From the NCBI RefSeq assembly GCF_029269265.1, contig NZ_JARIXP010000003.1, positions 140,885-204,884 of the forward strand: DNA of 64,000 nucleotides, given 5' to 3'. The translations under genes and the position numbers were made by a program. The number at the start of each line of letters is the position of its first letter. The stretch's first letter is position 1. Positions 1 to 64,000 of the stretch are shown piece after piece. Below the pieces are notes generated by a model. The model saw only the letters and a list, made by a program, of their open reading frames with translations. It made no database searches and had not been told where the DNA came from. Source of the DNA: Rheinheimera sp. 1928-s. Lineage in GTDB: Bacteria > Pseudomonadota > Gammaproteobacteria > Enterobacterales > Alteromonadaceae.

Positions 1-1443
1 GTTCATCAAAGCGCCTGGGTATTCCGGGAAGTTGAACTGGTAGACCTGCTCTTGCACTAAACGTGGTGGCATGCCGCCGACCATATGGCGTACGTGCAGT
101 TTGGCCAGTTCGTCGTCGGATAAGTCCTGATAGTCGTAGCCTGCAGCTGATAAGGCCTGATTGACCTGTTGCAGTTCTTCTGCGCCGTGCCGTAGTTTGA
201 TGCCCACAAAAATATGGGCTTTGTTGTCGCTGGCGTAGCGGTAGTTAAATTCGGTGATGGCGCGGCCGCCTAAGGTTTGACAGAAACGGCGGAAGCTGCC
301 TTTTTCTTCCGGAATAGTGACGGCAAATACCGCTTCTTTTTTCTCGCCCAGTTCGCAGCGCTCCGACACATAACGCAAAGTATCGAAGTTCAGGTTAGCG
401 CCACTCAGCACTGCACTGAGGTTTTGAGTTTGATCTGCTGTAGCTGCATATTTTTTCAGGCCAGCTAAAGCCAAAGCACCAGCAGGTTCTGCTACGGCTC
501 GTAAGTCGTCGAAGATATCTTTGATGGCGGCACAAATTTCGTCGCTGGAGACTGTGATCACATCGTCGCAGTATAAATGCGCCAGTTTGAAGTTCTCTGT
601 GCCTATGCGTTTTACCGCCACACCGTCGGCAAATAACCCTACTCTGTCTAAAGTGACAGGCTCGCCCGCGTCCATAGCGGCTTTTAAGCAGGCGGCATCG
701 TCAGGCTCTACCCCTATAACTTTCACGCCCGGCATCACGGCTTTGATATACACCGCCATACCTGCCAATAAGCCACCGCCGCCGACCGGAATAAATACCG
801 CATCCAGTTTGTTATGTTGGCTTAACAGCTCTTTGGCGACTGTGCCCTGGCCTGCGATGACATCGGCATCGTCAAAAGGTGGAATATAAGTGGCGCCCTG
901 AGTGTGGGATAACTCAATGGCAAACTTATTGGCTTCGTCAAAGGCGGTGCCGTGCAGCAGCACTTTGCCGCCAAGGGCTTTGACTGCTGCGACTTTAATT
1001 TCCGGTGTGGTAATAGGCATCACAATAGTGGCATTCAGGCCCAGTTTGCTGGCGGATAAAGCCACGCCCTGCGCATGATTGCCAGCAGAAGCACAAACCA
1101 CGTTTCCACCTGGGTTTTGTTCACGCACTTTATGCAACTTATGAAAAGCACCACGCAGCTTAAAAGAATACACAGGCTGCATATCTTCACGTTTTAACAG
1201 CACATGCTGGCCAATACGCTGGCTGAGTTTTGGCATCGCCTGCAGCGGAGTTTCTATAGCAGCCTGATACACAGGCGACAATAAAATTTCCCGTAAATAC
1301 TGCTGCATCAGACCCGGGTTTGGCGCTGGGCGTTGCCAGTCGGCTGCAGTTTTGCCTTGCTGTTTTACCGCTTCTTTTACAGGGCTTTGCACAGCACTCG
1401 GCTCTTTATTAACGGCATTCGCTTCTTTACCCAGAACACTCAT
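1..1443 (-). CDS. ilvA: Threonine ammonia-lyase (threonine deaminase), C-terminus cut by window edge
   Basis: Deaminates L-threonine to 2-oxobutanoate with PLP, the committed step to isoleucine. Translating the minus strand from the ATG at 1443 gives 481 codons open to the left edge. The PLP lysine lies in YSFKLRGA (about residue 95), followed by the [10 protein letters not shown] substrate loop and the glycine-rich GGGGLLAG phosphate loop. The C-terminal ACT-like regulatory domain begins near EKKEAVFAV and is incomplete. The N-terminus is about 35 residues longer than usual and lysine/alanine rich. The start overlaps the ilvD stop (ATGA, 4 bp), so translation is probably coupled. Last visible gene of the attenuated ilvGMDA operon. 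Confidence 0.97.
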
Positions 1444-3293
1444 AGGTCTTCCAATTTACTCAGATCACGCACTGCACCTTTATCGGCGCTGCTTGCCAGC
1501 ATGGCGTAGGCTTTTAAGGCCGGGCTGACGGAGCGCACGCGGTCTACTGGTTTCCAGGCTAATTTGCCTTTGGCTTCCATAGCGGTGCGGCGCTCTGCTA
1601 ATACTTCGTCGCTCACACCAATAGCGATGCTGCGGTTTGGAATATCAATGGCAATGGCGTCGCCTTCTTCGACCAGACCAATAGCTCCGCCGCTGGCGGC
1701 TTCAGGCGATACATGGCCTATAGATAAACCCGAAGTACCACCAGAAAAACGGCCATCAGTGATCAAGGCGCAAGCTTTACCTAAACCCATCGACTTTAAG
1801 TAGCTGGTTGGATACAACATTTCCTGCATGCCAGGGCCGCCTTTTGGCCCTTCGTAGCGGATGATCACTACGTCGCCCGCAACAATTTTGCCTGCCAGAA
1901 TGGCTTCTACAGAACTGTCCTGGCTTTCAAAAATACGGGCGCGGCCGTGAAACACCAGGTTTTCTTTTTCCACACCAGCGGTTTTAACAATACAGCCGTT
2001 TGGCGCTATGTTGCCGTACAACACAGCCAAACCACCGTCTTGTGAATAAGCGTTTTCTTTGCTTCTGATACAACCTTCAGCGCGGTCGTCGTCCAGCGTT
2101 GGGTAACGGCAACTCTGCGAAAAAGCTTTCGTAGTACGGATACCTGCAGGGCCGGCGCGGTAGAAATCCAGCACCTGCTGATCTTTGGTTAAGGTGATAT
2201 CAAAGCGGTTGATCACATCACCTAAAGAGCTGCCTGCCACATGAGGTGTGTCCGGGTTTAATAAACCGGCGCGCAGCAACTCGCCTAATATCGCAATCAC
2301 ACCGCCGGCGCGGTGTACGTCTTCCATATGGTATTTTTGCGTGCTTGGCGCCACTTTGGATAAATGCGGCACCATACGTGATAAACGGTCTATGTCGCTC
2401 ATGCCAAAATCGACTTCGGCTTCAATAGCGGCGGCCAATAAATGCAGTACTGTGTTGGTAGAACCGCCCATGGCGATATCCAGCATCATGGCGTTTTCGA
2501 AGGCGGTTTTATTGGCGATATTACGTGGCAAAGCGCTGGCGTCGTCGTTTTTATACCAGCGGTTGCATAAGTCCATAATGCGCGCACCGGCACTGATAAA
2601 CAGCGCTTTACGATCGCTGTGTGTCGCCAGCATAGAACCATTGCCAGGTTGGCCTAAACCTAAAGCTTCAACTAAGCAGTTCATTGAGTTGGCGGTAAAC
2701 ATACCAGAGCAAGAGCCACAGGTTGGGCAGGCGCTGCGTTCAATTTGTTCGCTGTCGGCATCCGATACTTTTGGATCGGCCGCCGACACCATAGCGTCTA
2801 CTAAATCCAGCTTGATAATTTGGTCCGACAGTTTGGTTTTTCCTGCTTCCATAGGGCCACCAGAGACAAAAATGGCCGGGATATTTAAGCGAAGTGCAGC
2901 CATTAACATACCGGGGGTGATTTTGTCGCAGTTGGAAATACAAACCATAGCGTCAGCGCAGTGGCCGTTGACCATATATTCCACCGAATCGGCGATGATT
3001 TCGCGCGACGGCAGGCTGTACAACATACCGCCGTGGCCCATGGCGATGCCGTCGTCTATGGCGATGGTATTAAATTCTTTGGCGATACCACCTGCGTCTT
3101 CAATAGCTTCAGCCACCAGTTTGCCTAAATCGCGTAAATGCACATGGCCAGGCACAAACTGGGTGAAGGAGTTCACTACGGCAATAATAGGTTTACCAAA
3201 GTCGGTATCTTTTACCCCTGTGGCACGCCATAAAGCACGAGCTCCCGCCATATTGCGGCCTTCGGTAGTAGTAGCGGATCTAAGCTTCGGCAT
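1440..3293 (-). CDS. ilvD: Dihydroxy-acid dehydratase
   Basis: Dehydrates 2,3-dihydroxy-isovalerate and 2,3-dihydroxy-3-methylvalerate to the 2-oxo acids of valine and isoleucine synthesis; cytosolic iron-sulfur enzyme. At 617 aa it matches the family (about 616). The cluster cysteines are visible in [12 protein letters not shown] and in [17 protein letters not shown], and the C-terminal part carries GRFSGGTSG. It lies between ilvM and ilvA. About 100 bp separates it from ilvM where other operons carry ilvE, and that gap holds a degenerate GGGTCAG repeat. The long open frame on the opposite strand (2248-3372) is a shadow of this gene. Confidence 0.98.
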
Positions 3294-3323
3294 CTCTTTT
3301 TTACTCCAATTATTCTTTTCGGG

Positions 3324-3361
3324 GGGTCAGGTCTTGCCCTTTGCATTTGGGTCAGACCTTA
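3324..3361. repeat. Degenerate GGGTCAG-type repeat between ilvM and ilvD
   Basis: Two copies of GGGTCAG (3324-3330 and 3349-3355) flank a 6-bp inverted pair AGGTCT/AGACCT. It resembles a decayed member of the GGGTCAGA palindrome family seen intact at 10268, 30388 and 30464. It would be transcribed as an internal spacer of the ilv mRNA. Confidence 0.45.
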
Positions 3362-3392
3362 TCAATTTTTAATTTTTCTTAAGTTTAGCGGC

Positions 3393-3665
3393 TTAAGCCC
3401 GCATTGAGCCTGCTTCGGCTTGTGTGAGTTCAGACTCTACACAATCCAGAAATTCGATATCGTATAACTTGTTTAACTGATTGGTCAGCAGGCTGATGGG
3501 TTTGTCGCTGACGATAGACAGCGTCACCAGCAAGCCGCTGAAATCGGCCATTGGTTTCATTTCCATACCGGCCACTTCAAAGCCACGGTAACGGGTGACC
3601 TGCAATAACCGCTCTAATACCACAGGTTGGTTTTTAGTCTGGATGGTTAGTACATGGTTGCTCAT
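3393..3665 (-). CDS. ilvM: Acetolactate synthase II regulatory (small) subunit
   Basis: Small ACT-domain subunit that pairs with the catalytic IlvG subunit of acetohydroxyacid synthase II. It is 90 aa (E. coli IlvM 87), a single ACT fold with the pattern [24 protein letters not shown] followed by a second beta strand [12 protein letters not shown], read here in short pieces. Its ATG overlaps the ilvG stop by 4 bp (3662-3665), as usual for translationally coupled subunits. The size fits the valine-resistant isozyme II type rather than the longer IlvN/IlvH subunits. Confidence 0.93.
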
Positions 3666-5320
3666 TGTGCTTTCTCCGTTAACATATCCTGATTGGCTGC
3701 TCCTGGCGGTACTAATGGCCAGACGTTGTCGGTTTCGTCTATTCGAACGTGCAATAAGTAAGGGCCTGGCCAGGTAAACATGGCTTCCAGCGCTGGTAAT
3801 ACTTCGTCTTTGCGGCTGATGCTGTGGCCTGGGATAGCAAAAGCAGCAGCTAAAGAGACAAAATCCGGGTTGTCGGACAAATCGGTTTCGCTGTAGCGTT
3901 CGTTAAAAAACAGCTCCTGCCATTGTTTCACCATGCCTAAACGCTGGTTATCGACAATGACAATCTTCACCGGTAAGCGGAAACGCTTGATGGTGCCCAG
4001 TTCCTGCACATTCATCATAAAAGAGCCGTCACCGCTGACGGTGACTACAGTATCTTTTGGTCTAGCCAACTGCGCACCTATGGCCGCTGGTAAACCAAAA
4101 CCCATAGTGCCTAAACCACCACTGCTTAAATGATTACGTGGATGACTGAAGCTCATATGCTGGGCCACCCACATTTGATGTTGGCCTACGTCACAACACA
4201 CCACTGAGTTATCCGGCAATCTTTCGCTTAACTGTTTCAGCATTAAAGGCGCAAAAATACGCTCACCAGGATGGTCATAACGCCAGCCGTGTTGCTGTTT
4301 CATAACCAAACAATGTTTTAACCAGTCTTCGCAGTGAGTGGGTACTGACATCGCAGGCAAAAGCTCACGCAAATCCCCTATCATGGCGCACTCAGCGCGG
4401 CGTAATTTGTGCAGCTCGGCCGGATCTATATCGATATGAATAACCTTGGCATCCGGCGCAAAAGCGGCCAATTTGCCAGTAACACGGTCATCAAAACGGG
4501 CGCCTAAACAGATCAATAAATCGCATTGCTGCACCGCATGATTGGCAGCCTGAGTGCCGTGCATACCTAACATGCCCAGGTAATAAGCATTAGAAGGCGG
4601 CACTGTGCCCATGGCTTTTAAGGTGGTGACCGAAGGCATAGGGCTGTTAGCTAAAAAGTCTTGCAGCTGTGCCACCGCATCGGCCATATGCACACCACCA
4701 CCTATATAGGCGATAGGCCGCTTGGCGTTTTGGATTAATAAGCGTGCCTGCTCTAAAGCTGCAGCTGGCAGAAACTCTTGCTGGGCGGTAGCGGTATCTT
4801 CAACTAAACGTGGCTTAAACTGCACTTCAGCCAGTTGCACGTCTTTAGGAATATCCACCAACACCGGGCCAGGGCGGCCTGACATTGCAAGCGTAAAAGC
4901 TTCGTTTAAGGTGTGTTCCAGTTCAGTCACGTCTGTCACCATAAAGCTGTGTTTGGTTACAGCCAGGCTTAAGCCTAAAACGTCTACTTCCTGAAACGCA
5001 TCTGTGCCCATCACGGCTTGAGATACCTGACCTGTGATAGCCACTAAAGGCACTGAGTCTAATAAAGCGTCGGCTAAGGAAGTGATCAGGTTAGTCGCGC
5101 CAGGGCCAGAGGTGGCCATACAAACGCCAACTTTGCCTGAACTGCGGGCATAACCTATGGCAGAAAAAGCACCACCCTGTTCATGACGGCACAGGTAGTG
5201 TTTAACTTTGCTCTGATACAGCGCGTCGTAGATTGGCATAATAGCTCCGCCAGGATAGCCGAAGATATGTTCGACTCCCTTTTGCTCCAGCAGCTTGATT
5301 ACCAGTTCTGCGCCTTTCAT
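3662..5320 (-). CDS. ilvG: Acetolactate synthase II catalytic (large) subunit
   Basis: ThDP-dependent enzyme that condenses two pyruvates, or pyruvate and 2-oxobutanoate, in the first common step of branched-chain amino-acid synthesis. The catalytic glutamate lies near the N-terminus in RHEQGGAF; the ThDP-binding GDGSFMMN motif is in the C-terminal third. I start it at the ATG at 5320 (MKGAEL, 552 aa): AAGGATGGG lies at good spacing there, whereas the ATG four codons upstream (5332) abuts the AAGG with no spacer. The frame is intact, unlike the frameshifted ilvG of E. coli K-12. Expression should follow the attenuator just upstream. Confidence 0.96.
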
Positions 5321-5389
5321 GATGTATCCCATCCTTTTCTATCGTCTGTTTGTCAGTACAACAAAACCTTTTTTCGAAATTTCCGGGGA

Positions 5390-5434
5390 CCTTAAAACAC
5401 AAAACCCCCGGACCTTTCGGTGCGGGGGTTTTGT
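5390..5434 (-). terminator. ilv attenuator (Rho-independent terminator)
   Basis: On the minus strand a 14-bp stem (arms 5419-5432 and 5401-5414, one mismatch) with a GAAA loop is followed by TTTTGTGTTTT. It sits between the ilvL stop codon and ilvG, where attenuation terminators of biosynthetic operons lie. It would stop transcription when the leader peptide is translated freely. Confidence 0.93.
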
Positions 5435-5479
5435 TGAGAATTTTTTTGCTGCTTAAAATTCCAAACGCGAGCCCCCGCA
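5421..5479 (-). promoter_or_regulatory. Antiterminator pairing in the ilv leader
   Basis: In leader codons 20-23 the RNA reads UGCGGGGG (5479 to 5472). It is perfectly complementary over 8 nt to CCCCCGCA in the 5' arm of the terminator (5428 to 5421). A ribosome stalled in the branched-chain codons upstream would leave the first segment free to capture the terminator arm; a ribosome reaching the stop codon would cover it. The pairing is seen in the sequence; the mechanism is inferred from E. coli ilv attenuation. Confidence 0.8.
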
Positions 5480-5539
5480 GTGACTAATCACCACGATTAC
5501 GAGGACCACAATAATGTTCAGAATAGAAGCTAAACGCAT
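5453..5539 (-). CDS. ilvL: ilv operon leader peptide
   Basis: A 28-aa open frame with ATG at 5539 and TAA at 5455-5453. Residues 3-18 (LASILNIIVVLVIVVI) contain 13 leucine, isoleucine or valine codons, the signature of a branched-chain attenuation peptide. It is followed at once by the antiterminator segment and the terminator ahead of ilvG. It acts by ribosome stalling when charged Leu/Ile/Val tRNA is scarce, and probably has no function as a peptide. Confidence 0.93.
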   Translation of the reverse strand: MRLASILNIIVVLVIVVISHCGGSRLEF

Positions 5540-5617
5540 TTTTTAATTTTAACTCTTTGGTTAAGTATTTTACTTCGGCGGTGTTTTTACGTTAGGTGCC
5601 GAAAATTTATGCCTATA

Positions 5618-5646
5618 GAAATAGCCGTCTAACCATCTTAAGTCAA
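5618..5646 (-). promoter_or_regulatory. Probable ilvLGMDA promoter
   Basis: On the minus strand TTGACT (5646-5641) is separated by 17 bp from TATTTC (5623-5618). The -35 is strong and the -10 weak; a leader of about 70 nt would precede ilvL. This is the only good sigma-70-like pair upstream of the leader. Confidence 0.55.
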
Positions 5647-5754
5647 CAGATATTTTTGCTTTTGGCAGATTTTTGTAAAAAAATTACAAAAGCTGCATTT
5701 TTAGGCAGAATAAGCCAGAATCCTATTTCATAGTGCCGTTATTCATTGAGTGTG

Positions 5755-6048
5755 ATGGATCAATTAGAGCTGTTTGACTTACCCAATCCTTGTATTGGGG
5801 TTTGCGAAAACAACAGCAGAGGTTATTGCCTCGGCTGCTTGCGTTCGCGTGACGAACGCTTTAACTGGCATAACAAGCCTGTAGCAGAACGCTCGCATAT
5901 TCTGAAATTACTGGAACAACGCAGAGTCCGTCGCGATGCCAAACTGGCTCAACTTGCTGCTGAAAAAGCTGCTCAGCAAAAGCTGGATTTGGGCGAAACC
6001 CCAGCTGTTGACGATAGTATTCCAATAATCTGGGACTTAGAACTCTGA
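5755..6048 (+). CDS. DUF1289 family small cysteine protein
   Basis: Small cytosolic protein of the DUF1289 family, whose function is unknown and which may bind metal or an Fe-S cluster. The conserved block is visible near the N-terminus: PCIGVCENN, then GYCLGCLRSRDE and a downstream W. The basic C-terminal half is predicted helical. I prefer the ATG at 5755 (97 aa) to the in-frame TTG at 5746; neither has a strong ribosome-binding site. It is transcribed away from the ilv leader and ends before a GC-rich hairpin shared with the convergent gene. Confidence 0.85.
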   Translation: MDQLELFDLPNPCIGVCENNSRGYCLGCLRSRDERFNWHNKPVAERSHILKLLEQRRVRRDAKLAQLAAEKAAQQKLDLGETPAVDDSIPIIWDLEL

Positions 6049-6069
6049 CATTAGATTGGAATTCAAGAC

Positions 6070-6090
6070 GGGCGGGGATAAACCCCGCCC
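6070..6090. terminator. GC-rich palindrome between convergent genes
   Basis: GGGCGGGG (6070-6077), five-base loop ATAAA, CCCCGCCC (6083-6090), followed by CTAGGGTTTTTGT. It lies between the DUF1289 gene and the convergent gene at 6108-6656. It may be a terminator, a REP-like extragenic palindrome, or both. Confidence 0.6.
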
Positions 6091-6107
6091 CTAGGGTTTT
6101 TGTCGAT

Positions 6108-6656
6108 TTAAACCCTGGCTGTGGGGACGTTAGCGCAGTTGCTGCGGGGTCTTTGCCAGTTTTCAGTGACAATCTGCTCCGACTGTTTTACCAGCTCACC
6201 CGCAATAAACTCATACACCATCGCCAGATAGGCATAACCTATGGTTTCGTCTGAGCCTTCGTCGGTCAGGCAATGTTTATAGTCTTTGTCGGTTAACGGC
6301 ACTTTGATAGCACCGGTAAACCAGTTCGCTTTCAGCGGGTACTGTTTTTCGCTGAATAGTAACTGCGGATCTATGCTGGCAGATGCGGTGTTTTTGCAGT
6401 CATTTTGCAATAACGTATTTAAAAACAACTGCTGGCCTTTTAATTCCCAAACCCCTTTATAACCACGCTGATCTGCAGCACAGGCCAGCTGGTTTTGCAG
6501 TTTCAACCGGATTTGATCGGACTGATGCAGCTTATCCAATGGGCTGCTGTCCACCTCATGCGGTACACCATCCACAATAAATTGATCAGGTACAGGGATA
6601 GCAGCAAAAGTAACAGTGCTGAACCACAACAACAGACTGATGCAAAAATAACGCAT
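6108..6656 (-). CDS. Exported protein of unknown function
   Basis: I do not recognise this 182-aa protein. It starts with a clear Sec signal peptide (MRYFCISLLLWFSTVTFAA, cleavage after the second A), so the mature part should be periplasmic. Three cysteines in the central part (QLACAAD, NDCKN, KHCLTD) and one near the C-terminus could form disulfides. No membrane segment follows the signal. It appears monocistronic, convergent with the DUF1289 gene and upstream-neighboured by a LysR regulator. Confidence 0.75.
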   Translation of the reverse strand: MRYFCISLLLWFSTVTFAAIPVPDQFIVDGVPHEVDSSPLDKLHQSDQIRLKLQNQLACAADQRGYKGVWELKGQQLFLNTLLQNDCKNTASASIDPQLLFSEKQYPLKANWFTGAIKVPLTDKDYKHCLTDEGSDETIGYAYLAMVYEFIAGELVKQSEQIVTENWQRPRSNCANVPTARV

Positions 6657-6736
6657 TGAAGCTCCTTAGTTATGGTTGGTTAAGATCTGTGCCGGAAAAG
6701 CAGACTAACACCTTTTGTTTAGTGTGTTAGCACTCT

Positions 6737-7636
6737 TTAGTTGTAGCCCGAATTGATGAGTCCTTGCAACCAATCGATAAAAACTTTTAGTCTTCGGCTC
6801 AATTGCCGACGGTGTGCATACAACACAGAAATTGGCATAGCAGCAGGCTGATACTCTGGTAACACCTGCACCAGCTTGCCTTGCTTTATCAAATGGCGTA
6901 CTGCCACCTCTGGCAGTTGAACAATGCCTAAACCCGCCAGACAAGCCGCTGTGTAAGCTTCGGCGTTATTGACAGTGATAGCGCCAGACATGGGCCAAAA
7001 CCTGGTTTTGCCATCCTGAATATATTCAAAGCCATCAGGCTTGCCCGCCAGTTGCTGACTATAAAACACTAAGTTGTGACTGTTTAAATCGTCCAGAGTT
7101 TCAGGTAAACCAAACTTTTCCAAATAGGCAGGGCTGACACAGTTCACCTGAGCCAGCACCGCCAAAGGCCTGGCGATCAGGCTACTACTGCTCAGTTGCC
7201 CAATGCGGATCACGGCATCAAAACCTTCAGCTATTAAATCCACCCGCCTGTCTGTGCTACTCAATTGAATATGCAACTGTGGATGCTGAGCTAAAAACTG
7301 CGGTAAAGCCGGGATCACTGCTTCTTTCGCAAGATTTGTTGGCATATCAATGCGCAGCACACCTTTGAGCTGCTCAGGCTGCTGTTGAAATAACTGCTGC
7401 AGATCATCAAAATCGGCCAGCAGCTCGACACAGCGCTGGTAATAGCTCATGCCATCCTGCGTGAGTTCCACTCTTCTGGTGGTACGGTTTAACAGCCGCA
7501 CATTCAGTTGGGTTTCCAGTTGTTGCACCGCTTCTGATACTGAAGTTTTGGGCAACCCCAGCTGTTCAGCGCTGCGGATAAAACTACCCAGTTCTGCCAC
7601 CCGCTGGAAAATTTGCATCTGCTGAATTCTGTCCAT
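6737..7636 (-). CDS. LysR family transcriptional regulator
   Basis: Typical LysR protein of 299 aa: N-terminal winged helix-turn-helix at about residues 1-60 (MDRIQQMQIFQRVAELGSF, then LPKTSVSEAVQQLE as the recognition region) and a substrate-binding domain from about residue 90. The style (MDRI start, EQLGLPKTSVS) is that of the CrgA/AaeR-like group that often governs an adjacent oxidoreductase. It is divergent from the SDR gene at 7776; the 139-bp gap carries a 31-bp palindrome. The likely role is autoregulation and control of the SDR; the effector is unknown. Confidence 0.92.
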   Translation of the reverse strand: MDRIQQMQIFQRVAELGSFIRSAEQLGLPKTSVSEAVQQLETQLNVRLLNRTTRRVELTQDGMSYYQRCVELLADFDDLQQLFQQQPEQLKGVLRIDMPTNLAKEAVIPALPQFLAQHPQLHIQLSSTDRRVDLIAEGFDAVIRIGQLSSSSLIARPLAVLAQVNCVSPAYLEKFGLPETLDDLNSHNLVFYSQQLAGKPDGFEYIQDGKTRFWPMSGAITVNNAEAYTAACLAGLGIVQLPEVAVRHLIKQGKLVQVLPEYQPAAMPISVLYAHRRQLSRRLKVFIDWLQGLINSGYN

Positions 7637-7659
7637 GCCCGCTCCTGCTTTCCGCCTTG

Positions 7660-7690
7660 AATCACTATCCGCAAAACACGGACAGTGATT
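7660..7690. promoter_or_regulatory. Candidate LysR operator between the LysR and SDR genes
   Basis: Hyphenated palindrome AATCACTATCCG (7660-7671), 7-bp spacer, CGGACAGTGATT (7679-7690). Eleven of 12 arm positions pair. It contains the A/T-rich dyads expected of a LysR site and sits just ahead of the regulator's start, in the shared divergent promoter region. Confidence 0.65.
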
Positions 7691-7775
7691 CCGTTTTTAC
7701 ATTATTTATCCGGATTAAATCTAACAATACACTGCAGTTACTGAATTAGCCAAGCTTAACCAAAGGGGAAATACT

Positions 7776-8534
7776 ATGAGTCAGAAAATCGCTTTAATTA
7801 CAGGTGCAAGCCGTGGTTTAGGTAAAAATGCAGCTTTAGCTTTAGCCAAAGCAGGTGTGGATTTAGTGCTTACCTACCACAGCAAAGCAGACGAAGCTGC
7901 CGCTGTAGTAGCAGAAGTTCAGCAGTTGGGCCGCAAAGCAGTAGCCATTCAACTGGATACCAGCAATGTGTCGTCTTTTACTGATTTTTCAGCACAGTTA
8001 ACTACTCATTTGCAGCACATATGGCAACGTGACCAGTTTGATTTTTTAGTCAATAACGCAGGTTTTGGCATTTATGCCACACTGGCTGAGACCACAGAGC
8101 AGCAGTTTGATGCTTTGATGAATGTGCATTTAAAAGGTGTATTTTTCTTAACTCAGCAGCTGTTACCTCAGATTGCAGATGGCGGCCGTATTCTGAACTA
8201 TTCATCGGGCTTAACCCGCTTTTCTTTGCCAGGTTATGGCGCTTATGCCGCGATGAAAGGTGCTATTGAAGTGCTAAGCCGTTATCTGGCGCTGGAATCT
8301 GGCGCTCGTGGCATCAGAGTCAATACACTGGCCCCCGGCGCTATTGAAACTGATTTTGGCGGCGGTGCAGTGCGGGATAATGCTGATATTAACCATTACA
8401 TTGCCTCACAAACTGCTTTGGGCCGTGTTGGTTTGCCTGATGATATTGGTGGTGTGGTGCAGATGTTATTGTCAGAACAAAGTGGCTGGATTAACGGCCA
8501 GCGTATTGAAGTTTCAGGCGGTATTCACCTGTAA
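7776..8534 (+). CDS. Short-chain dehydrogenase/reductase (SDR)
   Basis: Classical SDR oxidoreductase of 252 aa. The NAD(P)-binding TGASRGLG lies at residues 9-16, NNAG at about 93, the active-site serine in ILNYSSG, YGAYAAMKG supplies the Tyr-x-x-x-Lys pair, and the C-terminus ends in the usual GQRIEVSGG. A basic residue in the glycine motif suggests NADPH preference. The substrate cannot be told. A clear ribosome-binding site (AAGGGGAA) precedes the ATG. It is divergent from, and probably controlled by, the LysR gene, and ends at a strong terminator. Confidence 0.93.
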   Translation: MSQKIALITGASRGLGKNAALALAKAGVDLVLTYHSKADEAAAVVAEVQQLGRKAVAIQLDTSNVSSFTDFSAQLTTHLQHIWQRDQFDFLVNNAGFGIYATLAETTEQQFDALMNVHLKGVFFLTQQLLPQIADGGRILNYSSGLTRFSLPGYGAYAAMKGAIEVLSRYLALESGARGIRVNTLAPGAIETDFGGGAVRDNADINHYIASQTALGRVGLPDDIGGVVQMLLSEQSGWINGQRIEVSGGIHL

Positions 8535-8547
8535 AATTATTTATTAG

Positions 8548-8578
8548 AGGGCCGTTACTTCAACGGCCCTGTTTTTTA
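8548..8578 (+). terminator. Rho-independent terminator of the SDR gene
   Basis: AGGGCCGTT (8548-8556), loop ACTTC, AACGGCCCT (8562-8570), then GTTTTTTATT. Perfect 9-bp stem with a T run directly after the SDR stop codon. Confidence 0.92.
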
Positions 8579-8603
8579 TTTCGCATTCAGATAAAAGGAT
8601 AGA

Positions 8604-10289
8604 TTGCACCTTGATGCACTGCTGGTTAGAGTGAAGCTCTTCTACCTGCAGAGAAATGGATTCTTGAGTCAGTCCCAGAGCGCTTCGACTACAGAGCTGC
8701 AACAAAAGCTCAGCGAAATTCGCCATCAGTTTACGAACTCTTTATGGCGTAGCTTTGCGCTGATTGCACTGGTTGCTGTACCTCTTTCAATATTACGCTC
8801 CTTTAATACCGGTTGGTTGCCTGTCTATACAGTGCATATCGCTGTCGGCATGCTGCTGCTTTCTGGTGCCTGGTTGTGCAATAGAATGTCGTTGCGGTTG
8901 AAAGGTGGCTTACTGATCCTGGTGTTTTGGGCTGTTGGATTGCCTGGCGCTTTAACTTTTGGTTTTGCTTCACCTGGGGTCTGGTGGCTGGTGTTAAGTT
9001 GCCTGGTCGCGCATGTGCTTTATCAGGCCAAAGTAGCGCTGTTTTTAGCTTTGGCCACTTTTCTGAGTATGATTGGCACTGCTTTTGGTTTTATGTCGGG
9101 CTATTTATCTATTCCGGTCAGCATCAACCGCTATGTCACAGATTCAGCGTCGTGGGCCACTTACATCATAGTGAACTGCATTGTCTTTTTTGTAGTGGTA
9201 CGCACCTTTATTAGCTATACCGCCTCCTTACAGGCTACGACCCAACATCAGTTCCGCCAATGGATTGATGATTTACCTATGGGTGTGGTGGTGTTGGGTA
9301 AAGATCAGCAACCTTATTACAACAACAGAGCAGCCAAAGAACTATTAGGCCCGAAACCTGAACAGCCTTTGGCTTTTATGGCTGGCACCAGCAAACTTTA
9401 TCCGGCAGAGCAAATGCCTGCAGCCAGAGCTTTAGCTGGAGAAACCAGCCAGACTGAAGATATGGAAATTGAACAGGATGGTATTCGTCGCCATATGCAG
9501 GCCTGGGGCCGGCCTGGTTACAATGAACATGGTGAACTGACCTTTGGTATAGCAGTGTATGAAGATATCAGCGCACGAAAGCAGCTGGATTTACTCAAAA
9601 ACCGTTTTGTTTCTACTGTCAGCCATGAACTTCGTACTCCTTTAACCTCAATCCATGGTGCTTTGGGTTTAATTTTGGGCAATGCCTTGGGTGAGCCAGA
9701 ACCTAAGATCCGCGCCATGCTGAAACTGGCTGAACAAAATAGTCAGCGCTTGATCCGGCTGATTAATGACATTCTGGATATGCAAAAAATTGAAGCAGGC
9801 CAGATGAATTTCCATTTCGCCAAAGTGCAGTTGCAGCCATTACTGCACTGCGCTGTTGAACAAATGGCTAGTTATGCAGAGCAGCATCAGGTGACTATAG
9901 AATTAGGCGCTGTGCCTGATGATGTATGGTTATGGGCTGACAGCAACCGTCTGATGCAGGTGCTAGCGAATTTGTTATCTAATGCTGCGAAGTTTTCTTT
10001 TGCCAATACGACAGTAAAAGTACAGGTGCAGCAGCAGGACAGACAAGTCCGTATTGCGATCATTGATCAGGGGCAAGGTATAGACGAAGAATTTAAAGCT
10101 TTTATCTTCCGGCCTTTCAGTCAGTCTGATACCTCAGATGTACGTAACTTCGGTGGCACAGGTTTAGGCCTGAGTATCAGTAAATCTATTATTGAACAAC
10201 ATGGCGGCACTCTGTCCTTTGACAGTACCACAGGCCAGGGCAGCAGTTTTTACATCGACTTGAAATTGGGGTCAGAACACATAAGTTAG
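8604..10289 (+). CDS. Membrane sensor histidine kinase with PAS domain
   Basis: Sensor kinase of about 561 aa: six hydrophobic segments (residues 45-200), a PAS-like domain (about 215-320), a HisKA domain with the phospho-accepting His341 in VSHELRTPLTSI, and a HATPase domain with N-box NLLSNAAKFS, DQGQGI and GGTGLGLSI. No receiver domain and no partner regulator next door. The start is uncertain: TTG at 8604 has AAAAGGAT ahead of it; later in-frame GTG and TTG codons are possible. The last residues (GSEHIS) and the TAG stop are encoded inside the 46-bp palindrome at 10268-10313, so the C-terminus was altered by that repeat. Confidence 0.92.
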   Translation: MHLDALLVRVKLFYLQRNGFLSQSQSASTTELQQKLSEIRHQFTNSLWRSFALIALVAVPLSILRSFNTGWLPVYTVHIAVGMLLLSGAWLCNRMSLRLKGGLLILVFWAVGLPGALTFGFASPGVWWLVLSCLVAHVLYQAKVALFLALATFLSMIGTAFGFMSGYLSIPVSINRYVTDSASWATYIIVNCIVFFVVVRTFISYTASLQATTQHQFRQWIDDLPMGVVVLGKDQQPYYNNRAAKELLGPKPEQPLAFMAGTSKLYPAEQMPAARALAGETSQTEDMEIEQDGIRRHMQAWGRPGYNEHGELTFGIAVYEDISARKQLDLLKNRFVSTVSHELRTPLTSIHGALGLILGNALGEPEPKIRAMLKLAEQNSQRLIRLINDILDMQKIEAGQMNFHFAKVQLQPLLHCAVEQMASYAEQHQVTIELGAVPDDVWLWADSNRLMQVLANLLSNAAKFSFANTTVKVQVQQQDRQVRIAIIDQGQGIDEEFKAFIFRPFSQSDTSDVRNFGGTGLGLSISKSIIEQHGGTLSFDSTTGQGSSFYIDLKLGSEHIS

Positions 10290-10313
10290 GCGTAACTTAT
10301 GTGTTCTGACCCC
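10268..10313. repeat. 46-bp perfect palindrome, GGGGTCAGA family
   Basis: Two perfectly complementary 21-bp arms (10268-10288 and 10293-10313) around a GGCG loop, followed by ATTTTTAGTTAG. The outer end is GGGGTCAGAACAC. It overlaps the 3' end and stop codon of the histidine kinase and can act as a terminator on the plus strand. A sister copy with the same arm length is at 30388-30433. Confidence 0.93.
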
Positions 10314-10321
10314 ATTTTTAG

Positions 10322-12019
10322 TTAGTTCTGCCAGATTTGCAGCTGGTGAGCGTTTAACTCTGGTGTCTCATCTTCCTGCCAGCTGACCTTCAAACCTGCT
10401 GGTACTAAATCAGCCGGCACTGCCATAGTGTCAGCCGATAAGTTCAGCAGCATCAGGCTTTGTTGATCACCTAAAGACCGGACAATTTTCAGCAACTTAC
10501 CATCAGCTAAAAACTCGGCCTGGTAATCCCCTGCTATGCCAAATTCGGCACGTTCGGCTTTTTGTTTGATCAGGAATTTATACAAGGACCAGACAGACTT
10601 TTCATCAGCCTGCTGTGCAGCCACATTATTTGGACCTTGTTGCTGAGCCGTCAGGAATGGCGTCCACCAGCTGCTTTCGGCCTGAGGCGGGAATAAATCA
10701 TCTCGTTGCACCCAGATTTTTTCTGCTGTACTAAAACCAGCCTGAGGGCTGTTATCCCAGAACATCGGTGAGCGGCGGTGTATATGCTCTTTGTCAGACG
10801 CCTGAGTTAACGCAATTTCCTCGCCGTAGTAGATATAAGTGGTGCCAGGAGAGCTGAACAATACAGCGGCTGCCAGCTTGGCTTTGTTAAAGTCCTGCCC
10901 TAACTGCCAGCTTAAACGTGGCTGATCGTGGTTGGTCAGGAAGGGGCTGAAAAACTCCATTGGTGCCGCAGTGGTTTTCCGTTGCTGTAAGTTCGCCATC
11001 AGCAGGTTGTCTGCTTGCTGACTGGCTTCTTGCTTCATAGTGCCAAATTCAGCATTTTGTTTGCCTGCGTTTAGCAGCTCCAGCACTTTGTAACCAAACT
11101 CAAAATCGAAACCCGCGTCCAGACCTTTGCCATCGCCCCAGTATTTGGCTGCTATAGGTAAGTCCACCCAGGCTTCAGCCACCAAATAAGCGTCTGGCCT
11201 GACACTTTTAACGTACTGGGTAAAGTCGACCCAATAGTCAATGGTGCCTTGGGTATCAGCCCGTTGTTGTGGGCCATCTTCGTGTACATAACGCACAGCA
11301 TCTAAACGGAAACCTGCGACGCCTTTATCCAGCCAGAATTTGGCCATCTTTTTCATTTCGGCAACCACATCAGGGTGTTTTAAATTCAGATCAGGTTGCG
11401 AGGCACCAAAAGCAGCGTAGTACCAGGCTTTGCGCTCTTCGTTGTAGTGCCAGACGGTTTCTGGTTTAACTTCAGTGCTCCAGGCCGGGCCCCAGCCGTC
11501 TGTTGGCAGTTCATCACGCCAGACAAAATAGTCTTTATAAGGCGCTTCGCCTTTGGCAGATCGCTGGAACCAGTCATGTTTGTCAGAGATATGATTAATG
11601 ACTAAATCGAGGATAATATTAATGTTTTTTGCTTTGGCAGCCTGCACCAGCTGTTCAAAATCCTGCATAGAACCATAGTCTTGTTCTACTTCGTAAAATT
11701 CGGTGAAGTCGTAGCCGTGGTAAGAAGGTGCTTCAAACATAGGCGTCAGCCAAATGGCATTAATGCCTAAATCCTGCAGGTACGGCAGTTTGGCTTCTAT
11801 GCCTTTAAAGTCACCTGTGCCATCGCCATCTGTATCGTAAAAACTGCGGGGCCAGATTTGGTAAAACACTGCGTCCTGCCACCAGGGTGTTGCTGCTTCT
11901 GCGGTTTGGGTCACTGCGACCGGAGTTTCAACAGCAGCAGAGCCAGTTTGTTCAGGCGCTTTGCCGCAGCCCGTTAAAGCGACGGCTAAAGCCAGCGCCA
12001 GCAATGATTTATTCAGCAT
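10322..12019 (-). CDS. Lipoprotein GH13 alpha-amylase family glycosidase
   Basis: Alpha-glucan or oligosaccharide hydrolase of glycoside hydrolase family 13, 565 aa. A lipoprotein signal (LALAVALTGC, lipobox LTGC) puts it on the periplasmic side of a membrane. The (beta/alpha)8 motifs are present in order: VFYQIWPRSF, DLVINHIS (region I), GFRLDAVRY with the nucleophile Asp (II), VAEAW with the acid Glu (III) and FLTNHDQPR with the stabilising Asp (IV). The QIWPRSFYDTDGDGTGD opening resembles oligo-1,6-glucosidase and trehalose-synthase-like enzymes, so it may cut maltodextrins or alpha-1,6 links. It is single, leftward, and converges on the palindrome at 10268. Confidence 0.93.
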   Translation of the reverse strand: MLNKSLLALALAVALTGCGKAPEQTGSAAVETPVAVTQTAEAATPWWQDAVFYQIWPRSFYDTDGDGTGDFKGIEAKLPYLQDLGINAIWLTPMFEAPSYHGYDFTEFYEVEQDYGSMQDFEQLVQAAKAKNINIILDLVINHISDKHDWFQRSAKGEAPYKDYFVWRDELPTDGWGPAWSTEVKPETVWHYNEERKAWYYAAFGASQPDLNLKHPDVVAEMKKMAKFWLDKGVAGFRLDAVRYVHEDGPQQRADTQGTIDYWVDFTQYVKSVRPDAYLVAEAWVDLPIAAKYWGDGKGLDAGFDFEFGYKVLELLNAGKQNAEFGTMKQEASQQADNLLMANLQQRKTTAAPMEFFSPFLTNHDQPRLSWQLGQDFNKAKLAAAVLFSSPGTTYIYYGEEIALTQASDKEHIHRRSPMFWDNSPQAGFSTAEKIWVQRDDLFPPQAESSWWTPFLTAQQQGPNNVAAQQADEKSVWSLYKFLIKQKAERAEFGIAGDYQAEFLADGKLLKIVRSLGDQQSLMLLNLSADTMAVPADLVPAGLKVSWQEDETPELNAHQLQIWQN

Positions 12020-12129
12020 TCGAAGATCCCTGTTTTTTGAGTTTGACCCAGCTTAGTCAAATTCAGGCCACAGGGCCAGACTGCATACGAATGCACCCGA
12101 CTGGTGCATTCGATTTAGCGTTAAATACC

Positions 12130-13101
12130 CTATTGGTTGGTTAATCTCTTGCCAAAGGAAATAGCGTAAGCCGGAGATCGCATTTGCAATACTCTGTCTG
12201 CACTGGCCCGCACACCAGCGCTTAGTACATTGGGATCGAAGTTAACCACAGTACAAGCCTCGCCACCTTGTTCTTCAATAGACAAACGTCCTATATCCAG
12301 AGTTGTGCGCTGCGCTGGCCATAACACTGAAGGGTCGGTTTCGGTATCGCCCGCTTCACCCAACACCAGCTGCATAGTCCAGTGGGTTGGGCCTTTGGCT
12401 AAGCGTTCAGAGAGACGCTTTTGCAAAAAGTCTGTCGGCGGTGCTTTGATTTCAGCTTGCGTTAAACCTTTGACACCATCTTGTGGCACAAAATGCCAAC
12501 GCATTTTATGCTCTACGCCGCTGTTGTCTTTGATAAAAAAGGTGTGAATACCAAAATAAGGCGTGGTGGCGTAACTCCATGGCGGCGAGTTTTTTGCTAA
12601 ATACTCAGCCTGAGCTTGGGTGTCCGGATGAGCGGCACGAAAGGCCTGAATTTTCGCCAGATCGGCTTTGCCTGTGGCTGGGTCAGGAATTTGGGTTTGC
12701 AATAAGCCTAAAAAGTTTTCCGGATCTTTAGCGCCAAAAACCGGAGTAGTTAACATGGCGAAGTGCTGAAGTTCACCCTTTGAGGTTTTCAACTGCAAAC
12801 CTAAACCACGCGGAGAACGGGCATTTTCCGGCGCGTTAGGGTTGCCCCCTGCCATAGAAAAACGGGCAGTCACAGGCACTTTCTCACCAGATAACCAAAA
12901 CACTGAGCTGAAGTTTTTCGCCTCAGGTAAAGCCTGAAAACTGCCAACAGCACAAAAACCTTTGGCATGACCTTTACGCTCGCCTTTATGTTCACCAAAA
13001 ATTTTGGCGAAGACGTCAATAAACTGGTGAGGAGTAGCTTGTTCAGCGGCGTGTAAAGCTGGGCTTAACGCCAGCAATAAAGACAAAGTAATTTTGTTCA
13101 T
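12130..13101 (-). CDS. Exported catalase-family peroxidase (SrpA-like)
   Basis: Small haem protein of the catalase-related peroxidase group, 323 aa, about 60% of a full catalase. It has a signal peptide (MNKITLSLLLALSPALHAA). Recognisable blocks are HKGERKGHAKGFCAVGSF, FSMAGGNPNAPENARSPRG and the C-terminal FDPNVLSAGV followed by RSPAYAISFGKR. The usual catalase VVHARG histidine block is replaced by GHAKGFC, as in this subfamily. It probably scavenges peroxide in the periplasm. It is flanked by the amylase and the TraT-like gene on the same strand, but large gaps make an operon unlikely. Confidence 0.88.
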   Translation of the reverse strand: MNKITLSLLLALSPALHAAEQATPHQFIDVFAKIFGEHKGERKGHAKGFCAVGSFQALPEAKNFSSVFWLSGEKVPVTARFSMAGGNPNAPENARSPRGLGLQLKTSKGELQHFAMLTTPVFGAKDPENFLGLLQTQIPDPATGKADLAKIQAFRAAHPDTQAQAEYLAKNSPPWSYATTPYFGIHTFFIKDNSGVEHKMRWHFVPQDGVKGLTQAEIKAPPTDFLQKRLSERLAKGPTHWTMQLVLGEAGDTETDPSVLWPAQRTTLDIGRLSIEEQGGEACTVVNFDPNVLSAGVRASADRVLQMRSPAYAISFGKRLTNQ

Positions 13102-13189
13102 CGATCATCCTCTTGAATCTCTGCAATACATACAGCCAACAGAGACAGGGCGATCAATTAAAAACTTTCAGAGGGAGATAACTAACTTA

Positions 13190-13224
13190 AAAAATGGCCG
13201 CCGAAGACAACAAAACAGCGGCCA
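13190..13224 (-). terminator. Terminator of the TraT-like gene
   Basis: On the minus strand TGGCCGC and GCGGCCA (13224-13218 and 13201-13195) form a 7-bp stem with a 16-nt loop, followed by TTTTTTAAG. It lies directly downstream of the gene ending at 13274. Confidence 0.7.
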
Positions 13225-13273
13225 CTGGGAAATCAAAACTTGCACTAAAAACGCCTTACCCAAACCCTAAGGG

Positions 13274-14002
13274 TTATAAAATGCCGGAAATTGAACGCAT
13301 CAGGCCTTTTACTAACTCTGGCTCAGCTTCAGCGTATTCCATATTCACCTGATTGGCTGACGACATAATGCGGGTCTGGTAACGTTTCCACTCCGTTTCT
13401 TCTGTGGACGAAACGTTTTTATAACCGCTATTGCCTTGTTTTAAGCTGGCTCTGTTTTCTTCCAGTACCACTACACCTTTTTTCGCCCGCTCAGAAATTT
13501 GCAGGTCGGTGACTATGCTGTAATGCACATCTTTCACCATAGCGTCAGCTGCTAAACCAATTAAAGCGCCCGCCACTGTCGCACCGGCACGGCCACTGCC
13601 ACTACCAAACTGGTTACCTATAGCACCACCGACCAAAGCACCACCAAAACCGCTGCCAAAGGCTTCATTTTGAGCACGTAAATCGGTCTGGCCAGCCTGT
13701 AACACGTTGGCTTGTAATAAGAAATTGGCTTGCTCTGGATCACGCACTACACGGTAGCCTTTGGCTTGTACCGCTTCGATGATCTGAGGTTCTATCGATA
13801 AACCCTGTTGATCAGAAGTATTACGCACTTGGATAAATACAGTACGTTTATCATCAGCCACCGGGTCCAAAAAGATGGTGTCACTCATCTTGGTCTGAAC
13901 TTCGAGATTACGTTTGCTGATCGCCGTATGAGTAGCAGAACAGCCTGATAAAACCAAAGCACCTAAAGCTAAGGCTGCAACAGCAATTTTCATTTTTGAC
14001 AT
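13274..14002 (-). CDS. TraT-type outer-membrane lipoprotein
   Basis: Complement-resistance TraT family, known in plasmids for surface exclusion and found on chromosomes of many marine gammaproteobacteria with unknown role. I start at the ATG at 14002 (MSKMKIAVAAL, 242 aa) because GGAG lies 6-7 nt upstream; an upstream ATG (14083) lacks a site. The lipobox is LVLSGCSATHTAIS. The central glycine-rich stretch (GFGGALVGGAIGNQFG, then AGATVAGALIGL) is the membrane-inserting segment of the family. Chromosomal context offers no conjugation genes, so a surface-exclusion role is not implied. Confidence 0.88.
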   Translation of the reverse strand: MSKMKIAVAALALGALVLSGCSATHTAISKRNLEVQTKMSDTIFLDPVADDKRTVFIQVRNTSDQQGLSIEPQIIEAVQAKGYRVVRDPEQANFLLQANVLQAGQTDLRAQNEAFGSGFGGALVGGAIGNQFGSGSGRAGATVAGALIGLAADAMVKDVHYSIVTDLQISERAKKGVVVLEENRASLKQGNSGYKNVSSTEETEWKRYQTRIMSSANQVNMEYAEAEPELVKGLMRSISGIL

Positions 14003-14544
14003 ACAAAACTCCATAACACCAAGTGAAATTAGACCTGCGTAGTTTAACGGACAGCGCGTTACAGACCAAGGCGAAGTGTTCATACATCATGTTAAAAGGT
14101 GTAACAGATTATGCCGTTTGCTTCTGCTGCCGTATTAACAGGAAGTATAGGCTGACTGAATGAATTGCAGATGAACTAAACAGGCTGATCCTTGCATTGC
14201 ATTTTGGCTCTGACAGCAGCTACAGCGGACCGATAGAAATAATCCCCCCTGATACAACCACTTCTCTTCAACGCGCGCTCTTGTTTGTTGCAATGCGGCT
14301 CTGCAGCCTTTTGCTCTTTGCTGGCTACTGAGGATAGATGAAGCTCCGCTCATCATCGCACTCTCCACACTCTCCGATAGTTGGCTACCAGACTGACTTT
14401 GGTATTGACCTATGTCTAAGTAGTAGTAACAGCTTGTGCTTACCGCCCATAAAAACCAGATGCAAGCACCTGTATTGCATAGAAACTCATGGAATCTTAA
14501 GAAATAAAAACACTACTGATACCTAATCTCCAGGGGAGGAGGCA
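14003..14544. other. 542-bp intergenic region, divergent promoters
   Basis: This gap separates the TraT-like lipoprotein gene from the TonB receptor gene. I see no convincing coding sequence; the minus-strand frame at 14135-14368 has no family resemblance. TTGACC at about 14406 could be a -35. A 21-bp palindrome lies at 14460-14480. The receptor's ribosome-binding site GGGGAGGAGG is at 14533-14542. Confidence 0.5.
14460..14480. promoter_or_regulatory. 21-bp palindrome upstream of the TonB receptor
   Basis: ATGCAA (14460-14465), 9-bp spacer, TTGCAT (14475-14480), arms perfect. It is 65 bp ahead of the receptor start, in the expected promoter zone. Size and symmetry suit a dimeric repressor or activator site; the regulator is unknown. 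Confidence 0.45.
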
Positions 14545-17472
14545 ATGAAAAAAAATACAGATTGGTTTAGACGCAATACGCTGTCGTTAGCGGTAGCTAC
14601 CACCTTATGGGGTGCTGTAGTTGCTCCGGTAACAGCACAAATTGAAGGCGCAACCATAGCGGGAAAAATCATTCAGCAAGCAGCGGCACAATCACCCGCC
14701 GGAGTGACAGTAACAGCCACAGACAAAGAACGTGGTAGCAGCAAAACAACGAAAACCCGTGCAGATGGCTCGTACATTTTTGTGGGTTTAAAACCTGGCA
14801 TCTGGTTAATCAAAGTAGGTGATACCACCACTGAACCGGTAGAACTGCGTTTAGGCCAAAAAGCGACTGTGGATATCTCGCTGGAAGACAGCAGCGACGA
14901 TAACATTGAACGAATAGCGGTCACTGGTGTGCGGATTGAAAGCTTTGCCGGGGGTGAAGTAGGCACTAACATTACGCCTGAAATGATTGCCCGTTTACCA
15001 CAGAACAACAGAAACTTTTTAGCCTTCGCCGATATGGCGCCAGGTGTTCAGATGAATACCGACAGTGCAGGCAATATCAGTATCCGTGGTGGCGCTCAGC
15101 ACCAACGCAACGTCAATGTGTTCTTAGATGGTGTCAGCCAAAAAGACTATGTACTCAAAGGTGGTATTACAGGTCAGGATTCCAGCCGTGGTAACCCTTT
15201 CCCACAAAACGCCATTGGCGAATACAAAGTGATTACCCAAAACTACAAAGCCGAATTTGATCAGGTCGGCAGTACAGCTATTACTGCGGTCACCCGCTCT
15301 GGTACCAACGAGTTTGAAGGTGACTTTTTTGTGGATTACACCGATCAGGGGTTAAGGGAAGCAGAACCTAATGAACAAAACGGCAAAACCGAATCGCTGA
15401 CTAAACATGCCGGACTGTTGTTGTCCGGCCCAATAGTGACAGACGAGCTGCACTTTTTACTGTCGTATGAGCGTAAACAAATTCAGGAACCTGTGGATAT
15501 TCCAGGCGGTGCAGGCGTTAATCTGCTGACCTTACCTGCTGATTTACAGCAACTGTTAGGCCGTGAGACTGCGGGTTTTGAAGAAGACTTATTTTTCGGC
15601 AAACTGGACTGGGCTATTAACCAGGATCAGGCGCTGGAAGCATCCATTAAGTTAAGGGACGAAACAGATGTGGCCGATTTTGGCGGCACCAATACCTTAA
15701 GTTATGGTGTAAATCGTGAAGTGCATGATCACCGCCTGAATATCAAGCATCTGTATTACATGGACAGTGGTCAGAATGAACTCCGTCTGACCTATGAAGA
15801 TGCGGCCTGGAATCCTAAACCTTATACCGATGGGCCTGGTGTCGTATTGCAGACTGCAACACGCCAATCGATCTTAAATATGGGCGGAGGTCGTAACTTT
15901 CAGGATAAAGGACAAAAAGGCTGGGCCATACAAAATGACTACAGCTGGCTGGATTTAGACTGGAACGGCAATCATGTGGTGAAAGCCGGTATCAAATACA
16001 AAAGAATCAAGCTGAATACCCTGCAACAGCAGCCTTATAACCCACAGTACTTCTATAACGTCGAAATCAACGGGCCTGGCCGGTTTGATTATGACCAACC
16101 TTACATGGTCGAATGGGGTGTACCTGCGACAGATTCGGTAGGCGGCAATGTCGAAACCAACAATACCCAGTTGGGCTTCTTTATCCAGGACGACTGGGAC
16201 GTCACAGAGCGCCTGACTCTGAATCCGGGCATCCGCTGGGACTACGAAAAAACACCAAGTTATAAAAACTATCAGACCCCGGACGAACTGGTAACCGCAT
16301 TGCGCGGCTGGTCGAATCTGAATAATGCCAACTACGCTATCGATAACTACATCAGCACGGGCAAGGAGCGCAGCTATTTTAAAGGTGCATGGCAACCCAG
16401 GTTCGGTTTTAGTTATGTGATGGGTGAAGACCGTGATCATACGCTGTTTGGTGGCTATGGCCGCTCTTATGACCGTCAGCAGTTCGACTTTGTGCAGCTG
16501 GAGGAAAGTAAAGGCTCCTTTGCTCAGGTTAGTTATTTGTTCAATGGCGACCCGGCCAACCCTTGTGATGCAAATGCCAGCAACTGTACCAACTGGGATC
16601 CGTCCTACCTGACTCAGACTGGCCTGAACACTCTGCTATCCAGCATCAATGTCAAAGGTGAACGTTTCCTGCTGCATAACGATTTAAAAATGCCTTACTC
16701 CGATCAACTGAGTCTGGGCATGCGCAGCAACTGGGGCGACTGGAATACGGAAGTCAGTATTGCGCATACTCAGTCCAAAGACGGCTTTAACTGGCAACTG
16801 GGTAACAGACGCGACAATGGCTCTTTCCTCGCCGACGGCACCAGTTGGGGCCAGCCATGGGCTTTTGGCGTACCAGGCTGGGGCAACCTGATCCTGTCGT
16901 CAAACGACGGACAAACCCGCAATAATAACCTCTATCTGAAAATCGATCGGCCGCATCAAGACTTCTGGGGTATGAATCTGGCCTACACCTTCAGCGATGC
17001 GGAAGAAAACCGCATTTTCAGTGACGTCTTTGCTTTGGATTATGAACGTGTTTCTGATTATGGCTGGAACAAGTCAGTTGGCGTACCGGATCACCGTATT
17101 GTGCTGACCGGTAGTTATGACTTGCCATGGGATATGTTTGCTTCGGCGAAATACACCTGGTCGTCAGCTACCACTCTGGAGTATCTGGACTGTACTCAGG
17201 GCGCTAATGACTGCTTCTTCGACCGTGCTGAACCTGAAAAAAGTGATTACCAGCGTTTTGATCTGGCACTCAGCAAGGAGTTTGGCAGTGATTACCTGAG
17301 CTCTGGTTCTAAGTTCCGTATTCGTTTCGACATACAGAACCTGTTTAACCAGAATAATTACAGTAACTTTAACTTAAATCCTGACTCGGATCAGTTTGGT
17401 TCGCCTAACCCTTTTAACGCCACTAACGGCGGCAAACGTCAGTTGAAATTGTCCGCAGGCTGGAGCTTCTAG
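14545..17472 (+). CDS. Large TonB-dependent outer-membrane receptor (Oar-like)
   Basis: Outer-membrane active transporter of 975 aa. After a signal peptide (to about residue 31, PVTAQ) comes a carboxypeptidase-regulatory-like beta domain (about 35-115, ADGSYIFVGLKPG), a TonB-box-like stretch near ERIAVTGVRI, the plug (about 140-260, NISIRGGAQHQRNVNVFLDG) and a long beta barrel ending in the aromatic LSAGWSF. This layout is typical of Alteromonadales receptors for oligosaccharides or peptides. The substrate is not evident; the GH13 lipoprotein lies 2.5 kb away on the other strand, so a starch link is only a guess. Start set by a near-perfect GGGGAGGAGG. Confidence 0.93.
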   Translation: MKKNTDWFRRNTLSLAVATTLWGAVVAPVTAQIEGATIAGKIIQQAAAQSPAGVTVTATDKERGSSKTTKTRADGSYIFVGLKPGIWLIKVGDTTTEPVELRLGQKATVDISLEDSSDDNIERIAVTGVRIESFAGGEVGTNITPEMIARLPQNNRNFLAFADMAPGVQMNTDSAGNISIRGGAQHQRNVNVFLDGVSQKDYVLKGGITGQDSSRGNPFPQNAIGEYKVITQNYKAEFDQVGSTAITAVTRSGTNEFEGDFFVDYTDQGLREAEPNEQNGKTESLTKHAGLLLSGPIVTDELHFLLSYERKQIQEPVDIPGGAGVNLLTLPADLQQLLGRETAGFEEDLFFGKLDWAINQDQALEASIKLRDETDVADFGGTNTLSYGVNREVHDHRLNIKHLYYMDSGQNELRLTYEDAAWNPKPYTDGPGVVLQTATRQSILNMGGGRNFQDKGQKGWAIQNDYSWLDLDWNGNHVVKAGIKYKRIKLNTLQQQPYNPQYFYNVEINGPGRFDYDQPYMVEWGVPATDSVGGNVETNNTQLGFFIQDDWDVTERLTLNPGIRWDYEKTPSYKNYQTPDELVTALRGWSNLNNANYAIDNYISTGKERSYFKGAWQPRFGFSYVMGEDRDHTLFGGYGRSYDRQQFDFVQLEESKGSFAQVSYLFNGDPANPCDANASNCTNWDPSYLTQTGLNTLLSSINVKGERFLLHNDLKMPYSDQLSLGMRSNWGDWNTEVSIAHTQSKDGFNWQLGNRRDNGSFLADGTSWGQPWAFGVPGWGNLILSSNDGQTRNNNLYLKIDRPHQDFWGMNLAYTFSDAEENRIFSDVFALDYERVSDYGWNKSVGVPDHRIVLTGSYDLPWDMFASAKYTWSSATTLEYLDCTQGANDCFFDRAEPEKSDYQRFDLALSKEFGSDYLSSGSKFRIRFDIQNLFNQNNYSNFNLNPDSDQFGSPNPFNATNGGKRQLKLSAGWSF

Positions 17473-17478
17473 TAGAAA

Positions 17479-17522
17479 AGGTCAGAGTGGTGGAGCAACG
17501 CCATCACCTGACCTGTTTTATT
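17479..17522 (+). terminator. Terminator of the TonB receptor gene
   Basis: AGGTCAG (17479-17485) pairs with CTGACCT (17508-17514). After one bulged A, GTGGTGG (17487-17493) pairs with CCATCAC (17501-17507). TGTTTTATTT follows. It lies between the convergent TonB receptor and rsuA genes. Confidence 0.85.
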
Positions 17523-17536
17523 TCAACGGAGCAATT

Positions 17537-18229
17537 TCAGCGAAACAACGCCACTTCTTCAGGTGTTAAATAGCGGTATTCACCTTCAGCTAAATCCGGG
17601 TCTAGTGGCAGGTCGCCAATTTGTTCGCGGTGCAACTTTTCGACTTTATTGCCAATAGCGCCAAACATACGTTTCACCTGGTGATAACGACCTTCACTGA
17701 TCGTCAGCAAGACCTGATGCGGATCGATGATTTCCAGCTTCGCAGGTTTAGTTAAGTCTTTTTCACCACGTAACATAATGCCTGCAGCAAATTCTGCAAT
17801 GACGGCTTCAGGCACTGGGTCGGCCAGCCATACGCGATAGGTTTTTGGGCAGTGATGTTTAGGCGAACTGATTTTATGTGACCACTGACCATCGTCCGTG
17901 ATCAACACCATACCTGTCGTATCTAAATCCAGACGGCCTACTGTGTGCAGACGCTCCATCAAAGGTTCTTCCATTAAAGTGAACACCGTATTGTGGTCTG
18001 GATCTTCAGTCGAGCAGATATAACCTGCTGGTTTGTGCAGGACTATATAACGCAGGCCAATCAACTGCAGTTGTTCGCCTTCTAAAAACACCTGATCGGA
18101 TGCTTTGAGTTGCAAGGCCGGCTGTTTGGCCATTTCACCATTCACTGTCACCAGCTTCTGGCGTATTACTTTACCGGCCTGACTACGGGTCAGACCGGTA
18201 CAATCACAAATAAACTTATCTAAACGCAT
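17537..18229 (-). CDS. rsuA: 16S rRNA pseudouridine(516) synthase
   Basis: Isomerises a uridine of 16S rRNA (U516 in E. coli). An S4 RNA-binding domain is at residues 1-60 (MRLDKFICDCTGLTRSQAG) and the RsuA/RluB-type catalytic domain follows, with the active Asp in GRLDLDTTGM and the conserved SEGRYHQVKRMF block. Starting at the ATG at 18229 gives 230 aa, nearly the length of E. coli RsuA (231); the longer upstream reading has no family support. It lies 57 bp downstream of the thioredoxin-NHL gene on the same strand and may be co-transcribed. Confidence 0.92.
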   Translation of the reverse strand: MRLDKFICDCTGLTRSQAGKVIRQKLVTVNGEMAKQPALQLKASDQVFLEGEQLQLIGLRYIVLHKPAGYICSTEDPDHNTVFTLMEEPLMERLHTVGRLDLDTTGMVLITDDGQWSHKISSPKHHCPKTYRVWLADPVPEAVIAEFAAGIMLRGEKDLTKPAKLEIIDPHQVLLTISEGRYHQVKRMFGAIGNKVEKLHREQIGDLPLDPDLAEGEYRYLTPEEVALFR

Positions 18230-18286
18230 TTTGAGTTTCCCAACTGTTATGCTTTTAGTGTAACCAGATAAACGACCAGACTCCAC

Positions 18287-19801
18287 TTACTTTGGCTTTG
18301 TATCTGCCTTAGCCGACGCAGGCACCTGCACTTCAGACAATTTCTGGTCTTTTAAATGCCAGCGTAAAACTCTGTTGTTATTGGTGTCGGCTATATACAG
18401 CTCACCATTAAACACCGCCAGACCACCAGGTTCGTTCAGTTCAGTTCCTAAACTAAGTGTCATCACCTGCTGCTCGTTTAAATCCAGCAATCTGATTTTA
18501 TGGTTGTAGGTATCAGCCACAGCCAGGGTGTTTTTATCCAGCACCACCACATCTTTATTGTGTTGCAGCAAGGCCCGTTTAAAGCCACCGTCTTTTAAAC
18601 CAAACTCAAATAAGCCCTGCCCGACTAAAGTTTCTACTTTGTCAGAACTCAGGTCTATTTGTCGTACCGCACTGGCTTCTGCGTCTGCAACCCACAGCTT
18701 ATTGCTTCTTAAAGCTAAGCCGCTTGGCTGATTAAACGCAGCGTCCTGACGTTTACCATCCAGCAAGGCTTCCTGCCCTGTGCCGGCAAAAGCTTTCAGC
18801 TCTGAACTTTTTAAATCCAGAGTCCAGATTTGATGGCTGCCCGCCATAGCGATATACAAGGTGGTGTTATCCAGCGCTAAATCCCATGGCGAACGCAGCG
18901 ATACTTCAGTTGGTGTTGAGCCCGGCACTAAACGGCCTGACGCCAGTTCGCCGTTGCCTGCAATGGTTGTGACCTGAAAGGTAGTTAAATCTATACGGCG
19001 AATAGCATGGTTGCCTGTATCTGCTACATATAAAGCCTTGTCGGTCAGCACTAAACCCTGAGGCGAAGAAAATGCGCTGCTATCGCTATGGCCATCTTTG
19101 AGTTCAGCTATGCCAGAGCCTAAACGTTTCACCAGCTTGCCCTGATGATCCAGCAGCACTATTTGGTTGTGCAAAGTATCGCTGATGGCAATATAGCGTT
19201 CATCCACAGTGACACTGCCTGGCGCTGCCAGGATAGTAGTTAAGGGGTCCACTAATTTAATCGGCAAAGGTGTCAGGTTGGGTTCACCTTTAAATTCAGC
19301 TAGTAGCTGTTCAATCGCTTGGTCCAATACATCATAACGGCCTTCACCTGAGGTTTGCCCCACATACTTGCCATCAGGCCCGATCAGGACAAAAGTAGGC
19401 CAGGCGCGCACTGCATAAGAGCGCCACAACTGAAATTCAACATCATTCACCACCGCATGCTGCATACCGTAACGCCGCACTATGGAGGTTAAAGTGCTGA
19501 GTTGCTTTTCGTTTTCAAATTTAGGTGAATGCACCGAGATCACAGCCAGCTTATTGCCATACTTCTGTTCCAGCTTGTGTAAGTCGGGGATCACATGAAT
19601 ACAGTTCACGCAACCATAGGTCCAGAAGTCCAGCAACACCACCTTGCCTTTCAGTTGTTGCATGGTTAAAGGTTCAGTCACATTCAGCCAGGGCAAGCCC
19701 GCTGGGAACTCAACGCTATTAGTACGGGCCGAAGCTTTAGCCAGGCCAAAGGTTAAACTACAGGTCATGACTAAAATCCAGATGATTAGTTTAAAACGCA
19801 T
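18287..19801 (-). CDS. Exported thioredoxin-like protein with NHL beta-propeller (NHLRC2-like)
   Basis: A 504-aa two-domain protein. A signal peptide (residues 1-25, ending AKASA) precedes a thioredoxin/TlpA-like domain with a CVNC redox pair (Cys64, Cys67) in DFWTYGCVNC and the cis-proline loop AWPTFVLIG. From about residue 170 to the end there are repeated NHL blades (for example QGLVLTDKALYVADTGNHAIRR in short form, then PSGLALRSNKLWVADAEAS). The architecture matches the NHLRC2 family, whose bacterial role is unclear. The periplasmic location suggests a thiol reductase tethered to a ligand-binding propeller. Start at 19801 is set by AGGAGT six bases upstream. Confidence 0.9.
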   Translation of the reverse strand: MRFKLIIWILVMTCSLTFGLAKASARTNSVEFPAGLPWLNVTEPLTMQQLKGKVVLLDFWTYGCVNCIHVIPDLHKLEQKYGNKLAVISVHSPKFENEKQLSTLTSIVRRYGMQHAVVNDVEFQLWRSYAVRAWPTFVLIGPDGKYVGQTSGEGRYDVLDQAIEQLLAEFKGEPNLTPLPIKLVDPLTTILAAPGSVTVDERYIAISDTLHNQIVLLDHQGKLVKRLGSGIAELKDGHSDSSAFSSPQGLVLTDKALYVADTGNHAIRRIDLTTFQVTTIAGNGELASGRLVPGSTPTEVSLRSPWDLALDNTTLYIAMAGSHQIWTLDLKSSELKAFAGTGQEALLDGKRQDAAFNQPSGLALRSNKLWVADAEASAVRQIDLSSDKVETLVGQGLFEFGLKDGGFKRALLQHNKDVVVLDKNTLAVADTYNHKIRLLDLNEQQVMTLSLGTELNEPGGLAVFNGELYIADTNNNRVLRWHLKDQKLSEVQVPASAKADTKPK

Positions 19802-20071
19802 TCGTGACTCCTGGTCAGGCAACTCTTCCACTATATAGAACGGTCTTAACATCAATTTCGTTCATTGTTTTAATTAAACAGGCGCTGATTAACCTGAGTT
19901 TAACGATAGATTGATGACAGCGGCGGATTTTTGGTTGCTTTTTGCCACGGAATTCCTCTATCTTGCTGCTGCACCAAGGTGTAACTTCTGCGACTTCCAG
20001 GCTCATTTTGTCTTACCAATGAGTCAGCAGAGCAACCAAGTCAAAAAAATATAACTAAATAAGAGATAAGC

Positions 20072-21418
20072 ATGACTAACTCTACAACACGCGGCAGCTG
20101 GGGTTCGCGTATCGGATTTATTTTAGCGGCAGCAGGCTCTGCAGTGGGCCTTGGCGCAATCTGGAAATTCCCTTATGTTGCTGGCGCCAATGGCGGCGGC
20201 GTTTTTTTACTGGTGTACCTGGCCTGTGTTTTTTCTGTAGGTGTAGTGATGCTGCTGGCAGAGATGATGATTGGCCGTACCGCCAAAAAATCAGCCACTT
20301 CAGCCTATCGTGCTATGGGCAAAGGCTACTGGCATGTCGCAGGCTGGCTATCTGTACTTGGGGTGTTTTTAATTCTGGGGTTCTACTGTGTGGTAGGGGG
20401 CTGGACCATAGCCTATATAGTACAAACCATACAGGGCACAGTGCTGACCACAGACGCCAAAGTATTGAGTGATACTTTTACCCACTTTATTGCGAACCCA
20501 ACCTCCTCTTTGATTTACACCGCTTTGTTTATGATCATCACCGCAGTGATAGTGATTGCAGGGGTACAGTCTGGTATTGAACGTATTTGTAAGATTCTGA
20601 TGCCTGCTCTGTTTGCCTTGATGCTGGTGATGGTGTGGCGCAGCCTGACCTTACCTGGTGCCATTGAAGGTGTGATTTATTTTATTACGCCTGATTGGAG
20701 CAAACTCAGCATTAAAATGGTGCTGGACGCTTTAGGCTTAGCCGTATTTTCATTGTCTGTAGGCGCAGGTTTAATGGTGGCTTATGGCTCTTATTTAAGC
20801 CCTGAAACCAAAGTAGTGAATGCAGGTTTATGGATTGCAGGTTTAGCTACACTAGCCTCTGTGCTGGCAGGACTGATGATTTTACCTGCTGTATTTGCCT
20901 TTAATGTCGACCCGGCCGCAGGCCCAGGTTTAACCTTTATCACCATGCCAGCGCTGTTTGCACAAATGGCAGGTGGTCAGGTATTAGCCTTAATTTTCTT
21001 TAGCTTGTTACTCTTTGCTGCTGTGACTTCGTCCATTTCTATTCTGGAACCTGTAGTGGCATTCCTGATTGACGAATACGGTATGGGCCGCAAAAAGGCG
21101 ACTATTCTGGTCGCTTCGGTGAACTATGTGGTGTTAGGTATTCCGGCTGCCTTGTCTTTTGGTGGTGGCATGGAAAGCTTTACTATTTTCGGAAAAACCC
21201 CATTTGATGCGATGGACTTTATGGCATCTAATGTGCTGATGCCTTTAGGTGGTATGTTTGCTGCGACTTTTGTTGGCTGGCGGGTATGGCCACAAATTAA
21301 AACTATCCTGGCAGGTGAAGTACCAGTTGCTGTGCAAAAAATTTACTGGTTACTGGCCGCTGTGGTTTCTCCGGTGCTGATCGCTATAGTAGCCATCATG
21401 ACCATTAAAGGCAGTTAA
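20072..21418 (+). CDS. Sodium-dependent NSS/SNF family amino-acid transporter
   Basis: Neurotransmitter:sodium symporter family (LeuT/MhsT/TnaT-like), 448 aa, inner membrane, about 11-12 helices. The hallmark first helix GFILAAAGSAVGLGAIWKFP contains the sodium-binding and substrate-binding unwound region. The NGGGVFLLVY block, the TM6 region ALGLAVFSLSVGAG and TM8 SSISILEPV follow. It probably imports an amino acid with sodium; the substrate cannot be assigned. It stands alone, followed by two hairpins before the next gene. Confidence 0.92.
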   Translation: MTNSTTRGSWGSRIGFILAAAGSAVGLGAIWKFPYVAGANGGGVFLLVYLACVFSVGVVMLLAEMMIGRTAKKSATSAYRAMGKGYWHVAGWLSVLGVFLILGFYCVVGGWTIAYIVQTIQGTVLTTDAKVLSDTFTHFIANPTSSLIYTALFMIITAVIVIAGVQSGIERICKILMPALFALMLVMVWRSLTLPGAIEGVIYFITPDWSKLSIKMVLDALGLAVFSLSVGAGLMVAYGSYLSPETKVVNAGLWIAGLATLASVLAGLMILPAVFAFNVDPAAGPGLTFITMPALFAQMAGGQVLALIFFSLLLFAAVTSSISILEPVVAFLIDEYGMGRKKATILVASVNYVVLGIPAALSFGGGMESFTIFGKTPFDAMDFMASNVLMPLGGMFAATFVGWRVWPQIKTILAGEVPVAVQKIYWLLAAVVSPVLIAIVAIMTIKGS

Positions 21419-21426
21419 GCACAATA

Positions 21427-21457
21427 CACAGCGGTTTTACTTGCCAAAGCCGCTGTG
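21427..21457 (+). terminator. Hairpin downstream of the NSS transporter gene
   Basis: CACAGCGG (21427-21434) and CCGCTGTG (21450-21457), perfect 8-bp stem with 15-nt loop. No T run follows, so it may protect the mRNA 3' end or be part of a two-hairpin structure with the stem at 21492. Confidence 0.5.
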
Positions 21458-21491
21458 GCAGTAAAAACTAAGCCCGAGTGATCACTATAAA

Positions 21492-21521
21492 GTCTGGAAT
21501 TTTGTTTGCAGAATTCCAGAC
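21492..21521. repeat. Perfect 10-bp hairpin before the flippase-like gene
   Basis: GTCTGGAATT (21492-21501), 10-nt loop, AATTCCAGAC (21512-21521). It lies 73 bp upstream of the ATG at 21594, in what could be a 5' leader. There is no T run, so it is not an ordinary terminator. Confidence 0.55.
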
Positions 21522-21593
21522 AAGAACAAGACCCGTCATGTTGTTGCCCGGCCCATTCTGGCTAAAGCAGTAACCAGGCAAGGATTGAAGACC

Positions 21594-22538
21594 ATGATTA
21601 AAAAAGACTACGTATGGCCACTGATAGGATTGGCCGCTGTAGCATTTTCTGTCTATGTGCTGGTAGAACAGCTCAAAGATATTTCGTATGACGATGTAGT
21701 CCGCAGTTTAGAAGCCATTTCGTTACATGGCTGGCTGATGGCCGGCTTAGCTACTGTATTTGCTTATGTAGCCTTAGCGGGTTACGACAGGCTGGCATTA
21801 TCTCATCTACGTAAAAAAGTGTCCTGGACCTTTATTTCCGTCGCCTCTTTTACTGCTTATGCCATAGGACACAACCTCGGTGCCTCGGTATTTTCAGGTG
21901 CTGTAGTGCGCTACAGAGCTTATCGTTCGCAAGGTTTAACGCCTGCCGAAGTAGGCATTCTGGTTGCATTCTGCTCTTTTACTTTTGCTTTGGGCACTAT
22001 TGTATTGGCTGGTATTGTGTTGTTGATTGAGCCAGGTTTACCTGCGCTATTTCACAGTGCCTTGCCAGAGTGGGTCGCCTTATTGCTTGGTGGCGCTATG
22101 CTATTTCTGGTGGTCCTGTATTTATGGGGCAGCTTTATGAAAAAGCGTTGCATCGATTTGTGGACCATCAAGCTGGAGTACCCACGTTTTTCATTGATCT
22201 GCAAACAACTGGTAGTGGCTCCATTGGAGTTATTAGCAGCTGCGGCCATTATTTATTACGCCTTACCTGAACAAAGTAACCCTGGGTATTTTATGGTGCT
22301 GGGTATTTTTCTGGCCTCTTTTTCAGCGGCTTTGTTGTCGCATGCCCCTGGTGGCTTAGGAGTGCTGGAAGTGATGTTTTTATTGGCCTTGCCCGATGTA
22401 GATCCGGCAGATGTGATAGCCGCTTTATTAGTATTCCGCTTGTTTTATCTGCTGATCCCATTTGCTATTTCGCTGATTTTTGTCGTCTGGTTTGAGCATG
22501 ATCAGTTATTGAAGAAGTTTAAAAGCAGCAAAAGTTAG
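21594..22538 (+). CDS. Lysylphosphatidylglycerol synthase TM-region / flippase-like membrane protein
   Basis: Integral membrane protein of 314 aa with about eight helices, UPF0104/COG0392 type, related to the flippase domain of MprF and to YbhN. The family signature SHAPGGLGVLEVMFL is present near the C-terminus, and GASVFSGAVVRYRAYRSQGLT in the middle (short pieces). Its likely role is lipid translocation or a scaffold for a lipid enzyme; there is no soluble aminoacyl-transfer domain here. ATG at 21594 is preferred over TTG at 21585 because AAGGA has proper spacing only for the former. A small membrane-protein frame starts 11 bp after its stop. Confidence 0.88.
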   Translation: MIKKDYVWPLIGLAAVAFSVYVLVEQLKDISYDDVVRSLEAISLHGWLMAGLATVFAYVALAGYDRLALSHLRKKVSWTFISVASFTAYAIGHNLGASVFSGAVVRYRAYRSQGLTPAEVGILVAFCSFTFALGTIVLAGIVLLIEPGLPALFHSALPEWVALLLGGAMLFLVVLYLWGSFMKKRCIDLWTIKLEYPRFSLICKQLVVAPLELLAAAAIIYYALPEQSNPGYFMVLGIFLASFSAALLSHAPGGLGVLEVMFLLALPDVDPADVIAALLVFRLFYLLIPFAISLIFVVWFEHDQLLKKFKSSKS

Positions 22539-22549
22539 AGGATAAAAGG

Positions 22550-22717
22550 TTGTTAGAATGGATTCTGATTGTGTTGGGCGTAATCATAGCTGGATGCTTT
22601 CTTTTGCTGGATGGCTTTAATGCTTACAATCTAATCCAGTTTTTTCGCGGTAAAAAAACACCTGTTGAACACTCTATTGTGCAACATGAAAAGCGCAATG
22701 CTGACAAAAAACACTAA
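22550..22717 (+). CDS. Small single-pass membrane protein (55 aa)
   Basis: TTG start at 22550, TAA at 22715-22717. The product begins LEWILIVLGVIIAGCFLLLD, one clear transmembrane helix, and ends in a strongly basic, histidine-containing tail (NADKKH). AGAGGATAAAAGG directly precedes the start and overlaps the stop codon of the flippase-like gene, so the two are likely translated together. I do not recognise a family. Its position suggests an accessory subunit of that membrane protein. Confidence 0.6.
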   Translation: MLEWILIVLGVIIAGCFLLLDGFNAYNLIQFFRGKKTPVEHSIVQHEKRNADKKH

Positions 22718-22732
22718 GCTCTGTCACCCCGA

Positions 22733-23122
22733 CTAGGATTCGTAATCCGGTAGCTTTTTTGGTTTCTCTGCTTTGGGCTGAAAAGAACTTGGCAAGACTT
22801 CAATACCGAGCTTACGGCCTACTTTGATCAGTATTGGAATAGTGATGGGTGCAAAAGGCAAGACAGCAAAAATACTTAATCCTGTGGCGCGTAACACATC
22901 CACTAACTGGTGATTGGCAAAACGCATTTCTGCTTGTGTGGCTTTACCCTGCAACGAACGCTGATAAATAATCAGCATGCGTTTGGTTTCATCGGTTTCC
23001 TGCGACAAGGCCATTCGAAGCCGAATCATGCTAAAGCGAATACGCGACATACTTTTACGCCGTTGTAACCGCAATACCCGGATCGGAGCTTTGTGCAACC
23101 GACTTAACAGATTCATACCCAC
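22733..23122 (-). CDS. LETM1-like small protein
   Basis: A 129-aa protein. The N-terminal 50 residues are very basic (LHKAPIRVLRLQRRKS, then MSRIRFSMIRLRM). The C-terminal half has the pattern HQLVDVLRATGLSIFAVLPF-PITIPILIKVGRKLGIEVLPSSF, which resembles the membrane-proximal part of LETM1-domain proteins. One hydrophobic segment (about residues 83-103) is visible. In bacteria such proteins are of unknown role, sometimes linked to ion transport or biofilm. Convergent with the small membrane protein, only 15 bp away. Confidence 0.65.
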   Translation of the reverse strand: MGMNLLSRLHKAPIRVLRLQRRKSMSRIRFSMIRLRMALSQETDETKRMLIIYQRSLQGKATQAEMRFANHQLVDVLRATGLSIFAVLPFAPITIPILIKVGRKLGIEVLPSSFQPKAEKPKKLPDYES

Positions 23123-23300
23123 CTCAGATGCCTATATACCCAATCAACCTGCAGATCCAGCAATGTGAATATTGTAAGGGGCAGGTCTTGTACCCGCCTG
23201 TCTATTGACACAGCGGTTCAGATGACTGGCATACACATTATCGGCTGCTTTGATGAGACAAGACAGTGTTATTTTGTAGTAATTAGTCTAAGGCGATGAT

Positions 23301-24071
23301 CTATAAAGCACTGACTAAAAAATTAGGGTTCTTTAAGTTTTCTCTGTGATAAGCCGGGTTCTCAATGCCCTGATACTCAACCTGGGCACCCGCTACTTTG
23401 GCGATGACATGACCTGCGCCTGTATCCCACAACATAGTAGGACCAAAACGAGGATATAAATGGGCGCTGCCTTCAGCCACTAAACAAAACTTCAGCGAGC
23501 TGCCGACTGCTATCAGCTCATGATGTGGAAAGCGGCTTAAATAGTCTTCAACATCAGCGCTGTAATGACTGCGACTGCCTACTACCTTCACCACCTCACC
23601 TGCTGATGGTGTTAATGCAACTCTAATAGTTTCAGTTAAGCCATGCTGTTGTCGGGTCGCCCCTAAACCTTCCGCTGCTGCATAGGTCTTATCCAGCACT
23701 GGGGCATGAATAACGCCAAGCACAGGCTCACCTTGTTGAATAAGAGCTATATTCACGGTGAATTCACCGTTACGTTTAATAAATTCTTTGGTGCCATCTA
23801 AAGGGTCCACCAGCCAGTATTCAGTCCATTGCTGGCGTTCAGACCAGGGAATATCCGCTGCTTCTTCGGATAACACAGGCACATGGGGTGTTAATTTATT
23901 CAGTTCGGCCAAAATCAAATGATGGGCCGCTAAATCAGCTTCGGTTAAAGGCGAGTCATCGTCTTTTTGCTCAACAGCAAAGTCACGCTGATACACAGTT
24001 AAAATGGCATCGCCGGCAGCAACAGCTATACGTCGTACTTGCTCCAGTAAATCCTGTGTCAGTTGCAACAT
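23301..24071 (-). CDS. cysQ: 3'(2'),5'-bisphosphate nucleotidase
   Basis: Hydrolyses adenosine 3',5'-bisphosphate, the by-product of PAPS reduction, to AMP; inner-face membrane associated in E. coli. At 256 aa (E. coli 246) it carries the inositol-monophosphatase-fold metal motifs: SEEAADIPW, DPLDGTKEFIKRNGEFTVNIAL and WDTGAGHVIAKVAG. The start overlaps the cysC stop by one base (TAATG), so it is coupled to cysC as the last gene of the cysGDN-permease-CQ operon. Its presence removes the toxic product of CysH encoded 12 kb away. Confidence 0.96.
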   Translation of the reverse strand: MLQLTQDLLEQVRRIAVAAGDAILTVYQRDFAVEQKDDDSPLTEADLAAHHLILAELNKLTPHVPVLSEEAADIPWSERQQWTEYWLVDPLDGTKEFIKRNGEFTVNIALIQQGEPVLGVIHAPVLDKTYAAAEGLGATRQQHGLTETIRVALTPSAGEVVKVVGSRSHYSADVEDYLSRFPHHELIAVGSSLKFCLVAEGSAHLYPRFGPTMLWDTGAGHVIAKVAGAQVEYQGIENPAYHRENLKNPNFLVSAL

Positions 24072-24664
24072 TAGCTCAGCACTCCTTTTTCAGTCAGTAA
24101 GGCAATCAGTTGATCAACACTTTGCTCCAGACTTTGCTGCGCTGTGTCTATGGTCAAATCCGCTTGCTCCGGTGCTTCATAAGGATCAGAAATCCCAGTG
24201 AAGTGACTGATTTCACCACGTCTGGCTTTTTGATACAAACCTTTCACGTCACGCTGTTCACATACATCCAAAGATGTGGCGATATAGATCTCTAAAAACT
24301 TACCTTCCGGCAGGCTGCTTTTAATAGCCTGACGCTGTGCGCGGTAAGGTGAAATAAAGGCGCTCAAAACCACCAGACCAGCGTCCAGCATTAAACCCGC
24401 CACTGCACCTACCCTGCGGATATTTTCGGTGCGGTCAGCTTCGCTGAAGCCTAAATCAGCACATAAGCCATGACGCACATTGTCGCCGTCCAGCAAATAG
24501 CTGTGCACTTTACGTTTTACCAGTTCCTGTTCTAACGCGTTGGCCACTGTGGATTTTCCTGCGCCGCTTAAACCTGTAAACCACAATACAACGCCCTGAT
24601 GACCGTTTTGTTGCTCACGATCGGCGCGGCTGATTTGATAGTTTTGCCAAACGACCTGACTCAT
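24071..24664 (-). CDS. cysC: Adenylyl-sulfate kinase
   Basis: Phosphorylates APS to PAPS with ATP. At 197 aa (E. coli 201) the P-loop is FTGLSGAGKST and the APS-binding segment DGDNVRHGLC with the downstream FISPYR and TGISDPYEAPE blocks are all present. It is a separate CysC rather than a CysNC fusion, consistent with the standalone cysN in the same operon. It overlaps cysQ by one base and lies 9 bp downstream of the permease gene. Confidence 0.97.
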   Translation of the reverse strand: MSQVVWQNYQISRADREQQNGHQGVVLWFTGLSGAGKSTVANALEQELVKRKVHSYLLDGDNVRHGLCADLGFSEADRTENIRRVGAVAGLMLDAGLVVLSAFISPYRAQRQAIKSSLPEGKFLEIYIATSLDVCEQRDVKGLYQKARRGEISHFTGISDPYEAPEQADLTIDTAQQSLEQSVDQLIALLTEKGVLS

Positions 24665-24673
24665 AAAAATTCC

Positions 24674-26410
24674 TTACAGCGACTGAAAAGGGAAAAACAA
24701 TGGAATTAACGTCAGCACAGCTATCGAATAGGCCAGCGCCATAGGCAAACCTACTTTGACATACTGACTGAGTTTGTAGTTGCCGACTGTATAAACCAGC
24801 AGATTGGTCTGATAACCCCAGGGTGAAATAAAGCTGGCACTGGCACCAAACAATACCGCCATAATCAGCGGCATAGGGTCTATACCAAAAGCCTTGGCCA
24901 GACTGATCGCCAAAGGGCAGGCTAAAGCAGCGGCCGCGTTATTCGACATCAATTCGGTTAAGATCAACGTGAAAAAGTACAAAGCAGCTAAAGCCCAGAA
25001 CAAGTGATAACCGCTGAACACCTGCAGCAAACCTTGCCCCAGCAGTTCAGATACGCCGGTATTTTCCATCGCTTGCGATAACACCAAAGCGCCACCGACA
25101 ATCAATACTATATCCAAAGGAAAACGACGTCGGACTTCCTGCATACTGATAATGCCAGTCGCCATTAAGCCGATTAAAAGCAGTACTAAGCCTTTGAGCA
25201 AGGGCAACTCACCTGTCATCGATAGGCCTACCACTGCAACAAAAGCAGATAACACGCCCCAACTGCGGCGCAAAGATAAACGGGTAGCAGAATCAACGCC
25301 GTTCACCAATAAGAATTCTTTATTGAGTTTGCTGTTCTGATGGAAGCTTTTACCAGGTACCAGCAGTAAAGTATCGCCTGTTTGCAGCACTATAGAGCCT
25401 AAACCGCCCTGCAAACGTTCTTGTCCACGCTTTACTGCAACTACCACAGCATCAAACTCTTCACGAAATTTGGCGTCTTTCAGTGACACACCGTTGAGGC
25501 TCGACGAGTGGCTAATAATAGCTTCCACCAACGCCTGACCATTCATGCTGTGATGGCCATACAAAGTCAGGCCCTGAATTTCCTGCAACAACGCCACAGA
25601 TTCCATATCACCGGCAAACAGCAATACATCACCTTGCTGCAAGCGATCGTCCGGGCAAACAGGCGCTATATTCTGCTCACCCCGCACTATTTCAGCTAAA
25701 AACAATTTACGTAAATGCCGTAACCCGGCTTCACCTATGGTTTTACCAATCAGCACTGAATCTTCACTTAAACGCGCTTCAAGGAAATACGGCAGGTCTG
25801 CTTCTTCCACCGCTTTTTCAGTGACTGGCAGCCGGTCAGCGATCAGCCACATCATCAGCATGCCGGACAGCACCACGCCAGCCCCTACTGCTGTAGTGGT
25901 GAAAAACTGCAATAAAGGCAATTCAGCTTTGTCTAAAAAGCTGTTGACCACCAGGTTGGTAGAGGTTCCTATCAGCGTGAGAGTGCCGCCAAAAGTGGCA
26001 GCAAAAGCCATAGGCAACATCAGCTTGCTGGGTGCAAATTTCTGACTGCGTTTAATAGCACCAATTAAGCTCGCCACTACTGCGGTATTGGCGGTAAAAG
26101 ACGACAAAACTGCAGTCGAAATCCACAAGCGACCAAGCACAGTGCGTAAGCCGCCGTTGTTAAGCTGCTGGCCCACCCAACTGATCAGTCTGGTTTTTTC
26201 CAGTGCTATGGACACCAGCAATAACAACACTAGTGTTAATAACGAGGAGTCGGTAAAGCTGGCGGCAAACTGCTGTACGTTCAAAAAATCTGTCAGATAG
26301 GTCAGTACGGCCACTGCACCAAAAACCCAGGCGGCGGAGAGCCGCGTCAGGGTAAGCAAAGCAATAAGCCCTACTAAAATAGCGAATACGCCGTACTGCT
26401 CCAGACTCAT
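24674..26410 (-). CDS. SLC13/DASS-type permease with two RCK-C domains, probable sulfate importer
   Basis: Inner-membrane transporter of 578 aa. Helices flank a central soluble region (about residues 200-370) holding two TrkA-C (RCK-C) domains, each recognisable by a patterned ending QQGDVLLFAG and QTGDTLLLVPG. The family signature SNNAAAALACPLA lies in the C-terminal half, and the first half has SSFTANTAVVASLIGA. Such SAC1-like proteins are encoded in cys operons of marine bacteria. Its location between cysN and cysC (2-bp and 9-bp gaps), in a window without cysUWA genes, points to sulfate uptake. Confidence 0.88.
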   Translation of the reverse strand: MSLEQYGVFAILVGLIALLTLTRLSAAWVFGAVAVLTYLTDFLNVQQFAASFTDSSLLTLVLLLLVSIALEKTRLISWVGQQLNNGGLRTVLGRLWISTAVLSSFTANTAVVASLIGAIKRSQKFAPSKLMLPMAFAATFGGTLTLIGTSTNLVVNSFLDKAELPLLQFFTTTAVGAGVVLSGMLMMWLIADRLPVTEKAVEEADLPYFLEARLSEDSVLIGKTIGEAGLRHLRKLFLAEIVRGEQNIAPVCPDDRLQQGDVLLFAGDMESVALLQEIQGLTLYGHHSMNGQALVEAIISHSSSLNGVSLKDAKFREEFDAVVVAVKRGQERLQGGLGSIVLQTGDTLLLVPGKSFHQNSKLNKEFLLVNGVDSATRLSLRRSWGVLSAFVAVVGLSMTGELPLLKGLVLLLIGLMATGIISMQEVRRRFPLDIVLIVGGALVLSQAMENTGVSELLGQGLLQVFSGYHLFWALAALYFFTLILTELMSNNAAAALACPLAISLAKAFGIDPMPLIMAVLFGASASFISPWGYQTNLLVYTVGNYKLSQYVKVGLPMALAYSIAVLTLIPLFFPFQSL

Positions 26411-26412
26411 AC

Positions 26413-27831
26413 TTAGCCTTTGTTCAACTGGCTTAAATCCAGTGCCTGCCAGTGTGGAAAATGTTTACGCACTAAGGTATTCAGTTCCAACTCAAATTCT
26501 GAGAATTCTGCTTTACTGCTGACACTGGCCAAAGCGCTGTCGACCATACCTGCACCAACCGTAATATTGCTGATGCGGTCGATAAAGATAAAACCACCTG
26601 TGTCGCGGTTTTGCGCATAAGGGTCAAACACCACGGCTTCGGTCAGTTCCAGCTCAACCAGCGCTATGCTGTTGAGCTCAAGCTTGTCGGCCTGATGTTC
26701 CGCCAGGGTATTTACATCAATGCTGTGAGCAATAGCTGTGACTTTACCGCTGACCTTTTTTGTCGCCAGTTTGATGTTGTAGCTTTTGCCAATCAGCAGC
26801 GGCTCTTCATGCATCCAGACTACTTTGGCCAGAATACGATTCGATACTGCCGCATGATGCACAGCAGGCACTATCACATCACCCCGGCTGATATCGATTT
26901 CATCCTTCAGCGTTAGCGTGACCGCCTGACCTGCAACAGCTTCTTGCCATTCGCCATCAAAAGTAACAATAGACTTAATAGTGGAGCCTTTGCCTGAAGG
27001 TAACGCCACTATGGCATCACCCACTTTAAAGCTGCCGCTGGCGATAGTACCGGCAAAACCACGGAAGTTTAGATTAGGGCGGCTGACATACTGCACTGGT
27101 AAACGGGCTTCGGCTTGCCAGTTAAAACCTGTCACAGGGGCTTTTTCCAGCAGACTTAATAAAGGACCGTCCTGATACCATGGCGTTTGTGTTGAGCTAT
27201 GCACCACATTGTCGCCATTCAGCGCAGACAACGGCACAAACTGAATCGAAGGCACATTCAGCTGCGCAGCAAATTGCAGATAGTCCTGTTTGATTTGCTC
27301 AAAACGCTGCTCATCAAAACCCAATAAATCCATTTTATTGATAGCAACGACAAACTGCTTAATGCCCAGCAAAGAACAAATAAAACTATGGCGGCGAGTT
27401 TGGGTTTGTACGCCATAACGGGCGTCGACCAGAATAATAGCCAGGTCGCAGTTCGAGGCGCCTGTCGCCATATTGCGGGTGTACTGTTCATGGCCAGGGG
27501 TGTCGGCAATAATAAACTTACGTTTATCTGTGGAGAAATAGCGGTAGGCCACATCTATGGTAATGCCCTGCTCGCGCTCCGCCTGCAAGCCATCGACCAA
27601 CAAAGCTAAATCTATAGTTTCACCTGTGGTGCCATGGGTTTTGCTGTCTTTATGCAAAGCAGCCAGTTGGTCTTCATAAATCTGCATACTGTCATGCAAT
27701 AAACGACCGATCAGCGTACTTTTACCGTCGTCGACCGAGCCGCAGGTTAAAAACTTCAGCAGCGATTTATGCTGTTGCTGCTCTAAATACTGCTCAATGC
27801 CTACTTGGGCTAATTCATTGGCGACTGACAT
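26413..27831 (-). CDS. cysN: Sulfate adenylyltransferase subunit 1 (GTPase)
   Basis: GTPase subunit of ATP sulfurylase, driving APS formation by CysD. It is 472 aa (E. coli 475) with an EF-Tu-like fold: G1 GSVDDGKST, switch region [23 protein letters not shown], and NKMDLL for guanine specificity, then two beta-barrel domains. There is no C-terminal APS-kinase domain. It overlaps cysD by one base (27831) and ends 2 bp before the permease gene. Confidence 0.97.
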
Positions 27832-28745
27832 CAGAAATACCCCTCACGTTTTTTCTTTTCCATAGAACCACTGGAATCGTGGTCAATCACCCGGCCTTGT
27901 CGCTCACTGGAGGTCGACAACAGCATCTCTTCAATAATACCTGTCAGGCTATCAGCAGAAGACTCGATAGCACCGGTCAGCGGGTAACAACCTAAAGTAC
28001 GGAAACGCACCAGCTTTTGCTCTGGTTTTTCACCCGGATTCAGTGGCATACGCTCGTCATCCACCATAATTAGCGTGCCGTTACGTTCAACCACAGGACG
28101 CACAGCAGCAAAATACAGTGGCACTATGTCGATTTTTTCCTGATAGATGTATTGCCAGATATCCAGCTCAGTCCAGTTCGACAACGGGAAGACACGAATA
28201 CTTTCGCCTTTATTCACCTGACCGTTGTAGGTATGCCACAGCTCAGGGCGTTGATTTTTCGGGTCCCACCTGTGGTGTTGGTCGCGGAATGAATAGACCC
28301 GCTCTTTGGCACGGGATTTTTCTTCGTCACGGCGCGCACCACCAAAAGCTGCATCAAAACCGTACTGATCCAGTGCTTGTTTTAAGCCCTGAGTTTTCAT
28401 CACGTCTGTGTGTTTGGAGCTGCCGTAGGTAAATGGATTCATATCCATGGCAACACCTTCCGGATTGATATGCACCAGCAAATCAAAGCCGTATTGTTTC
28501 GCCACTTTGTCACGGAACTCGATCATCTCGCGGAATTTCCAGCGGGTATCAACATGCAATAGTGGAAACGGAATTTTGCCCGGATAAAAAGCTTTGCGCG
28601 CTAAATGCAGCAGCACAGAGGAATCTTTACCTATGGAATACAACATCACCGGATTATCAAATTCGGCCGCTACTTCGCGGAAAATCTGGATACTTTCAGC
28701 TTCTAGTTGTTGTAAATGTGTCAGAGGTTTGACTGGCTGGCCCAT
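27831..28745 (-). CDS. cysD: Sulfate adenylyltransferase subunit 2
   Basis: Catalytic subunit of ATP sulfurylase; makes APS from ATP and sulfate. PP-loop motif [18 protein letters not shown], followed by FPLLHVDT and the C-terminal [21 protein letters not shown] (read in short pieces), as in E. coli. I start at the ATG at 28745 (304 aa, E. coli 302), where GGGAG stands 8 nt upstream; the ATG five codons earlier (28760) lacks a ribosome-binding site. Second gene of the operon, about 50 bp after cysG. Confidence 0.96.
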
Positions 28746-28794
28746 AGGGTCTGCTCCCATTAAGTCTGTAAAAAAGAGTTCTAAAATAAAGTCT

Positions 28795-30213
28795 TTAAAT
28801 TCTGTTGGTTAAAGGCTGTTGAGCCTGCTGATCAGGCATGTCACCAAACCAGTTTAATTTTTGTTGCAAGGCCACAACCTCACCAATAATCAGCAAAGCG
28901 GGTGATTGCACCTGATGCTCTGCCACTAAATTGGCCAGTTGGCTAAGCTGTCCGGTAAATACCCGCTGTTCTGGCCGGGTGCCGTTTTCAATCACAGCCA
29001 CAGGAATATCTGCAGCACGGCCAGCGGCCAATAGCTGCTGCTGAATATGTTCAACTTTCATCAGGCCCATATAAATCACCAGCGTTTGATTTGGCCTGCT
29101 TAAACTATGCCAGTCCGGTTCCACACCATCTTTGCGGCAATGACCAGTGACAAACTGCACGGCCTGGGCATAATCACGGTGCGTTAACGCAATGCCGGCA
29201 TAAGCAGCGCAACCTGCGGCGGCCGTAATACCTGGCACCACCTGAAACGGAATGTTATGAGGTAACAGCACTTCAATTTCTTCGGCGCCACGGCCAAAAA
29301 TAAAAGGGTCACCACCTTTTAACCGGCATACTTTTTTACCTGATAAAGCTAAAGAAACCAACAAGTTATTTGTTTCTTCCTGCGCTACCGAATGCGCACC
29401 TGCTTTTTTACCTACACAAACCAATTCAGCATCACGGCGCACCAGCTGCATAATAGGCTCTGAGACCAAATAGTCGTACACCACCACATCAGCCTGTTGC
29501 ATCAGTTGCAATGCTTTTAACGTCAGAAGTTCCGGATCGCCAGGACCAGAACCTACTAAATAGACTTCACCCTGAGTCGGAATCTCCTGCTCTAATAAAG
29601 CTTCTAATTGCTGCTGAGCGACATCCAGCCGGTTGGCTTGCACTTCACGCACTATGGAGGAGTCAAATACCCGCTCCCAAAACTGGCGACGACCTGCAAA
29701 ACCTGAAATCTTTTGTTTTACTTTATCGCGAAAAGAACCCACCAACTGTGCCAGCGGGCCTAAATGGGCTGGCAAAATAGCTTCGAGTTTTTCACGTAAA
29801 CGCCGCGCCAATACGGGAGCAGTGCCAGCACTGGAAATGGCAATCAGAATAGGGCTGCGGTCGATAATGGCAGGAAAAATAAAACTGCAGTTCGGCTGGT
29901 CATCCACAGTATTAACCAGAATATTGCGCGCATCAGCAGCCTCAAACACCGACTGATTGACGGCATCATCATCTGTGGCGGCTATCACCAGCACGTGACC
30001 GTCGATATGTTCTGGTGAAAAACGGCTTTCAATTAAAGTCGCTTTGCCTTGTTGCTGCCACTCGACGAATTCATCGGCAAAGTAAGTCGCCACTACAGTT
30101 AAACGGGCACCAGCTTTCAGTAAAGTACCGGCCTTACGTAATGCCACATGACCTGCACCCACCAGCAAAACCGGGCGATTTTTCAATTGGGCAAAAATAG
30201 GCAAATACTGCAA
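28795..30213 (-). CDS. cysG: Siroheme synthase (trifunctional)
   Basis: Makes siroheme, the cofactor of CysI, from uroporphyrinogen III. The N-terminal NAD-dependent dehydrogenase/ferrochelatase domain begins [20 protein letters not shown]. The C-terminal SAM-dependent methyltransferase begins [17 protein letters not shown] and contains [17 protein letters not shown]. The start is the TTG at 30213 (472 aa): AGGAG lies 6 nt upstream, and the upstream frame from 30288 (CIKVLSIQQ) has no family match. First gene of the cysGDN-permease-CQ operon; the promoter carries tandem met-box-like sequences. Confidence 0.95.
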
Positions 30214-30309
30214 TTGAGGCTCCTGCTGTATAGACAGCACTTTGATACAACTATGCTCTGATTTGGTTAGAGTGAATACCTCAATCAAAGCTTTTTCGTT
30301 CGAGCCTGC

Positions 30310-30339
30310 ATATTAGACGTCTAAACGTCTTTTTTACAA
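30310..30339 (-). promoter_or_regulatory. cysG operon promoter overlapped by tandem met-box-like operator
   Basis: Minus strand: -35 TTGTAA (30339-30334), 18-bp spacer, -10 TAATAT (30315-30310). Within the spacer, 30315-30330 reads on the plus strand AGACGTCT AAACGTCT, that is, one perfect and one 7/8 match to the MetJ met box (AGACGTCT), joined head to tail as MetJ requires. Repressor bound there would block RNA polymerase. Confidence 0.7.
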
Positions 30340-30387
30340 TAATGGATATCGATCTCTTATAACTAAATGGAATAGAGGGAAAAAAAT

Positions 30388-30433
30388 GGGGTCAGATCAC
30401 ATTAGTTATGCGTAACTAATGTGATCTGACCCC
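30388..30433. repeat. 46-bp perfect palindrome, GGGGTCAGA family
   Basis: Two perfect 21-bp arms (30388-30408 and 30413-30433) around a TGCG loop, followed by ATTTTTAGTGAG. It has the same arm length, ends and trailing bases as the copy at 10268. The arms differ at two positions, and both are compensated on the opposite arm. It lies between sstT and cysG. Confidence 0.93.
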
Positions 30434-30463
30434 ATTTTTAGTGAGTTGTTGTTTTGTACTTGT

Positions 30464-30488
30464 GGGTCAGAGCCGAGGGCTCTGACCC
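30464..30488. repeat. 25-bp palindrome that ends the sstT gene
   Basis: GGGTCAGAGCC (30464-30474), GAG loop, GGCTCTGACCC (30478-30488), arms perfect. It shares the GGGTCAGA end with the two longer elements but has a different interior. The sstT stop codon (30469-30467) and last residues lie inside it. Confidence 0.88.
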
Positions 30489-31693
30489 GAGCTTTGACAC
30501 ACAGCCGCAGTAAAGACCACGTCAGTCGAACTATTCAGAGCAGTTTCAGCACTGTCCTGAATGACTCCAATAATAAAGCCAGTAGCGACTACCTGCATTG
30601 CCACTTCATTTGGAATGCCAAATAAGCTACAAGCGAGCGGAATCAGTAACAAAGAACCACCAGCCACACCAGAAGCACCGCAGGCAGAAACCGCAGCCAG
30701 CAAGCTTAATAAAATAGCACTGGCAAAATCTACTTCAATGCCCAGGGTATTTACAGTCGCCAATGTCAGCACTGTGATGGTAATAGCGGCACCCGCCATA
30801 TTGATGGTGGCGCCCAGCGGAATAGATACGCCATAGATTTCTTCGTTGAGTTTCAGTTTTTCACACAATTGTAAATTGACCGGAATATTAGCGGCCGAAC
30901 TGCGGGTAAAAAAGGCAGTCACACCACTTTCGCGTAAGCAGGTAAACACCAGCGGGTAAGGATTAGAGCCGGTTTTGGCAAACACCAACAAGGGGTTGAC
31001 TACAAAAGCGATAATAGCCATGGCGCCCAATAACACGGCAATCAACTGGCCATAACTGGCTAAAGCAGCAAAACCTGTGGTCGCTATGGTATCTGCTACT
31101 AAACCTAAAATACCAAAAGGTGCCAGACGGATAATAAAGCGCACTAAAGAGGACACACCGTGTGATAAGTCAGAAAACACTAACTTGGTACTTTTGCTGG
31201 CATGCTGCAACGCCAGACCTAAGCCAACAGCCCAGGCTAAAACACCAATATAGTTACCGGTAATTAAGGCGTTAATAGGGTTATCTACTACTTTCAGCAG
31301 CAAAGCTTTTAATACTTCGCTGATACCTTCAGGGGCTGCAATCATTTCAGGCACAGCGGTCAGCACCAGAGTCGTTGGAAACATAAAGCTCAGTAATACA
31401 GCCACTACTGCAGCTAAAAAAGTACCAAACAGATACAACACCAACACAGGTTTGATGCTCGAGCCTTCAGAAGCTTGTTTATTGGCTATGGCAGAAGCCA
31501 CCAACACAAAAACCAGCAAAGGCGCTATAGCTTTTAAAGCGTTGACAAATAAAGTACCTAACAAAGATAAATTTTTTGCCAGCTCTGGCGACACAAGGGC
31601 CACCAGCACACCTAATAAAATGCCAATAATAATTTGTGGCACTAAGCCGAGTTGCAGAAGTTTTTGCCATGAGCGGGATGCGGTGGATGTCAT
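30467..31693 (-). CDS. sstT: Serine/threonine:sodium symporter
   Basis: Inner-membrane sodium-coupled importer of serine and threonine, DAACS family, close to E. coli SstT along its length: [64 protein letters not shown] and [20 protein letters not shown] (all visible as contiguous blocks; quoted in short form). ATG at 31693 (MTSTASRSW, 408 aa) is chosen over the GTG at 31729, which has no homology. The native C-terminal tail is lost: after AAVCQSS the frame runs into the palindrome at 30464-30488, adding GQSPRL and a TGA. Confidence 0.93.
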
Positions 31694-31882
31694 TCGGATT
31701 CTCTGTTGCTTTGCTGTGGTGCGCGCCACAGTTGTAGGAATAAGTGCCCGATTTTGCCCTGAATCTGCTGGCGGAGCAAGTCTGAACAGTCACCACATAC
31801 ATTCACTTTTGTGTAACATCTGGCTTTAAATTCGTATAAACAGATGTTAGTTTGTTAAAAACACTCAATAGATTCGAACACT

Positions 31883-33067
31883 ATGCATTTGACCAGAATT
31901 GCCTTGCTGTTGGCTGCGCTAACGACCCAAAGCTGTGTGATGCAAACTACAGATCCACAGATCCAGGCCAGCTTACTGCCGCCAACTACATCTATTGAGC
32001 TGTTTCAGCCACCAGCCGATCTACCAGAACTGGAGCAGCTTTTTTATCTGAATGATAAACAGCAGCAGGATTTTTTGAGTTATTTCCATAGTGCAGCACA
32101 AGCGGCTCACCCGGCAGAGCAACGGCTGTACAACTTTCTGCAAAATAAACTGATGTACTTTAATTACGAAGGGGCCAATTACCCAGCTCAGGTTGCCATG
32201 GAGCAGTTCAGAGGCAATTGCATGACGCTGGCACTACTGACTTCTGCGCTGGCACAGTTGGTGAACATAGAGGTGGGTTACAAAGTAATTTATCAGGAAC
32301 CTCTTATTGACTACAAAGATAATATCTTTATCAGTTCCAATCATATCCGCACCTATTTATACAAAGAAGCTGCCCCGCCCCAAAAAGGAAAAATGGTGCT
32401 GCAAAGAGCGGCTCTGGTTATAGACTATTTCCCGGAAAACTCTGATTTCGTTGGAGAAAACATCAGCTCAGCGCGTTTTCACGCCATGCTATACAACAAT
32501 CTTGCTGCTGATGCTCTGCTACAGGGCGACAGTGACAAAGCTTTTTTTCTGAGTCAAAAAGCACTGCAACAGGATCAGACCTACACCCCGGCAGTGAATA
32601 TGGTTGCATTGATGTATCACCGGAAAAAAGCCTTTGCTGAAGCACTGCAGTGGTTTGATTATGGCATGCAACTTCAGGACAACCAGATCACCTTACTGAC
32701 CAATTACCGCGACTTGGCCGCGAAAACAGACAACCAGCAGTTACTGGAAAAAATTAATCAGCAAATTATGAGTCACGATGATGACAATCCTTATGCCTGG
32801 CTGGCTTTAGCCATAGATGCAGAGCGTAACCAGCAGTTCAGTCATGCCAAACTCTACTATAAAAAATTACTGGAAAAAGCACCTTATCTGCACAATGCTA
32901 ACCTGGCGCTTATTCGGCTGTACCTGCAGGAGCAAAACTTCAGAGCGGCACAAAAACTGGTGGAGCAGGCGATACACTATGCTTATGAACCAGAGCGGCT
33001 GAAGTTGTATAACACCAAGCTGGCCGCATTAAAGCAGCACAGGAAAACCATGCAGCAACGCCCTTAA
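31883..33067 (+). CDS. TPR lipoprotein with transglutaminase-like region
   Basis: Secreted protein of 394 aa. The signal peptide ends in a possible lipobox (LTTQSC, Cys18). Residues 60-200 contain a transglutaminase-like core: RGNCMTLALLTSALAQ with the candidate nucleophile cysteine, then a histidine further on in SARFHAML. Residues about 205-390 are tetratricopeptide repeats (NNLAADALLQGDSDKAFFLS, NMVALMYHRKKAFAEALQWF). The combination suggests a periplasmic scaffold or a processing factor. I cannot assign a function. It is divergent from sstT and convergent with the DUF4377 lipoprotein, and appears monocistronic. Confidence 0.8.
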   Translation: MHLTRIALLLAALTTQSCVMQTTDPQIQASLLPPTTSIELFQPPADLPELEQLFYLNDKQQQDFLSYFHSAAQAAHPAEQRLYNFLQNKLMYFNYEGANYPAQVAMEQFRGNCMTLALLTSALAQLVNIEVGYKVIYQEPLIDYKDNIFISSNHIRTYLYKEAAPPQKGKMVLQRAALVIDYFPENSDFVGENISSARFHAMLYNNLAADALLQGDSDKAFFLSQKALQQDQTYTPAVNMVALMYHRKKAFAEALQWFDYGMQLQDNQITLLTNYRDLAAKTDNQQLLEKINQQIMSHDDDNPYAWLALAIDAERNQQFSHAKLYYKKLLEKAPYLHNANLALIRLYLQEQNFRAAQKLVEQAIHYAYEPERLKLYNTKLAALKQHRKTMQQRP

Positions 33068-33077
33068 CAAGAGTGTG

Positions 33078-33491
33078 TTACTCAGCATGACTGCTGATAA
33101 TTTGCCGCAATATCCATTGCCGGTCCGGTGCGTCCGCCGGAGGTTCTGCGATAATCACTTCGCTGACTTCCAACTGATACACCTGACCAGGTTGGTAGTC
33201 AAAGCCAACAATATCGCCATACAGCAGTTGCCAGTCTTCATTGGGGTTGTAACGAACTTGCAAACATTCGGTAGGCCCTACCGCCATACATTCACGTTTT
33301 TCAGCGGCCACCCATAGGATCAGTGTAGCTTCAGTGTTCTCAGTCAGAACCGGGGGATAGACACCGGATTCATTTGGTGTCTTTACAGCAACCTGAGGTT
33401 CAGCAGATCGTGTCGATTCAGTACAGCCGGTTACAGTGAAAAACATCAGTGCACCGAGCAAAGTAGGTAACACCAGCCATTTGCTTAACAT
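33078..33491 (-). CDS. DUF4377 family lipoprotein
   Basis: A 137-aa lipoprotein: signal and lipobox TVTGCTES (Cys23). The C-terminal domain shows the DUF4377 pattern: a tryptophan and two cysteines in ILWVAAEKRECMAVGPTECLQ, then WQLLYGDIVGFDYQPGQVYQLEV. The family is small, periplasmic and of unknown function; members occur next to HslJ/META-type heat-shock lipoproteins, which are absent here. It stops 10 bp from the convergent TPR gene. Confidence 0.85.
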   Translation of the reverse strand: MLSKWLVLPTLLGALMFFTVTGCTESTRSAEPQVAVKTPNESGVYPPVLTENTEATLILWVAAEKRECMAVGPTECLQVRYNPNEDWQLLYGDIVGFDYQPGQVYQLEVSEVIIAEPPADAPDRQWILRQIISSHAE

Positions 33492-33563
33492 AAGTATCGT
33501 CCCTAATTTAATGTTTCATTCAGTCTATCGAACAAAAATGGACAGAAACTGAACAGCATATCC

Positions 33564-35855
33564 TTATGCGTGTTTAGAACTAAACTCCAGCTCTGGCAGT
33601 CTGGGCAACAACAAGTTTTGCCAATACAACGCAGGGGCCGGGCGGCCAAATAAATAGCCTTGCATCAGCTGGCAGCCCAGGCTTTGCAGAAAACGGCGCT
33701 GTATATCGTTTTCTACCCCTTCGGCCACTATATTCAGATTTAAGGCTTTGGCCAGTTGAATAGTGGTATGCAAAATACGCACAGTGCGGCTGTCCTGAGG
33801 AATACAGCTGACAAAACGTCGGTCTATTTTGATGGTATCGGCAGGACAATCCACCAACTGGCTTAAGGATGAATGACCAGTACCAAAATCGTCGATGGAA
33901 ATACTAAAACCATACTGATGAAGCGCTTTTAAACGTTTGTGTAATAAAGGTTGTTGCACCGCTATATTGGTTTCGGTGATCTCTAACTGCAGGTAGCGGG
34001 TTAACCAGGGATGATCGGCACTGTGGCTCATCAACTCAGCAAAAAAACTGTCGTCCAGAAGCTCAGGTCCGCCCAGATTAATAGCAATAGGGTATAACAA
34101 GCCCTGCTGTTGCCAGCTTTGCAAAATGCTGACACTTTGTTGCAGCACTAAACGGGAAAACATCGTCATCAGACCATGGCGTTCTGCCATCAGCACAAAA
34201 CTGTCCGGAGCTATGGCCTCTCCATCAATAAACCAGCGGCTTAAGGCTTCAAAACTCTGAATCTTTCCTTGCGGGTCAACCTTAGGTTGTAACCAGAGTT
34301 CCAGCTGCTTTTGCCGTATCGCGTCGCGAAACGCATTCAGCAGTTGATAATCCTGTTCCAGTTGCCGGGCTTGTTGCTGATCATAAAAACTAACGGCCTG
34401 GCCTGGGCTGGATAACTCTAAAGCCAATTCACATTGTTCAATTAACTGCTGAGCATTCTGGTTGTCACGCCGCTCAGTAAAACTAACGCCAAACTGATAA
34501 CTCATACGCGCTGTGTAAGGCCCCACTGTCAGCTCAACCGGCAATTGACTGGCAATAGCTTCAGCCAACTGCTTTGGATCCAGCACATTGAGATCGCCTT
34601 TTAACCAGAGCGCAAACTTCACGCCCCTTACTCTGGCCAAGACTGCATCAGAGGGCAAAGCGGCTTTCGCTACTTTTGAGAAATGTTGTAATAACTGGCT
34701 GCCAAATTCATAACCATACTGCTGATTCAGGGTTTTGACATGACGCAAGCGGATAATAGCCACCAGTGCAAACTCATGAGGCGCTAACTGCTCTTGCTTG
34801 TAGTTCACCAGTTCGGTAAAACCAGCCACATTAGGTAAACAGGTTAAACCGTCATAATGCAGCCAGCTGTCCTGCGCTTTCTGGCTTTGTTTTAATTGCT
34901 GCTGCAACTGGCGTAGAGCGCTGATTTCCTGCAGGCTCACCACATGATGGCCCGATCGGGTCAACATGACATGCTTCAAAACCAGACTGGACTCAGGCCG
35001 ACTTTTTAAATTACATTCCACTTTGCCTTTCAGCCAATGGCCTTGCAACTGACTGTCCTGCACAAAGTTCAGCAAAGACAATAAATTAGCTGGTTGTTCA
35101 GCCTCCAGCCCCAACAGCTGGGACGCCAGGCTATTGCATTTAATGATGTCGCCTGAAGCTGTTACCAGCACAGTGGCAGAACCATTATGTTCAAACAATT
35201 CTTCGTAATAATCATGGCTTTGTGCCAGATGTTGATTCAGCTCTGTCAGTTGCACAGCACTACGTTTTAAGGTGCTGAACACACGGGCGGCAGCCAAAGG
35301 CAGGCACACATTAAAAAACAAAAACAATAAGCCATGCAAATAACTGTGACTGGCAGGCAAGGTAATAGACCAACCCAGCAGATGACCCGGAGCCTGGTTT
35401 TGTAGCAGATAGATAAAAGGAATAAAATTCAGCGCCATAAAGACTAAAGCAGTTCTGAAGCCAAAAAACATCAGACTGATCATCGGCAAGGTGTAAATAA
35501 AAATGATGCCAAGTTTGCCCAGCTCAAAGTTATCCACCAGTACTAAAATACAGAGCCCGGCCAGTACTACTATGGCCAGCAAAGCAGCGGCACTGAATTT
35601 GACATAACGGCTGGAAATAAACAGAGTTGAAACTAATGCCAGGTAAAAAGAAACGGTGATAGCTATCACATGATAAGCGCCCATTTGCCAGGCCTGCCAG
35701 GAGCTGTGTAGCACGATCGCAAACACCAGACAAAGCCCTGACAGCACAATAATACGCAGCACACTTTGTTGCCAGAACGCACTATCAGCGCTGCCTAAAT
35801 CCTGAGCCCTCAGCCGTAAAAAACGACCTAACCACTCCACATGCCGATCCCCCAT
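33564..35855 (-). CDS. Membrane-bound c-di-GMP phosphodiesterase (degenerate GGDEF plus EAL)
   Basis: A 763-aa signalling protein. There are about seven N-terminal membrane helices (residues 28-200), a PAS-like domain (about 215-320), a GGDEF-like domain in which the signature is replaced by RGVKF so synthesis is unlikely, and an EAL domain (about 500-755). The EAL domain keeps the metal and catalytic residues: FEALSRW, LEITET, SIDDFGTGHSSL, IKIDRRF, VAEGVE and QGYLFGRP. It should hydrolyse c-di-GMP, with the inactive GGDEF possibly sensing GTP. The substrate loop reads AINLGG, slightly unusual. It is monocistronic upstream of the DUF4377 gene. Confidence 0.9.
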   Translation of the reverse strand: MGDRHVEWLGRFLRLRAQDLGSADSAFWQQSVLRIIVLSGLCLVFAIVLHSSWQAWQMGAYHVIAITVSFYLALVSTLFISSRYVKFSAAALLAIVVLAGLCILVLVDNFELGKLGIIFIYTLPMISLMFFGFRTALVFMALNFIPFIYLLQNQAPGHLLGWSITLPASHSYLHGLLFLFFNVCLPLAAARVFSTLKRSAVQLTELNQHLAQSHDYYEELFEHNGSATVLVTASGDIIKCNSLASQLLGLEAEQPANLLSLLNFVQDSQLQGHWLKGKVECNLKSRPESSLVLKHVMLTRSGHHVVSLQEISALRQLQQQLKQSQKAQDSWLHYDGLTCLPNVAGFTELVNYKQEQLAPHEFALVAIIRLRHVKTLNQQYGYEFGSQLLQHFSKVAKAALPSDAVLARVRGVKFALWLKGDLNVLDPKQLAEAIASQLPVELTVGPYTARMSYQFGVSFTERRDNQNAQQLIEQCELALELSSPGQAVSFYDQQQARQLEQDYQLLNAFRDAIRQKQLELWLQPKVDPQGKIQSFEALSRWFIDGEAIAPDSFVLMAERHGLMTMFSRLVLQQSVSILQSWQQQGLLYPIAINLGGPELLDDSFFAELMSHSADHPWLTRYLQLEITETNIAVQQPLLHKRLKALHQYGFSISIDDFGTGHSSLSQLVDCPADTIKIDRRFVSCIPQDSRTVRILHTTIQLAKALNLNIVAEGVENDIQRRFLQSLGCQLMQGYLFGRPAPALYWQNLLLPRLPELEFSSKHA

Positions 35856-36015
35856 TCCATTGATCAGGCCTGCTCAGGCTCTGATGTCACCGGCCTCTAG
35901 CAGGCTTTTCAACCGGACGAATGTAATGGTTAGGCTTGTTAACTACAAGTTATTTTTATTCACTTAAGGGACAAAGTCGATAATTGGTATTATTTGGCCG
36001 TTCAATGGCGGCGGA

Positions 36016-36753
36016 CTAGATGCCGTCGCCATCCAGGTGAATACCGCATTCACGGCCAAAGCCGTTAAAACGGGTGTCTTCTTCTGTCATGCCCAGTTCG
36101 AGTTTACGGGTGGAATGCACGTCTCCCACAGAGACATAACCTTGCTCCCATAAAGGGTGGTAAGGCAAGTCGTGTTGTTTTAGATAATAAAACACGTCTT
36201 TATTGGTCCACTCGATAATAGGCTGCACTTTCACAGTGCCACGGCTGATGTCGATAATATCTTTATCAGCGCGGGTGCTAGACTGACTGCGACGTAAACC
36301 ACTGAACCAGGTGCCTACATTCAGCTCTTTTAAAGCGCGCTGTAAAGGCTCTACTTTATTCATATGGTTGTATTGTTTAATACCAGCTTCGTTTTCCCAT
36401 AACTTACCAAAACGGGCTTCCTGCCAGGCCGGGCTTAAGTGAGCCCGGTACACTTTCAGATTCAGTTGCAACCGCTCTTTCAGCTCGTCAATAAACTGAT
36501 AAGTTTCAGGGAATAAATAGCCGGTGTCAGTTAACACCACCGGAATATCAGGCCGTTCACTGGTCACCAGATGCAACATCACAGCAGATTGAATACCAAA
36601 GCTGGAGCTTAAGATCTGCTGATCCGGCAAATGATCCAGTGCCCATTTCACCCGTTCGGCTGGCGTTAAAGGCAACAACAGCTGATTGGCTTCCGCCAGC
36701 AGTTGTTGCTGTTGTTCTGTATCCAGCTGTAACAGCTGTTTATACTGACTCAT
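36016..36753 (-). CDS. cysH: Phosphoadenylyl-sulfate (PAPS) reductase
   Basis: Reduces PAPS to sulfite with thioredoxin. At 245 aa (E. coli 244) it has the PP-loop-like [33 protein letters not shown], and the redox cysteine in the C-terminal ECGIHL. It lacks the paired cysteines of the iron-sulfur APS reductases, so it is the PAPS type and depends on CysC. Last gene of cysJIH, 25 bp after cysI. Confidence 0.97.
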
Positions 36754-36777
36754 AATCTGCCTCTTAATGGACTGAAC

Positions 36778-38493
36778 TCAGGCATGAAAGTCGGTTTTTG
36801 ATACTTTCACTTCGGCGACAACACCGACACGTACGACAAAATCACCAAAACATTCGTTGCTATTACGTTCTGCAACCCAGCGTCCAATCAGGCTATCCAG
36901 TGCTTGCAGAATGTCGGCTTCAGCTACGTTATCTAAATACAGCTTAGGTATACGGGTGCCCTGAGTATTGCCACCTAAATACAGGTTGTATTTACCAGGA
37001 CCACGGCCCACTAAACCAGCTTCGGCCAGCATGGCGCGACCACAGCCATTAGGGCAGCCCACCACACGTAAAATAATGTGATCATCTGGTACACCGTGTT
37101 TGGTCAGCAACTCTTCGACATGAGTGACCAAAGTTGGCAAATAACGTTCGGCTTCGGCCATAGCTAAAGGGCAAGTAGGCAAGGACACGCAGGCCATAGA
37201 GTTTTTACGCTGTTCTGTCACGCTGTCGTTGATCAAGCCATGCAAGCGGGCTAAAGCTTCAATGTCGGCTTTGTCTGCAGCCGCCACACCAGCGATAATC
37301 AAATTCTGATTCGCCGTCATGCGGAAGTCGCCTTTGTGAATACGGGCGATTTCAGCCACACCTGTTTTTAAGGTTTTACCCGGATAATCCAGAATACGGC
37401 CGTTTTCGATAAAGACAGTAAGGTGATGTTTACCATCTATGCCTTCCACCCAACCAAAACGATCGCCACGGCCAGTGAATTCATAGGCTCGGCTGGGTTG
37501 GAACTTCACGCCAACACGTTTTTCCACTTCGGCTTTAAATACGTCCACCCCAATGCGGTCTATGGTGTATTTGGTTTTGGCGTTTTTACGATTCACCCTG
37601 TCGCCATAATCACGCTGCACAGTCACTACATGTTCAGCCACTGCCAATACGTGCTCCAGAGCAATAAATCCAAAGTCTTCGGCTTTACGTGGGTAAGTGC
37701 CTTTATCGCCATGCGTCATGGCAAGACCACCGCCGACTAAGACGTTAAAGCCCACCAACTGGCCATTTTCGGCAATAGCGACAAAGTTTAAGTCGTTGGC
37801 ATGTACATCGACGTCATTTTGCGGCGGTATCACCACAGTAGTTTTAAACTTCCGCGGTAAATAAGTTTCGCCCAGAATAGGTTCGGCTTCTGTGGTTTCC
37901 ACTTTTTGCTCGTCCAGCCAAATCTCTGCGTAGGCTTTGGTTTTTGGCAGCAAATGCTCAGAAATTTTTGCCGCCCACTGATAGGCCTGTTGATGCAATA
38001 CCGACTCGACCGGATTCGAGGTGCATAAGACGTTACGATTGACATCACCCGCTGTAGCGATGGAGTCAATGCCAATGCTATTGAGCATCTGATGCATGCT
38101 TTTAATTTTCGGTTTTAACACACCGTGGAACTGAAAAGTCTGACGGGTGGTTAAACGAATACTGCCGTAAATAGTGTTATCCGCAGCAAACTCATCAATC
38201 GCCAGCCATTGTTGTGGCGTAATAATACCGCCCGGCATACGAGCACGTAACATGACGTTATGCAGCGGTTCCAGCTTTTGTTCTGCACGTTCAGCACGGA
38301 TATCACGGTCATCTTGCTGGTACATGCCGTGGAAACGGATCAACATAAAGTTGTCGCCGTTAAAGCCGCCGGTGATTTCGTCTTTTAAATCTTTGGTGAT
38401 AGTGCCACGTAATAAATGACTGTCTTTTTTCAGTCGTTCGTTATCAGACAGCTGACCTTGCACCTGTAAATCCGGGTTAATTGGCTGAGTCAT
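36778..38493 (-). CDS. cysI: Sulfite reductase hemoprotein beta subunit
   Basis: Siroheme and [4Fe-4S] enzyme that reduces sulfite to sulfide with electrons from CysJ. It is 571 aa (E. coli 570). The cluster cysteines are seen in [13 protein letters not shown] and [12 protein letters not shown], and the siroheme/sulfite-binding segment [14 protein letters not shown] near residue 110. It overlaps cysJ by one base (38493) and precedes cysH in a standard cysJIH operon. Its cofactor comes from cysG, 8 kb away. Confidence 0.98.
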
Positions 38494-40298
38494 TAATAAA
38501 CATCCTTCTGATAACGTTTGGCCTGACGTAAGTCGTCAAAATACTGTTCTGCTTGTTCTGCACTGAAGCCAGCTTGTTGTTGCGCTATATCGAGCAGCGC
38601 CTGATGCACATCTTTGGCCATTTTATTGCCATCGCCACAAATGTAGAGATAAGCGCCTTGTTGCAACCAGGCCCAGATTTCTTCTGCTTTTAACCGCAGT
38701 TTGTCCTGCACATAAACTTTTTGCGCCTGATCGCGGCTAAAAGCCACATCCAGTTTGCTCAGCACTCCACGTTTTAAATAATCCTGCAGTTCCACCTGAT
38801 ACAGGAAGTCCTGAGTAAAATGTGGGTTACCAAAAAACAGCCAGTTCTGACCTGTAGCTCCGGCTTGATCCCGCTCTTGCAGAAAGGCACGGAACGGCGC
38901 TATGCCTGTACCAGGTCCTATCATAATAACTGGCGTTTCATGGTCAGGCAGACGGAAGTTATCGTTGTGTTCCACAAAAACTTTAAGCTGCGCGCCTTCT
39001 TCCAATCGTTCCGCCAAAAAGCCTGAAGCCCCACCTAAATGCGTACTGCCAAAAGCGTCGTAACGCACTACGCCCAAAGTTAAGTGCACTTCATCACCCA
39101 CTTCAGCCTGTGAAGAGGCAATAGAATACAAACGCGGTTGCTGTTTACGCAAAGCATCCACTAATTGCTGGGCTGTTAAAGGCGCAGGGTGTTGTAAAAT
39201 CACATCCAGCGTCTGGCGGTTGTCCAGATACTGACGTAAAGCAGTTTTATCTTTCACCAGCTCCAGCAACTCACTATTGGCTGTCGCTTCTGCATATTTT
39301 TCGACAAAACTCGGGTAAGACTGAGTTAACTCCAGTTGTTCAGTTAAGGCAGTTTTTAAGCTGTAAGTCTGACCCGCTAACTGCACTTCAGTAGCACCAT
39401 CAAGCCCTGTTGCCGCCAAAATCGCATCCACTGCTTTGGTGTCATTAAGGAAATAAACCCCAAGCGAGTCACCCGGCTGATAGACGATGCCTGAATCTGC
39501 TAAGGAAATTTCAATATGACGCACATCTTTGGTCGAATCGCGGCCAGTGATTTTCTGATTAACAGATAACTCAGCCAGATAAGGCGTTTCTTTGGTAAAA
39601 GCACTGTCATGGCTGGCAGTGGCTGTGGCGCCAGGCCAGGCAATAACTTGAGCAGAACCGCTAGTTTGTTTTAGCTCTGGCGCAAAAGCCTGCACTGCAG
39701 TTTCAGTCCAGCTAGCCGCCTGTGCCGCATAATCAACATCCAGATCAGCTCGGGCGTGTAATCTTTTGCCACCTAAAGCCGCCAGCTGTTCGTCAAAGTC
39801 GATGGCTGTTTTACAGAAGAATTCATAGCTGGTATCACCCAAACCCAGCACAGCAAACTGCAGGCCATTCAGCTTAGGGGCTTTTTTACTGAATAAGAAT
39901 TTATGGAAAGCCACAGCACTTTCTGGTGGTTCACCTTCGCCATAAGTGGAGGTGACGATCAGCAGGTATTTTTCTTTGGCTAATTGAGTGGTTTTGTAGC
40001 TGCCAATATCTGTTAGCTTCACAGCTATGCCTTGTTGCTCAGCAGCCGCTTTAATTTTGTTCGCCACAGCTTTGGCATTGCCGGTTTGTGAGCCATATAA
40101 AATAGTCAACACCGCACTTTCATGGCTTTGTTGCGCAGTTGCTGGCAACTGGCCGCCCGCCAACTGAGCAGCTGCAGCAAGATAACCACTGACCCAGGCC
40201 TGCTGAATAGGATTAAGCTGGCTGACTAGCGACTGTAAATCCTTGATTTGTTGAGCGGACAAAGGACTGGCCTGAGCAGCTAAAGACGCGAATAGCAT
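38493..40298 (-). CDS. cysJ: Sulfite reductase flavoprotein alpha subunit
   Basis: FMN/FAD protein passing electrons from NADPH to CysI. At 601 aa (E. coli 599) it has an FMN flavodoxin domain ([29 protein letters not shown]), an FAD domain ([22 protein letters not shown]) and an NADPH domain ([33 protein letters not shown]) ending in QKDVY. First gene of cysJIH. The 195-bp gap to the divergent sensor kinase contains a promoter with the same operator-like core as cysG. Confidence 0.98.
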
Positions 40299-40329
40299 AA
40301 AAACACCACAAATAAGCTAAGTTATCGCC

Positions 40330-40350
40330 ATTTTAGCCGTCTAAATGGAT
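40330..40350 (-). promoter_or_regulatory. cysJ promoter element matching the cysG operator
   Basis: Minus strand: a good -10 TAAAAT (40335-40330), with AGCCGTCT AAATGGAT on the plus strand at 40335-40350. Read on the minus strand it shares 16 of 21 positions with the cysG operator plus -10, including TTTAGACG-CT-AA. The element starts on the first base of the -10 in both promoters. Only the first half is a good met box (7/8). Confidence 0.5.
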
Positions 40351-40493
40351 AAACCTAAATAACCCTTCTCTCTGCTTTATACTTTTTAGTTATTAAAATA
40401 AGTTTTTGCTTTATAACTATAAAAACAGATGACGCCTTGCCCTTATCGGAACTGGTTGTTAGCATGGCTTGAATCTGTTCAGGGAGTTGTGCA

Positions 40494-43388
40494 GTGTCTG
40501 TTAAGTGGCTTTTTTTCTGGTTAAACCTGGTAGTGCTGTATTTACCTGCAATGGCGCAAAGTCAACAACAGGTGGAAGTTGCAACTGCATCTGAACGCCA
40601 GCAATTAGTACAACAACTCTCACAAAGTACAGACCCAACAGAGCGGCTGGCTGTCCTGGTCCGGCTGACCGAAGTTTTTGTCACACAAGACCCTGCGCTT
40701 AGCCTGAATTATGCCACCCAATGGCTACAAAATACTGCCGACAGGGAAAGTGTTGATTACCAACGTATACTGCTGCAACAAACCACAGCTTTTATGCTGC
40801 AAGGTAATTATCAACAGGCCTACCAGACCAGTCTGGAAACAGAACGTCTGGCTCGGGCAACAAAAGACAACAAGCTATTATTTAACGCGCTCCGACGACA
40901 AGCGGATAATCTGAACCGTTTAGGTCAGGCCGATCATGCCCTGCCCAAAGCTCTTGAAGCCATGCAAATTGCCGTTGATGCTAATAATGCGGTGCCGCTG
41001 CAAATCATCCGTTATGACCTGGCGCATATTTATCTGAACTTGTATGCCTATCCACAGGCCATTCAAATTGCCAGCGATGGCTTGAATCTGGCGATGACCG
41101 GAGATGACAGCAACCGTCAGGCCAATTTTTTACATCTGCTGGCTGAAGCCAGTCGCTTGTATCAACAGTATCAGGCTGCTGAAGATTTCGCCCGTAACGC
41201 GCTGGAGTTACGTTTGAGCCGGCAAGAGCAGGCGTTAGTCGCCTTGTATCATTTAAGTCTGGCCCGCAGTTTATTGCCTCAGCAGAAATATCAGGAAAGT
41301 GAGCAACAGTTGCAGCTGGCATTGCTTGCCGCCCAACAAGTGAGTAATAACATTGAACAGGCCGATGCCCTGCAAAGCTTAGCCTGGCTGGATTTACATT
41401 TTGGCCGCATTGATCAGGCCAACCACAAATATCAACAACTAGCCCAATTGCTGCAAGCGGAGGACTATAAAGCCAGTTTCAGACGTTTCAGCTTGCGGCA
41501 TCTGAGCGATTTGTTTGAGTTCTCTTTACAACCACAAGCTGCGGCTTTGTATGCAAAGCTGGATTTACAAGCCTCCCATTTTACCGAGCCCCAGCAATTG
41601 CTGGACTATTGGCAGGTGACAGCACAGGTAGCAAACTTTAAGCAACAATACCAGCAGGCTTACAGCGCTTTGGAGCAGGTACGCCAGTTACAACAATCTT
41701 TATTTGATGACAAAAGCCATAAACAGGCGCTGGTGATTGCCAGTGAACAACACAAAAGCTTACTGGAGCGTAATCTGCAGCAAGCCTCTCAACAAAACCA
41801 ACTGGATCAACTGACGCATCAGCATCAGAAAAATATGCTGATGCTGTTGTCCGTAGGCGCTTGCTTAGCCTTGGCTTTGTTGTTGTCGTTGTTTTATCAC
41901 AAATCACGGCGTAACCGTCTGCTGCTGCAAAAACAGCAGGAAATGGCGCAGCAGAAAATTGCGGTAAAAAATGAGTTTATTGCCACTTTAGGTCATGAAA
42001 TCCGCACGCCATTGCAAGGTATAGATGCAGTGCTGGCGCAAGTGCTGCCAGAAATTGAACACCCAGGCAGCCAACAGAAAATACAACTGGCGCGCCGCTC
42101 TGTCTGGTCTTTGGATAACATTATTAACAATATTCTGACCAGCAGCAGGTTGGATTACGGGGTCTACCAGCCCGTAGATCAGCCAGTGGTGTTGATCGAA
42201 TTATTGGGCCGCCTGCACGACTTACTCGAACCTCTGGCCAATAACAAAGGGTTGAAATTAAGCTGTTCAGTTACCTCTAATCTGCCAGCGCTTTTGTTGT
42301 TGGATGAGAATCTGTTAACCCAGTTGCTGACCAATCTGATTTCTAATGCAGTGAAATACACCAAACAAGGGGAGATTGAGGTCAGAGTAGAGTTGTTGAA
42401 CCAAACTGACTCCTCGCTACAGCTGCTATTTAAAGTGCGGGATACAGGTGTGGGTTTAACCACATTGCAAATAAGCCAGCTGTTGCGGGGCGAGCGCCTG
42501 AATCAGCAACGCACTTTGCAGGCAGGGCCAGGCCTTGGCATGCTGGTGTGCCAAAGGTTGCTGCAACAACTGGGCTCAGAACTGAACATTCAATCCGTGC
42601 CAGGTATTGGCACCGAAGTCAGTTTTAGTCTTAAGTGTCAGGCGTCCACTTTATTGCCGGCAACAGCGTCAGTTGCGGCAGAACAACATCATGCCCTGGT
42701 CGTTGAAGATGATGAGTTATGTCGTGTCAGCCTGGAACAAGTGCTGACAGAGTTAGGCTTTGTAGTGACCACAGCGTCCAGCCTGCAGCAGGTACAACAA
42801 TTACCTGCACAGCTTTGGTCCTGGGTGTTTTTAGATGGCCAGTTAGAAGACGCTGATGCTTCGCAAACCATACAGCAGTTACAACTGCAGCGTCAGGTGG
42901 ATGCACAAAGCCGCTTTGTACTGGTGAGTGGTTCAGCACAAAACCAAACCATACCTGCGGTCAGCGCCGTTTTGTCTAAGCCCTGGCGGCGTGAACAATT
43001 ACAGGCTCTGATCGCTCAACTGGCGCAATTGCCGCCGCTTAGTCCTTTGTATCAAACCGACTATTTGCAGCAGGCTTTGCAGGCTCTGAACGCGGAACAA
43101 CGCCAAAAGCTGAGTACCAATGTGCAGCAGCAACTTGCTGTTTTACAGCACGAATTAACCCAGACAACACCAGATCCTAAAGTATTTCATCGTTTGATCG
43201 GCAGTATGGGACAGTTGGGACTGATGCGCTTAAGCCAGTTATGCCGACTCATGGAGCAACAGCTGCATCAGGATCAAAAGCCCGAGCCATGGTTAAACAA
43301 CCAACTGCACCTCTGTATACAACAAAGCCAGCAGGCTCTTATGCTATTGTTGGAACGCTATAACCAAAGCGGCTCAAACAATAAATAG
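40494..43388 (+). CDS. Hybrid sensor histidine kinase with periplasmic TPR domain, receiver and Hpt
   Basis: A 964-aa ArcB/BarA-like multistep kinase. Signal peptide (to about residue 22), a periplasmic helical TPR-like region (about 35-400), a coiled coil, one membrane helix (about 445-467, MLMLLSVGACLALALLL), HisKA with His501 in LGHEIRTPLQGI, HATPase (NLISNAVKYTKQGE, DTGVGL, GPGLGM), a receiver with Asp781 in WVFLDGQLED and Lys in LSKPW, and a C-terminal Hpt-like domain with candidate His899 in FHRLIGSMGQLG. GTG start at 40494 after AGGGAG. The Hpt core differs from the usual HxLKG. Divergent from cysJ; ligand and output regulator are unknown. Confidence 0.9.
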   Translation: MSVKWLFFWLNLVVLYLPAMAQSQQQVEVATASERQQLVQQLSQSTDPTERLAVLVRLTEVFVTQDPALSLNYATQWLQNTADRESVDYQRILLQQTTAFMLQGNYQQAYQTSLETERLARATKDNKLLFNALRRQADNLNRLGQADHALPKALEAMQIAVDANNAVPLQIIRYDLAHIYLNLYAYPQAIQIASDGLNLAMTGDDSNRQANFLHLLAEASRLYQQYQAAEDFARNALELRLSRQEQALVALYHLSLARSLLPQQKYQESEQQLQLALLAAQQVSNNIEQADALQSLAWLDLHFGRIDQANHKYQQLAQLLQAEDYKASFRRFSLRHLSDLFEFSLQPQAAALYAKLDLQASHFTEPQQLLDYWQVTAQVANFKQQYQQAYSALEQVRQLQQSLFDDKSHKQALVIASEQHKSLLERNLQQASQQNQLDQLTHQHQKNMLMLLSVGACLALALLLSLFYHKSRRNRLLLQKQQEMAQQKIAVKNEFIATLGHEIRTPLQGIDAVLAQVLPEIEHPGSQQKIQLARRSVWSLDNIINNILTSSRLDYGVYQPVDQPVVLIELLGRLHDLLEPLANNKGLKLSCSVTSNLPALLLLDENLLTQLLTNLISNAVKYTKQGEIEVRVELLNQTDSSLQLLFKVRDTGVGLTTLQISQLLRGERLNQQRTLQAGPGLGMLVCQRLLQQLGSELNIQSVPGIGTEVSFSLKCQASTLLPATASVAAEQHHALVVEDDELCRVSLEQVLTELGFVVTTASSLQQVQQLPAQLWSWVFLDGQLEDADASQTIQQLQLQRQVDAQSRFVLVSGSAQNQTIPAVSAVLSKPWRREQLQALIAQLAQLPPLSPLYQTDYLQQALQALNAEQRQKLSTNVQQQLAVLQHELTQTTPDPKVFHRLIGSMGQLGLMRLSQLCRLMEQQLHQDQKPEPWLNNQLHLCIQQSQQALMLLLERYNQSGSNNK

Positions 43389-43460
43389 TTTGAAGGGGAA
43401 TTCAGTGGTGATTCATTACTTTTCCGGCAGCATGGTTGTTTTCACCTTATTGGGGTTGTT

Positions 43461-44252
43461 ATGAAGTATATCTGTGTCAGCACATTGCTGCTGTTAAGTG
43501 GCCTGAGTTACGCCAGTGATCAGTGTGCTTTAACCTTGCAGGACGATTTAAAAGTCAGCCCTTCTGTGGTTAGTGTGCAAAGGGGTGAGCAGGAACTGTG
43601 GCGCATTGATACCACAGGTCAGCTGTGGCTGGCTCAGCAAAAAAACAACAGCACAGCGGAAACCCGGCAGCACCTCAAAGCCTATCAGCAAGGTATTCGT
43701 AGTCAGGTTACAGCCTCTGCCGCCTTAATGGATGATAGTCTGCAACTGGCACGCACTGTGCTCGATCAAAATGTTCAGGCTACTACAGGCCAAAGCCTGA
43801 AAGACAACCCTGAATTGCAACAACCTGTGGACCAACTGGAGCAGCAACTGAATCAACTGGTTCAGCGACAAGGCGATACTGTGTATGTCTATGGCAGTCA
43901 GCTGCGTTCAGCCGATAAAAATTTAGCCAAAGAAGCAGAGCAACGCATTCAGCAGGCTGTGGCTAAAATCAGTGGCCAGATGATGTTGACCTTAGGCCAG
44001 AATGTGCTGCAAAGCCCAGGCTCTGCTACAGAAAAAATGCAAAGCTTTCGTACTAAAATGCAAAACTTTGGCAGTCAGTTAAAAACTGATATGCAAAAAA
44101 ACAGTACAAACTTACAACAACGAGGCCAGCAGATTTGTCAGCAGTTAAAAACGCTGGATCTGCTGGAACAACAAATTCAGCAACAGATCCCGGCCATGTC
44201 GCCTTATGATCTGATCGATGGCCAGAGCGAAGGCTTTAAACCTGTGATCTGA
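43461..44252 (+). CDS. YggN-type DUF2884 periplasmic protein
   Basis: A 263-aa exported protein with signal peptide MKYICVSTLLLLSGLSYAS. It matches the DUF2884 family (E. coli YggN) by the opening CALTLQDDLKVSPSVVSV, the ELWRIDTTGQLWL block and a long glutamine-rich helical region that follows. Function is unknown; a periplasmic coiled-coil role is likely. It is 72 bp downstream of the sensor kinase and 14 bp upstream of the RidA gene, so the three may be one transcript. Confidence 0.85.
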   Translation: MKYICVSTLLLLSGLSYASDQCALTLQDDLKVSPSVVSVQRGEQELWRIDTTGQLWLAQQKNNSTAETRQHLKAYQQGIRSQVTASAALMDDSLQLARTVLDQNVQATTGQSLKDNPELQQPVDQLEQQLNQLVQRQGDTVYVYGSQLRSADKNLAKEAEQRIQQAVAKISGQMMLTLGQNVLQSPGSATEKMQSFRTKMQNFGSQLKTDMQKNSTNLQQRGQQICQQLKTLDLLEQQIQQQIPAMSPYDLIDGQSEGFKPVI

Positions 44253-44266
44253 CAAAGGGAAACCCA

Positions 44267-44611
44267 ATGATCCAACGTATACAACCAAGCAAAAGATATA
44301 GCGAAGCAGTGATAGCCAATGGTTTCGTGTTTTTATCCGGTATGGTGCCGGACAATCTGGATGATGATGCGACAGCTCAAACCGCTCATGTGCTGGCACA
44401 AATTGATGCAGTACTAGCGGAAGTGGGCATCAGTAAAAGCCGTATTGTCGATACCACTATTTATCTTGCGGATATGGCGGACTACAACGCGATGAATGCA
44501 GCCTGGGATTTATGGGTTGAAGAAGGCCAGGCTCCTGCTCGTGCTACGGTAGAAGCTCGCCTGGCGAATCCGCTTTGGAAAGTAGAAATTAAGGTCACAG
44601 CTGCGCTTTAA
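44267..44611 (+). CDS. RidA family deaminase
   Basis: Member of the RidA/YjgF family of 114 aa, which hydrolyses reactive enamine/imine intermediates such as 2-aminoacrylate released by PLP enzymes like IlvA. The start IQRIQPSKRYSEAVIANGFVFLSGMVP and the end PARATVEARLANPLWKVEIKV carry the conserved Gly/Arg/Glu of the active cleft (quoted in short pieces). The sequence LANPLWKVEI departs from E. coli RidA, so it is probably a paralogue of another Rid subgroup. It overlaps the convergent ankyrin gene by 4 bp. Confidence 0.9.
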   Translation: MIQRIQPSKRYSEAVIANGFVFLSGMVPDNLDDDATAQTAHVLAQIDAVLAEVGISKSRIVDTTIYLADMADYNAMNAAWDLWVEEGQAPARATVEARLANPLWKVEIKVTAAL

Positions 44612-45123
44612 TCTTGAGCTGAGTCTTTTCTCGTGCTTTGTTTCGCTGCAACGGCCTTCGCCAGTTGTTGCAGCTTTTCGCTTTGACCAAACACTTCAGC
44701 AAACTGCGCTACTGTCATTTTCTCTTTATCTGTCACTGGCGCTTTTGCATCCACTGAACTGTCTTCATTGCAATCAATGGGGTAGAGAATCTTACCTATA
44801 CTCCACTCGGCTTTGACTATGGCCCCCATCATGGCGGTATGACCTCTTTTATCACGCAGGCAAGCGTCAGCACCTTGTTTCAGTAGTAATTCAACAGCGG
44901 CCTGCTGCCCAGCATAAGTGGCCACCATCAGAGCGGTATAACTTTGGTTATTACGCTGGTCCACAGGATATCCCTGCTGTAAAAACTCATTCAAAACGAC
45001 AACATCACCAGTGCGGGCAGCAGCAAAAAAGTAAGACGTGAGTTGTTCCAATGGAGCAGCGGCTTGTTCTTCAGAGTGCACCAGAGCGCTTAATAACATC
45101 AAACTCAGTAGTAGTAATCGCAT
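44608..45123 (-). CDS. Exported ankyrin-repeat protein (AnkB-like)
   Basis: A 171-aa protein with signal peptide (MRLLLLSLMLLSALVHS) and about three ankyrin repeats (residues 30-115: TGDVVVLNEFLQQGYPVDQR, SYTALMVATYAGQQAAVELL, GADACLRDKRGHTAMMGAI). In Pseudomonas the periplasmic ankyrin AnkB is encoded after catalase KatB and supports its activity. Here too the gene follows a periplasmic catalase on the same strand, so that partnership is inferred. A 270-bp structured repeat separates the two genes. Confidence 0.85.
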   Translation of the reverse strand: MRLLLLSLMLLSALVHSEEQAAAPLEQLTSYFFAAARTGDVVVLNEFLQQGYPVDQRNNQSYTALMVATYAGQQAAVELLLKQGADACLRDKRGHTAMMGAIVKAEWSIGKILYPIDCNEDSSVDAKAPVTDKEKMTVAQFAEVFGQSEKLQQLAKAVAAKQSTRKDSAQD

Positions 45124-45149
45124 CAGATAAATGCCTCAAATATAGAGTT

Positions 45150-45340
45150 ATGGGTTCCCCAAAGTAATTGGAGTTGCAGCGAGGCGACAAGTGAGCGAGA
45201 CCCCAGGAGCATAGTTGTCCTATGTGACTGGGGCGAGAGCGCGTAGTCAACAAAGCTGCGGCTTCAAGTACGCAGGGGAATTAGTGCCTGCGAAACTCAC
45301 CCTGGGTGCAGGACAGAGCATACGAGTTTCGCAGGGCTTT
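45150..45340. repeat. Structured intergenic repeat between catalase and ankyrin genes
   Basis: The segment holds two nested palindromes. The first is CCCCAG (45201-45206), GA, GCATAG, loop TTGTC, CTATGT, GA, CTGGGG (45228-45233), a hairpin with a tandem GA/GA internal loop. The second is CCTGCGAAACTC (45287-45298) paired perfectly with GAGTTTCGCAGG (45324-45335). The upstream GAGGCGACAAGTGAGCGAGA and the AACAAAGCTGCGGCTTCAAG stretch look like a dispersed element of the kind common in Alteromonadales. That comparison is from memory. No gene is evident. Confidence 0.6.
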
Positions 45341-45393
45341 AAACAAAGGTCAGCTGACAGCGACTGCCAGCCGAACTGCACCCGAGACAGGTA

Positions 45394-46902
45394 TTACAGA
45401 GATTTCGCTATTTGCTGCACTTGTTTTAAATCGCCATTGACGGCTTTGGTTAAACGAGTGCCATAGTCGCTATCCGCTTTGTAGAAGTGCGCCAGCATTT
45501 TATGTTTGGTGGCAGAGTCTTTTACTGCCCCTAAATCACCGGACAAGTTGCGGATCAGATTGGCTTGTTGCTGTTTATCAAAGCTGCGGTACAAAGCACC
45601 GGCCTGACTAAAGTTGTCCTGCTTACTGATGGCTTTTTGCATCACTGTGCCATCCAGTTTTGTTTCGACAGCACGGGCAGCAGCAACCACAGTTTTTGGT
45701 TCAACCCGGCTTGGCTCATAATTCACATTGGATGTGCTATGACCAAAGTTCATAGCGCCATCCTGGTTGTGGTTATCCACCATCACTTTGGCTCTGTTGA
45801 TTGGCAACTGGCTATGATTTGCGCCTAAGCGATACAGTTGAGTATCGGAGTAAGAGAAAATACGGCCTTGTAATAAACGATCTTCCGACGGCTCTATACC
45901 TGGGATCAGGTTGGCTGGCGCAAAAGCCGATTGCTCAGTTTCTTCAAAGAAGTTATCTGGCATCCGGTTTAACGTCATAGTGCCGACTTTACGTTCTTTC
46001 ACACCAGGCCAGGTTTTAGTGGCATCCAGTGGGTTAAAGTCGAAATCATCCAGCTGATCCGGCGTGATCACCTGCACATACAGATCCCATTTCGGGTTAT
46101 TACCCGCATTGATGTTCTGGTACAAGTCGCGGGTCAGGTGGTTAAAATCCATGCCCTGAGTTTTAGTCACCTGATCAGCATCAAGCGATTTCACGCCCTG
46201 CAGACTCTTCCAGTTGAACTTGACGTAATGCACCAGGCCTTTGTCATTGATGAATTTGTACGCATGCACACCAAAACCATTCATTTCACGGTAGCTGGCT
46301 GGCGTGCCTAAATCTGAATACACAAAGGTCAGCATCTGGGTAGAACCGGGTTCATGTGACATAAAGTCAAAGACACGATTTGGGTCTTGCATATTGTCAA
46401 CCGGTGACGGTTTTAACGAATGCACCATATCCGGGAATTTAATCGCATCACGAATAAAAAATACCGGCAGGTTGTTCCCTACTAAATCCCAGTTGCCTTG
46501 ATCAGAATAAAACTTCACCGCAAAACCACGAGGGTCGCGCAATGTTTCAGGGCTATGGTTGCCATGAATAACAGTGGAGAAACGCACAAAAACAGGTGTT
46601 GTTTTGCCTTGGTTTGCAAAAGGCGCAGCTATGGTTAAATCGGATAAATCGTCAGTCGCAACAAATTCGCCATGAGCACCAGTACCACGGGCATGCACAA
46701 CACGCTCTGGAATACGTTCACGGGCAAAACGTTGTAACTTTTGGATCAGGTGCACGTCTTGCAGTAAAACACTGCCGTTGGCTCCTGCTGTAGTAGAATT
46801 CTGGTTATCACCTACCGGAGCACCGTTGTCTCTGGTTAAAGTGTTCGCTTGTACGGCTAAAGACAGACCTAAAGCTAAAACTAAGGCTGATTTATTAAAC
46901 AT
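45394..46902 (-). CDS. Periplasmic catalase (KatB-like, monofunctional)
   Basis: Clade-type small-subunit haem catalase, 502 aa, with a Sec signal peptide (MFNKSALVLALGLSLAVQA). The catalytic histidine is in RVVHARGTGAHG, the Asn in DLVGNNLPVFFIRD, and the haem-ligand tyrosine in FSYSDTQLYRLGANH. It detoxifies hydrogen peroxide in the periplasm. I start at the ATG at 46902, with GAGGG 7 nt upstream; the longer reading to 46956 spoils the signal peptide. The ankyrin gene downstream mirrors the katB-ankB arrangement. Confidence 0.95.
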   Translation of the reverse strand: MFNKSALVLALGLSLAVQANTLTRDNGAPVGDNQNSTTAGANGSVLLQDVHLIQKLQRFARERIPERVVHARGTGAHGEFVATDDLSDLTIAAPFANQGKTTPVFVRFSTVIHGNHSPETLRDPRGFAVKFYSDQGNWDLVGNNLPVFFIRDAIKFPDMVHSLKPSPVDNMQDPNRVFDFMSHEPGSTQMLTFVYSDLGTPASYREMNGFGVHAYKFINDKGLVHYVKFNWKSLQGVKSLDADQVTKTQGMDFNHLTRDLYQNINAGNNPKWDLYVQVITPDQLDDFDFNPLDATKTWPGVKERKVGTMTLNRMPDNFFEETEQSAFAPANLIPGIEPSEDRLLQGRIFSYSDTQLYRLGANHSQLPINRAKVMVDNHNQDGAMNFGHSTSNVNYEPSRVEPKTVVAAARAVETKLDGTVMQKAISKQDNFSQAGALYRSFDKQQQANLIRNLSGDLGAVKDSATKHKMLAHFYKADSDYGTRLTKAVNGDLKQVQQIAKSL

Positions 46903-47007
46903 TATTATGACCCTCTTGGAGTGTGCTCTATCCTGCCAACACAGAGTAGACTCCAAAGGTCATTTAAAAAAACGAAATAAAACTATCGCATCAATCTAAA
47001 AAACAAA

Positions 47008-47166
47008 TTAGATTTTACAAGCGCCACCAGCACAATCGTCTGATTCATCATCCTGCATAGCGGCTTGTTCTGCTGCTAACTGATCTGCAGCCAATTGTTT
47101 TTGCGCTGTTTTTTTCTCGGCACCATCAAAATCCAGATGGTCTAAATCAAAGTCAAATTCGCTCAT
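47008..47166 (-). CDS. Small acidic protein with C-terminal CxxxxC (52 aa)
   Basis: ATG at 47166 with GGAG 7 nt upstream, TAA at 47010-47008. The N-terminus is acidic (MSEFDFDLDHLDFDG), the middle is an alanine/glutamine-rich helix, and the end is DDCAGGACKI. No signal peptide, so it is cytosolic. It is too short for most gene finders. The paired cysteines suggest metal binding or a redox pair. I do not recognise the family. Confidence 0.62.
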   Translation of the reverse strand: MSEFDFDLDHLDFDGAEKKTAQKQLAADQLAAEQAAMQDDESDDCAGGACKI

Positions 47167-47252
47167 AAGTGTGCTCCGTATTGCTGAGTATCGCCTTTTA
47201 CTTGGGTTACTCTACGCAATTTTCAAGCCGGAGCACAGGGATAAGCGGTGAA

Positions 47253-47603
47253 TTAACCGTAGATTTCAGCTAAAGCTGCCAGACGTTGCTGTTCAGGCAT
47301 AGCCTTTAATTGCTGAATTAAAGAAGCTGGTAATTTACGGGCTGAACCACGTGAATAGGCACGAATTTGCGCGTCCGCATCTTGTGTTAACTGCGCAGTC
47401 ATCGGATTCAGTAACTGTACACAAGCACTGCGAACAGGTGTGAAACCTAATTTTTTCGCATAAGCTTTTAATAGGTTATCTTGCGCATTTTGTGTCGCAA
47501 GCTCACAGTATTCAACATTTGAATAGGTATAGCTAGAAGCGGCCTGAGCCTGGCTTGCCAGTAGAGTAACAGCAGCAAATACAGCAGTAGTAATAAGTTT
47601 CAT
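47253..47603 (-). CDS. Small exported protein of unknown function
   Basis: A 116-aa protein starting at the ATG at 47603 (GAGGAAG upstream) with signal peptide MKLITTAVFAAVTLLASQAQA. The mature part is about 95 residues with two cysteines (VEYCELAT and RSACVQLL) that may form a disulfide, then a helical basic region. I do not recognise a family; small exported proteins with this two-cysteine pattern are common in Alteromonadales. It stands alone between the small acidic protein and the amidohydrolase. Confidence 0.75.
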   Translation of the reverse strand: MKLITTAVFAAVTLLASQAQAASSYTYSNVEYCELATQNAQDNLLKAYAKKLGFTPVRSACVQLLNPMTAQLTQDADAQIRAYSRGSARKLPASLIQQLKAMPEQQRLAALAEIYG

Positions 47604-47733
47604 TGAGTCTTCCTCGGCTTTAAGTTGATTAACTGCGGGCAATTATTCAGCAAAGCCATGACAACTCTGTGTAAGAAAGACGAGAAAAAGCAGAACACAA
47701 GCATTAGAAAATCTAATGCTTGTGTAGGAAAGG

Positions 47734-49011
47734 TTATAACACCGGCTGGCCGGATTTCACCACCATAGCAGGTTGCTCCAGTGCTTTTATTTGAGTCAGC
47801 GGATCCACTGGCACTGCGACCAAATCGGCATAAGCTCCTACTTCAAGCACGCCGACATTGTGTTGGCCTTGCTCATTTTTCCAGTTTAATAGAGTACCGG
47901 CATTGACTGTTGCAGCCTGAATAGCCTGTAAAGGCGTCATGCCCCACTGCACCATATAAGCCAGCTGACGACCATTTAAACCATGAGTGTAAACTCCGGC
48001 ATCAGTGCCATAGGCCATCTTCACTCCGGCTTTGACCGCTTTTTGGAAGTTTTGTCGCTGCAATAAACCTACGGTTTTTTCTTTGGCTAAGGACTCAGGC
48101 AAGATACCGGCTTTTTCACCTTCACTTAAGATGAAGTCACTGACATACACATCCATCACTAAATAAGTGCCGTGTTTTTTTGCCAGTTTGATGGCCTCAT
48201 CGTCGATAAAGCTGCCGTGTTCAATCGAATCCACACCAGCTGCAATGGCGCGTTTAATGCCCTGCAAACCATGGGCATGAGCCGCCACTATGCGACCTCT
48301 GTCGTGTGCTTCATCTATTAAAGCTTTCATTTCATCAAAGTTATACTGACTGGCATTCACATCGGTGTTTTTGGACATTACACCACCAGTTGCAGCAAAC
48401 TTAATCACATCAGCACCGTATTTGATGTTTTCCCGCACTTTTGACCGAACCTCATCCGGACCATTGGCCACACCAGCGCTTCTGGAATTGTAGATATGAG
48501 GCAGCAGATTATTGTCGCAATGTCCGCCTGTGATACAAATGGTATTGGCCGCCACCCGCATCCGCGGCCCCTGAATTTCGCCATCATTTATAGCATCACG
48601 TAAAGACACATCGGCATAACCTGCAGCACCTAAGTTTCGCACTGTAGTAAAACCAGCGTTTAAGGTCGCTTTGGCGGCACTGACACCAAATATGGCTTCA
48701 CGGGTTGGGGTTTCCACTAAACCACGGTAACCATGTTTTTGTGGATCTGAAGTTAAATGCACGTGCATATCAATCAGACCGGGCACAACATAGTGTTGTG
48801 ATAAATCTACCAGCTGCGCACCTTTTGGTGCCTGATCTGCATCAACGATAGCGCTAATCCGGCCAGCCTCAACCAGAATAGCTTTATTTTTCTGATAGTT
48901 GCCCGTGCGTACATCCAGCAGATGCCCCACCTGAATCACCTGTTCTACCTGAGCCACGACCACAGTGCTGAATAGCCCAGCCAGCAGTACCGATACCTGA
49001 GTTAACTTCAT
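47734..49011 (-). CDS. Exported amidohydrolase (imidazolonepropionase/Xaa-Pro dipeptidase-like)
   Basis: Metal-dependent hydrolase of the amidohydrolase superfamily, 425 aa, with a signal peptide (MKLTQVSVLLAGLFSTVVVAQ). Metal ligands are DMHVHL, the lysine in VIKFAATGGVMS, HAHG, SIEHG and the aspartate in YGTDAGV. The group includes secreted dipeptidases acting on Xaa-Pro, Xaa-Arg or Xaa-Lys and enzymes acting on cyclic amides; the substrate is not clear here. A paralogue lies at 62455-63735. Start chosen at 49011, with AAGGAAGGG just upstream. It is 24 bp downstream of ubiK on the same strand. Confidence 0.9.
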   Translation of the reverse strand: MKLTQVSVLLAGLFSTVVVAQVEQVIQVGHLLDVRTGNYQKNKAILVEAGRISAIVDADQAPKGAQLVDLSQHYVVPGLIDMHVHLTSDPQKHGYRGLVETPTREAIFGVSAAKATLNAGFTTVRNLGAAGYADVSLRDAINDGEIQGPRMRVAANTICITGGHCDNNLLPHIYNSRSAGVANGPDEVRSKVRENIKYGADVIKFAATGGVMSKNTDVNASQYNFDEMKALIDEAHDRGRIVAAHAHGLQGIKRAIAAGVDSIEHGSFIDDEAIKLAKKHGTYLVMDVYVSDFILSEGEKAGILPESLAKEKTVGLLQRQNFQKAVKAGVKMAYGTDAGVYTHGLNGRQLAYMVQWGMTPLQAIQAATVNAGTLLNWKNEQGQHNVGVLEVGAYADLVAVPVDPLTQIKALEQPAMVVKSGQPVL

Positions 49012-49035
49012 ACCCTTCCTTATCTGCATCACTTG

Positions 49036-49290
49036 TTAGTTTGCGGAATCGTCTTTACCGGATAATTCAGCGACACGACGTTCCAGTTCATCCAATTTGG
49101 CGCGGGTTTTCGCCAGCACCTGAGTTTGCACATCAAACTCTTCACGCGAAACAAACTCCAGCTGACTCAGCTTTTGCTGCAGCACTTGTTTTACTTTGTT
49201 TTCGACGTCATCAGCCATCTCACGCATTTTCGGTGGGATAGCTGCGCCTATTTGTTTCGCAATTTCTTCAATCTTTTTTGGATCTATCAT
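49036..49290 (-). CDS. ubiK: Ubiquinone biosynthesis accessory factor UbiK (BMFP family)
   Basis: Small coiled-coil protein (84 aa) of the BMFP/YqiC family that helps aerobic ubiquinone synthesis by the UbiIJ complex in E. coli. The N-terminal amphipathic helix MIDPKKIEEIAKQIGAAIPP and the C-terminal trimeric coiled coil VLAKTRAKLDELERRVAELSG (short forms) are diagnostic. It is divergent from rep and 24 bp upstream of the amidohydrolase. Confidence 0.92.
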   Translation of the reverse strand: MIDPKKIEEIAKQIGAAIPPKMREMADDVENKVKQVLQQKLSQLEFVSREEFDVQTQVLAKTRAKLDELERRVAELSGKDDSAN

Positions 49291-49451
49291 GATGGAGCTC
49301 CTTTAGAGTTATTTTATTCTACGAGCCTTTCGGCTCTGGCTGGATCCATTCTGCCGCATATTTACCGGACTTGCTCGTTTTGTGCAGAAATCAGCGCGCC
49401 TCTGCCCGGTAAATTTGAGTTAAACTAAGCTCCTTCTGTGAAAGGTGTCTG

Positions 49452-51467
49452 ATGAAACTTAACTCTCAACAAAACGATGCGGTGCATTATATCAGCGGGC
49501 CTTGCCTGGTGCTGGCCGGTGCTGGCAGTGGCAAAACCCGGGTGATCACCAATAAAATTGCGTATTTAATTCAGCAATGTGGTGTGCCTGCCAAACATAT
49601 AGCGGCTGTGACTTTTACCAATAAAGCCGCCCGCGAAATGAAAGAGCGGATTAAACATCAGTTGGAGCGCCCTTTGCTTAGGGGTTTAACTGTTTCTACC
49701 TTTCACACTTTAGGTTTAGAAATCCTGAAAAAGGAATACCGTGCTATTGGCTATAAGCCGAACTTCACGCTGTTTGACGATCAGGACAGCATGGCGCTAC
49801 TCAAAGAGCTGACCGATGACGAGCTGCATGGCGATAAAGATTTACTTAAAGCGCTGCAAAGCAAAATATCATCGTGGAAAAACGATTTAACCTTGCCTGG
49901 TCAGGCGTTGTCCCGTGCTACTGATGCCCAAAGTATCAGCTTTGCCAATTTCTATCAGCAGTATGCGCAGCAACTCCGGGCCTACAACGCTTTGGATTTT
50001 GACGATTTAATTATGGTGCCTACCTTGCTGTTTGCGTCCAATGAGCAAGTACGACACAAGTGGCAACAAAAAATCCAATACCTGTTGGTGGATGAATATC
50101 AGGACACCAACACCAGCCAATACGAACTGGTGAAATGGCTGGTCGGTGAGCGCCAGCGTTTTACTGTGGTAGGAGACGACGACCAGTCGATTTATTCCTG
50201 GCGTGGCGCCAAACCACAAAATCTGGTGTTGCTCGGTAAAGATTTTCCGAACTTAAAAGTCATAAAGCTGGAACAAAACTACCGCTCCGCCGAACGAATT
50301 CTGAAAGCGGCCAATATTCTGATCGCCAATAACCCTCACGAATACGATAAACGCCTGTTCAGTGAACTGGGTTATGGTGTGCCTTTGCGGGTATTACCGA
50401 CCCGTAATGAAGAAGATGAAGCCGAAAAAGTGGTGGCTGAAATTATTTCGCACCGCTTTATTAACCGCACTCAGTATAAAGAATATGCCCTGCTGTATCG
50501 CGGTAACCATCAGGCTCGGGTATTTGAAAAAGCACTGATCACCAACAGAATTCCTTATAAAGTGTCAGGCGGCACCTCGTTTTTTTCCCGGGCTGAAATC
50601 AAAGACATCATGGCCTATTTACGCTTATTGGTGAATCAGGACGACGACAATGCGTTCTTGCGTATTATCAACACGCCTAAACGTGAAATTGGCGCAGCTA
50701 CTTTAGAAAAAGTCGGCAGCCTGGCCAATGAAAAACATATCAGCTTATTTGCCGCCTGCTTCGAACCGGAACTGACTGAACGTTTGCCAGCACGTGGCTT
50801 ACAAGCTGTACAGAACTTTGCCACCTGGATTAATCATGTCGCAGACAACGCGCTACGAGCTGATCCGAAAGAGGCAGTAAAAGATTTGATCCGGCAAAGC
50901 CAGTACGAGGCCTGGTTATTTGAAAGCAGTGCCAGTCCAAAAGCCGCTGAAATGGCACTGAAGAATATCAATGAGCTGTACCGCTGGATCAGCGAGATGC
51001 TTGAAGGCAAAGACGATGAAGAACCACTGAGTTTAAACGAAGTGGTCACCAAACTGACATTACGAGACATGATGGAGCGGCAGGAGCAGGAAGATGATGC
51101 CGATCAGGTGCAATTGTTAACCTTACACGCTTCCAAAGGTTTGGAGTTCCCTTATGTCTTTATGGTGGGTATGGAAGAAGGTTTATTGCCGCATCAAAGC
51201 AGCATAGACGAAGACAATGTGGAAGAAGAACGTCGTCTGGCTTATGTAGGTATTACCAGAGCCCAACGTGAGCTGATTTTTACTTATGCCCGTGAGCGTC
51301 GCCAGTATGGTGAAGTGATTAAACCTGAACCGAGTCGGTTTTTATATGAATTACCAGCTGATGATTTGGAATGGAGTAAAGCAGCTCCCGTTAAGACGGA
51401 GCAACAACGTCAGGAAACAGGTTTGGCGCATATAGACAGATTACGCCAGTTGTTGAAAAAGCCCTGA
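49452..51467 (+). CDS. rep: ATP-dependent DNA helicase Rep
   Basis: Superfamily 1A 3'-5' helicase that clears proteins ahead of replication forks and helps restart them; 671 aa (E. coli 673). Motifs: Walker [32 protein letters not shown] (Walker B), [33 protein letters not shown] and [10 protein letters not shown]. In E. coli rep lies close to ilv, which supports the general synteny. Its 3' end overlaps the convergent GGDEF gene by 27 bp. Confidence 0.97.
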
Positions 51468-54005
51468 TTGGGTTTCACTCACTGGGCTGCTATCGGCAAA
51501 ATAGCAGCAGCCTAACTGAGTCAGGTAAGAACGACTTTCATCATTTTCGGCAACAGCAGCAACCAGACGGTATTTGTGGGTTTGCGCCAGGCTTAACAGC
51601 ACTTGCAGCAGCTGTTTACGCTGATCACTGCGCTGTAAACTGCGGCTAAAAGCCGTATCTAACACCACAAAATCAAATGGATACTGTACCAGTAAACCTA
51701 AAGCAGCCACTTCGGCAGCAAACTGATCCAGCAACAAGCGAATACCAAGTCGCTTCAACTGGTGTAAATTCGCCAGTTGAGTGGTGGTTAAACGCAACAA
51801 ATCGGCTTCGTTAAAACCAATGCAGAGCTGATGCAAAGGCAATACCGAATGGCGTAATGCATTGCAGAGCTTATCAAACAGCAAGGTATTGTTCAGATGG
51901 CCGCTGCTTAGCGTAATGCTGAATACTTCTGCGCTGGCATTTTTTTGACAAAGCTGACGCACCATTTCCAGTTCAATATCAGGCATTAAACCAGCCTGAC
52001 TGGCCTGACGGCTTAATTCAGCTTTTTGTTCTGCATCACCCTGCAGCCATTCCAGCACGACCTGATAACCCAAGATTTGCGCATCGCCTTGCAACAAAGG
52101 CCGGAAAGCTGGTGCAAACTGTTGTTGATCCACAGCCTGTTGCAAGGCTTGTTCCTGCCCCAGTTCTTGCAGCATTTGTTGGCGCATCGAATCATTAAAA
52201 ATAACGAAACGATTGCGGCCAAACGACTTAGCCTGATACATAGCCGCATCAGCGTCACGCAATAACTCATCAGCATTTTGATATTCAGGCTGATAACAGG
52301 CGATGCCCAGACTGGCACCTGAACAAACCTGCTGACCTTCAAGTATCATCGGCTGGCGTAACGACTCAATCAAACGTTCTGCCACTTCTTCGGCATCCAA
52401 ATCACTTTGAATTTGGCCTAATAAAATCACAAACTCATCACCACCCAAACGGGCGACTAAATCATGTTCACGTACTGTTTGCTGTAACCGCTGACTGACT
52501 TCAATTAAAAACAGGTCGCCAATATGGTGGCCTAATGTGTCGTTGATCAGTTTAAAGCGGTCTAAATCGATAAACAGCAAAGCAAAACGTGGAGTGGCTT
52601 CGCGGTTCCGATAAGAAAAACGCTGACGTAACTGCATCAAAAACATCTGGCGATTCGCCAAACCTGTTAACGCATCATGGTTGGCTTCGTGAAACAGTTT
52701 TTCTTCGGCTTTTTTCCGCTCTTCTACCTGCAAGCGCAAAAACAAATTGGTTTGACGTAATTCGCGGGTACGCTCAAAAATACGTTTTTCCAGCTCTTCG
52801 TGCTGTTGTTTTTGTTGTTCTGTGCTCAGTTTACGGGAAATAGCCACCGCAATATGCTGAGACACAAAACGCAATAAATTCAGTTCTTGCTCACTGTAAC
52901 TGTAGGTATTGTCATAACATTGCAGGGCAATCACACCCAGCACCTGCTCTCCAACCAATAAAGGTGCGCCTAACCAACTGGTCGAAATAGCATTGTGGCC
53001 TAAACTGGATTGAACACGGTCCACCACACCAGCTTTGACCAAATCCAGCAACTTTGCCTGACTGATCAATTTAGCTTCGCCAGAACGGATCACATATTCA
53101 GTTAAACCGCTTTGCAGGGCACGTTCTCTCGGGGTTGGCGTGTATTGATCTAGATAGAATGGGAAATGCAATCGATCACCAGCTTCGTTCAACAAGGCGA
53201 TGTAGCAATTGTCTGCCTTCATCAATTCGGCCAGAATCTGATACACCTCATGATAAAAACTCATCATGTCTGTGCTTTTGGCTGTCATCTCAGAAATTTT
53301 ATACAAAGCTGATTGCAGTTGCTCCGCATTGGAGCGCTCGCGGATCTCTTTTTGCAAGGATTGATTGGTATTTCGTAACTGCTGAGTGCGCTCGCGTACT
53401 GTTTGCTCCAGCAATTCACGACTTTTGACTCTGTCTATGGCGGTCACAGTGTGAATAGCAATATTGCTGATCAAGGCCAAATCATGCTGGTTGTAATGAC
53501 AGTCTGGATCGTAGCTTTGAAGTGCCATCACACCTATAACTTTTTCACCACGGCATAAAGGCACACCTAACCAATACTGGCATGCTGTGCCCTGAGCTGT
53601 AATATCGCCTGTTTCCACCAGTTGACGATACCCGTCCTGATCACACAACAGTGCCTGTTTAGTGCGGGCCACATAACCTGTCAGGCCTGAAGCAAAAGCG
53701 TCTGAAGGCGCATCTAACAAAACTTGCTGGTCTTTTTCGTCGGCGAAGTATTCCAGAGAAAACTGCTGGTCCTGATCACAAAGCACCACATAAAAATTAT
53801 CTGCTTTGAGCTGCTGATTTAATAAACGGTGAATCGCAGGATAAAACTCACGCATATCCTTGATGCCAGATGCTAATTCTGACAATTTGAGTAAGGCGCC
53901 TTGAATGATATAAGCCTGTTTATAGCCTGCAGCCAGCTTACGCAAACGGCGTAGCTGACTAACCGCAACGTGGTAGGCTTTATCCAGAGTCGTTATATCC
54001 TTCAA
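51441..54005 (-). CDS. Diguanylate cyclase with two GAF domains and a degenerate EAL domain
   Basis: An 854-aa soluble signalling protein. Two GAF domains (about residues 40-200 and 245-395) are each followed by a coiled coil. The GGDEF domain (about 440-600) is intact ([26 protein letters not shown]). An EAL-like domain (about 620-850) has lost its signature: VVLEWLQG for [15 protein letters not shown] for [15 protein letters not shown] for VAEGVE. It should make c-di-GMP in response to ligands or redox; the last domain may only bind. An N-terminal pseudo-helix links to the first GAF. It is convergent with rep, overlapping by 27 bp. Confidence 0.92.
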
Positions 54006-54173
54006 CTTTTTCTCTTATTCTTATCTGAGGCAAGGCAACCAAAGCTGGTTGATGTTTAAGCACCCCTATTATGCACAAAGCTTGAGCAGATGGAAGGTCA
54101 AATGAGGTAGCTGGTCAGATCTTCTTATAAGCAATTGAGCTATATAAATAACTATTAGATCTATAAATCTTCA

Positions 54174-54202
54174 GGGACAAAAAACGCTGCCAAAGCAGCG
54201 TT
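54174..54202 (-). terminator. Terminator of the cytochrome c5 gene
   Basis: On the minus strand AACGCTGC (54202-54195), TTTG loop, GCAGCGTT (54190-54183), then a T run (54184-54179). Perfect 8-bp stem 17 bp after the stop codon. Confidence 0.92.
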
Positions 54203-54218
54203 TCAACTAACAAAAAAT

Positions 54219-54617
54219 TTACACACCTTCAGTCATAAAATCGATAGCTGCAGAAATTTCATCATCAGAACAGTCCATGCAAGTACCACGAGGAGGCATG
54301 GCACGAATACCTTCTATGGCATGTTTTAACAAGATGTCAGCACCTTGTCCTAAACGAGGCTTCCAGGCTGCATCCCCTTTTTTAGGGGCATCTAAAGCAC
54401 CTGTACCATGGCAGGCAAAACAGGAACTTTGATACACCTGCTCGCCAGTGCGTGGACCTTTAGGTCCGGTATCTGCTGCAACCTCTGCGCCAGCCAGGTA
54501 AACCTGACCTACAGGCTCAAGACGTTTTTTAATTGCTTCGTTGTCTGCGTCCTGTGCAGCAACGTTGGCTATTGCGGCAGTTGTCATCAGCACTAAGGCG
54601 AGAGTGAGTTTTTTCAT
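54219..54617 (-). CDS. Cytochrome c5
   Basis: Periplasmic class I c-type cytochrome of 132 aa. Signal peptide MKKLTLALVLMTTAAIANVAA, haem-binding CFACHGTGALDAPKKGD, a methionine ligand in RAMPPRGTCMDCSDDEI, and the extra disulfide CMDC that marks cytochrome c5. It probably carries electrons to a terminal oxidase. Monocistronic, with a clear terminator, divergent from polA. Confidence 0.95.
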   Translation of the reverse strand: MKKLTLALVLMTTAAIANVAAQDADNEAIKKRLEPVGQVYLAGAEVAADTGPKGPRTGEQVYQSSCFACHGTGALDAPKKGDAAWKPRLGQGADILLKHAIEGIRAMPPRGTCMDCSDDEISAAIDFMTEGV

Positions 54618-55172
54618 CTGGATAATCCTGTCAATAAGCCATACAAAAGTTAGGGTATTATAACGCTGGGATCCTTCATAGTGGAAGCCCCTGTATTTGT
54701 TGGCTTTTAACTTAGCCCATAATCCAGACTAAGTTCAGTCAAATTTGCAGGGAATAATGCCTTATAACTGATCAATCTTAATGGCTTTTTTTTGAGTCAA
54801 AAAAAATTGAAATCAGCGCTGTGCAAAGAAAATCTTTGTGGTAGTCTGTTTTCCCACTTTGATTGTCTTACTCTGTCGCCTATTTGACAGGAAACCAAAG
54901 TGAGATAATTTTCCACAAAATGGAATAATAAGAAAAACAATAAGGGAACCTCTAGCATTACCCTTCTTTTTCTTTTAAATACAGAAACTTACACTCACAC
55001 CGCCGGACTCTTCATAGAGATTATCTGGTCGTTTTCTATTGTCTGTCCACAAAGTTATCCACAGCTTTTTCGTATAAAAAAGTATCAATGTCACAGGGCG
55101 ACAACGTAGCTACAGCTGGCTGAACCAGCCCTGTTGTGGCATGCTTAAGCAAAACATTTAGGGATCCTTATC
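54618..55172. other. 555-bp intergenic region upstream of polA
   Basis: A/T-rich divergent promoter region between cytochrome c5 and polA. I see no coding sequence. It contains two DnaA-box-like sequences (55043-55063) and, next to the polA ATG, AGGGATCC as ribosome-binding site. Long A and T tracts (about 54785-54810) could be an upstream promoter element. Confidence 0.5.
55043..55063 (+). promoter_or_regulatory. DnaA box pair upstream of polA
   Basis: TTATCCACA at 55055-55063 is a perfect match to the DnaA consensus. CTGTCCACA at 55043-55051, in the same orientation, matches at 7 of 9. Both are about 110-130 bp upstream of the polA start. Two boxes alone do not make an origin; a regulatory role at polA is more likely. 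Confidence 0.55.
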
Positions 55173-57950
55173 ATGGTTGTTATACCGGACAATCCTCTTA
55201 TTCTGGTCGACGGTTCTTCTTATTTATTTCGTGCTTATCATTCGCCACCACACCTGACCAATTCCAAAGGGGAAGCAACCGGCGCTATTTATGGTGTGGT
55301 CAACATGCTGAAAAGTTTGTTACGCCAGTATAAACCCAGCCAGATGGTCGTGGTATTTGATGCCAAAGGCCCCACATTCCGTAATGAAATGTACAGCGAA
55401 TACAAAGCGCATCGTCCACCCATGCCTGATGATTTGCGTAGCCAGATTGCGCCTTTACATCAAATTATTGAAGCTATGGGTTTGCCGCTGATTTGTATCA
55501 GTGGCGTTGAGGCAGACGATGTTATCGGTACTTTAGCAGTGCAGGCCAGTCAACAAGGCCGACATGTGCTGATTTCAACCGGTGATAAAGATATGGCTCA
55601 GCTCGTTGATCAGCATGTCACCTTAATTAACACCATGACAGATACCATTTTGGACCCTGCTGGCGTAGCAGAAAAATTTGGCGTCGGCCCAGAGCTGATT
55701 GTCGATTATTTAGCGCTGATGGGTGATAAAGCTGACAATATTCCCGGCCTGCCTGGTGTCGGTGAAAAAACTGCGATGGCCTTACTGCAAGGCATTGGTT
55801 CAATAGAAAAGTTGTACCAGCAGTTGGATCAAATTGCAGCGCTGAACTTTCGTGGTAGCAAAACCATAGCCGCCAAAATGGAAGAATTTAAAGATCAGCT
55901 GATGCTGTCTTATCAGCTCGCCACCATCAAAACAGATGTGGAATTATCGTTACAGCCAGATAGCTTAGATATCAAAACCCCTGATCAGACCAAATTGGCA
56001 GAGCTATTTGCCGCTTGCGAATTCAGACGCTGGTTAAGCGAAGTTTTAGCAGGCAAAGACACTGCGACAGCTGTAGCGACAGAAGCTGCAAAACAGAATG
56101 AAGAGCAAGAAGCTGAAGTTCCTGCCAGTGGCATTGATACCAGCAGTTATCCCTGCATTTTAACCAAAGCTGATTTTCTGCACTTACTGGAACGTCTGCT
56201 TGAGGTTGAACTGGTGGCTTTTGATACTGAAACCACCAGTCTGGATTATATGCAAGCCGATATTGTCGGTATTTCTCTCGCCTTGGCTGCAGGAGATGCC
56301 TGCTACATTCCGCTTGCACACGACTATGTGGGGGCACCTGAACAATTAGACCGTGATTGGGTGTTCGCTCAGTTGAAAGACTGGCTGGAAGATGAAACTA
56401 AAGCCAAAGTAGGCCAGAACCTGAAGTATGACCAAAGTGTATTGGCACGCCATGGTATTGAACTGCGGGGTATTCGTTTTGATACCATGCTCGAATCCTA
56501 CATAGTAAACAGCGTGGCCTCCCGCCACGATATGGATTCTTTATCACTGAAGTACCTTGGGCATAAAGCCATAGCTTTTGAAGATATTGCAGGTAAAGGG
56601 GCGAAACAGATCACCTTTAACCAAATAGCGCTGGAGCAAGCTTCACCTTACGCGGCAGAAGACGCTGACGTGACTTTACGTTTGCATCAAACCTTATGGC
56701 CGATGCTTGCGCAACATTCCGGCTTACAGAAAGTGTTCCGCGATATCGAAATGCCGCTAGTGCCTATTTTGTCCAAAATGGAACGCACCGGCGTTAAAAT
56801 TGATGGCAAGTTGTTAGCACAGCAAAGCATGGATTTAGCCAAACGTATAGGTGAGATTGAGCAGGAAGCCTATCAGATGGCGGGTAAAGAATTTAACCTG
56901 TCTTCTCCTAAGCAACTGCAGGAAATCTTATTCGAGCAGATGGGGCTGCCTGTGCTTAAAAAAACACCTACAGGTACACCATCCACCGCAGAAGAAGTAT
57001 TAGCAGAGCTGGCGCTTGATTATGAGTTTCCAAAACTTATTACTGAGCACCGGGGTTTAAGTAAACTCAAGTCCACATACACCGACAAGCTGCCGTTGTC
57101 GGTCAATCCGGCAACAGGCCGGGTACATACGTCTTATCATCAGGCTGTGGCAGCCACGGGTCGGTTAAGTTCCACTGAACCTAATCTGCAAAATATTCCA
57201 ATTCGCAGTGAAGAAGGCCGTCGCATTCGTCAGGCATTTATTGCTGAAACAGGCAAAACCATACTGGCGATCGACTATTCACAAATTGAATTACGCATTA
57301 TGGCGCATTTGTCGCGCGATCCGGCTCTGCTCAATGCTTTTGCGCAGGGCAAAGATATTCACAGAGCCACAGCAGCTGAAGTCTTTGGTGTAGCACTGGA
57401 GCAAGTCAGTTCAGAACAACGCCGCCGCGCAAAAGCGGTGAACTTTGGTCTGATTTATGGCATGTCGGCTTTTGGTTTGGCGCGCCAGTTAGGCATAAGT
57501 CGAGGGGAAGCACAGCAGTATGTTGATCTGTACTTCGAACGTTTCCCGGGCGTATTGGATTATATGGAACGCACCCGCACTCAGGCTCATGAGCAGGGCT
57601 ATGTGGAAACTCTGTTTGGCCGTCGTTTGTACCTGCCAGAAATTAACGCCAAAAACATGGCCCGGAAAAAAGGCGCTGAACGCGCAGCAATCAATGCTCC
57701 GATGCAAGGCACGGCAGCCGACATCATCAAAATGGCCATGATTAAAGTAGCAGCCTGGCAGGAAAAACAACCAGCAGGCATTGTCGCCATGATTATGCAG
57801 GTGCACGATGAACTGGTGTTTGAAGTGAAAACTGAAGAGCTGGCAAGGGTCAGTGCAGAACTGGTAGACATTATGCAATCTGCTGCTTCGCTCGACGTGC
57901 CTTTACTGGCTGAAGCAGGTTCAGGCCCAAACTGGGACCAGGCGCATTAA
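55173..57950 (+). CDS. polA: DNA polymerase I
   Basis: Repair and Okazaki-fragment-processing polymerase of 925 aa (E. coli 928). The 5'-3' exonuclease domain (residues 1-300; [47 protein letters not shown]), a proofreading domain (about 330-520; [21 protein letters not shown]) and the polymerase domain with motif [15 protein letters not shown], the O-helix [14 protein letters not shown] and motif [11 protein letters not shown] are all intact. Followed by a terminator and the Spot 42 gene, as in Enterobacteria and Vibrio. Confidence 0.98.
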
Positions 57951-58034
57951 AAAAATGCAATAAGGCTGAACTTTGTAAAAAACACCCAGTCTTACCAAGT
58001 GTGTATATGCCCATTCCTGGTAGTTTGATTTTTC

Positions 58035-58060
58035 GCCCCAACTTGTTTGGGGCTTTTTTA
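58035..58060 (+). terminator. polA terminator
   Basis: GCCCCAA (58035-58041), loop CTTGT, TTGGGGC (58047-58053), then TTTTTTATATA. Typical Rho-independent terminator. Confidence 0.93.
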
Positions 58061-58231
58061 TATATGAGCAGCCATTTTATCGCTGAATTGTAGGATTAAC
58101 CGACAAAACCAGCGACTTGTATTGGTAATAAAGCTACATTTTTTCAGAATAATGACAATTAAACTAAATATTTGTAGTTTAATTACAGCTCTCTGCTTGC
58201 ATTTTTAATCAACACTTGTAGAATCAAATTC

Positions 58232-58350
58232 GTAGGGTACAGAGGTAAGATGTTCTATCTTTCAGCACTAATGCGCTTAACCGCTTATTTAGTGGCCAGA
58301 AAGAAAGGCTTATTTAGCCGCCCCACTGCTTGCAGTGGGGCGTTTTTTTT
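58232..58350 (+). ncRNA. spf: Spot 42 small RNA
   Basis: From 58232 the sequence GTAGGGTACAGAGGTAAGATG and the next bases TTCTATCTTTCAG match the 5' part of E. coli Spot 42. The middle differs, and the end is the same style of GC terminator (GCCGCCCCACTG... GTGGGGCG and an eight-T run). It lies downstream of polA and upstream of engB, the conserved location. Spot 42 is an Hfq-dependent regulator of carbon-metabolism mRNAs, repressed by CRP in E. coli. A TAGAAT -10 lies at 58219-58224; no clear CRP site was found. The length is about 119 nt against 109 in E. coli. Confidence 0.95.
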
Positions 58351-58435
58351 GTCTGTTGATCAGAAAAACTGAAATAAAACTAGATTTTTTAGAGCAAATA
58401 CTTCAAACATTCATAATTCTATGTATAATGGCGTT

Positions 58436-58536
58436 GTCTTGTTAATCCAAGACACCCTGTTGATTTGAAATTATTGAATAGCTTCTCCCCGTTTGCTATG
58501 ACCGGCCTCCTCAAAAAGGGCCGGTTTTCTTTTTTC
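58436..58536 (+). ncRNA. Candidate small RNA between spf and engB
   Basis: A perfect -10 TATAAT lies at 58424-58429, so transcription should start near 58436. The predicted RNA of about 100 nt has a 5' hairpin TGTCTTG/CAAGACA (58435-58441 with 58448-58454), a mostly single-stranded U-rich middle, and a terminator stem ACCGGCC (58501-58507)/GGCCGGT (58519-58525) with a T-rich tail. No open reading frame of note. The promoter, hairpins and terminator are seen; that it is a trans-acting RNA is inferred. It is not an extended Spot 42, whose own terminator ends at about 58350. Confidence 0.68.
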
Positions 58537-58599
58537 TGGTCCATGAACAACTGAACTGACCATCTCAGGAGACTTTGCTTTGCTGTCCTGATTAACAGC

Positions 58600-58630
58600 C
58601 AAAAAAAAGCAGAGCCAATGCTCTGCTTTT
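58600..58630 (-). terminator. engB terminator
   Basis: On the minus strand AAAAGCAGAGC (58630-58620), loop ATTG, GCTCTGCTTTT (58615-58605), continuing into a run of eight T. Eleven-bp perfect stem 26 bp after the engB stop codon. Confidence 0.93.
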
Positions 58631-58655
58631 CAGAATTTAAACACTACACAAACAC

Positions 58656-59270
58656 TTATTCTTGTTCTGCGCTGTACCATTGGTCCAGTTTTTGTTCTAA
58701 CTCAGACAAACCCAATTTAGTCAGTGAACTGAAAACCTGTACTGTGACATCACCCATAAACGCCATAGAAGCTTCTGTGACTTCCATTAATACTTTTTTG
58801 CGCGGGCCTGGGCTTAACTTATCAGCTTTAGTCAACAGCAATAAAACCTGCAGATTACTTTGCACTGCCCAATGAATTAAATCCTGATCCAAATCTTTTA
58901 ACGGATGGCGGATATCCATTAAGATCACTATGCCTTTTAGGCTTTCGCGTTTCATCAGATATTCGCTCAGGGCTTTTTGCCATTTTTCTTTGACCGCTAA
59001 AGGCACTTTGGCAAAGCCATAACCAGGTAAATCGATCAGGCGTTGATTCTCAGCTAAAGAAAACGTATTAATTAACTGAGTACGACCAGGTGTTTTACTG
59101 GTACGTGCTAAACCATTTTGCCGTGTCAGCGTATTTAATGCACTGGACTTGCCGGCGTTAGAACGACCAGCAAAGGCAACTTCGATACCTGTATCTGCGG
59201 GCAGAGCCTTAATATCAGGGGCACTGGTCAGAAAAGTTGCTTTCTGATAATTGATGATCGCTTTGTACAC
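58656..59270 (-). CDS. engB: Ribosome-biogenesis GTP-binding protein EngB (YihA/YsxC)
   Basis: Essential GTPase needed for large ribosomal subunit assembly and often linked to division, 204 aa. G1 [14 protein letters not shown], switch region [12 protein letters not shown]3 [11 protein letters not shown]4 TKADKL and G5 FSSL are all visible in order. It is transcribed toward the candidate small RNA and Spot 42, from which a terminator separates it. In E. coli the same gene sits between spf and csrC. Confidence 0.96.
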
Positions 59271-59451
59271 TGTCAGCTCCGGCTGTAAATTTGGCTATAG
59301 TGTAACGGATCCTGAAGATCCACAGAAGCTTTACTGTGATTTATGGGATTCTATCTGTGCAAGATTCGTGTAAAATAGACATAAAATATAGGGTTATTCA
59401 ACTTGGTTGCCAGATTTCTGGCGGTTCAACGCGGACAGAGACGGAAAAAAA

Positions 59452-60078
59452 ATGAAAAAATTCGCACTTCCACTCACGCTCTTTTTAGGGTTAATCAGTA
59501 CAGCTTATGCATTCGATGGGGATGCAGAAGCAGGTAAAGCTAAATCCGCTACTTGTGCTGCCTGTCATGGCATGGACGGGAATAGCCCTACCGATTTGTA
59601 TCCAAAAATTGCTGGTCAACATGCTGGTTATTTATTTAAGCAGTTAAAAGAGTTTCAATTAGGTGGTAAAACCGGTGGTAAAGAGGGTCGCAACAACGCC
59701 CTGATGGCACCAATGGTTGCTGCTTTATCCGAACAGGATATGAAAGATTTGGCGGCTTTTTATGCAAGCCAGACCATGAAAGAAGGCAGCACACCTGAAG
59801 ATGTGATTGCTAAAGGCGAAAAATTATTTCGTGGTGGTGATATAGAACGTGGTATTGCAGCTTGTATCGCTTGTCATGGTCCACGTGGCGTAGGTCACAG
59901 CTTAGCAGGTTTCCCAAAGATTTCGTTCCAGCATGCTGCTTATACCAAAGCTCAATTGGAAGCCTTCCGCAGTGGTGCACGTGCCAATGATATGAACGGC
60001 ATGATGCGCGACATCGCGAAAAAGCTGACTGACGAAGATATTGAAGTGCTGTCTAAATATGTGGGTGGTTTACACTAA
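59452..60078 (+). CDS. Cytochrome c4 (dihaem)
   Basis: Periplasmic dihaem cytochrome of 208 aa, with signal peptide MKKFALPLTLFLGLISTAYA. Two class I haem domains: CAACHGMDGNSP with a methionine ligand in NALMAPMV, and CIACHGPRGVGHSLAGFP with DMNGMMRDI. It donates electrons to cbb3-type or other oxidases. The ATG at 59452 is preceded by ACGGAAAAAA; the upstream in-frame ATG (59407) is not needed. It is divergent from engB and ends with a hairpin terminator. Confidence 0.95.
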   Translation: MKKFALPLTLFLGLISTAYAFDGDAEAGKAKSATCAACHGMDGNSPTDLYPKIAGQHAGYLFKQLKEFQLGGKTGGKEGRNNALMAPMVAALSEQDMKDLAAFYASQTMKEGSTPEDVIAKGEKLFRGGDIERGIAACIACHGPRGVGHSLAGFPKISFQHAAYTKAQLEAFRSGARANDMNGMMRDIAKKLTDEDIEVLSKYVGGLH

Positions 60079-60099
60079 CAGCTCTTTTTTCTCTGCAGA

Positions 60100-60124
60100 A
60101 AAACCAGGCTTTATGCCTGGTTTT
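60100..60124 (+). terminator. Cytochrome c4 terminator
   Basis: AAAACCAGGC (60100-60109), loop TTTAT, GCCTGGTTTT (60115-60124), then ATGTTTTATT. Ten-bp perfect stem 21 bp after the stop codon. Confidence 0.9.
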
Positions 60125-60206
60125 ATGTTTTATTCGTTGCCTTCCATGGCGATCCCCTCTTGAGTCAATGCTTGGCATTGTTAAAAAGTGAATCCATGCA
60201 ATTTGT

Positions 60207-60246
60207 TGTGAGATATATCTCACATCGCTGTAAGACATCGCTTACA
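60207..60246. promoter_or_regulatory. Two GacA/UvrY boxes upstream of a Csr-type RNA
   Basis: Two 18-bp palindromes, TGTGAGATATATCTCACA (60207-60224) and TGTAAGACATCGCTTACA (60229-60246). The second is an exact TGTAAG-N6-CTTACA, the published binding site of the GacA/UvrY response regulator; the first differs by one A-to-G (T-to-C) change in each arm and is a perfect palindrome. Centres are 22 bp apart, two helical turns, on the same DNA face. They precede the RNA gene below. Confidence 0.9.
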
Positions 60247-60342
60247 AATCGCTGCAGCAGCATAAAAACCAACCTAACTGATTGATTAATAAAGACATTG
60301 CAAAAAAGTTCATTTTTTTTGTACTTTTTTTATACCGTTGTA

Positions 60343-60370
60343 TTGCCATTCTGAAAAATCGGAGTAGATT
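60343..60370 (+). promoter_or_regulatory. Probable promoter of the Csr-type RNA
   Basis: TTGCCA (60343-60348, 5/6 of the -35 consensus), 16-bp spacer, TAGATT (60365-60370). It places the start near 60377, at the foot of a 5' hairpin, with the GacA boxes centred about 150 bp upstream, comparable to csrB and csrC of E. coli. The choice of -10 is tentative. Confidence 0.5.
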
Positions 60371-60376
60371 GAAGTC

Positions 60377-60669
60377 CGTTACATTTAGTAACGATTAAAA
60401 ACACGGAAAGCAGGCACGGAAAGCAGCAGTGCATCAGTACGTTTTTTACAGCATCACCATGATGACAGTGTGTATTTTACACAGCGCAAGGACGGACCAC
60501 TAAGTATCAGGATGATCGCGAATAATTATTCTCATAGGGAATTTGCGTAAAAATATAGGGAATTTGTGCAGACAGGGTGTTGAACTCCCGTCAGGACGAC
60601 TTCAAGCAGATTATGTGTCGCGCTAGACACCTTATATAGAGGGCGGTAACATCTTACACCGCCCTTTTT
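60377..60669 (+). ncRNA. CsrB/CsrC/RsmZ-type RNA (CsrA-sequestering small RNA)
   Basis: A region of about 290 nt without ORFs containing eight GGA motifs (60405, 60418, 60490, 60494, 60510, 60538, 60559, 60594). Several are in canonical CsrA contexts: ACGGA three times, CAGGATG, CAGGACG and AGGGAATTTG twice. A 5' hairpin CGTTAC-ATTTA-GTAACG (60377-60393) opens it and a terminator GGGCGGT/ACCGCCC with TTTTTATTTAT closes it. The upstream GacA boxes fix the family: RNAs of this kind bind and titrate the translational repressor CsrA/RsmA. E. coli csrC is located at the matching engB-yihI interval. CsrA binding is inferred, not shown. Confidence 0.85.
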
Positions 60670-60672
60670 ATT
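60641..60672 (+). terminator. Terminator of the Csr-type RNA
   Basis: GGGCGGT (60641-60647), 10-nt loop, ACCGCCC (60658-60664), then TTTTTATTTAT. It ends 11 bp before the methyltransferase start codon. Confidence 0.9.
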
Positions 60673-60682
60673 TATCCTCACC

Positions 60683-61330
60683 ATGAATTCAGCGTGCCCA
60701 CTTTGTTCAGCATCAGAAATACAGCCTTTTTGCAGCGATAAAAGACGTGCTTACTTTCAATGTCAGCAGTGTTTTCTGGTATTTGCTGACCGTACCACCT
60801 TGCTGACTGCCGAACAGGAAAAAGCCCAATACGATTTACATCAAAACCAATTGGATGATCCAGGCTACCGTCAGTTTTTATCCCGTTTATCTTTGCCTCT
60901 GCTCAGCACTCTTAAACCTGAGCAACATACCGGATTGGATTTTGGGTGTGGCCCCGGGCCCTTATTGGCACAAATGCTCAGCGAAGCAGGTAAACAAATG
61001 CTGGTTTGGGATCCATTTTATGCGCCGGAGCCTCATGCCCTGCAGCAAAAATACCATTTTGTCAGTTGTACTGAAGCCATAGAACATTTTATCAACCCAG
61101 CGAAAGAATGGTCTTTATGGCTGGATTTACTCTTGCCCGAAGGCGTGTTGGCTTTGATGACCAAACGCTATACAGAGCAGAGCAGCTTCAACAACTGGCA
61201 TTATAAAAACGACCCAACCCATATCAGTTTTTTCCACCAGCGCACTTTTGAATTTTTGGCGAAGCGGGATAATTTTGCATTACATTTTCCAGCCGATGAT
61301 GTGGTGATATTTAAAAAACGAAATACCTAG
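60683..61330 (+). CDS. Class I SAM-dependent methyltransferase with N-terminal zinc-ribbon
   Basis: A 215-aa protein. N-terminal cysteine pairs (CPLC, then CSDK and CQQC) suggest a zinc ribbon. From about residue 75 comes a Rossmann methyltransferase fold, motif I GLDFGCGPGPLLAQM, acidic post-I region VWDPFYAPE and a later CTEAIEHFINP. The sequence around HFHQ/NDPTHISFFHQ resembles methyltransferase type 11/12 proteins. The target is unknown. The ATG comes 11 bp after the sRNA terminator with no good ribosome-binding site, so it may have its own weak promoter within the RNA gene or rely on read-through. Confidence 0.85.
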   Translation: MNSACPLCSASEIQPFCSDKRRAYFQCQQCFLVFADRTTLLTAEQEKAQYDLHQNQLDDPGYRQFLSRLSLPLLSTLKPEQHTGLDFGCGPGPLLAQMLSEAGKQMLVWDPFYAPEPHALQQKYHFVSCTEAIEHFINPAKEWSLWLDLLLPEGVLALMTKRYTEQSSFNNWHYKNDPTHISFFHQRTFEFLAKRDNFALHFPADDVVIFKKRNT

Positions 61331-61383
61331 GTTTTCTAAGATAAACTGGTTAAAATACGCGCCCTTTTTCGTAGGTAACAAAT

Positions 61384-61938
61384 ATGACCCGGATTAAAAA
61401 AACACGCACCTCAGGCCCACTTGGTACCAGGCACAGACCGGCTGAAGAAGCCCGTCAGGATCGCACACGCGCGCCTGAAACCAAAAAGAAAGGTGCAGGC
61501 TTAAAATCCGGTAGTCGCCATTCTCCTTCAGCAGAAGATAAGAAGCAGCAAGGCAGCAAAAGCTCTAAAGATCCACGCCACGGCAGCAAAAAGCCTATTG
61601 CTTTAGTCGTAACAGAAGCAGAACAAAAGCTGATGGCTCAGCCGAAGCAGTTCAAGCCTGTGGTTCAGTTGAGCAAAGCCAAAGAACCGGAAATGCCACC
61701 AGAGCAGGAATTAGCATTGCTCGAGAATGATGAGAAGCTGCTGGAATTGCTGGATCAAGTGGATAAGGGCGAAATACTGACAGGTAAAGACGCTAAATAC
61801 TTTAATGCCAAAACGGCACGTCATGCAGAGCTGGTTGCTCTGTTAGGCCTGGATCAGGATGGCGAGGAAGAGGAAGATTTGGATCCGTTAGCCAAGTTAG
61901 AGCGTACTGACTGGCGTAAAGAGTTTTTAGGCGAATAG
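61384..61938 (+). CDS. yihI: Der GTPase-activating protein YihI
   Basis: GTPase activator of the ribosome-assembly GTPase Der (EngA), 184 aa (E. coli 169). A highly basic N-terminal region (MTRIKKTRTSGPLGTRHRP, then KKKGAGLKSGSR) is typical, followed by the conserved acidic C-terminal helices ELALLENDEKLLELLDQVD and the FNAKTARHAELVALLGL block (short forms). Near engB and the Csr-type RNA, as in E. coli. Followed by the DUF2489 gene after 10 bp. Confidence 0.93.
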   Translation: MTRIKKTRTSGPLGTRHRPAEEARQDRTRAPETKKKGAGLKSGSRHSPSAEDKKQQGSKSSKDPRHGSKKPIALVVTEAEQKLMAQPKQFKPVVQLSKAKEPEMPPEQELALLENDEKLLELLDQVDKGEILTGKDAKYFNAKTARHAELVALLGLDQDGEEEEDLDPLAKLERTDWRKEFLGE

Positions 61939-61948
61939 GGGATATGGT

Positions 61949-62407
61949 TTGACCTTAAGCTGGATACTGGCCACTTTAGCGGCTGTTTTGATTCTTGGTG
62001 GTCTTAGTTTTTATCTTGGCCGCCTGTTGTGGTTGATCAAACAACAACAGTTGAAACAGCAGCAAGTGGTTGAGGCAAAAAATGCCAACCTCATTGAAAG
62101 TATAGTGTTAATCGCCAAAGCCATGCGGGAAGAACAGTGTGAGCTGTCCGAAGGTGCGTTGCGCCTATGGGTGTTGTTGGACCATTTGCAGCTGCCTGAA
62201 AAGCCTGACGCGGTTCACACCTACCCTGGTTTATTTAAAATGTATGACGTCATCAAAGACATGCCGACCCATCAGGCTCGCAAAGAGCGTGATAAAAAAG
62301 AAATCCGGCATCTGGATCATATTCGTGAACAGGCTGAAATTGACTTAAAAGCCGATATACTGGCTGACGTGCATAAACTGCTGGCGTTTTTCCAGAACCA
62401 AAAATAG
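61949..62407 (+). CDS. DUF2489 membrane-anchored protein
   Basis: A 152-aa protein with one N-terminal membrane helix (LSWILATLAAVLILGGLSFYL) and a cytosolic helical tail; matches DUF2489, often found beside yihI. The helical region ALRLWVLLDHLQLPEKPDA is a recognisable block. Function is unknown. The start is a TTG with AGGGG 7 nt upstream, 10 bp after yihI, so the two are probably co-transcribed. Confidence 0.85.
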   Translation: MTLSWILATLAAVLILGGLSFYLGRLLWLIKQQQLKQQQVVEAKNANLIESIVLIAKAMREEQCELSEGALRLWVLLDHLQLPEKPDAVHTYPGLFKMYDVIKDMPTHQARKERDKKEIRHLDHIREQAEIDLKADILADVHKLLAFFQNQK

Positions 62408-62415
62408 AACTAGAA

Positions 62416-62440
62416 AAGGCAGCCTCTGGCTGCCTTACTG
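62416..62440. terminator. Bidirectional terminator between convergent genes
   Basis: AAGGCAGCC (62416-62424), TCT loop, GGCTGCCTT (62428-62436), then ACTGTTTTAAATC. It serves DUF2489 on the plus strand and perhaps the amidohydrolase on the minus strand. Confidence 0.85.
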
Positions 62441-62454
62441 TTTTAAATCAATGG

Positions 62455-63735
62455 CTATTGCTTGTACACCACACCTGCTTTCATGACAAAACTGACTTTC
62501 CCCATCAGCTGAATATCCTGCAGCGGATCACCTGGTACAGCCACTAAATCAGCAATTTTACCTACAGTGACAGAACCCAGCTCCTGGTCCACCTTTAACA
62601 GACGAGCCGCTGTAATAGTAGCCGACTGAATAGCTTCCAAAGCAGGCATACCGGCCTCTGTCATAAAGACAAATTCACGCCAGTTATCGCCATGAGCTCC
62701 TACTCCTGCATCAGTACCAAAGGCAATTTTAACCCCTTCTTTGTAAGCTGTAGCAAAAGTTTGCTGGATTTTTGGACCTATAGCTGCAGCTTTTGGCCGA
62801 ACCAGCTCTGGGAAAAAGCCCGGAATCGCAGCCTTTTCTGCAGCCCACTTACCTGCACTGATGGTTGGCACATAATAAGTGCCATGTTTTTTCATCAGTT
62901 TCATGGTGGCTTGATCCATTAAAGTACCGTGTTCTATCGAGTCCACACCGGCTTCGATGGCTCTGTCCATGCCTTCTTTACCATGCGCATGCACTGCCAC
63001 TGTCATGCCATAATCTTTGGCTGTCTCGACAATAGCTTTCAGCTCTTCTTTATTAAACTGTGGATTCGAGCCACTTTTTGCCACACTCAGTACGCCACCT
63101 GTAGCGGTGATTTTGATCAGATCTGCACCTTCTTTGTAGCGCTGACGCACCGCTTTACGTGCTTCATCCGGGCCATTCACCACGCCGTCTTTTGGACCTG
63201 GATCGCCCATCAGCTCATAAGCTATGCCGTTGCTTGGATCTGCATGCCCCCCTGTAGTGGCAATAGATTTACCTGCGGTATAAATACGAGGGCCAATGAC
63301 ATAGCCCGCTGTAATAGCTTTACGCAGAGCTGTGCTGGTGTGATGACTGGTACCCAGCTCTCTCACTGTGGTAAAGCCTGACAATAAAGTCTTTTCAGCA
63401 TACGTAGCGCCACGTAAGGCAACATCAGCTTCATTCAACAAAAAAGCTTCAGTATAAGTACCGGGGTTCATCTGAGTGGAAAAATGAGTATGCATATCCA
63501 TTAAGCCGGGCATCAGTGTATGACTTTTCAAATCTATGACCTGATCATCGGCTGCCGGGGTTTTATAACCAGGCTCCACGGCGATAATTTTGTCGTTTTC
63601 GATGATGACAGTCTGTTTTGTCAATACTTTATCAGTGTCTGCTGTGATCAGTTTGCCGGCGTGGATCAGGGTGGCACTCTGGGCTGTTCCAGCGATCAGT
63701 AACGCGCTGGCAACGAGGGTAAATTGGAATTTCAT
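62455..63735 (-). CDS. Exported amidohydrolase, paralogue of the one at 47734
   Basis: A 426-aa metallohydrolase of the amidohydrolase superfamily with signal peptide [21 protein letters not shown]. The ligands align one by one with the first copy: [18 protein letters not shown] (Lys), [21 protein letters not shown]. The proteins share the whole layout, including the N-terminal [16 protein letters not shown]-type strands and the C-terminal LVAVPGDPL. Such enzymes act on cyclic amides or dipeptides; the substrate is unknown. Monocistronic, convergent with DUF2489. Confidence 0.9.
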
Positions 63736-63861
63736 TCGCTCTCCTGTTGGATAAACACAGCTTTTTCCAGCTGCTGTGCAACGACTATGAAACAGGAATG
63801 CTAAAGCAGCAAGAGCAGAAAAAATGAATGCGATACAGAGCCTTAGATCCGGGATTAACGG

Positions 63862-64000
63862 CTAATCCAGAGTTCCGAGCACAAAACTCATACCAGCGGA
63901 ATAAATCTGCAGTGTAGTTTTTCCTTCGACCTGGACAGGCAAAGCCAAATCAACCAACTGATAATAAGCCGCTCTGCTGAATTTCGCCGTTAAACCTCGC
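63862..64000 (-). CDS. C-terminal end of an unidentified gene (partial)
   Basis: Open minus-strand frame running off the right edge, with TAG at 63864-63862. The last 45 residues end in KTTLQIYSAGMSFVLGTLD; just before that is AYYQLVDLALPVQVEG. No domain can be assigned from so short a piece. The frame has ordinary codon use, so it is a real 3' end rather than noise. A gap of about 126 bp follows it before the amidohydrolase. Confidence 0.55.
   Translation of the reverse strand, partial: RGLTAKFSRAAYYQLVDLALPVQVEGKTTLQIYSAGMSFVLGTLD

Follow-up and report, generated by a model that had tools for sequence, protein, structure and literature searches.

Introduction

In Escherichia coli K-12, csrC is found in the gene order polA-spf-yihA-csrC-yihI, and its product is a trans-acting RNA. 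A UvrY site is located upstream of csrC, as at the Rheinheimera RNA gene described here; the E. coli site has a weaker symmetry than the two exact boxes of Rheinheimera (PMC4682653). UvrY- or VarA-dependent antagonists of CsrA are also described in Shewanella oneidensis (CsrB1 and CsrB2) and Vibrio cholerae (CsrB, CsrC and CsrD) (PMC11045786, PMC6550530), and the three V. cholerae RNAs carry 28, 23 and 23 GGA motifs, unlike the RNA of Rheinheimera (PMC6550530). In Alteromonas macleodii, a marine relative, Aln1a-c have been proposed as CsrA-sequestering RNAs with A(N)GGA motifs and reach very high read counts; these are three RNAs out of one 404-bp region, which is a difference from the locus presented here (PMC5864184).

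No publication linking Rheinheimera to CsrB was found in a search that covered mostly open-access literature, so an earlier prediction in relatives is possible, and the only co-mention of Rheinheimera, CsrA and sRNA in the literature searched was a quorum-sensing review; csrC and yihI occur together in two of the papers covered. A 2006 study reportedly included prediction work on Csr RNAs. In this analysis, the region 60377-60669 of the window (the whole 64,000-nt stretch of Rheinheimera sp. 1928-s DNA that was analysed) is considered very probably a previously unannotated RNA gene, the local version of E. coli CsrC.

Genomic context of the RNA gene

The features of the locus are listed in Table 1. 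The genes are arranged as polA, engB/yihA (-), a diheme cytochrome c gene (+), the RNA gene (+), a methyltransferase gene (+) and yihI (+), with the next start codon 13 nt past the terminator end. E. coli csrC lies in the same interval and on the same strand, that of yihI, so the csrC position assigned to the RNA in the original prediction was borne out. The same prediction spoke of an engB-yihI interval; the RNA is indeed located there, but engB and yihI are not immediate neighbours because the cytochrome c, RNA and methyltransferase genes lie in between, the two protein genes being a difference from the E. coli interval.

Table 1. Features of the csrC-type locus of Rheinheimera sp. 1928-s, in window coordinates.
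Feature	Position	Strand	Remarks
UvrY/GacA box 1	60207-60224	+	TGTGAGATATATCTCACA; centre about -162 from the inferred start
UvrY/GacA box 2	60229-60246	+	TGTAAGACATCGCTTACA; 4 bp after box 1; centre about -140 (inferred start near 60377)
Promoter-like site	60343-60370	+	-35 TTGCCA, 16 nt, -10 TAGATT (relatives: TAAATT)
Predicted small RNA gene	60377-60669	+	about 293 nt; ends inferred from the -10 position (start) and the terminator (3' end)
5' hairpin	60377-60393	+	GTTAC-N5-GTAAC core; stem invariant in the genus
GGA site 1	60405-60407	+	intact in 20/22 by column
Hairpin	60414-60432	+	GCAC-GGAAAGCAGCA-GTGC; stem mostly invariant
GGA site 2	60418	+	22/22; inside hairpin 60414-60432
GGA sites 3 and 4	60490-60496	+	site 3 at 60490 (22/22), site 4 at 60494 (12/22)
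CsrA-type hairpin	60506-60516	+	AUC-AGGAU-GAU; 98.8% of cells paired; both-side changes in 2/3 pairs
GGA site 5	60510	+	in CsrA-type hairpin 60506-60516
Two copies of a 21-nt unit	60534-60575	+	carry GGA sites 6 (60538) and 7 (60559), each 22/22
CsrA-type hairpin	60590-60600	+	GUC-AGGAC-GAC; 94.9% of cells paired; both-side changes in 3/3 pairs
GGA site 8	60594	+	22/22; in CsrA-type hairpin 60590-60600
Hairpin before the terminator	60615-60630	+	GUGUC-GCGCUA-GACAC; both-side changes in 2/3 predicted pairs
Rho-independent terminator	60640-60669	+	both-side changes in 7/7 pairs, 28 distinct rows
Methyltransferase gene	60683-61330	+	between the RNA and yihI

DNA homologous to 60377-60669 is present in all 22 Rheinheimera genomes searched, and the core of the RNA was matched in 17 stretches, 12 from Rheinheimera and 5 from unclassified gammaproteobacterial MAGs. 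Three short DNA matches in genomes outside the genus (G028, G040 and G044), covering 25-52 query bases, were considered fortuitous. A covariance model named R1, built from the 22 Rheinheimera rows only, scores 336 bits at 60370-60673, the window sequence itself being among its training rows. The stretch had been described as free of ORFs, and no ORF is conserved across the 22 genomes of the genus: the longest ones vary in place, length and sequence, and a small-ORF reading of the locus was dropped on these grounds. The promoter-like site is conserved in the genus alignment; the count of such sites in the region was not above shuffles in the pattern scan.

UvrY/GacA boxes and regulators

Two GacA/UvrY sites had been predicted upstream of the RNA, and both turned out to be exact. 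The pattern TGTRAGN6CTYACA has three exact sites in the entire 4.64 Mb genome, where the reversed control pattern has none; two of these are the boxes before the RNA gene and the third is located upstream of a CsrB-like gene. The 18-mer of box 1 is identical to that third box (G000:C12:486953). Regarding the regulators, the genome presents one CsrA match and a UvrY homologue with 62% identity to E. coli UvrY, above the NCBIfam cut-off.

The CsrB-like gene with the same 18-mer box is found at L031:2454-2975 (G000:C12:486953-487474), and the bounds of its RNA, about 487118-487474, were set by eye. It resembles the RNA at the csrC position in the identical box, a similar distance, a terminator-like end and many GGA motifs, and differs from it in its 22 GGA motifs and its other locus. 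It reached 45 bits with the Rfam CsrB model RF00018, whose cut-off is 71 bits, and was matched neither by R1 nor by R2, the core model introduced below.

Over the 22 genomes of the genus there are 52 exact boxes, compared with six occurrences of the reversed control pattern. Of these, 24 belong to the RNA locus in 19 genomes and 20 are next to an RF00018 match; one is in G021 and seven are elsewhere, and exact boxes in the genus are essentially confined to the RNA gene and the CsrB-like gene. Box 1 is exact in 18/22 genomes and box 2 in 6/22, being degenerate or absent elsewhere, and at least one exact box is found at the RNA locus in 19/22. Among the other three genomes, a deletion runs across both boxes in G014, G013 shows a single mismatch, and the contig of G018 starts inside the region. 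In 20 of the 22 genomes an RF00018 match has an exact box next to it, and no RF00018 match in the genus exceeds the cut-off. In G003 the RF00018 match has no exact box beside it, and G021 has one extra copy of the box 18-mer, its only RF00018 match being one of 35 nt elsewhere.

GGA motifs

There are eight GGA motifs in 60377-60669 and nine in 60207-60669. Dinucleotide shuffles gave a mean of 4.55 (P = 0.034) and base shuffles a mean of 4.85 (P = 0.084), and when both strands of the window were scanned in 12742 overlapping stretches of equal length, 103 had at least eight motifs, the window mean being 2.5. Thus, the count of eight in the original prediction is correct, but its expectation of about 3.5 falls between the window mean and the higher shuffle means. 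The excess of GGA by itself is modest and was dropped as sole evidence because it is too weak (P = 0.034). The RNA is called GGA-poor because it has 8 motifs in 293 nt, compared with 22 in 357 nt in the CsrB-like RNA of the same genome and 14 in 246 nt in E. coli CsrC.

Conservation was more informative, and the persistence of these motifs in related genomes, which had been set as a test of the prediction, was observed across the genus. Six of the eight GGA motifs are invariant by column in the 22 genomes, versus 46 of the 294 triplets overall (hypergeometric P = 2.4e-4), and GGA has more invariant copies than any other triplet while its flanks vary; for instance, the base preceding site 7 can be G, A, C or T and the GGA itself is constant. 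In the two rows where site 1 is not intact by column (L004 and L008), the motif is kept beside a gap or shifted by an indel, and each genome of the genus carries 7 to 9 motifs. Judged from these alignments, the conservation of GGA is stronger evidence than its count. In one genome (L010 = G016, within 1519-1841), a third copy of the 21-nt unit, ATAGGGAATTTGCGTAAAAAT, provides one more GGA site, so the number of sites is changeable by tandem duplication.

Predicted structure and covariation

The predicted folding of the RNA is somewhat better than that of shuffled sequences (z = -2.24, with 1 of 200 shuffles as good). The 5' hairpin and the Rho-independent terminator anticipated from the single sequence are both present; the terminator was not listed by the pattern scan, its 10-nt loop against the 8 nt allowed being the probable cause. 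To assess covariation, A2, an alignment of Rheinheimera with other genera of the family (29 sequences in all), was used; it was fitted to the R1 structure and is hence biased towards it. RNAalifold on A2 predicted 14 pairs, 13 of them changed on both sides. Over four named helices with 18 pairs in total, 97.5% of cells are paired and 16 pairs show both-side changes. The covariation score is 0.517; shuffles scored 0.232 and slid versions no more than 0.119. None of 500 shuffles reached the value of the alignment for paired cells, for pairs or cells changed on both sides, or for the covariation score; on the measure of further pair types the alignment was not above shuffles (286/500).

Compensatory changes occur in the two GGA-loop hairpins, in the terminator and in the 5' hairpin (both-side changes in 4/5 pairs of the family alignment). 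The hairpin at 60414-60432 says little about covariation since its stem is mostly invariant. A3, a MAFFT alignment of the core, has rows likewise picked by R1 and excludes L107 (partial) and L098 (the same row as L097); here, the sole helix retained by RNAalifold was the AUC-AGGA-GAU hairpin. In the fold of the single sequence, the GGA at 60510 is paired within a different helix, with an unpaired probability of 0.06, and some other GGAs are half open. Over the 22 genomes, GGA has a mean openness of 0.57, versus 0.43 for the average triplet, and is higher in 22/22; it is more open than AGG/GAG triplets in 19/22. Regarding the idea that the GGAs fall in hairpin loops, covariation favours it for two sites, whereas the single-sequence fold agrees only in part and pairs 60510.

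These data also bear on another function for the RNA. It could be a UvrY-controlled sRNA acting mainly by base-pairing with mRNAs, CsrA binding being secondary, since conservation around AAGUAUCAGGACGAUCGCGAAUAAU extends past its own GGA and there are only 8 GGA motifs versus 22 in the CsrB-like RNA. However, it is GGA that heads the triplets in invariant copies while its flanks vary, two hairpins with compensatory changes are built around AGGA loops, and the locus is the csrC locus, which together make such a role improbable.

Relation to E. coli CsrC and the Rfam models

At gathering score, no Rfam family was found in the whole window. This includes 57951-58655, where Spot 42 was not recognised; in E. 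coli, the Spot 42 RNA gene lies between polA and yihA. The models RF00084 (CsrC) and RF00018 do not match the RNA locus either. The search with Rfam covariance models suggested in the original prediction was run around the gene with E up to 10. It gave ten matches, none of them to CsrB, CsrC or Rsm; all were to other families and scored far under the respective cut-offs. Among the matches listed, RF00084 had 33 weak ones in the genus (19/22 genomes), many of terminator size and none at the RNA locus.

In the opposite direction, R1 run with filters off scored no higher than 3.6 bits inside E. coli csrC on the strand of that gene, and its match at E. coli L079:791-944 (10.9 bits) was rejected since it overlaps spf, not csrC. 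Sub-threshold RF00084 matches overlap R1/R2 matches in L180 (24.4 bits), L164 (20.7), L186 (19.2) and L183 (18.7), with a cut-off of 61; these are the same locus in other families, and the bridge to RF00084 is weak. As the Rfam CsrC model and R1 see no direct similarity, what ties the RNA to E. coli csrC is its position and its control elements. The RNA and CsrC are alike in locus, strand, GGA motifs and terminator-like 3' end; orthology is therefore claimed by position and regulation, and a common sequence descent seems plausible.

Proposed function

The sequence-level support consists of the boxes, the promoter-like site, the covarying hairpins, the invariant GGAs, the terminator, the conserved locus and the csrA and uvrY genes. 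Taken together, it points with high confidence to a UvrY-driven, trans-acting and CsrA-sequestering RNA of the CsrB/CsrC/Rsm kind at the csrC position. The most economical reading appears to be that this RNA stands at the csrC locus beside a GGA-rich CsrB in the same genome, and by comparison alone its assignment as a new GGA-poor member of this kind is well supported. The csrB/csrC/rsmXYZ logic originally proposed is supported, given boxes specific to two Csr-like genes, conserved GGAs, two of them in covarying loops, and the csrC locus. Notable are the small number of GGA motifs, the pair of exact boxes, the gap in Rfam and a linkage to yihI that persists.

In the proposed mechanism, phosphorylated UvrY would bind both boxes, which are centred some 160 and 140 bp before the start, and would activate the promoter to produce a terminated RNA of about 293 nt. 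This RNA may display seven to eight GGA sites, at least two of them as AGGA(C/U) loops on short stems. It would bind and sequester CsrA, and free CsrA would fall, jointly with the action of the richer CsrB-like RNA (22 GGA).

Rheinheimera would thereby gain a second UvrY-controlled Csr RNA. Furthermore, several families of the order seem to have csrC-type RNAs at one shared locus, with the Rfam CsrC model below its cut-off in the loci tested; alignments and covariance models are supplied, with which annotation could find them. The pair also offers a testable contrast, a GGA-poor sponge next to a GGA-rich one with one switch for both.

Distribution and linkage to yihI

R1 matched 46 of 196 genomes of the family (19 of 52 genera), 38 of them outside Rheinheimera. 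In the 30 family loci inspected from these 46 genomes, yihI was always downstream on the RNA strand (30/30; 22/22 for loci outside the genus), and engB was within the 1.5 kb flank in 20/30, a comparison biased by yihI being nearer to the RNA. In two Rheinheimera loci (L083 and L085 = G005 and G013) engB is absent from this flank and yihI still follows the RNA. Among 43 yihI-upstream regions from outside the genus, 24 R1 matches (E up to 1) were obtained in 23 regions, all on the yihI strand, and the remaining 20 had no match at this threshold.

At the level of the order, 17 of 394 genomes gave an R1 match. Eleven additional loci were inspected from this search: nine had yihI, one was cut by the contig end and in one none of the queried genes was found. 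R2 is a core model of 27 rows, which include the genomes behind L140, L163, L170, L176 and L204-L208; it gave one match each in 46/394 genomes and 15/114 genera. Searches over 40 genomes used stricter filters. In the 30 R2 loci inspected from those 46 genomes, a set that overlaps with that of R1, yihI was downstream in 28 and the other two had engB upstream; leaving out the five from training genomes (L204-L208), yihI was found in 23/25. Since most genomes of the order sample had no match (377/394 with R1, 348/394 with R2), the two models cover only part of the order.

The boxes are less widespread. Exact ones were found in 5 of the 30 R2 loci across the order, three from Rheinheimera and two from one other genus. 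A box with at most one mismatch was present in 2 of the 43 yihI-upstream regions outside the genus, so no conservation of the boxes is claimed beyond near genera. As an impression only, the degenerate boxes of L209, L212 and L218 resemble the E. coli csrC site.

Because yihI follows the RNA in 30/30 and 28/30 loci, versus 20/30 for engB, a coupling of both genes may be considered: UvrY-driven read-through past the csrC terminator could feed yihI, which encodes an activator of the Der GTPase, so that ribosome assembly would be tuned in cis and CsrA titrated in trans. This is a speculative and rather unlikely addition to the proposed function. The same linkage, with yihI near the RNA in 30/30 loci and engB in 20/30 (with the bias already mentioned), and the short distance from the terminator to the next start codon would also fit a role as 5' leader or attenuator, controlling read-through into the methyltransferase gene and yihI. 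Nevertheless, the RNA persists whether the methyltransferase gene or yihI comes directly after it, the terminator covaries in 7/7 pairs, and E. coli csrC at the equivalent place gives a trans-acting RNA; a leader function is very improbable for these reasons. The modest GGA enrichment alone (P = 0.034) and the lack of an Rfam CsrB/CsrC match at the locus could point to a remnant of csrC in decay, or to a spacer that is rich in GGA by chance. Either is hardly credible when the whole genus, and in part other families, retain the promoter-like site, hairpins, terminator and GGAs. A CsrA-sequestering RNA at the csrC locus is thus the preferred reading. As for the neighbouring methyltransferase gene, it was not found in the RNA-yihI interval of four Rheinheimera loci (L083, L085, L086 and L087), and it also lies between the RNA and yihI at loci of other genera and families.
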